A stretch of 64,000 nt of DNA from Branchiostoma floridae (lineage: Eukaryota; Chordata; Leptocardii; Amphioxiformes; Branchiostomatidae), in the NCBI RefSeq assembly GCF_000003815.2, contig NC_049993.1, forward strand, positions 3,096,370 to 3,160,369, written 5' to 3'. The notes below the pieces were generated by a model. The model was not told the origin of the DNA and searched no databases. It worked only from the letters and a program-made list of their open reading frames with translations. A program made the translations under genes and the position numbers. Position 1 is the first letter of the stretch. Each line of letters begins with the position of its first letter. Shown here one piece after another: positions 1-64,000 of the stretch.

Positions 1-312
1 CGTTTGCGTTTATAGTGCGTAGAGCTGCTCATTCAGCCCTATCCGCGCTGTTTTCATTTCTTTACCAGAGGCAGAGTTCCCCAATAGAGCTATAAGAACA
101 AAAATGAAAATCTGTTGTTTACTTTACCACATTGTGTTTATCGTTAACTTAAAGTCATTTGTTCAATCTTCCTGCTTACAAAGATTTCATGATAAATGCA
201 ACTTTTTTATTATATATAATAGTTAATACGTAGTCAAGCATCGATTTTCGGGTTACCAGAGGGTGTCAATCAAATTAGCATGACCTAGGGAATGAAGCCT
301 TTTAAAACTTAC

Positions 313-3300
313 AGCAATGATGTCCTGAAAGTGGGATGGGAAGACCTCTTTCAAGTCTTCAGGGTGCTGTACCCAGAACGACTTGATTTTCACTTCATTG
401 TCAGGTAGACTACCGCGGGACAGCTTCTTCCCGGTCCAGAACGGCGGCTCCTGGAGTTCCCAGCCAAAGAACGTGTTAAAAATCGCGATGCTGCCTTTTA
501 GCGCTGACAACGAGACGTCTTTACCCGGGCACATGTGGTTGTTGACCGCTGGTGTGTCGGTGAGTCGTCCGTGAAAGGTAACGTGGTGTTTTCGAAGACC
601 TTCACCCTCTGGTCCGAGGAACCTATTGCAAGAGAAATAAATGTATAACTTGAAAGTTTATCTATTCTGGTAGAAGTCATTCTGGAAATAGTTGAACTGT
701 AATTTCAAACAGAAAAATTGGACTTTCTACAGCACAGCATCAGTTTTTGTCGCTAAAGGTGTTTAAGAAGCCATCTTCTTTTAGAGCTTCACAACCTTCA
801 TTGAATAGAGACGGTGGGCGTCATAGACTACCTGCAACCTATGATCCACTGAGTCACATGCTCTACCTGCATAACGTGACGTCACGACATCAGTAGATTG
901 TTCATTCCTTGACAAAGACTGATGCTGTGAGGTCGAAAATTTGGGTGAGTCCAATTTATGTGTAGGGAATTGCAGTTCAACTATTTCAAGAAATAGATAT
1001 TAGTTGCGTAACTGGTAAAGTGTTGGACTCGGAACGAACAGGTCTCGACTTCGATTTTCGCCGTGCCCCCGACGTTGTGTCATTGCGAAAGGCACTTTTC
1101 TCAATACACGCTTGTAATACCTGACTTTAGTCGTGGAAGTATACTTCCTTCACTCTCCGTCGGTACTTTGCATGTAGACACACTAAGGGCACAACCCGTC
1201 GTACTTGCGAATAAATACGTGCTATCTACGTGCCAAAACGTGGGCCGTAAGTTCCGCCTCCGCACGAACGTAGGGAATTCGACGGATTTTGGAGCACGCA
1301 GACACGCCTCAGAACTTTACGGGTAGGCAACACTTTGTTAGCCATCGATCTGCGGATTCACCCCCCCCCCCCCCCGTACGCGCCAGTACGAAAGACGTGC
1401 GCGCGCTTTACAGCCTGATCGTTTTTAGAAAAAAAAACGACGTGGCGGACGTGGCCTAAAAAAAAACACGCACGGACAAATTGCACGTACCGCGGGTTGC
1501 GCCCTTTGCTTAACTCGAGGGCAGTGCCACGTTGTCCCCGTTTGTCGCAAAGCAAATAAATGTAACGTTAAAGTTTCACAATTATGTTGGGCGCGCCGGA
1601 TCACGTGGTCACCTGTTCTTAGGTACTGGTGGCTCGTGAGCATCTCGTGAATAAATTAATGTTCAAACAAAACCAACCTGCGCCACAAAAAGTCTTCTGG
1701 TTTGTCGAAGACGGCTGGATCCCTCAGTGCCCAGTAGGAACTAGCATACACACGCTCACCTTCCTCGATCTGGAAAGCGAGGTACACAGAAAAATGTAGA
1801 ACTTGACCAGCTTTACTGTCAGAAATGCTTCCGAGCTGCACATTCTCCTACGCAGAAGCGTTGAAACCACCTGCCTGGATGTACCCTGCTTTCTCAACCG
1901 TCACTCTTAATTCCTGTGGACGTCCCCCAAAACAATTGTCAGCCAATCAGAAAATAGGCCTTTCAGTTTTTCAAAGGTGTCTCGCATATATAAGGGTAAA
2001 GTCAATTGTACTTATAATCAGGGCAGTCAGGAACCAAGGGTGACGGTTGAGAAAGTAGGGTACATCCAGACAGGCCGTTTCGACGTTGGATGCCCTTGCG
2101 TAAGAGGATGAATTAAGCTGCAATGATCAGTGAGATCTAGAAATAAGCTTTGAATGTCTCACCTACTTTCCATAATTAATAACACAGTTACCAACCTTCA
2201 GTGTGTGTTCCCCGCTATCCGTGGTGTACTCGACAGTCGTTGGACGTGTGGCGATGGTGCTCCAAAAGACTGGATTTCCACAGACTCGAAGCACTTCCAA
2301 GACGAAGCTCTCAATTTTCGGCATCTCCTCCAGGGACTCATGGGTCAGGCCTCCGTGTTTCTTCAGGGCAGCAAGCGCCTCCTGCCGTAGCTCCTCCCGG
2401 TCTTCTGCGCTGACGGTGTCCAAGCAGGCGAAGGTACCCACCAGGTGAGCTGCCAAGCCGTAAGCTCCGTTGATGAATACCGGGAAGAGCAGTTGTGCCG
2501 TCGCCTCTTTTTCTCCCAAGCCGTGCGACTTTCCAAGATCCAAAAGTTGCTGGTACCTTTGAATACAAATCAGATGACTAGAATAAAAATCAGTGTAAAT
2601 TCTATAAAGCTATTCTGTATTTTATAGAATTCTTACAATTCAGTTCAAACAAATACCAAACCAGACAGACATCACTCCTATACAAACCCGTTTTCAAAGC
2701 TACGACAGGACAATATACATTTGCCTACAGAGGTGCTAAACACTATAACTAACTACCTGCTGACAAGTTCCAACCCTTAAGTTAATTAAATCAGCTCTGA
2801 AAAACATCATGCACATTCTTAGTAATGATTTCAGGCCTTCTGCCCAAATGATCTGTTGTTGTTTTTTATAATTTGACCTGGACCGGATTGATGGATTAGA
2901 ATTTTGAGTTGTCTGCCTTCTTTCATGTTTTATTATCATCAAATTTATCGCAAATTCTTGCCCGTGGGCTAATTGCAAATAACATAAAAGATTCAAACAG
3001 TGCAAAATACAACATCTCAAGCGTCTACTCTAGTCTAAAGCTAGTTAAAGCTAACTTTAGATCCTGGGTTATAGGATTCGACTCATTTTTCTAAGACAGT
3101 GGAAGACGAAGGATCCCACCTTTTCTATTATGTGTGGGTTACGTTTTGTGACGTTAGAAGGAGAACTGTTTTCTTTTTGTCAGTGAATGTGTTTCGTCTT
3201 CCACCACGTTGGACGTACATTGTTTTCACGTTCTTTTACACACGTTGTGTATATCTATCTATCTTATCTGCAATATTATTTATTTCCTTGTATTTGTACC

Positions 3301-5795
3301 TTGGCCCCGATGAAAATCAGTTTGTCAAAACTGAGTTGGGCTACCCTGGGTCTGAAGATATCAATAAACAACTAGAGTTCCTCGAACACATATCTTCGCC
3401 AAATAAACAATTTTTATTGTAGGTCGTTGTTTTTTAATGATTAATGTATATATGTCCATATGTTATTTATTGACATGTAGCGGTTGGTTGGATTGTGGTC
3501 ATTGTGAGTAGAATAATCTATGTTGCCATTGTACATAATGTAGCAATTTAGAGCGATGTGAATGAATGTCCTTGTATAATGAGAACAATTTATATTGGCC
3601 TGAGGCAAGCTGGCCTGAGGTAACTTTTCTATTTTGTATTTTCGTAGGTTAATAGTTACAGTTATTCTAAAAGTAGGAAATCCTTCGATATATCTGCAGT
3701 TTTTTTTTACTTCAACTTTGATAAGAAAATATAATAAAGAAATATAAAGTGCTGTCAGCTATTGCCCTTATACAGTAACCGTGATATTTCTATACTTCCA
3801 CAAGACATGATCCACCTTTCTACATTGCCATAATGGATCTGTCCACTGTAGGGAGAATACAATGTTTAATCAGTAAACAGTCCTTTTTTAGGTCATAAGT
3901 TTGTTAATTTGGCCCATATATGGAGCTCACATAACTGCTTGTGACCATCATTTTGGCAGTATTTTGATGTGTTTTTAGATAACTTTAAGACAAACGGACG
4001 GCAGTCTTTGAAACCGGAAGTTGAGATTCGGCCGTAATTTTATTCAAACCTTTCACTATTTCCTTAGATATAACTTAATGGATGTTATGTACATATACTT
4101 TTGCAAGTCGTGTCCAAGTTTCGTTGTAGTAGGATGAAACATGCCTACGCTACAGGGTTGAAAAGGTAGTAACCCCTACGTGCCCCCAGACCGGCGCTGG
4201 GTCTCTCTGGGGGCACCTTAAGGTGACATCTGTTTGTTTATGTAAAACAATTGAATACGGTACATCCTGCCTTGTACACGACCCATTGACCTACATAAAA
4301 AGACACCAGCTGTGGCGCACATGTATGTACCAACCCTATATGCTTCTGCAGTATATTGCAATTTATTAAATTTCCCTAAATAATTATATTAAATAGATGG
4401 TGATTTACATCATTTGCATCTCATTATGTTCATAATCACCCAAAGTATCTACCTACCAAAAACAAAAAATAACATACAATCCCCTCTGGAGTTATCCATC
4501 TAAATTGTTACAAACTATAAGACCCACTGCAGTTCCAAACAAGCTGCTAGGGGGCCCAAAATTACACCATTTACTTCTAGTCCCAACAGCTATCCACCAC
4601 TTAAAAATCATGAATCCGACACTTCTGGAAAATTTAGGCAGAAACTTTGACGCTCACTTGCAGTACCAAAACAAGTCGCCAGGAGGCCAATTATCGAACT
4701 TGACCTTCCTTTCTGTGTCCCCTACCTATCAACCAAATATCATTAGCATCCATGTAGAACATCTCGAGTNNNNNNNNNNNNNNNNNNNNNNNNNNNNNNN
4801 NNNNNNNNNNNNNNNNNNNNNNNNNNNNNNNNNNNNNNNNNNNNNNNNNNNNNNNNNNNNNNNNNNNNNCCATTCTCGCACATGACAATCCTTACCACAA
4901 CCGCTGCACACCTGCCAAATATCGTGGAAATCGCCCAGCTACGTTTTGATTTATGCTTCCCGGAAAAAAACACGAAAACAATAACAACTTCGCTACTGTA
5001 ACGTATGAAAACGCCAGGTAAACCATTTTCGAACTAGGCATGTCTTTTAACAACCTCTACACACCTGCAAAAAAATCAAAAAGTTCCGACCACAATTTCT
5101 CGACTTATATGCTGTTGACCTACATACAAACCCAAGTCGACAATCACATAATCTTCGCTGGCGAAGATAATAAACTGCATATTAAGTTAATGTTCAACCT
5201 TCATCACTTACCTCTCTGATGTCTTAATCTTCTCAAGGATTGACGTCATTGCCCGACGTTCTTCGTCAAGGTTCATCCCTGTGAAAGCTTTGATAACGGA
5301 AGATCTTACTGCAATCGCCCCGCTTCTATAAAGACGGATCTCTTCCCCGGGAAAAGAGGTTGATTCACCAAAGATGTTTGGAAGAACGGCATCCGCCGCT
5401 ACATCCGCCAACTTTGACTCGAAGTCGCTCATTGGTGTACTACCCCATTTAGAGACGTTGGACAAAACCGACAACGCGATTGATGAAGGGATGTTTTCGC
5501 CAGCCTTTGCGATCACTTCCATCAAAAACCCCTTGTTTTTCTCGTGGACCTTGCCGTTTGACTGGATGCATGGACAGACGCCTTCCGTGAAATCCTTCCT
5601 GACTTCTCCAATTCCAAAACAAAATTCCTCCTTTTTGAAAAGATCGATGTCAAAGACGGACTGCACGGCCTTGTTTCCGGTCACCACGCGACACGGAAAT
5701 CCGATGTTTTTCTCCACGAAATCTTCTTCTCGATTTGGTTTTAACATCTGGTTGTTCCATCCCAGCAATTGAAGAGTTCCCAGTACGTTGCCAAT
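313..5795 (-). CDS. CYP74-clan cytochrome P450, copy A (3' part off the left edge; start codon altered)
   Basis: Exons (minus strand): 5795-5212, 2556-2196, 1769-1678, 622-313; further exons must lie left of base 1. Splice phases agree (2, 0, 2, 0), and exon lengths match copy B at 37.5-41.6 kb exactly (584, 361, and 92+310=402 nt), so orthology of the pieces is secure. Visible: I-helix segment with a conserved Asn at about residue 224, K-helix EVLR (282-285) and the heme-Cys loop NNHMCPGKD near residue 377, as in CYP74 enzymes that rearrange fatty-acid hydroperoxides (allene oxide, divinyl ether and epoxyalcohol synthases). Odd points: the codon aligned with the start Met of copy B is ATT, with an in-frame TGA three codons upstream, so translation would have to start at a non-AUG codon or at the ATG of codon 18. 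Copy B's exon 3 is split here by an intron (1677-623). Two donors are GTTGGT, which is weak. The reading frame is otherwise intact. It could be a recent pseudogene. The exact reaction cannot be assigned. Confidence 0.85.
2915..3000 (-). mobile_element. 3' UTR fragment of the same LINE family
   Basis: Read on the minus strand it gives GCAATTAGCCCACGGGCAAG followed by an A/T-rich end with AATAAA, matching the 3' UTR at 33780-33820. It lies in the first intron of CYP74-like copy A. No coding part is recognisable. Confidence 0.5.
4180..4216. repeat. GC-rich hairpin
   Basis: GTGCCCCCAGA (4180-4190) pairs with TCTGGGGGCAC (4206-4216) across a 15-base loop, in intron 1 of CYP74-like copy A. Confidence 0.7.
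4770..4869. other. Assembly gap (100 N)
   Basis: Gap in the first intron of CYP74-like copy A. The round length suggests a gap of unknown size. Confidence 1.
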
Positions 5796-5949
5796 GGTTT
5801 TTCACTACAAATAAAACATGAAATCTATTACTTGCCGTGTTTGTTTAGATGGATACAGTTACATGTACAACAGCTAGCGATATGCATACTTGTGAACAAC
5901 TTATTACTACATGAATTACTCATGTTGGTTATATTGTCACTAGCGCTAA

Positions 5950-6112
5950 TACGTGTTTGTGTGTGTGTGTGTGATTGTGTCTGTGTGTGTATGTGCATAT
6001 GTGTGTATGTATGCATGTATGTGTGTGTGTTTGTGTGTGTGTGTTTATCTGTGTGTGTGTATTTTTGTGTGTATGTGTGTATTTGGTGTGTGTGTGTGTG
6101 TTTGCTTGTGTG
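5950..6112. repeat. GT microsatellite
   Basis: Imperfect (GT)n with TATG and TTTG interruptions, upstream of the first visible exon of CYP74-like copy A. Confidence 0.95.
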
Positions 6113-7310
6113 AACAAGACAACTCAAAACTGCTAAAATAATTGGATCAATACTTGCTTTGGTGTGTTGGTTTGGTGTGATGAAATCTGGAAATGATTAT
6201 ATTTCGGTCCCTTAACGGTCTCCTCTAGTACTGCAGCGAAACTTTATGTTTCAATATCTCGTGTTCTGTACAAGCTATGGCCACGTTGTTAAGACGCTAG
6301 ATACTTCTTTGCTGGGGAAAATGTGACGTAAGTTTAAGCCTTGTAGTTGTTAGGGTTGGAAATGTAGGGGCTTTAAAAAATCCGAAGCAGAAAACTCAAG
6401 AAAGGAATAACGGATTTTTTTTTAAATTATCAGGTATATAGTTTAGATCAAAATGCAAAAAATGAAGTACTAAATCAACGAATATATTCTATCATAGCAG
6501 TTCTTTAATTTATATCTTGTTCCGGACCTGATACGGTGTTGACATTTGGGTAGCAGATAGCTTTCGACGTCAGGACAAGTTGGGGCAGGTTTGGGCCTAA
6601 CGTCTAAGTTTGGAACGGCAGGGGTGTTTTTCTGAAGATATTTCAAAGCGGATAATTGAAGAAAGTAATGACAAGTTTGCATCTTATAAGGCGTACAGGT
6701 AGCTTAGTCAAATATATTCATATTGATCTTATGTAAATGAGAACTTATTTTGCATGAATAATTACGAAATGGTATAATCCCATGGTTTTCCCTAACAGGA
6801 GTTCAATAAAAGTAGCATCAAAGAGCTTTTACCAATCTTCGCTCGCACCTGGTCCGACAACAGTGTCACCATGCCATCTCATTTCCATTTCACTGACCTC
6901 CCAGTCAAGAAGGCGAGATATAACAACTCAGATCTTTGCCGAAAATCTCAACATAGCTTTATACCAATTCTTCCATGTGAAAAATTGAAGAAAAAAAACG
7001 TACAATTCGTATTTTGAGCCATATCTCCCGATCCTGTGCACTAATGCCAACCAATACAAATTCCTCATGAAAAAAAAAACATCTTGCCGCCATCTTGAAA
7101 AAAAATCCATTCTATTGTGTGGTTGTGGAACTAATGGAAAACTTTGTTTGGTACGTAAAAGAGACAAATAAGTTCAGTGACCGTAAACGACCTCAAATAC
7201 GCACATGTAAAAAGGTTGGCAATTGGAAGCGCTTCGTACATAGTCAATCCCCCAAAATTTAGATATTTCTAAAGCGAACTAATGTAATTTTCGTCTACAT
7301 ATAAACTTTT

Positions 7311-7817
7311 TTCTGATGTCATGATAAAATCGTGCTTTATTTGGGTAAAATTGTGTTGTTGTTTTTCCACAAACTTACGGCTTGCAGCATATCGACTTTT
7401 GGGCGAACACTCTGGCATTGGGACGGGAATACTGTAAATGCATTAAAGCTCTAGCTAAGCTAAAGCTAAAGTTGTCATGCATCACATGCGTAGGCCCGGC
7501 ATCCATTTCCGTTTTTAAGCCATGGAGTCAGACATATATAGGTCACTACAGCAGGGGGCCATTCCACCAGTAGTGAAATGTGTTTAGCTTCCATACTCTT
7601 CCCCTCTGCAGAGAAAGAAGTATGTATCATTTTAAAAGCTCGCGTTGATTTAAATTCGCGGTAGAGGGAAAAAGACTTTTCGCGGTGGTTTTCAGTTCGT
7701 GGTAGTACCATGCACTGTAGTCTCTTACTGGCATGGAGAATGTTTGCAGTGGTTTTAAGTTCGCGGTGAAGCGGCCGCCGCGAAAACCATTAACATTAAA
7801 CTACCGCGAAAGTTTTT
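7311..7817. repeat. 507-base direct repeat, copy 1
   Basis: This block appears identical base for base to 9116-9622, same orientation. It ends in a GC-rich stretch with GCGGCCGCCGCGAAAACC and CCGCGAAAG. A shorter, diverged relative is seen near 61550-61640. No coding sense. Confidence 0.85.
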
Positions 7818-8330
7818 AAACAGACTGTCGCAGGGGTCAGGAAGGTTACGTGTGCACAATAATAAAATGTCAGACCAAGCCGTTTCACATATCTCCAATA
7901 TAATTAGAAAGGTAAAAATCTCAAAATTAAATCTACTTCAATCGTCCTGTCCGAAAACTTTGACTTGATCACAAAACCGTGCCAATGACAAACTTTGCGA
8001 GCTTTCAGCGGGGTTGACGCAGCAAAAGAGCCTGAAGGGTCTCAATGGCCATTAATCAAGTTGTTTATACCCAGACTGATTCAGTGTAGCTTAAAAACGG
8101 CTTCGGCATAACTTGGCCCTGTGGTACCAGTGTTTTTACCAATTTTTGATCGTCAGCATGTAGCCTGATCAGCTGTTAATTTTCTATTCATTTTTTGCAA
8201 CCGAATTATCGCTGTTTTCAAGTATTATTCACATTCCAAAGACCTTAAATACACATAGTGTAACTCCCCAAGACGCCAGTTCCTTCCCCCTTTCACAATA
8301 AAACAAACTTTTCTCCTGCGGCACAAATTT
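7818..8330. repeat. About 500-base dispersed repeat (partner 43628-44140)
   Basis: It starts AAACAGACTGTCGCAGGGGT and follows 43628-44140 closely, with scattered substitutions. Its left limit is exactly the end of the 507-base repeat. No coding sense was found. Confidence 0.7.
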
Positions 8331-9115
8331 CTGAAGCAGTATAACACAAGTTGTAAAAGAAACGCGAGGCTTTTAAATCAGCTGAAACAGCATATAATGC
8401 TGATCCGTCAACTCAACAAGCAAGGTCGCAAACCTGACAAAGCCACTAGTCTCGAAAAAGACATCATTATCAGATTTGATAGCGGCAGAAAAGATACCAA
8501 AGATTTTAACATTGTCCAGACTGATATCGTATTAATTGAGTAATATGGCAATGGGAGAGAAAATGGACTACGACAACAACTTACTTTTAGTGTTGTCGAA
8601 GAACCGAAGTCGGTTTTTGTCAGCTCCCTGTCTGCTCTCCGACTATACAGAAAAGTCGGGTGTTTTCAGATATATCAGTACAACTGATAGGCGTGAACCT
8701 TATAACATAGCTAAATGACAAATGTGATTGGTCAATTTTGACGTATGTTCTATTGATAGCGGTCACATTACCTTTTTTCGTGGAACAGGGCGTAAAATTG
8801 ACGTCCGGTCCACACCTTTTGATTCGTGGTAGCGGACGTTATATCGACTTCCGCTTCACGTCTCTTGATTTGTGGTATATTTATCTATTTGTACCTAGTT
8901 TATATATCTGATATAACCGCTCTTAAGTGTAGTATATCAACAACACTTGATGTATTTCCTATTAATCAATAGAGGTCGACATACTATCTTATATTGTTCA
9001 GATCTAAGAATGGGCTTGCCGTTCACGCCTCTCAAAAACGACAAAATGTGATTGGTATTCTACAGAACTTAATAGAATATTAAAAGGTGTTTGGTTGACA
9101 AAAAACAATACCATA

Positions 9116-9622
9116 TTCTGATGTCATGATAAAATCGTGCTTTATTTGGGTAAAATTGTGTTGTTGTTTTTCCACAAACTTACGGCTTGCAGCATATCGA
9201 CTTTTGGGCGAACACTCTGGCATTGGGACGGGAATACTGTAAATGCATTAAAGCTCTAGCTAAGCTAAAGCTAAAGTTGTCATGCATCACATGCGTAGGC
9301 CCGGCATCCATTTCCGTTTTTAAGCCATGGAGTCAGACATATATAGGTCACTACAGCAGGGGGCCATTCCACCAGTAGTGAAATGTGTTTAGCTTCCATA
9401 CTCTTCCCCTCTGCAGAGAAAGAAGTATGTATCATTTTAAAAGCTCGCGTTGATTTAAATTCGCGGTAGAGGGAAAAAGACTTTTCGCGGTGGTTTTCAG
9501 TTCGTGGTAGTACCATGCACTGTAGTCTCTTACTGGCATGGAGAATGTTTGCAGTGGTTTTAAGTTCGCGGTGAAGCGGCCGCCGCGAAAACCATTAACA
9601 TTAAACTACCGCGAAAGTTTTT
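9116..9622. repeat. 507-base direct repeat, copy 2
   Basis: Apparently identical to 7311-7817, with 1298 bases between the copies. It could be a recent duplication, two insertions of one young element, or an assembly artefact. The ends are not TG...CA, so a pair of LTRs is unlikely. Confidence 0.85.
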
Positions 9623-10037
9623 GTATTCTGTGATACTCTAGCAACGTTACCACCGTGTTAGATATTCAATTAGACCAAAGAAGTCGTTTACACAACTAAC
9701 AGATTGTTTTATATCAAGCTAAGACAACTTTTATTTATATAGACAAATTATTCTTAGTTGTCTTTCCGGTTATGCGGCCGACCCTAGAAGGTGCTTGGTC
9801 TTTTTTTGCATTTTTAAAATCTAATATCAGATTTAAAACAGACTTCCATGTATCAAACACACTGTAAACGGCAGTGAACATATTAAGTGTACATTTTACT
9901 TCTATGTCTATGCAAATGAAGCCGGCTTTTCCAGTGCTGTCCCAGGATTGGAAGTCCAGTGCTGACAAACATTCATTACTAGAAAACAAATGCTGAAGCC
10001 ATCTTCAAAAGGAAGGTGAGGTTTTCGTAGTTTTGTT

Positions 10038-10140
10038 TTATATACATACATGAACTTTATTGCACGACATTTGCACATGGTACAAAGTATGGCAACGAAT
10101 ATTACACAAAGTACAAAGATATATAACGAATTGTTATGAA
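10038..10140 (-). mobile_element. Probable LINE 3' tail
   Basis: On the minus strand the segment ends with GTGCAATAAAGTTCATGTAT, the A-rich AATAAAGTTCATG type of 3' terminus common for amphioxus and other invertebrate LINE copies. Only this short tail is visible. Confidence 0.3.
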
Positions 10141-11065
10141 AAAAAAGCATACGGCCGCAACCATCTCTTGCAAAATAGTGTTCACTCATTGCTTTAGGTA
10201 TATGTCAGTCGTAACTTTTTCTGGGCGGCGCATTAGTTCCTGTACACCGCCAGGTATTCGCACTCACCTGGTCTGCTAGTCTCTGTCCTGCTGTCTTCCC
10301 GACTTGGAGTCCGAAGCTATCGTTGTAATGTGTCCGTGGACAAAGATTCGGCACAGCAGTAGTGGTGTAAAAGATTGATAGTCTATTTTATTCCAAAGTC
10401 TACCGACTACCTATATAAGGCTGGTCCAACCTGTTGTACGGGACTATCTTACACCGCGCGTCATGGGTCGACTCGCCTCCGTGGCAGCCAATCACAACCC
10501 TTCTTCAGCAAGGCCGACCAATGGGAGCGCCACAGACGACAGCTGCAGGTTACACGGGGGAAACCGTGAGGAAAAATTATCCTGTAAAGTGGAATTTGTA
10601 TATGTATGTGTTGCCATGACTGATAGGAGGAAAACAATGTATAAGAATGCATGCGCATTGCTGTCTTTCTAGGTAATCTTCAAGCAGATGCTGCTGTCGA
10701 ATTAGATAATATCATAAGCTTAGGAAGGAGTTCAGCCGGCAGAGGATACGCCATAGGAGAGATCTACGGCAGAACGCACCGGTCAAAGGCTGTGGCGTAT
10801 GAAACTCCTCTACCGGTTAAATTTATGATACTATCTTATACCAAAGAAAGATTTGCTTGGAGATTACTCCTATAATCCATGGAAAAGGTTGTTCAAAAAC
10901 AGCAAGAAAAAGTCGTAGAGGTCGAATGTCCTTTTGATGTTTAATTGTGCATATAATGAAGCAGACACGAAGCCAGACACGCCCATTAATGTGATTTGCC
11001 TGCAAGGATACAATGCCATCTTAGTGGTGCAGGACTTTTTTTAAATGCTAGCATCCAAATTAAAC

Positions 11066-11228
11066 GACTATTATTTGTAAGGGTACAGTACGTACCACCC
11101 AAATTTTCGATGTCTACCAGTACATCATCGTCAGGGGAATAACCTAGTCTCAGTTCTCGCGAGAGAACACACGAGACTAGGTCAGGCTTGCGTGGATCAT
11201 CTGCCCCCTACCCTTACAAATAATAGTC
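11066..11228. mobile_element. Short MITE with perfect 20-base inverted ends
   Basis: GACTATTATTTGTAAGGGTA at 11066-11085 is perfectly inverted at 11209-11228. Inside is a second imperfect palindrome around TTCTCGCGAGAGAA flanked by CCTAGTCT and AGACTAGG. It lies beside the orphan CYP74-PLAT exon. Confidence 0.7.
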
Positions 11229-11289
11229 ATTGCTTGAAGAAAAAGTGTTATAACTTATTCATACGTGACTGATGAATCTTTTCATCAAA

Positions 11290-12420
11290 TTAAACGTCAC
11301 TGTCCACAGATAAAATTCTTTAACCATGAGAGCCAAGAGGAAAATGAACAATTGAGCTGAGATATGAGGTTCAACTTGGTCTGCTGAAAGTCATATTTCC
11401 GCTTCTTTTAAGTTGAAATATAAAGGAAATCCACAACAAATATTTTGATAATGTTTTCCAAGAATTGGAGGCAAGAGTATCTCGACCCAAACAGCCCTGA
11501 TCACAGTTCACCCATGCGGTCACCATATAACGACTGTTTTTTTTTAAAGAACACCAACTACTACTAGTAATGAATACAATAATTATGCATTTGGTGGATA
11601 TTGATGAAATACTTCATACCATATAATTATGCTCGAGGTTTTAGTTGAACACGTTAAATATTGTGAGACTTAGAAGTTCTTGATCACCCCTTGTTGTACC
11701 ACAGAAAATAATAGTGATTATTTAAGAAATTGCCTATCCTTTCTCATGTAGATTAATTGTCGAGATAGCATCATCACTTCGCTAGATTTGCCTCTGTGAA
11801 TGGTTTTATCAGGTTCGTAAGTCACTGAATAAAAAGACTATTTTCTCCCAACTTTAGGCATATTCACATTGACGTTTTAAAGACTGTCTGACACTATTTT
11901 CAGGACAATTCTGCCCAGTTTACATAATGATAAGCAGTAAGTGCAGTTGCTTACAGCTAGTTACGAAAAAATCAATACAGTCACAGACGTGAAGAAAGTA
12001 CATGTGTACCGTGACTTGTAGATACTTAACGTTTGTAACCGCATTTCTAACTGTAAGCAACGACACCTAGCGCTGCAGTACAATAATAACCTGTAGAATT
12101 GCTCTGACCGAAACGTAGATGTAAGTAAAGCAAAGGTTGTGTAAAACGAGTCTCTTTATTCGTCAGATTTATCCTTTATGGTGCTTCTTTCATCAACAGA
12201 AGCTCATCCTAGCCATCTTTGGGTTTCACGTCGTCCTGTGAAGGCTCACATCCGCCGGGACCTAGCCACATGTGATCACTTGTTATATTAATAGGCAAAA
12301 GAAATGGTTATAATCAAAAACAACGTAAGATGATATGACAAATTACTCTTATACAGTCTATTCAAATATAATGATGTTAGATTTTAGTGTTCCATTAAAT
12401 TTGCAACTTAGTTTAATGTG
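11290..12420. repeat. Paralogous 3' flank of the CYP74-PLAT genes (partner 36650-37700)
   Basis: About 1.1 kb is recognisably alignable with 36650-37700. Shared stretches include a block ending in an expanse of 'gaatacaat', the 'tcactgaataaa' and 'gtgactcgtagatact'-like pieces, a 'gcaacgac.cctagcgctgca' piece and the final CYP74-PLAT exon. The identity is moderate, with many indels, so the duplication is not recent. It supports the view that a third CYP74-PLAT gene once stood here. Confidence 0.7.
12209..12278 (-). pseudogene. Orphan last exon of a CYP74-PLAT gene
   Basis: The minus strand reads DHMWLGPGGCEPSQDDVKPK followed by two residues and TAG, clearly related to the final exon of copy B (37608-37538; DHVWLSPGGSEPPKDEAKTK and three more). 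The splice acceptor has changed from CAG/AT to AAG/T, which would shift the phase by one base, and no PLAT or P450 exon is found upstream (12.3-15.7 kb on the minus strand). It is therefore a relic. Its 3' flank is also homologous to that of copy B, so a larger block was copied and then lost its 5' part. Confidence 0.7.
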
Positions 12421-12983
12421 AATGTGCTTCATAAATCTGGACTAAAATTGGGCCCTTAGTTGTTATCGTTATGTTAACATTCCTCTCGGTGACTTAGAAT
12501 TGACTCTACACGGTTTGCTGAATATCAGCTACATACGACTAGCCTTGGTATCATTCCGATATACGTAGTTGTGCGCTCGCATATATACACATATAGACAT
12601 GTTCGCTTCTTCTAACAGTTATGTTCTGGAAAAGAAGAGATGCGACTGTTTATAGTGTATAACAAATGTCAGAGCCAGAAGCGACTGTAAATAGTGTATA
12701 ATAAACGCCGGGGCGAACTACTTTCCGGATGGTACCCAGGCTACCATACGACAAGTTTAAGGCATCAAATAAAGGGTACTTCGCTAGGCCCGGGAAAGTC
12801 ATGGACATGTCTTTCTGATTGAATTCTTTCAAAGCCTCCCAAAATGCTACGCCGAATATTCGAGCTTATGTATACTGAAGCTCTAGTCAATAGCATCGGT
12901 AAAAGAAGAGAGGCGACCATGGATGTTATGTAAATATTTAAGCGTACCTTGGCAAACAAGAGCTATTTTTATGGTGTCCTTAA

Positions 12984-13924
12984 CCCTCATCCGACCGTTA
13001 CATTTTTACGACGAATCTGACCGTATGGGGTCATTTTTGACCCCATTTTGTTTTGCTCATAGACATATTTCTGCTGGCTTATTTTGTCATTTCTATGTAT
13101 TTACTGTTTCACCAATCTATGGAAAATATTTTGACAAGTTTTGGTGTCAGTAGTTATTATTCATTATCATAATTTATGCATTAAATAAGGAGAAACCACA
13201 TTTGCTCTGAAAATCTACCATACTCAACTTACTAAAACAATGTGTTGTCTTATCGATTTCTAAATAAAAATTTTGATGCTGCAATATTACTGATAGCATA
13301 ATAATGTTATCTAACAAGAAAAAATACAATATTTGTGAAAAGTAACGAATTTATTACTTAATTATGCACCAAATTCCGCCATCTAAAGACATACATACAA
13401 TAACTCTTGTCTATTTTCCCGCAAAGATCTTTCTTGTAGGTTCCTTCTGCACATTCTGTCCATATATTGTTTTTTAATTAATTAGAAACATTTTCACTTT
13501 CATTAACATAGGTAATAAGTGCGTATTATCATAATTTATGCAGAATGTCGAAAAACTGTGTTTTACACTAAAATACTAAATTTCTTTCAAAATATTCGGT
13601 GTTTACTCATCTAAGCAACTGTAAGTTATTGCTGTAATAGCATTGATGAGGAAGGCCTGTTATTCTTTTGAAATGTATTGATATTTATGTAATTAATGAT
13701 TCATAATTGGCTGGGGTCATATTTGACCCCACCGAACCAGACACAAACTTTCAAGTATAGCTTATACAATAATGGGCAAAACTCGGTGAAAAATTGGTAG
13801 ATGTTGTAAGACTTGTTTACAAACAAATTCATGGAAGGAATTTTTTCTCCGATGAAAAATGTTGATATGACAGATAAAAATATACGCCTGGGGTCAAAAA
13901 TGACCCCATACGGTCGGATGAGGG
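12984..13924. mobile_element. TTAA-flanked piggyBac-type MITE (GGGGTCA family)
   Basis: The ends are CCCTCATCCGACCG and its inverse CGGTCGGATGAGGG, flanked by TTAA at 12980-12983 and 13925-13928. TTAA duplications with CCY...GGG termini are the hallmark of piggyBac elements. The subterminal palindromes GGGGTCAAAAATGACCCC and GGGGTCATTTTTGACCCC are prominent. The interior is AT-rich and carries no transposase, so the element is non-autonomous. Confidence 0.8.
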
Positions 13925-14378
13925 TTAAACCTAACAAGATTTTACAACGTGTTTTAAGGATCGTGTGTAGAAGAGCATCGTTTACATGTAGAAATTGAAA
14001 TTATCGACAGACAGAAAAATAGTTTCATCCTCCATCCATCCACTTTTCAGTCCCAACGGGAGTCTGCCTGTGTGTGTGTTTCATTGTGTCTTCATGTCGT
14101 TCCCAATATACATCATGCAGCATAACATGCAGCAAATTTTTATACTATGAAGATTTGTTTTGTTCCACTGAAGAACTGTAAATTCAGTAATTTTTGCTGG
14201 GAATTTTTGCAGTGGGAGTAGAAATGATGTTTTAAGGTACCGGCCGAAACAACACTGTAGCACAAACCCATATATCAGCGGTGAAATGATTATGCGGTAA
14301 AGAGGCCTACAAGAACCAAAAAAAGTTCAACCCCTACAAATAGCCCAAGATTAACTAGACGTTTTTCACGTTGTTTAA

Positions 14379-15313
14379 CCCTATTCAGACGGGGGGGGGG
14401 GGGCTTTTGAGGCCTGCGCTAACTTCGATGTCCTCTAACGCCAGAACGACTTACGCTAGAGCCACCAAATTTGGTGAGTTTTTCTAAAATATTGTTGGCA
14501 ACAATTCTATGAAGTTTTACAAATTTTCAATCTTTTCTTGTTGCCATAGCAACCGTTTGTTGGCAGGCAGTTTTACCAAAAATCACTATTTTTGGTTTTA
14601 ACTATGTATTTGTCACATTTATTTGCTATATTACTGCGATTTTGTAACATAAATAAAATCTTATATTATGCAGCATATCTTTCATAATTATTTGTGCATA
14701 AATGATGCTAATTTGATGACGTCATCAGCCCAAAATCCAAGATGTCGGACCGAATGGCCAGATCAAGAATAACAAGCTAATTATCCCTTAAAATTTTCAA
14801 CTACCTGGTATTTTTTCATCAAAAACCATCTAAATGAATGAATTTAGTCTATTTCCATTGCCCTTTGTGATTTTTTGTTGCAAAGTATTTTTAAAAATTC
14901 AAGGTGGTAGATATAATATGGCGGAGCCCAATTCGTATCTTAGATGTGCATGACGTCATTTTATGACGTCATATTGACGTCATTGATGTTGCTATTGGAA
15001 ACGCAAGTCGTAATAAACATTATTATTCTGTTATCTGCACTTGTTGTTACATTTTTGCAGCATAACGTGAAGTTTTCTGAGAATACCCATTTTTCATGGG
15101 TTTGGCCAATGATGACATCATAATTACGTCATCTTACGTCAACGTAACGTCAAACGTCACATACTCGTCAGATATTATGTCGAAATCATGTCCTAAAAAT
15201 TTAGTGGCCCTATAGCACGTCGTTTAAGTTATAGGACTTAGAAGTGGAGGGCCTCAAAAGCCCCCCCCCCCCCCCCCCTCCAGGGATGACAAAAAAGCCC
15301 GGTCTGAATAGGG
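14379..15313. mobile_element. TTAA-flanked piggyBac-type MITE with G/C homopolymer arms, copy 1
   Basis: The termini are CCCTATTCAGAC(G)n and (C)n...GTCTGAATAGGG, flanked by TTAA at 14375-14378 and 15314-15317. Just inside, both ends carry a homopolymer of G or C. The interior includes several TGACGTCA octamers near 14700 and 14950. Other copies: 34115-35018 (inverted), 44929-45848 and a fragment at 21803-22143. No coding capacity. Confidence 0.85.
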
Positions 15314-15710
15314 TTAATGTGTGTATATACCTAGCTACCACATGCAAATTAGAAATTCCACTGCCACAAGTCGAGGAGAGTTTCCACTGAATACAAATGG
15401 ATGTGAAATGTCAACATGCATTAGCTTACAAAAGGTATTTCTCAAAAGGAAACGAAAACCTTTCTTACTTCATTTTCATCTTAATTTGAACAGGAGCGTG
15501 GCGTACTAAACAACGCTCCTTGAATAGCTGAATTGTAGGATATCGTATTTCCTGCCTTTGTCGGAAACATCAAAAAGAGCGGTTGTTTGTCATGGGTGCC
15601 AAACAGCTATTCAAAGGCCGTTTGACTTTTTGCAAGGTCAAAGGGGGGTTTTGTGTACTATAATCAGAGAATAGGCATTTCCATAGCAGGTTTACTTGTG
15701 ACACTTGAAG

Positions 15711-18700
15711 ATGGATTCAGCTCACAGAGGAATACTCCGAAGATATCGGGAGAAAATTGTGGACGATCTTGACATAGATCTTGTAAAAGAGACTCTCATC
15801 GCAAAAGGAATCCTTGACAGTGAGCAATGGGAATGTATAGCAAAGGCAGGGGATGCAACAAGACATGGCAAAGCTTCTGCGCTTATGGACGAACTACCTC
15901 GACGCGGGCCTGACGCATTTTGGTATTTCTGTGAGGCACTTATGGTACGCCGGTATGGGTTCCTTGGTGAACAGCTAATAAAGGAAGGTGAGTTTCTCAT
16001 AAATATGTATAGTATAGTATAGTATAGTATAGTATAGTATAGTATAGTATAGTATAGTATAGATTAGACTACTTAATGACCTACACTAGCCGTCATCTAT
16101 GCGAAGGTACCCTGTTAGTTGCCTAGTTGTAAGGCTTACTGCGGCAGGAGACCTGTAAAGTAACCCTACACTCAACGCTGTTACCACAAATTGAAATCAA
16201 TATTTGGCGCTTTCGTGCAGATTTAGATTGTTTTTGTCTGAAAGCTTTGCCCCTGGCGAAGTAGTGAGCCCTGTGAGTTTTATGTGCATTTTTCATCATC
16301 GTCGCGGTAACTTTACATGTACTAGCACGCGCAAAGAAGTTTGTTCATGATACGTCGATGAAGGTTAGATATCCAGGTAATAAGATACGCCAAAAACAGT
16401 TACTCAAGCAACTGCGTCTGACTGTATAAAAAACAATACCCAGTTGCTTAAGTAAATGCTTTTCAGCGTTACAAGTTTGTTCATGATTTCTATCAGCGCT
16501 ATTTTGCCATGCTATGCATCCAATGAAACGTGGTTTAGTACATGCTGCCAAAGTTGTGTTGTTCATTACTCATTCTATCAGCAGCGAATCACTGTAGGTG
16601 AACAATGACACTTTGGCCCCATGCCCTGATCAGGTGTCCCCTGACCATGGAGAGCAGATCTTTCTGCCAAACATAACATTCTTATTGACAGGGGATGCTA
16701 TTGGATGACATGTGATTATATTTTTAGAACAGGCGAAAATCAATGCACGCGTGCATGTCATCTATATAATTAATTCAGTGTGGCCAACGGTTTGTTTGGT
16801 TGAACAGCACGACATACTTGGTGAAGTATTTACCTATGGGAGGATTAGTAGGTTTTCCTTTGTACTGCAGCAGAATCTTATGAGCTTGTATCTAATATTC
16901 ACTCTACAAGGCCAGACATGTACAACAAAGGAAGCCCAATTATTGTGGTAAAATTTGGCCTAAAGGTTTTAAAATTCGAACCGTGTTCGATTCGGTGGGT
17001 GTAATCAAACAGAACATCCGTTCTATCTGGGGTCACACGCGGTCATCCACAGTTTCGACTGTAAACACGCACTTATTTTCCCGGGTGTCGTGTGTCAGAA
17101 ATTAAATAAGAAACAAACATTTTCACAAATATAAACAATCATCTGGCCAGGATAGCTGGCGTTATTATTGGTGACCTTGAATATTACAACACTTGTTTAC
17201 GGCGGTATCAATTACCCCGTGTCCCTATTAGTGCGACTCGACATACGGCCAAACATGGTATTTAAGTCGCTTAGAAAACGCGTGCAAATCAGCTCTCAGG
17301 TTCATGTCTTAGGAATTCTTTTTATTAGGGAGTAAATTTTGAATTACGGGTCATTGAGTTATAAAAAAAAAGGATTTTCGACCTTATCTTGGCTGTAAAA
17401 ATGGTTTGAAGTAGAAGTTGAAAAATCCCCAAGACAGAAATTTTCATCTTACATTCATTACGTAACGTCCGTTAACCTTTATTCGTCACTTTTCGTGAGT
17501 GACACTATTGTGATCCCATTTTTTAAAAGACTAACCAGACTTTTCTTCCTGTTATATGTTGACACTATAGAGTACCTTTGTCCCTTTTGCTGAATATGTT
17601 TCACTGTCTCCCCCCGGTCTCACCGACGGAGATTTACTGGACTCAATTATACACGGCCGAGTCGCGCTGAAGACGGGCATGTTCTACGAGAGACTAGCCT
17701 TTATTCGTCACGATACAACAGTGTCGCTATCTCCCCTTAATTTTGATATTCAGAACAACGATAATTTCTTAATTTCTTCGTCAACCGACAGGCATTAAAC
17801 ACTAGTTCATCTGTGTACCAAATGTCGCTGTCAACACGCCGATGCACTTCCGGTAGCTGCAGTCAAAAAATTGTCCTGAAAACATCGCCCTGCCGCAGAT
17901 CTGTTCCTGTGTTCCATCGGACGGTCCTAACGTATTGTAAACCACTGTATCAACATTTTGGGGGCCTGCTACAGCTATCAAAATGCGAGAAACTATCGAT
18001 AACTTGGACTGCAGGCCACAAATTACGTACTGCAGGCTAGATCACGTGAACAGTAAAGTGATATCTCAGGTCAGCGGCCGGTACCAACAGTAGACAGCAC
18101 TACGGGGAAGGGGAGAACGACCCTCCATGTACCACTTTCCTGTTACAGATGATTGTTCCAGGAGTAAAAAGAATGGTATCTCGAATACTTAAAGTTCAAT
18201 TTTACATAAGTTAGTGGAAAATTTAATCATTTTGATGATACGAAATTGTCATAACGAGCTATAACGTTACCCATACTGAGACGGTTGGTATCGTCTTAGG
18301 GACATGTGTACACGTGCTGGGGCTTTACATTTTCGAAAAAGGGGACCGTAGGCCTGGGAGTTATTTCCATTAGGCCACGTTGATTTGATTATATGGATGA
18401 CATCCGCGCTCGCACCAATTTTCGGCCATTTCCAAACAAAAAAAAAAGGTTTCGACCACACAATAAATTGTGCAAAGCAGCTGTAAAATGAGCACAAATA
18501 CTCCGTAGATTGAAAAAAAAAGAGTATCAGAAAACAGATAACTAATGCCATATATAGAATGCCAAAATGAATCTAAAGTCAAAGAATAAGATGTGAAAGG
18601 ACGGAAAGAAAAAAAATCTATTGTTGGTTGGGGGAGGTACCAGTACAGAACATTCAGGTCCAGAGGATCATGGCATACCATACTATGTGTGTTTAGTCCT

Positions 18701-21700
18701 ATGTTCAACCTTCCTGGCCACTTTGATTTCATACTGAAGGCAACTTTTTTTTTTGGCCAAACTTTTTTTTTATTCGCTCGCTCGCATCAGTTTTGGAGTT
18801 CCCGAAGGATGTCATCCATATAATCAAATCAACATGGCCTTACTGACGGGGAATAATCCACTCTAAATTGTTATGAAATACTGCTAAATGATGCAAAAGA
18901 AATGGGCGAATAAGGCAAACACATGCGCAAATAAAGACAATTAAAAAACCGTAATGTCGTGGTCCCATTAGTTTCCCGCCTTTTTGTTACGTGACACCTC
19001 AAACTTAGGCGTCCAGCTTTTTGGGCAAGTCGATGTCGGCACATTCCATTCCGCCCCAAGTACAGAGGGACTTTCACCCAGTGCTGTCTCCAGACAAGGA
19101 GCTTTTATCAGCTGATAAAAGCTCCTTGCTCCAGCTTGAAATTTATTTCTGTCCCCGACATTGCTGGGGGCTCGCCAAACTAGGGGGCATGCCCCTGGGA
19201 AAAGAAGCAAAATTTCATTCCTCAAAGTTGGCTATCAACACCACACGATCTCGAAACAAAAAGCTTTGGTCCGACTCCCCCGCCACTTGGTGTTGTTGTT
19301 TCTTTTACCATCAAGAAAGGTGCATTTCTCGATAAAATTGAACACCTTCCTGCTCCGTACAAGGAGTAACGTTACAGGTTTGCAAAAGATCGGAGGAAAA
19401 TTGCCAATAGCGGTCATGTTCACAACGCTGAGTAAGAATGCAGTCTCCAAATAGTTATTTTCTGATATAAGATAAATCTCAATCCAAAACTCAATCTGAA
19501 CTACGCAGAGGAAATAGTTTTCACGGCTAGACTTGTCCGTAGGCTCACGTCAATGGGGTCGACAGTCAACCAGCCAAACCTGAAGCGAGCTGCCAGTGAA
19601 AATAGTCTCCCACTTACATTTTATATCGGCGGGCTATTTCTGTATCATCTTAGTGGAAGATTAGCAAAAAAAAATATACAAGTTTGATGACCGAAATTTC
19701 CCCGTGAAACACAGCGTTACATTCCGCCGAAAATTATGTATGTAAGCTGCAATAGCAGCGAGTTGTGAACTACAACAAGACGCGCATGGAAAATGTACAT
19801 ATGGCTAGACGTGTCGTTACCATGGTAGCAGGTCTAGCGGCAGCCTTTTGAAGTAGCGCATGCGACATGGCGTGCGTGATAATTCTACAAATCCAATCAA
19901 CTTTCCACCAATCACAGCCAGCAGCGGCTCGGACAAAGCGGTAACACCAAGTCAATCACGAAGAGGCGCGGAACTTTGCTATCACGGGAAGCTGCGCGCT
20001 GCGAGCTCGGTCCCACATTCAAGCACAAACGCACTTTTGAAGATAAATGGCGCAAGAATCGGCCGTGGTTTCGTCACATAGTAGACGAAGACGGTGAGAA
20101 TATGGTGTTTGTCGTCTGTTTACAGTTTACACCAGGGGGAAAACCTCCTTTGTCGATGGTCGTAGAACTATGGAGATCACCAGTGTTACGGTTTACTGAG
20201 GCCTCGACACCAAGATAATCTCTGCCGTGTCAGTTTCGTAATGAATTGAAATTTACCCGTCAATGTTGATTAATAATTGGGCAAGGCTTGGTGATTCCGA
20301 TAGGCAATGCAAAATAAAACACTGAATAAAATAACCGAAGTTTTCTTGTCATGCTTGTTCATACACAAGTACACACACATCTCAGGCTTTTACAAAACGG
20401 AAACAAATTTGGCGTGATGCGTTCTCCGTGCACCGCGCGAGCGGCCTGCATATAAAATGAGACCGATTTCTGCCATTTTAAGCTTACGAAAATGGATTTT
20501 CTTGTCATGAATGAAGATATTTTGGGACAGAGTGGGTGAATTATTTTCCGTCCCAACAAGTAATTTTCCGTCCAGGGACGGAAACACGGGTCCTTTAGAG
20601 ATAGCACTTCACCTTTGACGTCTGAAGTTCCAGAGTCAAGCGCTACCCAAAGCCTTCTGGGTAACAAAGATGGCGGCGTTCCATTTTCGTCGAAGGGCGA
20701 GAAATTGTCGCACGAACATGTCGTTTTTTTAAATAAATTACATCATCACAAATGATCCAGGTTAGGAAAATAAACTTTATCATCCTTTCTTGTTCATCAT
20801 TAGGTAAAACCAAAGGTACGTTTGGTATTTGTTTACTATTCCTGTTGATAAGGATGCGACGTCCCCTTCCCACGACGTAGTTCGGCTGTCACGAGAGAGG
20901 ACGATAGACAACTGATCTCGTCTTCTTCGCATGCATGGATATTGAGTTCTTCGCAATATTTTTTTGAAAACCTGAGTATCTAATGTGTGCATAACTGAAG
21001 CAATAATTTATGTATGTTGCATTGTTCTATCTCTCGTTGTACATGTTTTTTAAAGTGACGGATTAAGGTAACTTAGACGAATAAAGGTTAACGGATGTTA
21101 CATGATATAAAAGATTTTTTTTTTGATCAAATGTAGGACCATTTTGAATTGAATACGGTATGTGATTTCTTTTACCGAACACCTTTTCATATCAACCAAT
21201 TCAGTATATTTTGAAAAACATTGAGCTGCTATTTGCCAGATAGACTGTCCCGAATTTGAGTACATACAATACCCTAAGTTCTGTTTAAACTTATACTGTT
21301 CTGAACGGATTAGACAAAGGAACGCGTGTGTAATTCCATCCTCTTGCTTCTGTCAGCGAGAATATTCGACTGGTCTTTTTATTGTATGGAATGTGTGTTA
21401 GTAGATAGTGTAATTAAATGAAGTTGTGAACATGCAAAATTTGGGCTACGTTATCTTGCTACCTATTTTTTACCGAAATAGACAATGTGATTTGTTGATT
21501 TGTTTTCTTTAACAGCTACACAGCTTTCCCAGAAACTGCCCGTAAGTAATCCATCTTTTTTTTTCTATATTGAAGATAATATCTAACCAAGGACATTCTA
21601 TCAGACTTGATCTAACATAAGCTAACCTTATACAAAAGGATTCATTTGTGAACCCCCCGCCCTTCTAATATGTTTGTTTAAAAAGTAGTAAGATTTACGT

Positions 21701-24700
21701 TTACATACATCGATGGATGTCAGACATCCAGATGATAATATATGTATAATTTATAATAAAGGAGAAGAAATTTTAGACAATCCTATAGTTCTTCAGGATA
21801 GGAACCTTATTCAGACGGGGCAGCGCAGGGGGTGGGGGTAGGGTCTGGACCAACTTTTGTCGCATGACGCGAGAACGGCTTACGCTAGAGCCACCAAAGA
21901 TATTGAGTTGTCCAAAAATTTAACTATAAACAATTTCTTAAAGTATTCATAAAATTCTAGTTTCGTGTTGCCATGGTAACCATTTGTTGACAGGCATTTT
22001 TGACGAAAATCGCTGATTTCGGTTCTAGCAATGTATTTTTCATGTTTATTTTTTATATCACTGCTACCTCTTATATAAATAAAATCATTTGTTATCTATA
22101 ATATCAAGTTATATCTTTCACCCATTTAAAAGAAAAACAATGCTACGAGGGGCGTGCAATAAGTAATGGTCCTGACCCACTTCCAGTTGTCTGATCTAAA
22201 TGACATTTTGTATGTGTAATAATTCATATCTCTATGGGTTATGTTGCAAAAGACAGCTCTGAACTAATTGTGGTTTCTGATTTACTGGTGTTTGAACTTA
22301 GTCAGGTGCGAAATGGACCAGGTGTGAAATGGAACCAGTTGAGTGTCGCGCAGTGATCCGGTTTTTGTATTTGAAAGGACGCACACCAAAGAAGACTTTT
22401 GATGAAATAAATGAAACTTATGGTGATGATGCCCCATCATATGACCTTGTAAAACGCTGGCATCCTGAATTCAAACGTGGCTGGAAGTCTGTGGAAACAG
22501 CTCCCAGACCTGGTCGTCCCTCTTGTGCCATTGATGAGGCATCAGTTGGAGGACCAACCTGGGGTGTCCTACAAAATCGGTGTCCAGAGCTGCATCAAAC
22601 GATGGGAGAAATGCATAACTCTGGGTGATTCCTATGAAGAGAAAGACTAATAACTGTGCCAAGTTTCATTAATCTCCTGCTATGGGAAATGGGTCAGGAC
22701 CATTACTAATTGCACGCCCCTCGTAGTATAGCACTGTCTAGTGCAAAGGAAGATCTGGACGGAAGGTGTAACTAGCATTCTGTAATTTACAGATCACTCT
22801 TACCTTTTCAGACCCGCATATTGGCCCTGTCATTGAGCGGGCAAATCAAAGACATCAAGCAGAAACACCAGGAGATGCTTCAAGAGAGAGGACCGTCTGT
22901 CATGAAAGCGCTGAAGAAAGTATGCCATGCCAAAAAGACCGGCGGCAGAAGGGAATCAGAGCAGAGGGTAACATCATTAAAACAAATGAAAGAAGCTCTG
23001 AAAAGTCACCAACACCGTAAACGCCACCAAGATCAGAAAGAATCGTTATTCGATGATTCTGACCAGTTGGCTCTGAATGACATTCTTGGCACTGTGAAGA
23101 CATTAAAACACATCAGAAAAGAGTTACAAAATGATGGAACGGTTCCCGGATTTGTGGCCGAAATGAATTCCATGTTGGTAGATGAAGCCGGTTTCTCCAC
23201 TCTCTATGAAATGACAGTAGACAGAGGGTCAGATTACTTGAAAGATTTGCGCAGGCAAGGGGTTGGTGACTCAGATATAATAAAGTACGGTTTTGTTTTG
23301 GTTCTCATCCCTCATCTCTGTCACCTTTCTGAACAAGCTGTCAAAGTGATGAGGCAGCGTCCCTTGCCTAAAATGGAAAACCCTCGTGCAAAAGGTAGGT
23401 ATAGCAAACACATGCACTACTCCATACATCTATACATTGATTAATAACATTTTCTATCTTATCTCTATCTGTATAACCGGCCAACATGGCCAATCTTCGG
23501 CTCAGCACAGGATATTCTCTTTCATCGTTACACATTACCGTCTTCAATAACATCTTTTTACTCTGAGTTAGTATTTTACAGGCTTCATTATCATATAGCC
23601 AGACTAAACGATGCCAACCAATCAGAAGTCCCCATTTCATATCAATTATGACGCAGTTAAGTAATTTAAGTGCCACAACCGGTATTTAATGACTTTCTAG
23701 CGTCCCGTCGTTGGTGTATATGAATCTGACCTTCTGACTGGTCAATGCCCAGTGCATATCTCCTTCTGATTGGCGGCGGTCCTTTGTGTTTCTTTCTCTA
23801 ATTGGTTCTGGTTGTTCATTTGCACCAAAACTACTGTTATAAATACCTAACTGCAATTCTGAGACATTGCCCAAATGTATCAAAGTATAACTTGATAGTG
23901 CCATGAAGGCAGTAATTTGTATTTCTTATTTGCATATTCCAGTTCGGATAGGCTACATGGATATGGTAATGACGTTATGAACCCACCTGTCTTCGGTGTT
24001 TATGGTGTCATAACGCCTTGGGGCGGGGCACCTTTAATTAGTGCATGTCAAACTGACGGAATATATAAATGAAGGCAGTAAACATAAACATGATTCTGTC
24101 TCCAGTCATGTTTAACTTTCATTTTTATGTATCTATATATTTAGATTGATTGCTGTGCTTTTTAAAGATCAATCATACTTGTACAATACAGACGAGGTCA
24201 AGCCACCTAGTGATGAGGATGAAGACCATGATCATGACGAGCAGGAGGAAGACCCACTAGCTGAAAGGTTTTCTGACTTAATGGATTGTAGTGTTGAAAT
24301 CTCTATACGAGTTGAAATCTCACTGGCAAGGGCAAAGTAGAAGACGAAAAAAACGACATGAGCATAATAAAAGTCTTAAAGACAGGGTATTAAACCAGGA
24401 ATTAAAGCAAACGTTCTTTTCTTAAAGCAGCCAACCGGTTTATTCTATACGCTAGGCAAAGTAAAACAATAACATACGTTATAAAGTTTTAATCTCTTGA
24501 AAACTTAATTTTTACAATGAATGCGCACGTGGTTGCAAATAATTCTCATTTCACGGACCTTTGAATTTAGAGAACTATGTCAAATAGCCTCAAATTTTGG
24601 GCTAGAACGCTGACATTTAAATTTCTATCAATCATTTGGTAAGAGTCTAATGTCAAAATTCTAAACTGATACAAAGCTCTATAGAGGAACTCACGTTTTT

Positions 24701-27700
24701 ATGTCTTTTGTCCTGGAGATGCTTTGGTCTTGGTTTTCTGGTAGCAGATAACTTACGCCGTTGAGAAGAAGTGCTGTAGTCATAGATTTAGCCCCCCTAG
24801 CAGCTTGGTCAAAAACTGTTTAGCAAATTTGGAGGAAATCAATCCAAGAATAAGTTCATGCGTTTCTATGATTATAGTACAATGCTAAACATTCTAATAA
24901 CACAAAGGTATACAAACACGATGGTAAAATTTGGCCCCAAAATTTCCAGACTTCTATGTGGGGATTTAGAACACGAATCATGTTCCATCGAACAGAACGC
25001 TGGCGTGATCGAACAGAACGGGCGTTCTATTTGGGGTCATCCGAGGTCACCCACAGGTTGTTACAGTAAACACGCAGAAAACACCCTCATTTTCCCGGGT
25101 GCCGTGCGTCAGAAGAAAAACAAACATTTTCACAAATATAAACCGTTATTTGGAGGTATGTCCAGAAAAGGGGTAATTGTACGAAGTTAGTGTGTACGAA
25201 CTTGTACGAAGTTAAAGGTAGATATAGACCGTAATCGGTAAACTTCGGAAGTTTTAAGTGACGTCATCTAACTTTGTACAGGTAGGCAGGGTTGGTGTAC
25301 GATGTACGATGTACGAACTTAAAAAATCTAACTTAGTACAGAGGGGCAGGGTTGATGTACGATGTACGATGTACGAACTTAAAAAATCTAACTTAGTACA
25401 GAGGGGCAGGGTTGATGTACGATGTACGATGTACGAACTTAAAAAAATCTAACTTAGTACAGAGGGGCAGGGTTGATGTACGATGTACGATGTACGAACT
25501 TAAAAAAATCCAACTTAGTACATAGGGGCAGGGTTGGTGTACGATGTACGATGTACGAACTTAAAAAATCTAACTTAGTACATAGGGGCAGGGTTGATGT
25601 ACGATGTACGATGTACGAACTTAAAAATCTAACTTAGTACAGAGGGGCAGGGTTGGTGCACGATGTACGATAGACTTTAAAATAAAGAGTTAGATTTTTG
25701 AAACATATGTTACATAGTCTTGTATTATTTGTCCTCTCCCTTTCATGTTACCAAAAATTAGTTCGTAGACAAGAATTTGCAATAAACTATTCTTTGATTT
25801 ATTTTACCAATGGCTACTACTTTTCCACCAACCCTTTGAGTAAAGAGGCATCGGCTTAGTAAAGGAATTGGTTTCGTGGGAGATTGATGGAGTGAATGAG
25901 TGTATAATGTTGTGTCTTTATTGCATGTTGAGTACGTACTCGCTGACATGGCACAGTGCTAAGTTCATTACCAAAGCTATTCTACGTCATGTTATAGGTA
26001 TAAACTTTAATCTTTAAGTGGCGTAATATTTATCATGATATATTACTATCAACATTTATTAGAATTCTAGAAAAACTTTACCTTTCCTACTTAAAGATAG
26101 ATACTGACGTGTGTAAACAAGTGTTCGGTTGGTTGTCTAGGTACAGCAGGATGACAAAGCACATGAGTCGTGAAAGATTCATCTTCTTCCTGCTGTACCT
26201 AGCCCATCTACACAATGTTCGAGAAGAGAGAAAACTGGAGAGAGCAGGCCTGCTGACCTTGTAAATTATCAAAAATAATGTTCAACAAAAGATCAATGCA
26301 ATACATGTTGCATTTTTATTATTTTCAGACAAAACATCGTTATTCTACATGTTTCACATTTACCATGTGCGACAGGTGAAAGTAGAATAGAATGCTGCGT
26401 ACAGCGTTAGCATAACCCACAGCATAGTCAAAATATCTTAACTTCGTACATAGTACATCGTACATTAGGTCCGCCCCATGTACGAACTTAGCATAACCCA
26501 CAAAATAGAAAAATCTTAACTTCGAACATCGTACATCGTACATTAGGTCCGCCCCATGTACGAACTTAGCATAACCCACAAAGTAGAAAACGTATTAACT
26601 TCGAACATCGTGCATCGTACATTAGGTCCGCCCCATGTACGAACTTAGCGTAGCTACGTCACAGATAGTTGTCGACGTTTCCCGAACTTTGCCGACAGCG
26701 GTTGTCGGAAGTTGTCGGAAGCTAGAAGTTGTCGGAAATTACGTGTGACGTAGGCTGATCCAAACTTCGTACATTTCTGGACATGTATGGTTATTTGGCA
26801 AGCTTAGTTTTGCTGCCGCTTAGTTTGGAACATGTGACATGTAACAAAGCTGCCGGCGTCATTATTGGTGACCTTGAATGTTACAACACTTGTTTACGGC
26901 GGTATCAATTACTCTATGCCACTATCAGTGCGACTTGACATAGGACCAAACATGGTATTTAAATCGCTTGCAAAACGCGTGCAAATCAACTCTTTCAGGA
27001 CTTATATTGTCGACAACTAATATATCCAGCTTTGTGTCTTAGGGATTTTTGGAACATGGAGGCAATTTTGAATTACGAGTCTTTGAGTGTGAAATCTTGA
27101 AAAAATGACGATTTTTCGACCTTATATTGGCTGTAAAAATAGTTTTAAGTAGAAGTTGAAAAATCCCTAAGACAGAAAGTTTAATCTTAATATCATTACC
27201 TATATGAAATAAAAGATTTGGATTTTCAGTCAACTTTAGGACCAATCTAAATATGGTATTTGTTTTTTTGGCCCACCGAACACCCTTTCTAAATCAACCA
27301 ACTATGCACATTTCAGAGGACATTGAGACAAAACTGTGTAGCACACGTACACGGTAAGATTTGACGTTTACACACTGCCAGTTTTCATTTTATATCGACG
27401 AGGGACGTGCGAGAGGTTGTTTTTCAAACTATCATGATATTTTAGAAGATGTTTCAGGCACCGTCAGCCCTCCGCGGGGACCGCGCGGGAGCCCCGGTAA
27501 CCCGATACTCTGCGTTCGAATGGAAACTTTTCGGCCAAATTCGACCATCGTGCACAGATCAAATTTTATTGACCACTTTCGCTTTCTTCAGGGTAAAAAC
27601 TTATATCCAATCATTTCAGAATGTACACTCGTGAGATCTAAAGACACGTGAAATTATGAACAGGTGATCTTGCGGATGCATGGCGACAGTAATTGGTCAA

Positions 27701-30700
27701 AACTGACAAAAGTGGCCAGAAGTTTTTAACGCACACCGTCTTTGTTCAGTGAGTGCTCTAATTTGTATGATTGTTGCCGTGTAAGTCGCTTGCACCATGG
27801 TACACCTAAAGAAATGCAATCAAACAGTTGTTTATGGTAAATGATGGGAATCACTTTACATATCGTACTGTATTGTATTTAATAATATTTTATTTCATGG
27901 TATGCTGATTTTAAATGTATTTTAAGTCTAACATCAATTCAGCCTCTGGGCTGTCAGTGTTAGATTCTGAGTGTTTCTCTTCTCAATAAAGCCTTTAAAA
28001 ACACACACAATACATGCACATTACGATATACTCATATTTTTACTGCAGTGGCTATATGGAGAATGATGAAGAGCGAGAGCATGAGGAGGCTTCAGGTGGT
28101 CAGGAGGAAGAGAGAATAACTCTGAAGGACTTATCGGACCAGGTAGAAAATATAGGGCGAAAGTTTGACCAGAAGTTTGACAGTTTGAGTCAAAAACTCG
28201 ATCAGCAAAATGAAGACATCAAAGGCAGTCTGCTTGATGTTTCGAGACACCTCAACGATATAAAGCAGGCCCTGGGAGGACAAACAGAGATGATGACCAA
28301 AGTCAGTGAGTTAGAGAAAAGAGTAAGGAATCTCTTGATTCAAGAGATCGACAGAACTACAATCAAAGGGAAAATAAAAGACATAGAAAGTAAGTATATG
28401 TCTGATATATATAAGTCAAATTAAGTTTTTATGCTGATTTCAGAGGAATTTAAAGAAATTATACATGCCTAGTCAATAGTAATACTGCAGTGGTCAAATC
28501 GTTCATGATTGCATTGCACACGGTGGTCAAATACGGGCTCAAAACCTCCCATGTCTAGCCGAATTCGAACCTTGTTCCACGATGTTCGATCTGACGCAAT
28601 TCGAACCAAACCCGTGTTCTATTTGGGGTCATCTGCGGTCGTTGCCGGTAAACACTGCTGTCTTGCTTTTTTCCCAAAACTACCTTGAACTATCCAGAAA
28701 AGATAGTTTTCACCAATATAAACAATTTTCTGGACATTACATACATGCTATCACTTCATTTGGGACCTGTAACATTTAACTGATGTTTGTGTTGGTGACC
28801 TTGAATATTAGATGTGTTGTTTACACCGGTATCAATTACACCCTCCCGCTATCCGTGCGGCATGACATGCGTGCAAACATCGTTTAAGATCGCGACCAAG
28901 AAGAGTCCAAATAAACTCCTTGATGGCTCAAAATAACCGCAATGGTTTTCCCGAGATTTCTATTTTTTGGGATTTTTAGAAAATGACTTCGATTATCAAT
29001 TATTGGTAATTATTACAGTAAACTGTTACTTTGCTTAAGATAAAAAAATTTAAAAATCCCCAAAACAAAAAAGTCTTATTTTCCTCATAGATGACGAAAA
29101 ATATAAAAATCGTGAATTTTTGATGACATATGCAGCCCATCTTATCAAGAGTTTGTTTAAATTAAAGCGGCCTTCCTGAAAACAGAAAATGAGAGTCTTT
29201 TTGAGCAACATCGAAACAAAACAGCTATTTAAATTCAAACGACAGGATTCAAAGTATGTAGAATTACTAATTTAATCTTATTTTGAAAACTATTTCTTTG
29301 TCAAAACATTTTGTTTATTTTCAAATACTTTACGGGTTCCGGGGCGGAGTTTAAATCTGACCGGAGTTGGCGTAGGGGTATGGTAATAGGCCGGAAGTGC
29401 GGTTCGGTTTCCTATGTTTTGGTCCCGATTTCCATAAAATCGTTATAGCTGTGTATGAATCTTTTTATTTTTTGATAAGCCTGTTACTTGTAGCATTTAT
29501 TGGTGGCGTATTGTTGATCGTGCAGCGAAGACTTTGTGGTACTATTTCGTGCCATCGGCAATGTGACCTTTTCGCCTGATGACCCGGATCGTGCGTTGTA
29601 TGTGCGCCATGAGTGGGTCGGGGTGATCGTAGATTGCGGAAAAGTTATCTCATGGAATTTTTTCATTTTTCAGATTTATGAAGTAATGATGTTTATTGGT
29701 TTCTAGGCGGTTTTCCTGAGAAAACTCGTTTTTTTTCGCGCAGTCGTGTTTAGAAAATGCTTAAAAATAACACATTTTTCAAAAAGTTAGTTTTTTCGTC
29801 ATTATTCACCCAAAATATTGTAGAAATAGAAACCAGTAAATCATTGAATCACGAAGCTGCATGACACCACTTCCCATCAGAGTAATGAAAAATGTCGGCC
29901 CATGTTCCGTAAGAAAATCACAGCCATTCAGGCCGAGGGTGTCAAATTTGCCACGATATCGTGAAAAAAAACTCCGGTCCGAGACCAAAAGTTGGTCTCC
30001 AGTAACCCGATATTCTGTCAAACGCGCCAAGCAACGGGAAAGAATACCCTAACAACCGACCGCCGTGCCCTGTCATGAAAATGTCTCAACTGACACATAT
30101 TCGCTCTAAGTAGCGTTGCAGACTACATATTCGACTTTCAGTGGAGTTAACTGATTCGTGAAACGTCTAGATATTGTTCTTGATATTTCAGGTGAAGTAG
30201 TCGACCTTAAAGAAAAGTTCCAGGGGGGAGACAAGGAGATCCAGGCTGGTTTAGCACAGATGAATGATCATCTCCATGACATGCTGATGAAGCTGGAGCG
30301 TGATTCTATGGGTGAGTGGAATCCAATGTCCTATGTTCTTGGCTTTCTGATTGTACCAACAGGGGTGCCTAAGTAATAATACGATCCTTGCGTAAAACAT
30401 ACGAGCCTTACGGAAAACATACGATCCACTACTAAGAAACATACGATCCTTGCGGAAATCATACGATCCACTACTAGGAAACATACGATCCTTACAGAAA
30501 ACATACGATCCTTACTAATTTCCTGTACCACGTGACATCAGCGCCAAATTCAATATGGTGGACTCTGGAGCACAATGATATGCCGCCTACGAAGCCGGCA
30601 TTATTGTAGGTTGGGGTTTTGGTGTTTAGCAGGACATGATAAGCCCGTACACGAAGATATCGTAACGAATAGTGAGCAATCCCGAGGCCACCATAGTGAA

Positions 30701-33700
30701 TCTGCCGCTTGTGTGACGTGACCCGAGCGTTGGTCCAAAAGATTAGTAAGGATCGTATGTTTCCCGTAAGGATCGTATGTTTCTAGTAGTGGATCGTATG
30801 TTTTCTGTAAGGATTGATGTTTCCTAGTAGTGGATCGTATGATTTCCGTAAGGATCGTATGTTTCTTAGTAGTGGATCGTATGTTTTCCGTAAGGATCGT
30901 ATGTTTTCCGTAAGGATCGTATGATTACTTAGGCACCCCTGACCAAGTTAAGTGAAATGTAAATATGCTCAGATCACTATATTAATTATATGTTTAAGAT
31001 GGCGAATGGATAAAAAGAATGACTTCGCAGAGTCTGCAGATATTTTCAGTGTTCACTAACCCTCTTAATATATAGTATCATGTATGTGCTGATCATGATC
31101 AGTGCATTGATGTAGAACAAGGCACTGTAAAGCACATTTAGCCAGAAGCATGCTGTTATAGAATCTTAGCTCATGTACAATCACAATACTGCATGCTGAT
31201 TTCCCTGTTCTTGTTTAGTAAAGAGGGCACATGGGGTGCAGTTTAACCCTCAAACCACCGTATGGGGTCAAAACTGACAAATTTCCTCCCAAGAGTTTGT
31301 TTGTATATATGTCTTATAACTTCTCATATGTTTTTATCAAGATTGGCTCATTGTTAATTGAGTTATCCTAGAAAGTTTATGTATGGTCCAGTGGGGTCAA
31401 AACTGACCCCAGCATTTTTAAACAAACTTCTGAGGCCCATAACTAAACTACTCATCGTATGATCACGAAATTTGTAGAGAATGATGTACCTGTGAAACGA
31501 AATTTTTGGTAGAACTTTCTTGTCATTATCATGTTGTTTGACGACGCCGTGACGTCATTTAGCTTAAATTGGCCGCCATCTTTGACTTTGACTCATTACG
31601 TCATCAAACTAGCATAAATTTTGAATATTGAATCATGAAATTTACGCTGAATTCGATAAGATTCCATGAACAAGTGTGGTTTGCCAAGAGAATCTTAAAA
31701 TGTCGACGTTTATGCCAAAATTAGAAAATTTCGTAATAGATATGTATGTCAGAATTCCGTTGCCATTGCAACTTAAAAATGATGATTTTTTTATTCACTT
31801 AAATTGTTTGCTTTTAAAATTTTCTGAAAAGGGACCAAGTTTGGCGGCCCTAGCATAAGCCATTCAGGTACTATGCGATATTGCAATTGGTGCAGAAATA
31901 AAAAAAAACTATACTACCAGGTCTGAATAGCGTTAGTGCAAAAAGTGGTGCTAATGATCTTTTGCATAAATTATGATAACGGAGTAGAATTATTTTCACC
32001 TAATCATGTCAAACTGGCCCACATAGATTAATGAAACTATACCTATAAGCAAATCACAAAAAAGTGTCACAAAAAAACAGTATTTGTACAAAACGTTATG
32101 GGGTCAGGTTTGACCCCATACGGTAATCTACGTCACAAAAAGGGTACGGTGGTTTGAGGGTTGATACTTTAAACTACTAATATTTTCTAATGCTTAGTGA
32201 ACTTATTCTTTTATTTATCCTGCAGAACAACAACAGCTATCTGCGGCTATTGACTTAGTAAAAAACGAGTTGGAATTCCGTTATTTTGAGAAATTAGCCC
32301 TGGAGTTAGGATTCAATCACGATGAGATTATACAAATCCGAAGCACAACTCCAGATAAATCTGATATTAAGCAACAAAAGTCAGAGCTTCTCCGGAGGTG
32401 GAGCAGACGAAGGGGCTGCACAGCAAAAAGCCTAGCACTTGCCTGTAGAAACATTGGTCTTCCTACACTGGCAGACAACATTATTGGGATCCTTGGTGCC
32501 TCAAGTGGAGGTAAAATACATTTTGATTACTTTGAATTAAAGTTCACTTGTTATATGATGCAAGATTAGAACATAGTATTGCACAGACATCCTAGACCGC
32601 GAACCCTGCACATTCGAACGAGGAGTTAGAGATGCTATATTAGAGAGAATATACAATCCCACCCTCATCAGGAAATGGGGGGGGGGGGGCTAACAATGGA
32701 AGTTCCCGGGCCTGGTACTAGGGATTTAGCCCGCCGCGCGACAAAATGTTAGCTCCTGTAAGACAAACTACCGGAGCTGATTGACTTATTTGCATCAACA
32801 TCGTATTTGTCTTCAGCTCCATCGAATATCATTTCATAGTGTGGATATAAAATCGTTTCTACCGGATCTCTCCAGTGTCATTGGATAAAAAAATATAGCA
32901 TGTCCAAAATCATATGCAGTTGCTTATTATAAGTAACTGCCTTATAGGGCATCTTATTACCCTAATGTCTAACCTTCATCTAAATACCATTTCATNNNNN
33001 NNNNNNNNNNNNNNNNNNNNNNNNNNNNNNNNNNNNNNNNNNNNNNNNNNNNNNNNNNNNNNNNNNNNNNNNNNNNNNNNNNNNNNNNNNNNNNNNNNNN
33101 NNNNNNNNNNNNNNNNNNNNNNNNNNNNNNNNNNNNNNNNNNNNNNNNNTGTTTTTGTATATATGTACATCGCTTAAGAAAAAGGTTAGAAGATATATAT
33201 ATCCAGACATTTTCTCATAGACTGTCTACAAATAATGGTAAGTTAAGATTTTTCAAGAAACTAAAGAAGGGATACTCAATGGAAACTTACTTAACGTTAC
33301 TAGATAAATTCGAGGTCAGATCGGCAATGTGCAAGCTTAGAATTAGCGCCCACCCCCTTGAAATTGAGAGAGGGCGGTACACAAAGTTACCTGTGGGCGA
33401 AAGAACCTGTAACCATTGTATGGCAAAACCGGTGGAAGACGAAATACATCTTATTTCTAACTGCATCTCTAACGATCAGGAAAGAATTTGAGTTATTTGA
33501 AGAGGCATGCAAATTCCACAAAAATTTCCAAACGCTTACCGACGAAAACAAAACTACAACGCTTTTAACGTCACATAACCCACGCATCATAGAAAAAGTG
33601 GGACACTTCGTCTTCCACTGCTTCCAGAAAAGAAGTCAAACCCTAAATACGTAGATTATAGCTCTCAGAAGTCCATATCATTGCTAGAATAGTCACTTGT

Positions 33701-36177
33701 TTACACTTGTCACCATTGTTATCTACACCAAAGTATTTCATTTTATACATGTTTATTATATTTTCTGTATGTTTCATGTTGCAATTAGCCCTCGGGCAAG
33801 AACTTGCAAATAAACTTATAATTTATTGTAATTTATCACCTCTTGTTGGCAAACTTCTCAAACAACAAGATAGTCGTCCTTTGTTTCAATTCAACAGAAT
33901 ACCAAATAGTAAGCAAAGCTAGGCAACATTTTTCTACTACTATGATTAGTCTGTTTGCAATTTATACCATCGATTAATGAAGCAATATACCTTGACGTTA
34001 CCGGCATTGTTGATATGTCATATTTTCTGTCTTTTATTGTAGGAGCCACCGGATCAAAACCAAAGAAGTGATGCTGTTGCGATATGCAGCTATGATTGCA
34101 TGCTGACGGCACCCGCAGCTTTTGAGGCCCTCCACTTTTAAGTCCTATAACTCTAAAACGACGTGCCGTAGGGCCACCAAATTTTCAGGACATAATGTCG
34201 ACATAATATCTAACATGTATTTGACGTTTGACGTTACGTTGACGTAAGATGACGTAATCATGACGTCATCAATTTGATTATATTGGCCGGACCCATGAAA
34301 AAAGGGTATTCTCAGAAAACGTCAAGTTATGCTACAAAAATGTAACAACAAGTGCAGATAACAGAATAATAATGTCTATTACGACTTGCGTTGCCAATAG
34401 CAACATCGATGACGTCAAAATGACGTCATAAAATGACGTCATGCACATCTAAGATACGAGTCCGGCTCCGCCATATTATATCGACAACCTTGAATTTTTA
34501 AAAATACTTTTTTTGCAATAAATAACCACAAAGGGCAATGGAAATAGACTATATTCATTCATTTAGATGATTTTTGATGAAAAATACCAGGTGGTTACAA
34601 ATTTTAAGGGATAATTAGCTTGTTTTTCTTGATCTGACCATACGGTCCGCCATCTTGGATTTTGGGCTGATGACGTCATCAAATTAGCATAATTTATGCA
34701 TATATATAATTATGAAAGATATGCTAAATAATATAAGATTTTATTTAAGTAACAATATAGCAGTAATATAGCAAATAAATGTGAAAAATATATTGTTAGA
34801 ACCAAAAATAGTGATTTTTGGCAAAACTGCCTGTCAACAAACGGTTGCCATGGCAACACCAAAGAATGGAAAATTTTTCAAACTTCGCAAAATTGTTGCC
34901 AACAATATTTTAGGAAAACTCACCAAATTTGGTGGCACTAGCATAAGCCGTTCTGGCGTTATAGGACATCAAAGTTAGCGCGGGCCTCAAAAGCCCCCCC
35001 CCCCCCGTCTGAATAGGGTTAAAATCAGCTGTTTGTATATTATGCCCTTACTTTCAATTTTTAAGGCAAAAGACTAGATGCCTAAATTCTATCATATCAG
35101 ATGAACAGTTATACAACAATACTTTGTGTTGTTCAATAGGTTTAGATACAATATCCAGGTACTACTATGTAAGTATGGGCCTTAGTATTAGTGTGGTTCT
35201 ATTAACATCTATTTGTATTACTGTCCAAGGAGTAATTAAAAGCTCTCATATTTCTTTTAACAATGCACATTATGTTCACTCAAGAGAATGAAATGGTGCA
35301 ACAGCCAGAACTATTTGAAAATAAAAGTGAACATTTCATCGCTATTAATACATAAAGTTGTACATTACAGCACTAGCTAAGTATCATATGCATTTGTTAT
35401 ATTTAAAAAAACGTTTTGATGCCTTTAAATTTGCTGTGTAGTTGGTATGTTTTGAAATACTGCACAATACCAAATAGTTGATTTCAAGAAAGTTGATCTC
35501 ATATTGATACAAATATATTCTGCATGGCCTCCATTCCTTTAGACGGCAATCGCGCTGACATCTCACTGCGACCTACAATAGCTTTGACTTAATTATTGAA
35601 AAATCATGCATGTAAAAATATCCCAGTTAATTAAACTGGGTTAAACAAAGCGTAAACGATTTGTTTTTTCGGTGGGCAATTTGTCAAATGTTCGGTCGTA
35701 GCGTCGTCATCGCAGTATCGGGATGTAGGAATCGTAATCATTGGAAGATTTGTGAACAAACATGCATGTCAATCATACGCTACGCTGTGTATATCTGCTT
35801 TCAATCCAGTTCAGTTTTGAGGACATATCTTATCAAGTACAGTTTACGGAGATGCTTTGTAATACTTTTGAAGCTATATTCAAAATGAGGAAAACACACG
35901 GGTGCTTTTTCCTAAAAGTAATCTCGAGTTGTTGCTGTGTATATGCGTTTATATAATGGTATAGCGTTGCATTAATGCTATGTATATTGCAACATGTAAT
36001 AGCATAGAGAATGCTATTTCATTTAATCGTATTGACTATTGTAGGCAATTTAAGTAATGAGATATTTGCTGCTTTCTTTGTTTAGCACTCGACAGTAATG
36101 AGAAAGTGAATGAAGTTAACCACCTATCAATGCCATCGGACAAGCCCCTTGTTGTAGTGGCTAGCACAAATGTGTGA
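15711..36177 (+). CDS. CARD / coiled-coil / Death-domain signalling protein (607 aa, 8 exons)
   Basis: Exons: 15711-15987, 21516-21541, 22812-23394, 24168-24267, 28049-28389, 30192-30311, 32226-32510, 36086-36177. Phases match at all seven junctions and the total is 1824 nt. Residues 5-90 form a CARD (RGILRRYREKIVDDLDIDLV, then a six-helix pattern like caspase-9 or RAIDD-type CARDs). Residues 102-295 are a helical, basic region I do not recognise. Residues 296-345 are strongly acidic (D/E/H-rich). About 346-482 are heptad-like coiled coil. About 497-577 form a Death domain (FEKLALELGFNHDEIIQI, later LLRRW and LALACRNIGLP), followed by a 30-residue tail. CARD and Death folds recruit caspases, NLRs or receptors through homotypic contacts, so this is probably a cytosolic adaptor in apoptosis or innate immunity. 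No enzymatic domain is seen. The exon 4 donor (AAG/GTTTTC) is weak; a longer variant is possible. The start is the first ATG before the CARD. Introns hold most of the mobile elements of this region. Confidence 0.85.
16008..16062. repeat. Pentanucleotide (AGTAT)n microsatellite
   Basis: About ten perfect AGTAT units directly after the donor of the CARD exon (donor at 15988). Confidence 0.95.
16965..17480. repeat. About 500-base dispersed repeat, copy 1
   Basis: Shared landmarks with 24920-27245 (interrupted) and 28550-29065: 'ttctatttggggtcat', 'ttttcacaaatataaac', 'ggcggtatcaattac', and an end around 'gtagaagttgaaaaatccc'. All three copies are in introns of the CARD-Death gene, same orientation. 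Confidence 0.65.
18373..18839. mobile_element. Foldback MITE with 33-base inverted ends
   Basis: 18373-18405 (GGCCACGTTGATTTGATTAT and on) is the reverse complement, with one mismatch, of 18807-18839. The interior has poly-A/T tracts. A diverged single end is visible near 16760-16792. No coding capacity. Confidence 0.7.
19095..19128. repeat. 34-base perfect palindrome
   Basis: CAAGGAGCTTTTATCAG is immediately followed by its exact reverse complement, with no spacer. It lies in intron 1 of the CARD-Death gene. Confidence 0.9.
19976..20140 (+). pseudogene. Possible transposase zinc-finger fragment
   Basis: The frame reads FKHKRTFEDKWRKNRPWF and then a hydrophobic end with a Cys (MVFVVC). This resembles the start of the TTF/BED-like finger found in some hAT-derived proteins (KRTF..KW....PW), but the second half of the finger is not seen. 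Weak evidence only. It lies in intron 1 of the CARD-Death gene. Confidence 0.2.
21803..22143. mobile_element. TTAA MITE, left fragment
   Basis: It starts CCTTATTCAGACGGGG and follows the first 340 bases of copy 1 (gene-free, 'acgctagagccaccaa' and 'gttgccatggtaacc' pieces). It stops where a mariner element has inserted, and the remainder is not found beyond that element. It lies in intron 2 of the CARD-Death gene. Confidence 0.7.
22146..22723 (+). mobile_element. Internally deleted mariner element
   Basis: Inverted ends start CGAGGGGCGTGCAATAAGTA on the left and end TTGCACGCCCCTCG on the right, flanked by TA (22144-22145, 22724-22725). The frame from 22329 codes for the N-terminal helix-turn-helix of mariner transposases (YGDDAPSYDLVKRW, APRPGRPS). 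It then jumps, in another frame, to the transposase C-terminus (GVQSCIKRWEKCITLGDSY, stop near 22650). The DDE/DDD catalytic core is missing, so the copy is non-autonomous. It sits in intron 2 of the CARD-Death gene inside an older TTAA MITE. Confidence 0.85.
25154..26789. mobile_element. Non-autonomous DNA element with inverted subterminal minisatellites and 9-base target duplication
   Basis: The terminal piece ATGTCCAGAAA is inverted at the right end (TTTCTGGACAT), and GTTATTTGG is duplicated at 25145-25153 and 26790-26798. The insertion splits a repeat whose other copies (16.97 and 28.55 kb) are uninterrupted. Left arm: seven about 60-base units containing three ACGATGT steps (25258-25675). 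Right arm: three inverted, diverged units (26430-26650). A 9-base duplication would suit a Mutator-like element. A short frame near 26150 (MTKHMSRERFIFFLLYLAHL) could be a transposase remnant. Confidence 0.7.
26137..26202. repeat. Perfect 15-base stem hairpin inside the 25.15-26.79 kb element
   Basis: CTAGGTACAGCAGGA (26137-26151) is inverted at 26188-26202, with a 36-base loop. Its role is unknown. Confidence 0.75.
28550..29065. repeat. About 500-base dispersed repeat, copy 3 (most diverged)
   Basis: It carries 'ttctatttggggtcat', 'caccaatataaac' and 'ggtatcaattac' landmarks in the same order as the other two copies, with more substitutions. Confidence 0.55.
30360..30941. mobile_element. 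hAT-like non-autonomous element
   Basis: Terminal inverted repeats of 28 bases with one mismatch start CAGGGGTGCCTAAGTAAT. They are flanked by the 5-base direct repeat ACCAA (30355-30359, 30942-30946). The CAGGG start suits hAT elements, and a 5-base duplication suits the hAT5-type branch. Subterminal blocks of the motif CATACGATCC are repeated in one orientation on the left and the opposite one on the right. No transposase frame. Confidence 0.8.
31247..32160. mobile_element. TTAA MITE, composite of two families
   Basis: The termini are CCCTCAAACCACCGTATGGG and GGTACGGTGGTTTGAGGG, with TTAA at 31243-31246 and TTGA at 32161-32164. GGGGTCAAAACTGACCCC palindromes resemble the element at 12984-13924, while an internal stretch ending 'gtctgaatagcgttag' near 31920 resembles the 14379-15313 family. 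It lies in the intron before the Death-domain exon. Confidence 0.75.
32996..33149. other. Assembly gap (154 N)
   Basis: Gap in the last intron of the CARD-Death gene, next to a LINE 3' end. Confidence 1.
33226..33840 (+). mobile_element. 3' end of a CR1/L2-type non-LTR retrotransposon (decayed)
   Basis: The frame at 33279-33491 reads MCKLRISAHPLEIERGRYTK and later GERTCNHCMAKPVEDEIHLI. This is the cysteine/histidine-rich C-terminal signature of such ORF2 proteins (R.GRY...P..ER.C..C, EDE.H). A frameshift follows at about 33485, after which the tail continues in another frame to 33654. The 3' UTR contains the piece TTAGCCCTCGGGCAAGAA and an AATAAA, also seen in inverse orientation near 2.95 kb. 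It lies in the last intron of the CARD-Death gene, next to an N-gap. Confidence 0.75.
34115..35018. mobile_element. TTAA MITE, copy 2 (opposite orientation, left end truncated)
   Basis: This copy aligns over about 900 bases with the reverse complement of 14379-15313. The right terminus GTCTGAATAGGG and TTAA (35019-35022) are intact. The left end starts at the internal GCTTTTGAGGCCCTCCAC and lacks the terminal repeat. It lies in the last intron of the CARD-Death gene. Confidence 0.8.
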
Positions 36178-37537
36178 CCCATTGGCTTCAGAAATGAAAA
36201 TGAGCGCCAGCTCTAAGCATCTCACACATAGAAACTGTAGGACAATAAGTTTACCGAAATACCGTACTAAGTGACTAAGCAAGTCCTTCCTCCATTTCGA
36301 AATCCGTCTCAACAACACTATAATTACCCAGTGGTGCCACCAAGCCATTATCTGCACTGTTCAACTCGGTAATGTTTTTCAATAGTTATGCTTTAAACAT
36401 GTAAACCGGAATGTTAAAAGTCATTGTTGGTATGCGGCTGTTTTTCTTATGATTTATGTTGTTATGATAAAGCCTGACGTGTGTAATAAGGGCGAAATTC
36501 GGGTGTAGGTGTGAGCAACTTTACCTGTTAATTGGAAGAGGTCAAGTAAAACAGACTGTTGTACTAAAAGCATCCTTTATTCACCAATAACATATATATA
36601 CCAAAGGTCAAATCATTATAATTACTTTTCAAGCGTTATGTTACGTGAAAAAAACATGGGCAATGAAGCCATGAATTGCTCTTGTCAATCTGCTGAGAGT
36701 CAAACGCCACATTCTTGTTTGTTTAGATAGGAAAAGAATTCAAAGAAAACGATTCTACGATGTCTCCAAAGAGTCGTGGTAAGAGCAGCTCGATCAAAAA
36801 AAACTCTGATCACAGTTTACCCAAACATGTTGTTCTTACCGCATACCTACTGTTTTTCAGATGTACGTCGACTACTAATGAATACAATTATTCAACATTT
36901 GGTGGATTAATAAAAGCATTTAGACCATATAGTTATGCCCGAGGCTTTAGTTGGACACCTTAATTTTGGTAAGGCTTAGAACTTATTGATAATCCCTCGC
37001 ACCACAGCAAATATTGGGGCTAAAAATATCAATAAACATTAAACAACATAAGAAAACGCCTATCTTTACTTTTGTAGCTTAATGGTTGAGCTTGCATGAA
37101 CATCACTTCACCAGATTTTCTTCTGTAAATAGTTTTATCAGGTTACAACGTCACTGAATAAACTACTCTTTTCCTCCAACGTTTGTTTTATCCACATTGA
37201 TGTTAAATAGACCGTCAGTCATTATTTTCAGGACAATTCTGCCGAGTTCACATTATAACAAGCAGTAGCTGCAACTGCTTACAAATACACATAATGTCAC
37301 AAACGTGAAGAAAGTACATATGTACTGTGACTCGTAGATACTTTACGTTTGTGACCGCATTTCTAACTGTAAGCAACGACGCCTAGCGCTGCAATACAAT
37401 GGTAGCACATAGAATTGCTCTGACAAGCGGTCAACGAATCGCCGATGTCAAAGTAAAGCAAGGTTTGTGTAAAAAGAGTCTCTTTATTCGTCACATTTCA
37501 ACATGAAGGTGCTTTTTGTTATCAAGTGAAGCTAATC

Positions 37538-37733
37538 CTAGCGGTTTTTGGTTTTCGCTTCGTCCTTTGGAGGCTCACTGCCACCGGGACTCAACCACAC
37601 GTGATCATCTGTTGATAGGCATGAGTAATAATTTATAATTAAAAACAACGCAGATTAATATAACAAACTACTCTTATACAGTGTATTAAAATATGATTAT
37701 GTTCAATGTTGGTGTTTCAGAAAATTTGCTTAT

Positions 37734-37785
<52 letters not shown>

Positions 37786-37790
37786 TTGTG

Positions 37791-37822
<32 letters not shown>

Positions 37823-40800
37823 TAAAGAGAGAGAGAGAGAGTAATAGATCGATATAAAGTGTTTTTTCTTGTCAACATAAATGGCACAATACAGTAAACA
37901 TATAAATTGGACAATTTCATGAAGAGAGAAAAGAGAAAAAGCATACAATGCATATAAAATTCCAGTCCGTCCTCTTGTATACTTATCAAAATAAATCATG
38001 TTCTAACACATATCTAACAAACGCAGACACAAGTATCAATTTGAATATTAGAAATACATACTTTGCCTGACCCAACGGTTCACATGGAAGTCGTATGTAG
38101 GTCCGCTGTTGTCCGGGTTGAGTTGGACAGAGACGGACTCACAGTACCAGTCGTCATCAGGGTGGCAGCCATCCCGAAACAGCTCTATCTTCTCAATTGG
38201 GGCAGCCACTTTTACATCCTTCAGTTTGTACCTGGATAAGGTAAATGTGGTAGCCAATTAGATCAAGGAGGTTCAGCAGCAGTTGCAACTACAAAACCTT
38301 TCTTTTTCTTTACATAATCCCCCCTGCAATTCCAGAGTAGGCTGCAAGGAGGCCCGTACAACATATATTCCTTACATCAAAAATATATTTGCCACGAAAA
38401 TATCAAGACCATAGCATGGGGGGGGGGGGGCAAAGAGTGAGAGGGACCGAGGGGGAGGGGAGAGACAGAAAGAGGGAAGAGAAAGAGAGAGAGAGAGAGG
38501 CCTCTGCCGTCAATTCTAATATTTGTTTACCTATTTTTTCGAAATTTACAGAAGGTAGAGATCTACTTACTGTCCCTCCTGTCCCTTTTCAAAGTCGTTT
38601 TTCCACCACACATCCAGCTTCAGCTCACGGGACTGGTGGCCTTTATCGTCATAGAGGCGGATGTAAACGTTCGAATTTGTTCCAGAGCCACGGTACTTCC
38701 CAGTCTTCGTTTTAACGAAAACGTCAATTCCAGCAGCATCACTGTCGTCCGGGTTTTTATTCATTCCCTGTGCACAAATACAAGGTAAGACGGTCAAATA
38801 AGATCATACACCAGTACTAGTATTAACCTATAAATGAAATGGTCAACACCTACGAAGAAGACCGCAAAAATATGGATCTAGAATATAGCTGGAGCTAGTG
38901 TCAACCAGAAGTCATTTTGTTTAAAACTGGAGTTAAAATCAACCAGGCACAAGGCGACAAATAGACGCCGTAATATAATCATCAAAGCATCGATTTTACA
39001 TGAGATGTGCTGGAAGAGTCCATTCTTGCACGGGGGGGGGGAGTATTTTTAAAATTAATTCTTGGTGACTTTGGTGATTATGTTAGAGTCCTATTTTAGC
39101 GGAAGTATTTTTGGATTGCTTTAGTTATTTTAATAAAAGTCAATTTGCATAAAACTTTTAATAATATTTTAGAGAGAGGTATATATGTAACCGTAGCATA
39201 AGCTACTAGCCAAAGAATGTATCAAAATTGACAACTTACGTCAATGATGTCATCAAAGTAGGATGGAAAAACCGCTTTTAAGTCATTGGGGTGTTGCAAC
39301 CAGAATGAATTGATGTTGACTTCGTTGTCAGGCTGCCCCAAACGAGCTGCCTTCGTCCCGGTCCACACTGGCGGCTCCTCGAGCTCCCATCCAAAGAAGG
39401 TGTTGAGAACGGCGATGCTGCCTTTGATGACCGAAAGCCCGACGTCTTTACCCGGGCACATGTGGTTGTTGGCCGCGGGTGTGTCGATGAGCCGGCCGTG
39501 AAATGTGACGTGGTGTTCCCTGCGAGCTTTACCCTCAGGGCCGAGAAACCTACGCCACATGAAGTTGTCTGGCTTGTTAAAGACAGCAGGGTCCCTCAGT
39601 GCCCAGTAGGAACTTGCATACACACGTTCGCCTTCTTTTATCTTGAAATAAGGACAAGAGAACATGTAATAGCTTGACGATAAATTATTAAAAAAAAAAA
39701 TAGCTTTCGGCCAAAAGGGTATTTTCACCCTTAGGCTAATCAGTCATGCGTGTGTGTCTGTGCGTCCGTGCGTGTGCACGCTTTCGTCTTGCCTGTGTGT
39801 GTGTGTTTGCGTTCGTACGTCCGTGTTTCTGTGTGTGTTTGTGTGTGTTTGAATGCGATCGTCTCTGTGTTTGTGTCCGTTTTGTGTTTGTGAAGGTATG
39901 TATGCTTGTGTGTGTGTTTGTGTGTGTGTGAGAGAGCGTTCGTTCATACGTTTGTAGGCGTGTGTGTATGTGTATACGTATTTGTAATCTTTGGTGTGTT
40001 CATACTTATTTGCCTTATACCTGTGAGTACAACGTTTGTCACTCACCTCAACCTCCTGTGGTCCACTCTCTGTTGAGTACTTGACAGTCGTTGGACGTGT
40101 AGCAATGGTGCTCCAGAAGTCCGGAGCTGGACAAGCACGCAGCACTTCCAACACAAAGCTTTCAATTTTCGGCATCTCCGCCAGAGCCTCTCGGGTCAGG
40201 CCTCCGTGTTTCTTCAGGGCGGCAAGCGCCTCCTTCCGTAGCTCCTCCCGGTCTTCTGCGCTGATGGTGTCCAAGCGGGCGAAAGATGGCACCAGGTTTA
40301 CTGCCATGCCGGCAACACCGTTGAACATTATTGTAAAGAGCAGCTGCCCCGTTGTCTCTGCCTCCCCGAATCCATGTGATTTGCCGAGATCAATCAGCTG
40401 GTGGTACCTTTGAATATAAAAAAAAAAAAAAAACTATTGAAGAAGATTTGAATGTACGTGTCTTCATTTGTATCCCTATAAGTCCGAAAAAAGACTTGAA
40501 AAAGGCGCAACATTTTCGAGAAAGCGCAGGATGTTTCCCTCTTGATTTTTCTCAAGCTAGTTTCACACAACACTTTACTATTAGGTTCGCCTTTTGAGGC
40601 GTCACCAAAAAAATAGGGACATTGACATAACTCATGTCACTGGATTGGTTTATTATATTACTCCGATAATAAACATGCTTTGTTAAAATTTTACCCATAC
40701 AATTAAAAAAGCATTATTGGTCTATGCATTTTTGTGCTATACATGTATTACGAGCATTATAAGGAAAGTTAGAACTATATTACCAAATATTTGAACGTAC

Positions 40801-41556
40801 TACTAGACAAGAACTACATGGCATCTTCCCCGTAAAGATCACGGCTAAAGAAGAACAACGAACTAGGAAGAAAATGAGTAGAACACTAGCAAATAGGGGT
40901 AATATGTTTTACCTATTGGAAACATGAATAGATATTTTAATATCTGATAAAGACAAAGTCTCCGACACCTACCTCTCTGATGTTTTCATTTTCTCGAGGA
41001 TGTACGCAATTGCCGGACGCCCCTCAACAAGCTCATTTCCCTCCGACAATGCTGCCAAGCATTCTGGTCTTAATTCAGTCGAACCAGTGATATAGAGTTC
41101 GATTTCCTCAGCATTGAAATGTGTTGATTTCCCGAAGATGGTGGGAAGGAGAGCTCCAGCTGACACTGCAAACAACTTTGATTCGAATTTGGTCGGTCTG
41201 CGTCCCCACCTGGCGATGTTGGACAGAACTGCATTTGCTGTTGAGGTCGGAATCTCTTTGTACGCCTCAGCGATGATATCCATCATCAGCGCCTTGTTCC
41301 TCTCGTGGATTTTCCCGTTGGACGTGATGCTTGGACAGACCCCCTCAGTAAAGTCCTTCCGGACTTCTATTTGGCCAAAATAAAATTCCTCCTTTTTGAA
41401 AAGATCGATGTCAAAGACGGACTGCACGGCTTTGTTCCCGGTCACTACGCGACACGGAAATCCGATGTTTTTCTCCACGAAGTCTTCAGTGCGATCAGGT
41501 GCGAACGCCTGATTGTTGCTCTTCAGCCAGTGCAGATATCCAAATGCGTTACCCAT
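37538..41556 (-). CDS. CYP74-clan P450 with a C-terminal PLAT/LH2 domain, copy B (complete, 594 aa)
   Basis: Exons: 41556-40973, 40407-40047, 39641-39240, 38767-38571, 38231-38062, 37608-37538. All junctions have GT-AG borders and matching phases (2, 0, 0, 2, 1), giving 594 residues plus TAG. Residues 1-449 are a P450 of CYP74 type: I-helix FNGVAGM with Asn about 224, EVLR at 282-285, and a heme loop NNHMCPGKD with Cys 377. Residues about 460-572 are a PLAT/LH2 beta-sandwich (GIDVFVKTKTGKYRGSGTNS, then a WYCESVSVQL strand and an RWV ending), followed by a polar tail. CYP74 enzymes use fatty-acid hydroperoxides without oxygen or reductase. PLAT domains usually sit at the N-terminus of lipoxygenases and in lipases. 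Inference: a lipid- or membrane-targeted oxylipin enzyme of the epoxyalcohol/allene oxide synthase type, in the CYP440-like group of amphioxus. An acceptor (CTTATAG) 11 bases before the ATG suggests a 5' UTR intron. No lipoxygenase domain is visible nearby. Confidence 0.9.
37734..37846. repeat. Compound CA / TA / GT / GA microsatellite
   Basis: (CA)n, (TA)n, (GT)n, (TA)n and (GA)n follow one another in the last intron of CYP74-PLAT copy B. The CA and GT parts are mutually inverted and could form a hairpin. Confidence 0.95.
39744..39995. repeat. GT-rich degenerate microsatellite
   Basis: TGTGTGT runs interrupted by CGTTCG-type pieces in the intron between exons 2 and 3 of copy B. The long reverse frame read across it is not protein-coding. 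Confidence 0.9.
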
Positions 41557-43627
41557 TATGACTTCTCCTATAAGAAAAAAAAACGATAGGGTGTTTTATT
41601 AGATGTAACAATCAACGTTGTCAGAACACATCGATAGTGATTTGGACTCATAAGGACTTAAATACACCTACATGCAAAAGCGTTATTAGGGCCTGATGGT
41701 ACATGGTACATTCATTTATGAAAATGTATACATAACAGTAAGATTAATGACCCACTCTGGTGTGTATACAGTTTCATAAATCATTGTGACAATGCAAGGT
41801 TGAAACACTTCCATGCCAAGCACGTAGCAATCAGGGACTCTCCGCAAACAACTGTACTACAAAGGTTCTCCAGATTATCAAAACAAATATAATCAAATCG
41901 ATTCATCTTCTATCCTATTTTGGTGCGCTCAAATGATGTTTATGGTGTTTTTCTTTTAAGGTCGGCGGAATTCTGCTTGAGTTCCTCTCCCACGTTGCAC
42001 AGCTGTGTCTGCCCTTTCCGATAGGCTAGGCTAGATGTAGCCACCGTGCAATGCATATCGGGCAATTGTCCCTGCTGAACCTCAACGAATTGTCACACAA
42101 TTGATTCAAAAATCAACTTTTAACCTTGATTTTAGACTAAAATTTTAAGACGAAAATGTTCAGACTTACACCTGGTTACGAAACATTTTAATTAAACGAT
42201 TTTATCTGTCGTACGTGTACCAGTGTTAAAATATCAGTTCTGTATTGTCAGTCTAAAGTTTCTATAAGCAACAAAATGTACCAGTCAAATATTTCCCAGG
42301 CTTCCATGCGTGAAAAAAGTTTCTTTAACACCTCCCATCAGAGAAGAGCGTGTGAAATGTCAAATTTGCAAATCTATGACTTATAATTGCCTTATTGGCC
42401 TGCAGAATAGGATCCTAATTCATACGACCCTTTCTACCATTTTCCGCATATTAGGGTAGTAAGAACGGTGTAGGGTGAGGTCACATGAAGATGACCCCGC
42501 GCGTGACATCCTTTCTGCTTGACTTTTCGATTAGAGAGGTGAATTAGACAAAGACTACGATTGATTCCAGCCTAATCCAAAGTATTTCTATGAATCCACA
42601 TGTAAACGGCCCTTTCCGCCCTCCCCCGAAGTGAGACGTCATTAAGCTCATTAAAACTCACTCCCCTTTAGACTCACGCCTTAACGGAAACCTTGACACG
42701 GCAAGGTCACACCATATTGTACTGGCCTGCTCAGACAAGGTAAGAACCAGGATGAAATCTATTGTTAGTAGTAAACGATATTAAGTATCTCAAACAGTCA
42801 TTTCTTACACTGCCATCCGTGCAACGTGTAACTAAACTTAAGTAAGGGGCAATTTACGTTTCTCGCGCGCTCAAGGTTTCGAAGCTACGTGTAACTGGGA
42901 TCTAGGCATTCAAAGTTTGGTACATATCGTCAAGTATCGCTAAAAAAAGAGATGAGGACGGGGGGGGTGGGGGGCAGAAAATTTTAGTCCGGATTTCAAG
43001 CACCTGGCCATCTTCGTTCTTACTTGACCAAACACAAACAACAACACACAGAATTGGACGTCCTCAGGCAGACTTTCCTTCCAGCTCGTTTGGTGCCCCA
43101 GTGTCATGGTGTAATTTTTAACAAACGAACCACTATTGTCAACCAGGCTTCAATGATTTGCTTACTATCTACAAAGAGAGGAAGATAACACGAACTTAAA
43201 ACTCAAAATGAGACCATTTCTGGTAATGAGTTATAGCATTTTCACTACTTGATACCTACTTTGTGTTACATAAACGTTTGAAACTTATGTTGCAGTTTTG
43301 TGATCATAATATTTACGCACGAATCAAAAAGTTTCAGTAGCAAAGTAAAATCCGGGCGTTTTCAAACAGGCGATATGTTGGAAAAACTGTGTTCACGGGT
43401 TGTGTTCACTCTTTGATACTAAGGTCAACTGAGGTTTGTCTGACAAGTTTTGAAAACTAATCATTTTTTCCTGAGAATCTTGAGATCATTTTATAATTTA
43501 CTAAGTCTCAAGGTTCTTGGAAAAGATCTCAAGATTTTTCCCAGAAGGTTAGACAGTGTAGAGGGTACAGAAACGTTCCAAAGCCATGAGTCATTCTCAT
43601 AGAGACAAAAGGCACATGGGCGGTACC

Positions 43628-44140
43628 TTAAACAGACTGTCGCAGGGGTCAGAAAGGTTACGTGTGCACAATGACACATGTCTATGTCAGACCGTGCCGC
43701 TTCAGATATCTCCGATATAATTAAAAAGGTAAAAATCTCAAAATAAAATGTACTTCAATCGTCCTGTCCGTAAGCTTTGACTTGATCACAAAACCATGCC
43801 AAGGACAAACTTTGGGAGTTTTTAGCGGGGTTGTCGCAGCAAAAGAGCCTGAAGGGTCTCAATGGCCATAAATCAAGTTGTTTAGACCCAGACTGATTCG
43901 GTGTAGCTTAAAAACGGCTTTGGCTTAACTTGGCCCTGTGGTACCAGTGTTTTTTTTTACCACTTTTTGACCGTCAATATGTAGCCTCATGAGCTGCTCA
44001 TTTTTATTGTAACTAAATGATCTCCCTTTGAAAGTATTTTTAACATTCCAAAGACCTTAAATACACATAGTTTACGTGCCCAAGACGCCACTTCCCTCCC
44101 CCTTTCACAATGAAAAAAACTTTCCTCCTGCAGAGTATTT
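43628..44140. repeat. About 500-base dispersed repeat (partner 7818-8330)
   Basis: Diverged copy of the block at 7818-8330, same orientation. Its flanks differ from those of the partner, so this is a dispersed element rather than part of a long segmental duplication. Confidence 0.7.
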
Positions 44141-44607
44141 GGCGAGCAGGCAAGCACAGAATAGACCGTTAGCATTCACTATGCCTTTTTAAAGGGGTAT
44201 GGATCATACAAATCGGCACAAAGAAGAGTATTTGGCCAGGAGAGTCAGTCGCGGGAAGGGTAACACTCCCCCGTTTGACCTTGTCTAACCCTTCGGTAGC
44301 CAAACTCCTCCGGCCATTGCAATATACTCTCCTAAGCCAGCGCAAGTAGTCTGGTATAGACTATTAGTAACAGAACGTCCAGCTTACCTTGCTTGATTGC
44401 CCCTACTATATTGTAACACGCGTATGTTTGTTGGCTGCTTGAGATAGAACTGGTCTGCAGGAGTTACTGTTAAGATACCGTACAGATATCTCTGCTGTAC
44501 ACAGAGTAAACAGACAGGTTGTGGACCAACTGAAGCGAACGATAGCCTACGGCGAAATATCTGTCAGTGTTCTATGGCCAACAGGTGAAATTGCCCATGC
44601 ACGTCAC

Positions 44608-44657
44608 GTACACACACACAAGAACACGCAAACACACACACACACACGCAAACACCG

Positions 44658-44693
<36 letters not shown>
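44608..44693. repeat. CA microsatellite
   Basis: (CA)n with CGCAAACAC interruptions. Confidence 0.95.
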
Positions 44694-44928
44694 TGCGACA
44701 GCTGGTGTCCGTTAGAAAGAACATGAAAAAAATTAAAAAAACATAACCCATATCTGCTTGAAAATTACTCTCCAAGCAGAGGTTAGGCTCTGGCTGTTTT
44801 TAACCATTTTTATAGTTTATTTGTATCGGGCTTTCTATTTTTTATTGCATCTTGCTGTGTCAAAGCCTGACTTAGCTGGCGGACTTCACGAAACGTGACA
44901 AAATAGAAAACATGGTAAAACGACTTAA

Positions 44929-45848
44929 CCCTATCCAGACTGGGGGGGGGGGGGGCTAAAAGTGCCTGCGGCAACTTTGACACCTTATAGCTCCCAAACG
45001 GCTTGTGCTAGAACAACCAAACTTGGTGAGTTTTCCTAAAATATTGTTGGCAACAATTTTTTAAAAAATGGGGAAGTTTATGATTTTTCGTGTTGCCATG
45101 CCAACGGGTTTGTAAAAGGCAATTTTTTTTCAAAAATCACTAATTTTGGCTTAAGCAATGGGAGTTTAAGATTTTCTTGCTAAACTAAACATCTTTTCAT
45201 ATATCATTAATATCTAAGATATCTTAGTTGAACATTTATAATTAAATATTCATAAATTATGCTAATAAGATGACGTAATCGGTCAAAATCCAAGATGGCC
45301 GACAATATCACGATGAAAAGTATAACAAGCTTATTTTCACTCAAATTTCATCACTACTTGGCATTTTCTTACAGAAAACATTTATTTGAACGTTTTTGAT
45401 CCATTTCCAAGAGGTTTTAGCGTTATATGTTGAAAAAAATGTAACTTGAAAAATTCAAGGTTGATAATCCAAGATGGCGGATAGCTAAACTACAGATGAC
45501 GTCATTCTATGACGTCATTTTTACGTCGTTGCGTCGACTTTTGACAACAGAAGTCTTATAACACTTAAATATTAATAAGAAACATTTATTGCTAACTTTT
45601 TGAATGAGATATTTAGGTATTATGGGAATTCCCCGTTTTAGCCAAAAATATCAATTAATGACGTCATAATTACGTCATATTACGTCATAATGATATAAAA
45701 ATTGCAGGAATTATAAAACTCGATGAGCACAACCTTCCGTGCAAATTTTGTGATCGTACGGTAAGCCGTTTTGAAAATATCAAGGGGGGGTCGAATGAGC
45801 CCCCCCCCCCAGGCCTGGGAAGGCCCAAAAAGCCCAGTCTGGATAGGG
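44929..45848. mobile_element. TTAA MITE, copy 3 (diverged)
   Basis: The termini are CCCTATCCAGAC and GTCTGGATAGGG, with TTAA at 44925-44928 and a mutated TCAA at 45849-45852. The interior keeps the gene-free architecture, homopolymer arms and TGACGTCA octamers of copy 1, with many substitutions, so it is an older or separate subfamily. Confidence 0.8.
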
Positions 45849-46074
45849 TCAAACGTCGAAAAACAGCGGGAGCCTAACCTCTGGTTGGAGAGTACTTTGA
45901 AATAAGGTAATTACCAAACCACTAAACCACATTACTGGTTTCACAATACCAGAAAGATAGGGTGTGATTTCTGGAATTTTTATATGAGCAGCTGAACTTC
46001 TGGGTAAGACTCTTTAAGATAACGATACTACCTCACAATCTTGTATTTCCCAGGAAGTACATGTGGCTGTGGAA

Positions 46075-46850
46075 CAAATTTTTTGGAGATTGGAGATTAA
46101 GGGAGGGAAAGAAGGAGGAAGAAGGGGTGGAAAGAGAAGGAAGGAGCATCTAATGGAGGAAGGAGCGAGGGAGGAAGAGAGTGATGAAGAGAAGAGAAAT
46201 GTAATTTAGGAGGAAGGGAGAAGAGATAGAGAGAGGAGGGAATAATGGATCAGAAGGGACGAAGGGAGAGGGACTAATGTACAGAGAATTGATTATGGTG
46301 GAGGGAATGATTGAGGAATGCGAAAAGGGAAGAAGGAGGGAGAAGGGATAGAAGGGGCAGGAAGGGGCATCTGATGGAGAAAGGAGAGAAGGATAGAAGG
46401 AGGAGGGAAGTAGAAAGGAAGTGATGGAGCAAAGATGAAGCACGAAGGGCAAAAGGGAATGATGAAGAAAGTTGGAAGTGATAAAGGATGGATTTAGGAG
46501 GGATGAAGGAAGGAGTGATGGAGAGAGGAGGGAATGATGGAACAGAAGGGAGAGGGACTAATGGAGAGAGAGAATTGGTTATGGTTGAGGTAGGCTGGAG
46601 TTTTGGGATGGAAGGAATGAAGAAAGAATTGAGGGAGGGAGAAGTAGTGATGGAGAGAAGAGGTACAGTTATATTAGATTGATGGAGAGGGGAGGAAAGA
46701 AACAGATATGGAGGGAGGGAGGGAGGGCTGGAAAAGGTATTGATGGAGATAGGGTGTGTCATGAAATAAGATAAAGGGAGGGTGGACGGTCAATGGAGGG
46801 AGAGAGACGGAGTGATGAAGATAGCATATGGAGGAGGGGAAATTTAATGC
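46075..46850. repeat. Purine-rich GGA/GAA tract
   Basis: About 775 bases of almost pure G and A on the plus strand, in words such as GGAGGGA, GAAGGAGG and GATGGAG. It looks like a decayed minisatellite. The long reverse frames are compositional. Confidence 0.9.
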
Positions 46851-46952
46851 CATGACGTGATATAACTGGACAGTTGTTTATCAATCATCTTATTCACAAT
46901 AGGACAAGAAAAGTGCTGGACTGGACCTGCCTATGTTTGACGTGTAAACCAG

Positions 46953-49130
46953 TCGCTACCCGACCTCCCTCATTAACCTCACCAACGCTGAGGTTCGACA
47001 GACGCCGCCCTTTCACGTCCATTCCGCCCAACGCCACGAGATCCTCACGTTACAGATGTACACAGATGGCGAGGAGAATCCGCTGCCTGACATGTGAGAC
47101 GTTACCTGTTTTTTTTCTTGCTTGTACCTGGTAATATACCTTTAGGTGTTACACACCAGCTTAGTATGGGTATATACTGTAGATACAAATGAGTAACTGT
47201 AAGTCTTAATCGGGTCTTTTTTCGGAAGAAGGGAACAAGGGTTCTGAGCCCTTTTTCCCTAACCATACGCCCCCTTATGCCATATATGGTCATATTTCCA
47301 AGCCAGAGCCTGGCTAGGATGTGTGAACAGACGGATTATCTTTTATAATTTGCATCCTATTCAATGTTTTTTTTTTTACAGGAGTGTATTTGAGCCTGTG
47401 GATACAAACGAGTCCTTTGTTTAAACATTTTTAGCATAGGGAAGTAATGGTTTATGGATCCAAGGAGGTGAAAAAAGCCCTTTTTCAACCCCCTTGATGG
47501 ATCGTACTTTCGTTTTCTCTCTTTTTTTTTCAGTGGGGATGCAAGTGATTCCAAAGGATTTCTAGGCAATTGATAGAATTTCTAGGCAATCAAACATGGA
47601 AAACACAGTGTAGAATTCATTATTAGTCATAAGGCTAGGCCCTTGTATATGATTGTAGAAATAGAGTAAACATTGTCACATATGTTTGTTGATCTTTAAA
47701 TGTATCTCCCAAGTGTTCCATTTGCATTCAAATATGTGTTCCCTAAAAAGTGCTCCATATCCACTAGTATGTGTTCTTTTATCCAGGTGTGTCAAAACAT
47801 TGTATTTGTTCCTTAATCTCTCAGGTGTTCCACTTATATGTGTTCCACCCATGTATGTGTTCCTTTATCTATCAGGTGTTCCACTCATATATGTTCCACC
47901 CATATATGTGTTCTCCTATGTGTGTATCTTTATCTTTAAGGTTTGCCACTCATGTATGTTTTTCTTTATCTCTCAGGTGTTCATCTATGTTCCACCCATT
48001 TATGTGTTCTACTATCTGCCAGGTGTTCCACCCATGTGTGTTTCTCTATATCCCAGGTTTGCCACTCATGTATGTGTTCCGTTATCTCTCATGTGTTCCA
48101 CTCATGTATGTTCTACCGATGTATGTGTTTTGTTATCTCTCAGGTGTTCCACCCATGTGTGTATTTTTTTATCTTCCAGGTTTGTGCATGTGTTCTTTTA
48201 TCTCTCAGGTGTTCCACTCATATACTGTATGTTCTACCCATGTGTGATTGTGTTATCTCTCAGGTGTGTGTGCGTGTTCTTTATCTTCCAGGTTTGCCAC
48301 TTATTTATGTTCTCCTTTATTGCTCAGTTGTTCCACTCATATATGTTCCACCCATGTATGATTGTGTTCTGTTATCTCTCAGGTGTTCTACCCATGTGTG
48401 TATATTTATCTTCCAGGTTTGCCACTCATTAATGTTTTCCTTTATTGCTCAGTTGTTCCACTCATATATGTTCCACCCACGTATGTGTTCTGATATCTCT
48501 CAGGTGTTCTACCCATGTGTGCATTTCTTTATCTCCCAGGTTTGCCACTCATGTATGTGTTCCTTTATCGCTTAGGTGTACCGCTTTTATATGTTCCACC
48601 CACCCATGTATGTGTTCTGTTTTTTTTAGGCGTTTCACTCATGTATATGTTCCTTTATTTCCCAGGTGTTCCAGCTCCAACCATCCTGTGGCGTACGTGA
48701 GGCGTACATCGAGAACTTCTGTCGTATGTTGGAGTGTAAGGCCCTCGCACTTATCAAGTACCTGGAAACATAGACGTAAGTGAACCTGGTTTTGAGAGCA
48801 CGTCCGATTTCACCTATGTTGGGCTCTTGGCAGCGCCAACTGATGTACTTGCATGACTATTATAAATGAACTTACATTCGAGAATAATAGCAAACAGTTG
48901 TCGGCAAGCATTGTATTTCCCTCTGCCTTTGCAGGGAAGAAGGACAGCAGCAGCCTCTGAAGATTTCCAGTCTGAAGAGGATCAGGAACGACCAGTCACT
49001 CAAACTTGAGGAGGACTTCTGTACGGTCCTCGCCGTGGCCGAGAAGATGAAGGCCGGAGTCTACAACTTTTGGTACCACTCATTCATGCACAGTACCGAA
49101 CAACTCGGAGACACTCTTGTCAGTCTATAA
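46953..49130 (+). CDS. Unrecognised gene, 3' portion (exons partly uncertain)
   Basis: Three exon-like blocks are supported. At 46953-47093, after a CAG acceptor, the frame reads SRYPTSLINLTNAEVRQTPP and goes on to a GTGAGA donor. At 48666-48757, after a TTTATTTCCCAG acceptor, it reads VFQLQPSCGVREAYIENFCR and goes on. At 48935-49130, after CTTTGCAG, it ends EDFCTVLAVAEKMKAGVYNF... VSL and TAA. The last two join in phase if the donor is AA/GTACCT; the stronger donor at 48776 (GAC/GTAAGT) would leave an in-frame TAG. The first block's phase (2) does not fit the second, so at least one exon is missing or the locus is decayed. I do not recognise the family. The last exon recurs twice downstream. 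No promoter or N-terminus was found, because a purine-rich tract lies just upstream. Confidence 0.45.
47690..48665 (+). repeat. Minisatellite of splice-acceptor-like units
   Basis: Irregular units of about 30-55 bases are built around TTTATCTCTCAG/GTGTTCCAC and CTTCCAG/GTTTGCCAC. About fifteen copies carry a pyrimidine run plus CAG/G. The array stops at the real-looking acceptor of the exon at 48666, which itself begins GTGTTCCA. All forward frames are nearly free of stops because of composition, giving long but meaningless frames. Confidence 0.85.
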
Positions 49131-49251
49131 AACTGGTACGATAACTGTTTAAGCTTTATCCAACACAAAGAAAAACGCTCATCCTGACTTTTTGGTCAGT
49201 CTCGTCAACCTTTGGTCAGGTGTCTGATTCACTGCGCTGACTTTCTGAAGT

Positions 49252-49470
49252 GTGTATGATGTCAAGAGTGAATCAAAAGTGGCAAGAACTTGGAATCTTC
49301 TAATGTTACAGTTCACCACGCTGCCTGTTTCTGAAAGTTCAAAGCACCGAATCAACTTTTTTACAGTCCTGCTAGTGGCCGAGAAAATGAAGGCCGGAGT
49401 CTATAACTTCTGGTACCACTCAGCCATGCACAGTACAGAACAACTCAGAGACAATCTTGTCAGTCTGTAA
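49252..49470 (+). pseudogene. Second tandem copy of the unknown gene's last exon
   Basis: The frame reads FTVLLVAEKMKAGVYNFWYH and ends NLVSL-TAA, differing from the first copy by a few substitutions. The upstream half is diverged. It lies about 345 bases after copy one and shares its 3' flank (GATGTCAAGAGTGAATCAAA). It may be an alternative last exon or a dead duplicate. Confidence 0.55.
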
Positions 49471-49599
49471 AGCTGGCATTATAAATGTTTTACTTTTTTT
49501 TTATCAAACACAAAGACAAATGCTCACAGTCACTATAAATTTTCGATCAATCTCGCCCAACCTTTCTAAGATTTCTGAATCACTGCGCTGACTTTCCAG

Positions 49600-49823
49600 G
49601 AGTGTTTAATGATGTCAAGAGTGAATCAAAGGTGGCAGGAAGACGGAATCTACCACTATCATGGTTCATCACACTGCCTATTTCCGAAAAGTCAAAGCAC
49701 TGAAGGGACTTCTGTACAATCCTGGCAGTGGCAAAGAAAATGAAGACCGGAGTCTTCAACTTTTGGTACAATTCAGCCATGCACAGTTCAAAACAACTCT
49801 CAGACACTCTTGTCAGTTTGTAA
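49600..49823 (+). pseudogene. Third tandem copy of the unknown gene's last exon
   Basis: The frame reads FCTILAVAKKMKTGVFNFWY and ends TLVSL-TAA at 49821-49823. The coding stretch is still open and in the same frame as the other two copies, although the flanks are diverged. The spacing is about 350 bases. Confidence 0.55.
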
Positions 49824-50039
49824 AGTCAGCATCATAATTGTAAAGTGTCCAAATGTACATAATAAAGTGCAAATTATGCACATTATGACTTATTTGCATA
49901 TCTTATGTGGAAATTCTCTATATACAGTAATTTTTTTATGAAATGACTCAAATACATCGAATGTAGTTAGTGGCAGATGAAAGATTAACAAATACCAATT
50001 TTTATATTCACACTCAAACAAAACCCATTCATACAGAAA

Positions 50040-51650
50040 CATGACCTGTCCTTGGTGCTGAACACCATCCATATACAGATAAACATACCTGTATCTGGTA
50101 CTGAACACCATCCACACACAAACATAACCTGTCCTTGGTGCTGAATATTATCCACACACAAAAATGACCCGTGCTTGGCACTGAACAATGTACACACACA
50201 AACATGACCTGTCCGTGGTACTGAACACTATCCATACACATACATTACCTGTCCCTGGTACTGAACACTATCCACACACAGACATGAGCTGTCCCTGGTG
50301 CTTAACACTATCCACACACAAAAATGACCTGTCCTTGGTACTGAACACTATCCATACACAAACATGACCTGTCCTTGGTACTGAACACTATCCATACACA
50401 AACATGACCTGTCCCTGGTACTGAACATTATCCACACATAAACACTACCTTTCCCTGGTACTGAACACTATCCACACACAAAAATTACCTGTCCTTGGTA
50501 ATGAGCACTATCCATACACAAACATGACCTGTCCCTGGTACTAAACACTATCCACACACAGACATGAGCTGTCCCTGGTGCTTAACACTATCCACACACA
50601 AAAATGACCTGTCCTTGGTACTGGACACTATCCATAGACAAACATGACCTGTCCCTGGTACTGAACACTATCCATACACAAACATGACCTGGCCCTGGTG
50701 CTGAACACTATCCACACACAAACATGACTTGTCCTTGGTACTGAACACTATCCACACACAGACATGAGCTGTCCCTGGTGCCTTACACTATCCACACAGA
50801 AACATGATCTGTCCTTGGTACTGAACACTATCCATACACAAACATGACCTGTCTCTGGTACTAAACACTATCCACACACAGACATGAACTGGCCTTGGTA
50901 CTGAACACTATCCATACACAAACATGACCTGTCACTGGTACTGAATACTATCCATACACAAAAAGGACCTGTCCCTGGTGCTGAACACTATCCACACACA
51001 GACATGAGCTGTCCCTGGTGCTTAACACTATCCATACACAGACATGACCTGTCCCTGGTGCTGAACAATATCCACACACAGACATGAACTGTCCTTGGCA
51101 CTGAACACTATCCATACACAAACATGACCTGTCCCTGGTACTGAACACTATCCATACACAGACATGACCTGTCCTTGGTGCTTAACACTATCCACACACA
51201 AACATGACCTGTCCCTGGTACTGAACACTATCCACACACAAACATTACCTGTCCCTGGTACTGAACACTATCCATACACAAATATGACCTGTCCTTGGTG
51301 TTGAACACTATCCACACACAAACATTACCTGTCCCTGGTACTGAACATTATCCACACACAAACATTACCTGTCCCTGGTACTGAACATTATCCACACACA
51401 AACATTACCTGTCCCTGGTACTGAACACTATCCATACACAAACATTACCTGTCGCTGGTACTGAACACTATCCACACGCAGACATGAGCTGTCCCTGGTG
51501 CTTAACACTATCCATACACAAACATGACCTACCCTTGGTACTGAACAACATCCACATACAAATATAACCTGTCCTTGGTGCTGAACACCATCCACACAAC
51601 CATGACCTGTCCTTAGTACTGAACACTATCCACACATAATCATGACATGA
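50040..51650. repeat. 40-base minisatellite, about 40 copies
   Basis: The consensus unit starts CTGAACACTATCCACACACA and continues AACATGACCTGTCCCTGGTA. The units keep their length and differ by point changes (CCCTGG/CCTTGG, ACACACA/ATACACA), so homogenisation is incomplete. It lies just downstream of the triplicated terminal exon. Confidence 0.95.
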
Positions 51651-51654
51651 TTAA

Positions 51655-53360
51655 ATTCTTATCGTCGTTCAGAATCAGTTAAACAATGAAGCAGTTATGT
51701 GAGTCAGGAATGAACATTTCTGCTTTTTTTTCTAATGCACGTGACGTAGGTTTATTGTTGGTACTGATCTAGTGGCCCGTTGCTATTAACGGGTCCATCT
51801 CCTTCCTAAGGGTTGCACCATAAATAACCATTTAAACACGAACTGTGTTGTAACAATTGTCTTTATTCTTAAGTTATAAAGCAGGAAGGGCTTGAAAAAA
51901 TGCTCCCATCAAATTATTACAATTTCTGCAACGTCTGTTTTCTAAGTTTTGCGCAATGGCTGACTATGATGCATATCTTTTGCTTTTTCCAAGACCAGTG
52001 TTGCTCTTTTACAACTGTTCAATGCCCGTCGTATTGTAATTGTTCACATGGAAAAGCAGTTTAGGATACAAGGTAAAATAATTTTATCTTGTCAAAGAGT
52101 ACAAGGTGTGAAAGAAAAAAAAAAGACAACTATACCATACTTTGCGTTAAAACATTTGCCAAACCTTCCTTGCCGCTTACATTTCGTAATTCAGGCAATA
52201 CACCTTAGCTCTGAACGGTCCCATAGCCAGGACGGGTGGTAGCGGCTGGTTGGGGATTTCTATGTGACACCTGTTTCTTTTCACAATGCCATTAGTCGGA
52301 TATTTTCACCCATTGATATAACTACTCTAGCGTTGTATGAATAGGAATGTACGTCAGTGTTACTGTTATGCTTTGTAACTCCTTCTGAATACCGTCGTCT
52401 CCGAGCTGTCATTTTCTCAAGCTACGAATGATGTCCTTCTGAATTTGCCGTTAAGCGTTACCAAGACACCCCCATGCAGACCCCCATTTATTTTTCGTTT
52501 ACTCATGTATTACCCTATGTCAAAGTTCAAAGTTCGGGGCATATGATCAATGTTGATACAACACCTGGCTGATATGTTTGCATTCCACTGATGCTACTCT
52601 ATATCAACGGGCAACGTTGTTTGCTCAGTGCATTTGTTCACATGGACCGCTTCTGGGCACTGAACTACGCTAAATGCACGCAGCGGCATCTCTACTCTTT
52701 AATTCAGAAACATAAAGCTAAGGCAGCTCGACTAACTCACTTAATAGGTGAAACATGGGTTACGAAGGCACCCCCCCCCCTACCACATTATGCCAGAATG
52801 ATTGGCCACTCAAACACGGGAAAGACGATGCCTTTAAGATATAACATCAAGACAAACAGAACAAAACATTTCTTGCTGTTAATAATTTTATTGCTTCTAT
52901 GCTGAATTGGTTAGTACATGTTTTTATTGTTTTCCAAAACAGTTCAAGATGCATGTACAATCAAAAACTAATCAGAATACACACACTGGATAATTTGGAT
53001 ATGCCTACTAAATGATCTACTAACATTGTATTTCAGATGACTTATTATTTAGATCCATTCTTGTGTGTTTTAGCAATTAATATATATTCACTTATTTACA
53101 TCACACCAATGGAAATCTACAATCATGTTCAAAGACAAAAAGCGAAACGTTACATTGTTGTTACAAAGTACTTGCATCCAAGGTTTAGTATTAAAAATAT
53201 CATGCCCCAACTCAAGTATAGAGAATATCCACACAAAAAAATAAAAGAATCGAAACATATCTTTCAACAAACAGTTATTGATAAGCCTCATTATCCTGCA
53301 CCAAACAACACAGAAAAATTGTGACACCAAAGCCATGTTTTGTTGTTGAGGTTCAAAGTG
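51655..53360. other. Intergenic region, 3' flank of the TNFR-caspase gene
   Basis: No recognisable gene. The right part (52.9-53.36 kb) should contain the 3' UTR of the caspase exon. Forward frames here are short and compositional. Confidence 0.55.
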
Positions 53361-53365
53361 CTGAA

Positions 53366-56300
53366 TCAGTTTGTGCTGAAGAAGACCTTTTTGCGTAAAG
53401 TGCTGTGGTATGAGGAAATCCACCCAAAAGTGTCGTCATTGATATCATTCATTTTGTCGCATACCATGGCCATGATGGCGGACAGATCGTGAGTTGGGCC
53501 GAAATCTTTCAGCAGTTTTGCCAAATGGAACACATAAGGAGCCCCGTCCTGGCCTCGCTTAGAAATATGGCCCGGGACTGTAGACAGACCCAGGAAGAAA
53601 TCGGCTTCGTTGCAGATGAAATTCAAAGGGACATCGTCACCAGGTGTTGCATCAAGGTCACCTTCAGTACTTTCTTTTCCTTGAATTTTCTCTCCCTGAC
53701 AAGCCTGAATGAAGAACAGCTTTGGTTTGCCTTTGAGAGAGGGACATTTGTTAGCATGGAATGGTTTCATGATCTCACAGATGTCTATGCCTACGTCATC
53801 GGATGAGAAGACCTTTCCTGTGGTGCCATGCGACATGATGCAGCAGGCGAAGCAGTCGTAGTTGGAGTGGTCGGCATTTCCCTGGTCCTTCATAGTAGCT
53901 ACCATCTTGGAGTGGTCAAGGTCGATGAAGGTCATGACAGTGAAGCCAAGGCTTTCGAAGGCTTCTTGAAGGCGACCTGTATGAAATATATTCATTTTGA
54001 AATGGAAGTTTTTTTTTTCTTTGTATAATTTATTATTATGTCCTTTATCGTATATTTATATTTCAGCCATACCATAGGTATGGTGAAATATATTGTATTC
54101 GTAATGTTTCTTCTTTCTTTCTCCTGTCAAATCTTCAGAACACGGTATCTCCGTTGTTCCTCAACCGAATGACTTGAAATTTGGCACAAGGGTAGAGTGG
54201 GCCAATACCCTCGGGCGTTTTTTTCATTTTTTCCATATCTGTCTCTTAAATGATTTTATTAAGGTTTTTTGGTCATCTTAAGACCAAAACTGTATATTTG
54301 GGCCCCCTGTACCCTGGTATTATAACCGAATGAGCTGAAATTTGGCACAGATGTGCCTTGATAAGTCCCCCATATAGATTCAATATCAGTTTTGGTGTAC
54401 AGTACAACAAAATGTTTATTTTTGCGATTTTTTGACCAATTTTTGACCAAAAAAGGACACTTTTGGCCCCTGTACCCTGGTATTACAACCAAATGAGCTG
54501 AAATTTGACAGAGATGTGCCTTGATAATGCCCCCATATAAATTTAAGAACACTTTTGGTGTACAGTACAACAAAATGCTTATTTTTGCGATTTTTTGACC
54601 AATTTTTGACCAAAAAAGGACACTTTTGGCTCCTGTACCTTGGTATTGCAACCGAATGAGCTGAAATTTGACACATATGTGCCTTGATAATCCCTTCATA
54701 TAAATTCAATAACACTTTTGGTGTACAGTGCAACAAAATGCTTATTTTTGCGATTTTTGGCCAATTTTTGACCCAAAAAGGACACTTTTGGCTCCTGTAC
54801 CCTGGTATTACAATTAAATGACCTGAAATTTGGTATAGATAGGCATTAGATACTTGGTAACAAGATTCAAGTAAAATGTTTGACATAAACAACTTTAAAA
54901 TGATTAATTTTGGCACTTTTCTGAGGGGAAATTTGTTTTCTTTTGGCCTCCTGACGTGACCTTCCGTGACCCCGCACAGAGCCACACCTGTGCGCGTCAG
55001 CCGGAGAGTTAATTGAATCAAAGACCTAGCCAATCAGCGAAGAGGAGGCCAAAGGCTAATTAATATTCATAAGCGGGGCCTCATGATCCCGTATATAGCA
55101 GTGTTCCCGCCAGGGGGAGCAAAGCCCGCCTAAGGCTCTCGCATTTTAGACTATTCAGAAGGCTTTATATTGTATCAGTTCTTAGGGGCATATCTATGAT
55201 AATCGCAGCAGTCACTTAACTTCTCTTCAGGAGTTTAGCGTAACACTGTTTCAGGTCAAACCGTCAAAGGCAACTAAAAACAAACTTTAACGTTACTGAG
55301 TTCAACAGTACTTATAACTTGTTATCCGAAGTTGAAACGCTAGCGATGGTATTTTCGCTGCGCTGTTAGCTCCGTGCGACTGTTGTTGACGGTCTTATAA
55401 CGGTATATTTTGCACCCCTGTACCCTGGTATGAGTAACATTTGGTATAGATAGGCATAATATAGTTGGTAAAATGATCCAAGTAAAATTTTTGGCATAAA
55501 GTACTGTAAAAGGCTTAATTACAGCACTTTTTTTAGGGGAAATTGGTTTTCTTTCGTTCTCCATGCCGTGACCTTTCGGACGTTCACCCCACAGAGCCGA
55601 CATCTGCACCTGCGTCTAGCCGGCAGGAAGAGTTAATTCAATTAATGGTTCAGCCAATCAGCGAAGAGGAAAGCGAAGGCTAATTAATATTCATAAGCGG
55701 GACCACACAATACGTTAACTTGAAGACTCAGGCCGTCAGACTTCTCGCCAGGATTTTTTCAAAGCGTCGGATAGGGGTCCGGGGGCCGCCGAATGTCCCT
55801 GGCGGGGTCCAGGGGCAGGGCCACTGTGGGGGGGGACCCAGGTGGGCGAAGCCCCCCCGGAAGCTCTTGCATTTTAGGCTATTGAGAAGGCTTCTTTTAT
55901 CAGTTTTTTTAGGGCCATATCTACGATAATCGTAGCAGTCATTTACTTCTCTTCAGCAGTTTGACTTTAAAATATTTCGGGTCAAAGCTTCAAAGACAAC
56001 TAAAACCTCATAAACAACAAACTTTACTTAGCTCAACAGTATACAAAAATATTGTACGGGTTGCCATCCTTAGTTGAAGCGCTTATTTATAGCGCTAGTA
56101 TCTTCGCTGCGCCGTTAGCCGCCGTGCGACTTTTGTTGACGGTCTGATATCCCTACGTCGCCGCCTCGCTGATATTCCCACGGACATGTTTCAAAAAAAA
56201 TACCCAGCAAAAAACGCTGTTCTGCGTCAAATTCTATTCTATAAAATTCAGTGTTACAGTCTAAATATTTTGTAGAAGCACCGCTGTAGGAAAGAAGGTC

Positions 56301-59300
56301 CAAGCAATGTAAAACATCACGTAGCATGAAGTTCGCTGTCAACTGGCACACAGCACATGACTGTTTGAAACTCTAAGTCTAATCAACAGCCGTGTTTGAT
56401 TGATAGCCGGCGGTCCTATGATGAAGTCGGCGAAAGGTGCGTTAGTTAGAAAATCTGCGTTTAGTTTTGATACGTAATTATAAGTTAGACAGTGGCGAGA
56501 ATGATTATTTTCTCATCAATATTTCTCTTCAGAATTATTTGAACTTAATTGTACATCTAAACAATTGGCTTACCTGTGCAATGTTTATATGATTAATGAT
56601 CAGTGTACTGAAATCATGTGTAACGTATGGCTCCTAGTCAATAGATCAGCATTTTCTCTATAGTGACCACCTGTCTATAGTGGCCACATTTCCTAGTGCT
56701 GTTGTTGTTTGGCATAAACTTTGAACATTTAAATTGTAAGTAACTTTAAACTGCCAGAGTTTCAGCCCAATAAAACACTCTCAGCGCCAGGGTATGAACA
56801 GACTGACCAGACAGACGAAAATAAATCCTCGAACAAGGTTCAATCGTATCTTCCGGGTCTGGCAGGAAGTTGTTAAACTAAAATAAGAATAGGCTCGATG
56901 GTTGATTGCATACAAAGTAAAACAGTTTAACAGTTTTACAGCTTGAAGAAAACAAACGCTCCTACAGTACCTGCACCTGCTTGATAATTATTAAATCGTA
57001 TGCCCTACTTGAATAAAAAAAGTTCATTGCAATAATAAATGTACCCACATCACAAGGAGCTTATACTTTTTTAAACTTACACCTAGTTATCGTACTGAAA
57101 ATTGTTAATGACATTACATGAAGTCATTCAACAATTTTCAGTCATGATGAAAATTTTCTGAATGGAAGGTGTGATTATTGTCATTTTCTGAAAAATAGAA
57201 GCAAGCTCTGTTTTTACCTGGAGTCAATTCACAATACCAGTCCACTTTGGGGGATAATGTACTGTTAAGAGGATGTTCCATTTTTGCGCAGGGGTGATTT
57301 GGAACAGTCCAATGTTGCGTGGGAAGGGGTATGGNNNNNNNNNNNNNNNNNNNNNNNNNNNNNNNNNNNNNNNNNNNNNNNNNNNNNNNNNNNNNNNNNN
57401 NNNNNNNNNNNNNNNNNNNNNNNNNNNNNNNNNNNNNNNNNNNNNNNNNNNNNNNNNNNNNNNNNNNNNNNNNNNNNNNNNNNNNNNNNNNNNNNNNNNN
57501 NNNNNNNNNNNNNNNNNNNNNNNNNNNNNNNNNNNNNNNNNNNNNNNNNNNNNNNNNNNNNNNNNNNNNNNNNNNNNNNNNNNNNNNNNNNNNNNNNNNN
57601 NNNNNNNNNNNNNNNNNNNNNNNNNNNNNNNNNNNNNNNNNNNNNNNNNNNNNNNNNNNNNNNNNNNNNNNNNNNNNNNNNNNNNNNNNNNNNNNNNNNN
57701 NNNNNNNNNNNNNNNNNNNNNNNNNNNNNNNNNNNNNNNNNNNNNNNNNNNNNNNNNNNNNNNNNNNNNNNNNNNNNNNNNNNNNNNNNNNNNNNNNNNN
57801 NNNNNNNNNNNTGATTTGGACAGTCCATGTTGCGTGGGAAGGGGTATGGCTGAAATATGCTGTATTTGCTCTTAAGCAAATGTCGGCCTTTCTAGTTACG
57901 TATACCTCCTTAAGTAAAATTATGTACAACTCCTTGTAAGCGAAAGACGATGCCATACTTTGCTGAATTAACATACTGTTAGAATAAGTATGTATATCGT
58001 CAACTAGATTTTTTATACTAAAATTCAAAAATCAAATTAGTTCTATAAAATTGCTATATATTTAGATTTACTTGTAGTTCAACTTCATTGTATCTACAAG
58101 TTGCAATGCATTGTACCTATTACAATTGTCGCGCAACAATTCTTATATACAACCAGCCAGTCATTCAAGAATATATACCTCTATCTATTTTCTGATTTTA
58201 AACCTTACCTGTATCTCCTTCAGCCCCATCTCGTGTGGCCATATCTTCAAAGTGGATGCTGTTAATTATGACAGCTGTCCCACGTGGTTTATGACTCATC
58301 CTGTATGTATTGTTGGTCTCGGTGGTCAGGGAGACGATCTGGTCTTTCAATCGTGCAACCTCCATCTTGTCAGATCCTGCCTGGTTCTTTAGATGAATGT
58401 TTTCTTCTTTTAGTCGTGCGACCTCCTTTTTTTCAGATACTACCTTTTTCTTTAGATCAATATTGTCTTTTTCTAACATTTCATTCAAGTCGATAGCGAT
58501 TCTTTCAGCATCGGTTTTACGTTGGAGTGTCGCCATCATGCGTTTGTTATAAAGCTGAAATTGTTCTTTGCTTACTGGTATTTCATTCGATTCGTTGTTG
58601 TCATCGATCGCGAGGTCATTGCCATGTTGTTCTTTTCTTAAGTCAATGACATTGGTTGCAGAGATTATGTGGTGTATTTCTTGACCTCGTTTCATTTTAT
58701 ATGAGACTAATACTCTCATTAAAATGAAGAGCACTACTGAAAAAGCCATAACAAAAAGCGCCAGAATGATAGAGAAAACGTGGGATTCCGATGTTTGTTT
58801 AGCCGTGTAATGTTGCCCGACGGTGTTTTTAGAGGTTGAGTCTGTAAAATTGATAAGCAAGGCATATTTACGCATAGCATTTTGATTTCGTAATTGCTTG
58901 TAAAATATTATAATGCTAAGAAATTTAAGGTGCAGCATCTTGGGTTCAAATGATATTATCAATAAGAAGGCATTTACTTCCAGGGAGTATAATGTAAAGA
59001 AATACAATCAGCTGAAGGCTCCTTTTGCTCCCCGTAACCAATTACATTGAGTTTACAGCATTTTGCCAAAAATTACAGCTTCCCAAACAAGACATGGTTT
59101 TATTGGCAAAAAAGTATGGGAAATTGAGCAATTTAAAGTTATACGCAGTGTTGTATCATTTAAAATCTGTTATGACATGAGATTCTATCCAGGAAATTGG
59201 AAGTAATGCATGCATCAATTCCACGGGATCAAGGTCTGGGGCAAAATAACTTGAAACAATTGTAACATTACAAAAGAAAAACATTGCAGGCAAGGGTAAG

Positions 59301-60481
59301 TTGGGGGCATTTCCATAGAGTAGGGTTGGATACAGAACCAATAAATATTACTTGAATCGGTCTTTACCAATAAGATATTACTTGATTAAAGAAATACCAT
59401 TCACATACTTTTTATTGTTGGAGAACAGGGGGCGCACACGTTGTCTCTTTTGTGATGGCCCCTGAAGACAAAGCATTCCCCTCTGGCGGCACAATCTGTG
59501 TGGGTCCTGCACTCAGCCGTGCTGGAGATCTCGTCTGAAAAGGTCCCAGACCTACAAAGCATGCACCTGGTGTCCGTCTGATGAGTACCTGTGTAGTGTG
59601 ATTAGTGTAAATATGACGAGAGTGAGAGGGCACAGAGAAATAGCACATTGAGCATTAGTAAAGCTATTATACCGAGGTTGCCTATGCAAAGTACAAAATG
59701 TTGATATAAACACTGATGTTAAATGTTTTCAATGTTCTACTCACCGACCTAATATTGTAAAAAAAAAAGAAATGTTTCCTAAACCAATTTCAATCTTTCA
59801 AACAATATTTTCTACACATGGCAGGCACATATTTCGCAGTATTTCAAGTTAGAGGGGCAAGTTTTCACTCAAGTTGGCCAATACAATAATACATCCTTTC
59901 AATCAGGACAAGTCTCATTTTAGTGCAATGACCCGGAGTGACCCCCCAAAAAATTAATATGCCCGCCACATCTGAAATGGGCTCCATTGAGGATAATTTG
60001 ATGATGGTAACACAATACAATTAAACACCGTTAAACACCGAATATAAGTTGTACATAGAATAAATAAACATTTTGATCTACGTATAATTTGAAGTTCACC
60101 TTTTTCTATGACACCCTGGCCTCTCGGGCATTTTGTGTGATGTAAGCAAATGGGCGACATTGTTGGTTTGAAGTACCCGTTGTCACATTCACACTGCCGA
60201 TTTTGTACGGCTGTACACAATAGGGTTTCATGCTCATGCCCATTGTTCATTACGTTACACTGGTGGCAGCGGTGACACTCCGACAAGTGGTTGTACTGTT
60301 CCGCGTAGTGTCCCCTAGGACAGGGTAGGCATACTGTGGATGACTGTACCGTACAGGGATTGCTCATATACTCCCCGGGCTTGCACCAGTCACAGTACAC
60401 TTGTTCTCCTGAAGCGGGGTCCTTATAGCGCCACTTTGGCAGTGAGTTTAACGTATTGGCTCCGGATGCAAACAAAATAAT
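53366..60481 (-). CDS. TNFR-like receptor fused to a caspase catalytic domain (single chain; 5' exon not found)
   Basis: Exons: 60481-60100, 59588-59409, 58841-58209, 53976-53366. GT-AG borders and phase 1 agree at each junction (G/GT, A/AC, G/GT), giving 601 visible residues. Numbering from the first visible residue: 1-10 look like the end of a signal peptide (IILFASGANT); 25-128 are cysteine-rich TNFR repeats (YCDWCKPGEYMSNPC, CLPCPRGHYAEQY, CHRCHQC); 129-183 are a further repeat (CMLCRSGTFS, CAARGECFVF); 209-234 are a transmembrane helix; about 275-365 are charged coiled coil; 371-601 are the caspase. Caspase marks: MSHKPRGTAVIINSIHF at the start, catalytic His448 in SHG, Cys491 in QACQG, NEADFFLGLSTVPG, and the end LRKKVFFSTN, closest in style to caspase-8/10. 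Asp-rich DLDATPGDD lies at the expected large/small subunit linker. No DD or DED is present. Exon 1 needs an upstream exon carrying the ATG; I could not identify it. Probable role: plasma-membrane death or immune receptor that carries its own protease. Confidence 0.85.
54296..54810. repeat. Tandem repeat of about 163 bases, three and a fraction copies
   Basis: Each unit begins GTACCCTGGTATTACAACC and contains 'gagctgaaatttgacac', 'gtgccttgataa', 'gtgtacagtacaacaaaatg' and 'gaccaatttttgacc'. It lies in the large intron of the TNFR-caspase gene, upstream of the caspase exon. Open frames across it are due to the repeat. Confidence 0.85.
54810..56140. repeat. Diverged direct duplication of about 600 bases
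   Basis: 54810-55390 and 55420-56140 share the order 'ggtatagataggcat', 'gaccttccgtgacc', 'gccaatcagcgaagagga', 'ggctaattaatattcataag', 'ctcttgcattttaggctatt' and 'cgctgcgctgttagc'. It lies in the large intron of the TNFR-caspase gene. The GC-rich 'gggggccgccgaatgtccctggcg' piece is unique to the second copy. Confidence 0.7.
57335..57811. other. Assembly gap (477 N) inside a repeat
   Basis: The same sequence, TTGCGTGGGAAGGGGTATGG, stands directly left of the gap (57315-57334) and 18 bases inside the right edge (57830-57849). The gap therefore probably hides tandem units. It lies in the large intron of the TNFR-caspase gene. Confidence 1.
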
Positions 60482-60489
60482 CTAGAGAA

Positions 60490-63055
60490 AGAAGATGCAT
60501 TTTTAAATACAAAATATATCTTTCTCTGTGTCTGTCTGTCCACCCGATACTGTTGTCATTAGCGTTTCTTGTCGTTAAAAATGGGAAATCATTAGGCGAT
60601 AGTATCGGGTATAGATTACGATCCAGTGTTCCAGATCGCTGTCATTAGCGAAGCTTTTCGGTGCTAGACTAATGTCAGTAATGAAACGCTGTGACGCGCA
60701 TTGCGTGATGGGAGGAGAGCTGACCAGCTGATCAGCATGAACAAAATGGCGGCCCCCGTTTTTTAGCGATAGCCGCCTCGATAGCCCGGTATCTAATCGT
60801 ATATAGCTCCCGGGTCTCTACTGTTCTCTCCGCAAATGACAGACGAGTCTTGGGAGCTACAATATGGCTGGATACCAGGCAAGATGACTACGCCTTATGT
60901 ACGATGTAAAAATCAAGTACGCGTACGTAACGTTTATATATATTTTCAAAAGATTATAGCATTCGCGATGATAGCACCACATTGATACTGATAGGAGCCA
61001 TAGTTTTGATAGTTGCTTGTGGCACGAGGTTATATGATATGAATATTATTCACATCGGTAACCGCAAAATCTCGGCGTGCAATTACGGCTGTCAACGCTC
61101 CCGATCCCTGCTCTACAGGTGCACCTAGGTGAGTTTCAGTTTCAGTTTATTTATTTTGCTAGGAACACATCTAACGTATTAGTTATTATATTAAACGTTA
61201 CATCATCACCACAATTAAATTATGCACAGTGTGGCTTTGTCTCTAGAACTGAACTCTTGTTTTCCTTATAATGATCGCCTTGAAGATGTCACTGCAAATA
61301 CAAACATTGATTCAATTAAAGTATAGCTCCCATATATAAACTAGACAGTCAGTATCATGTGTCATATAATTTGTTGCGGTTATAATGGTCAGTACTTACG
61401 TTATTATGCACACTTTTTTATTGTCGAGAATTTGACAAGATCTATTAATTAGTCTACATGAACAAACTGAAAGATAATATCACCTACAATTTACAATTAT
61501 GCAGAATTTCTGTATTTCTAATTTGTTTACCTGCTCCTAACCTGTAAATGCAGAAATGTTTGCGGTGGATTTATGTTCGCGGTTTTCGCGTTGGCTACTT
61601 AACCGAACCGCAAATTCAAACCCACCGCAAACATTTTTCCATGGCACGGTGCTACGGTGAAGGGGAATCAGGTGAACCCTGGGAACAGCGCTAATTGATA
61701 AGGAAGTACTTCCCACTGTGACCATCCCAGCAGCTAGAGGGGTGAATTGACCCATATTACAAATGTAATACATAAACTAATAAAAATCCCAGACTGTCTA
61801 CACGCTGGAAACAAGATTAGCATAAAATACTGGTCAAAAATTCAAATATTTTTCTCTACTGGTTTTCAAGGAAACACTATCAAACCCTGCAGAATGGTCC
61901 AGATAGTTGTAACAAAGTTACATAATCTAGGTCCTTATAACAGCAACTCTCAAATTTTGGGAAACCAACCTTGTGTTCAACTTTCAACTCTGCTCTGTCA
62001 ACTTTGTATCAAAGTGTCTTTTTGGATCAACAACACATGATTGCAACTTGAAAATCTTCATTATAACTGAATTAGCTCTGATATTTATGTGTCTAGAAAT
62101 ATGGCTAATAATCTGTTGTCTATTTGTAAGTGTACCATCAGGGGCTATATAGACTTTACATGGAACTGTCAGTTATGTCCCACTGTACCAGAGTAAGAGA
62201 AGCCAGCATTTTCATTACTTTATATTCTGGGTTAGGTAAAGCTTTATGTATAATCATACTTCAATATATGTAGTACCCTAATATCAAAATTGAATTAAAA
62301 ATAAACTTGTGTTGGTCAGCTGTCTCGGTCATCCTTCCCTGATGTGAACTCCACCAGAGTCAACAGAAGACTGAGCTCTGGTAGTTTACGTTAGCCGAAT
62401 TCTTTGGGTGGTTTTATAATACAGGGTTGGTCTTTAAAACCACAGCGAAATGTCCTTTTCACTGCTAGTAGTGCTACCATGAAATTAAATCCCAGCGAAC
62501 TTAAAAGCATTTTCAAATTATGCTATAACTTATACTGCTATAGGTTGACAACCGTTGTGTGTACAGGGAAACTTTGTAGTTTAATGATCACCAGTGCAGG
62601 TATTCAGGAAAAACAGTGATCCCAAATACATTATTATTATTATGATTCGGGTACTTTAGTATATTATAAGCACGATGTCAGGAACACATATTTAGAGTCA
62701 ATTTCAATTGCATCTCCATCTCTCTAGACCAGGTACCATCAGTGCCTTACACTCATTGCTGAAAAAAATCAGCAGGGCAAAGAGTGTAAGGAGGGCCAGT
62801 TAAGTAATAAGGGCAAGGTATGGTGCCCAGACTGTAACCATATGCATCCCGCTTCCACAAAAAATTCAATGACGGCTGAGCGGGAAGGTGGAGAATGTTG
62901 GGAAGCAAATAAAGCTGACACTCTTGTGTGCTGTATTTTCCCACTAATAAAGATGTCTACCAGCAATATTTGCCCCTTGAAATACAGAGGAAGTATACGT
63001 AGCATATAATAATTCCATAATATATGGTGGATAATATACAATAAGTAAGGAAGGT
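60490..63055. other. Region upstream of the TNFR-caspase gene
   Basis: The exon carrying the start codon and signal peptide should be here or further right, but I found no convincing ATG, hydrophobic stretch and phase-0 donor on the minus strand. A YY1-like word, AAAATGGCGGC, stands at 60741, in a locally GC-rich stretch. A relative of the 507-base repeat's end is at 61540-61640. Confidence 0.5.
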
Positions 63056-63059
63056 AAAA

Positions 63060-64000
63060 CATGTTTTCTTCTTGGCGATTTCAATATAGACTTACTAAAA
63101 AATGAAAGACATACTCTAACGACAGATTTTTTAAATATGCTATTCTCGTGTTGTATGTATCCCACAATCACCAAACCAACAAGAATAACTGACAAATCTG
63201 CGACCCTAATCGATAATATATTAACAAACTCCTTATCTGAATCCTATACTTCTGGCACTCTTGTAACAGATATTTCGGACCATTTACCTATATTTTACAT
63301 AATGAAATGTAAATCCGATGTGAGTAAAACTAACAGTACAAAACGACGTTTGCGCAAATTTACTAGTTCCAATGTCACTAAATTCAAAAACCAATTAGCG
63401 GATGCAACATGGGACAAATTATACAATTACTCTAACACAAATGATGCCTACAGTCATTTTATTCAAGTCATTACTTCTCTGTTTGAAGAATGTTTCCCGA
63501 TTGTTACTCACTCCGAACGTAATGTAGAAAAGAACAAACCCTGGTTCACTCCTGCGCTTCATAAATCGTCCATCAAGAAAAACAAGTTATACAAAAAATA
63601 TGTAAGGAATCCAAATCCAACTTCTTTCCAGACATATAAAACTTACAGAAATAAATTCAACACATTAATTCGCTTATCTAAAAGGAATCACTATCACCAA
63701 AAATTCAAGGAGACAACAGATAACATAAGAACCACATGGAAATTGATAAACGAGCTTCTTAATAAAAAAAAGAAATCGAATGTCCTTCCTAGCAAACTCT
63801 GTGACGACACATATGAAATATCAAACCCACAAGACATTGTAGATGCCTTCAATAACTTTTTTGTTAATATTGGACCCTCATTAGCTAAAAAGATCGACAA
63901 GACTGACTGTTCTCCTCTATCTTTCATTAACAATGTCTACCCATCTTATAGCTTCTTTGAAACACCCACTGTATCCGAAGTCCAAAATATTATTTGTAAT
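63060..64000 (+). mobile_element. Non-LTR retrotransposon ORF2, 5'-truncated, continues past the right edge
   Basis: An open frame without an initial Met starts abruptly near 63063: FLLGDFNIDLLKNERHTLTT, then ITDKSATLIDNILTN and VTDISDHLPIFY. GDFNID and the DH of SDHLPIF are the conserved C-terminal motifs of the apurinic-type endonuclease. The following 200 residues (PWFTPALHKSSIKKNKLYKK, FNNFFVNIGPSLA) are the usual linker before reverse transcriptase. The frame is open to the window end, so the reverse transcriptase should lie to the right. The style is jockey/CR1-like. The abrupt start at the endonuclease suggests 5' truncation on insertion. Confidence 0.85.

Follow-up and report, generated by a model that had tools for sequence, protein, structure and literature searches.

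A single-chain TNF receptor-caspase gene of Branchiostoma floridae and its coiled-coil caspase and death-domain receptor relatives

Receptors of the TNF receptor (TNFR) superfamily that contain a death domain, such as Fas, DR4/5 and TNFR1, signal via FADD and caspase-8/10. For amphioxus, the accessible text of Zhang et al. 2008 (PMC2575513) reports a predicted transmembrane TNFR-caspase (JGI model Brafl1_82667) and TNFR-caspase cDNAs from three genomic regions, together with LRR-caspase hybrids, and proposes that inflammatory signals could reach cell death by a shortcut; GenBank accessions EU049583-EU049596 and EU279424-EU279425 are given there. A DED-bearing caspase-8 that interacts with FADD is described for a second amphioxus in the part of Xu et al. 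2011 (PMC3196919) that is accessible, and the accessible text of PMC5752451 contains a B. belcheri transcript annotated as TNFRSF6B, which goes up on poly(I:C). The accessible parts of PMC3196919, PMC4979521, PMC8195603, PMC5787515, PMC5752451, PMC13303787 and PMC7674686 do not mention a TNFR-caspase, and no functional study of one dating from after 2008 was found in the literature searched, which excludes most subscription papers.

The window analysed here, a stretch of 64,000 nucleotides (C15:3096370-3160369) from a searched assembly of 513,431,437 bases in 431 contigs, contains a gene that answers to this description: a TNFR ectodomain, a membrane span and a caspase in one chain. Like Brafl1_82667, as presented in the accessible text of PMC2575513, it has its TNFR region outside, its caspase inside and a QACXG motif in the latter. 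Three genomic regions are reported there and three genes are found here, the window gene being likened to Brafl1_82667 by description alone. The initial annotation knew of no described single-chain TNFR-caspase; this claim to novelty fails, as the architecture is already in print for amphioxus (PMC2575513, accessible text). The single-chain architecture proposed in the same interpretation is well supported, by the open frame and by two paralogues.

Table 1. Coordinates of the window gene (positions in the window) and of related loci (positions in the assembly).
Feature	Position	Strand	Content
Exon 1	60100..60481	minus	Putative signal-peptide end; bulk of the TNFR cysteine-rich repeats
Exon 2	59409..59588	minus	Remaining TNFR repeats; phase 1 at either end
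Exon 3	58209..58841	minus	Stalk, membrane helix, juxtamembrane region, coiled-coil segment; also the caspase's first strand (RGTAVIINSIHFEDMATRDGAEGDT)
Intron 3	53977..58208	minus	Splits the caspase domain; 4.2 kb, with an N gap inside
Exon 4	53366..53976	minus	Remainder of the caspase (SHG, QACQG) and stop codon
Paralogue B	C15 ~3.232-3.237 Mb		
Paralogue C	C15 ~15.653-15.656 Mb		
Coiled-coil caspases	C14:1.64-1.66 Mb, C13:3.49 Mb, C6:2.21 Mb		

The four exons (Table 1) measure 382, 180, 633 and 611 nucleotides and join into 601 open codons, followed by a stop codon. Exon 1 is bordered by the acceptor ctctag/ATT (phase 0) and the donor AAAG/GTGAAC (phase 1), and all exon junctions are of phase 1 (1/1/1), as the initial annotation had it; the same structure is present in two paralogues. 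A Pfam search with the joined chain reveals TNFR_c6 (E 2.3e-15, three stretches) and Peptidase_C14 (E 2.9e-43, profile positions 1-232 of 233), confirming that TNFR repeats and caspase are contained in one chain. The junction between exons 1 and 2 is crossed by a single phmmer stretch of DcR3 (E 7e-32, query residues 13-180), in which the alignment gaps are small and located away from the junction. That between exons 3 and 4 is crossed by a single phmmer stretch of caspase-8 (E 2.7e-32), so the proposed division of the caspase domain between these exons also stands. The junction of exons 2 and 3 is based on splice signals, phase and its recurrence in the two paralogues.

The tandem cysteine-rich repeats, recognised by TNFR_c6 and by the match to DcR3, place the ectodomain in the TNF receptor superfamily; its best relatives of solved structure are DcR3, OPG and DR6. 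Hydrophobicity (Kyte-Doolittle, averaged over 19 residues) rises above 1.6 in a single segment, at residue 209, where it peaks at 2.99. This one membrane helix would fit a type I topology; the beginning of a signal peptide was not found in the upstream scans described below. The 601-residue chain contains no death domain (Pfam, E 0.1) and is thus not a death receptor in the domain sense. A derivation of its stalk and membrane helix from the C14 death-domain receptor described below was considered and is unconvincing, the alignment score being reached by 22/500 shuffles for the window copy, 124/500 for paralogue B and 327/500 for paralogue C.

The caspase domain is complete, with p20 and p10 parts, the catalytic His and Cys and the S1 Arg. 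Neither a DED nor a CARD is present in the 601-residue chain (Pfam, E 0.1; the start exon lies outside this chain), which therefore lacks the domains of DED/CARD initiators. An Asp-Ala step in the linker (DLD/A) is common to all three copies. When the second caspase exon was modelled by itself from its single sequence, the predicted structure was uninformative (mean pLDDT 35.3). The best match among solved structures is caspase-8, with which the window caspase shares QACQG and 75 of 206 aligned residues; where caspase-8 has DEDs, the window chain has a coiled coil and a membrane helix instead. Caspase-3 and -7 nearly match the caspase-8 score (110 versus 115 bits) and, in a tree of 17 rows and 208 of 288 columns, human caspase-8 groups with another caspase of the amphioxus genome, with long branches flagged; orthology to caspase-8 is therefore not established. 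The three TNFR-caspases group together at 88/99, below the threshold of 95 used for a star, inside a mostly unresolved clade of 11 rows (99/97). The genome search gave at least 94 Peptidase_C14 matches, a lower bound since they were counted exon by exon. Among the best 16 of these 94, the catalytic Cys is present in 15 and the His and the S1 Arg of loop 3 in all 16; within this set, only paralogue B has Ser in place of the Cys. The caspase at C168:40039-40632 contains HACQG, with His replacing the Gln before the catalytic AC.

In the genome search the ectodomain gave 28 matches, and three loci were found that combine it with a caspase, all on C15: the window gene and paralogues B and C. The four-exon structure, the phases and the open frame are common to the three. 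Pairwise dN/dS values (NG86; window-B, window-C and B-C, respectively) are 0.238, 0.169 and 0.223 for the caspase, 0.269, 0.383 and 0.453 for the ectodomain, 0.509, 0.757 and 0.341 for the coiled coil and 0.42, 0.454 and 0.509 for the region from stalk to juxtamembrane, for which dS is around 1.9 in two of the three comparisons. In the three pairwise comparisons, each module is thus below 1, with the caspase lowest.

Paralogue B retains the ectodomain, the membrane helix, the coiled coil and the open frame, but in its second caspase exon (within C15:3230565-3234146) the catalytic Cys has become Ser, giving QASQG (AGT, compared with TGT in the window copy). This differs from the accessible discussion of PMC2575513, where QACXG is given for all such proteins. 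Judged from its active site, paralogue B may be a catalytically dead partner. Counts of lineage-specific caspase codons, synonymous and non-synonymous, are 14 and 19 for B, 18 and 14 for the window copy and 18 and 10 for C, which suggests that constraint on B has somewhat relaxed and argues against full conservation of its role, although its pairwise caspase dN/dS values (0.238 and 0.223) are still low. Exon 1 of paralogue B (within C15:3234400-3240400) is also 72 bases longer than that of the window copy, containing three additional eight-residue repeats resembling GHEYETLY.

When the exon 3 protein was searched against the genome, the matches beyond the C15 copies were to caspases on C14, C13 and C6, which align only from the coiled coil onward. 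These coiled-coil caspases (Table 1) have a homologous coiled coil and caspase and the same intron splitting the caspase domain; four of them were compared in the second caspase exon, where 145-161 of 198-203 residues are identical to the window copy. The ectodomain exons 1 and 2 have no match in the eight loci of C14:1634000-1662491, where 5519 of the 7801 bases of one locus and 206 bases of another are N, nor did the genome search find any on C13 or C6. The initial annotation had also proposed the coiled coil itself. By itself, the heptad pattern of the window copy is weak, its score being reached by 90 of 500 shuffles (2 of 500 each for B and C), but the segment is homologous to the coiled coils of these caspases: against two of them it scores 87 and 97, values that none of 500 heptad-keeping shuffles attains. 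Compared with the C13 coiled coil, the window copy, B and C score 87, 140 and 107, the highest of 500 heptad-keeping shuffles being 76, 79 and 59, respectively.

Outside the three genes, the ectodomain search finds a cluster at C14:13.36-13.38 Mb with the same two-exon layout. Among the closest relatives is the receptor there at 13.37 Mb (C14:13368001-13377999): identity to the window gene is 58% over query residues 15-129, and frames for a membrane helix and then for a death domain follow the ectodomain exons on the same strand. Where this receptor ends in a death domain (PF00531, E 4.4e-16, from two downstream exons joined by eye), the window chain has none. By sequence comparison, coiled coil and caspase of the window gene belong to the amphioxus coiled-coil caspase family, and their union with the receptor part lies within a single exon. 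Since the relatives of exon 3 match from the coiled coil onward and the ectodomain has a relative with a death domain, it is likely that a receptor of the kind found on C14 became fused, directly on the inner side of the membrane, to a coiled-coil caspase.

At the 5' end, the codon directly before exon 1 is an in-frame TAG, and an acceptor-like tract precedes it; the start exon must therefore lie further upstream, and the gene as delimited here is 5'-incomplete. An acceptor-like tract is located at the matching place in B, C and the C14 death-domain receptor. Start exons were scanned for in 11.5 kb upstream of the window copy, 9.2 kb of B, 11.1 kb of C and 4.0 kb of the C14 receptor, yielding 0, 1, 0 and 1 candidates, respectively, where the highest of ten shuffles each gave 2, 0, 2 and 1; none was thus found in the 11.5 kb upstream of the window copy. 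A looser scan of 3.5, 3.2 and 5.1 kb upstream of the window copy, B and C produced 0, 2 and 1 candidates. In C and the C14 receptor, translation could also begin, without an intron, at an ATG in frame a short way upstream; neither the window copy nor B permits such a start. The upstream regions of B and C match one another in blastn, whereas that of the window copy has no blastn match to either (E 0.01) beyond about 20 bases before exon 1; tblastx gave a few short matches far upstream. With its start exon missing and an upstream region unlike that of B and C, the window copy may have undergone a rearrangement at its 5' end or lost its promoter.

This bears on the reading of the window copy as a decaying or 5'-truncated paralogue, with paralogue C as the working gene of the family. 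Besides its divergent 5' DNA and the lack of a start exon in 11.5 kb, the exon 1 donor of the window copy does not have the GTAAG/GTAGG form of its paralogues. Signal-peptide exons are short and hard to detect, however, and C likewise yielded none in the scan; moreover, the frame is open over four exons and, compared with either paralogue, no module reaches a dN/dS of 1 (range 0.17 to 0.76). This reading appears unlikely. That two adjacent genes, one for a TNFR and one for a caspase, have been wrongly merged in reading the genome is far less probable still and is largely refuted. The idea gains from an assembly gap of 477 N bases (57335-57811) within intron 3. Exon 3 alone, however, encodes the membrane helix, the coiled coil and the beginning of the caspase, so that membrane part and protease are not separate genes. 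The order of parts is the same in both paralogues, in which intron 3 has the same position and contains no N; tblastn (E 1e-3) finds each of the four exons once in the window; and the accessible text of PMC2575513 reports cDNAs for the architecture. With the exon structure and open frame repeated in two paralogues, and with matches crossing the exon 1/2 and 3/4 junctions, we reject an annotation chimera.

We favour, at a probability of about 0.7, the interpretation of the window gene as a type I receptor of the TNFR superfamily in which a coiled-coil caspase replaces the death domain and would be fired by ligand clustering without FADD. Direct firing on clustering, as proposed in the initial annotation, is plausible and is the best mechanism we can put forward. 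Points against this interpretation are the lack of a start exon for the window copy, its unmatched upstream DNA, its weak heptad pattern and a coiled-coil dN/dS of up to 0.757 against C. A TNF-type ligand would cluster the ectodomains, and this clustering, together with the coiled coil, would draw the caspase domains together. The caspase would then fire through induced proximity, with cleavage of the linker at the Asp-Ala step, and cell death or inflammatory proteolysis would begin without a FADD or DED step. The QASQG paralogue, as a dead partner, could damp or scaffold the active copies. Caspases also have roles other than in cell death, and a membrane-tethered caspase might, for example, cleave membrane or inflammatory substrates locally. 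That decoy receptors, DcR3 and OPG, stand beside DR6 among the ectodomain's best solved relatives lends this some weight, but nothing here separates such a role from death signalling; we consider it possible, if rather doubtful, next to a directly fired receptor.

Other features of the window were surveyed with Pfam in 78 open reading frames of at least 85 residues and with few N, outside 53-61 kb and excluding one open-ended frame at the right edge; 40 of the 78 were rescanned singly to place the matches. On the plus strand, a CARD frame is located at 15702-16019 (E 1.2e-8), with the caspase-9 CARD as best solved match (E 6e-7), a death-domain frame at 32201-32566 (E 1.2e-8), without a solved-structure match at 0.001, and a Mos1-type transposase HTH domain at 22302-22625 (E 1.3e-10). 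A Cytochrome P450 fragment is found on the minus strand (39225-39743, E 1.2e-6).

What is added here to the published architecture is the kinship with coiled-coil caspases, the ectodomain relative with a death domain and the QASQG paralogue; none of the three was encountered in the accessible literature searched, which excludes most subscription papers. Tentatively, the amphioxus set could comprise two protease receptors with intact active sites (the window gene and the 15.65 Mb copy) and the dead 3.23 Mb paralogue B as a membrane-bound, c-FLIP-like brake or scaffold mixing with active chains, all originating from a receptor of a kind known here in a death-domain form as well, whose outer half was joined within one exon to a coiled-coil caspase. 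Vertebrates divide the step from clustering to caspase among receptor, FADD and caspase-8. With an initiator-like caspase built into the receptor itself, a single chain would allow a test of whether clustering alone fires a caspase, for which the QASQG paralogue and the C14 death-domain receptor would form a natural comparison set.
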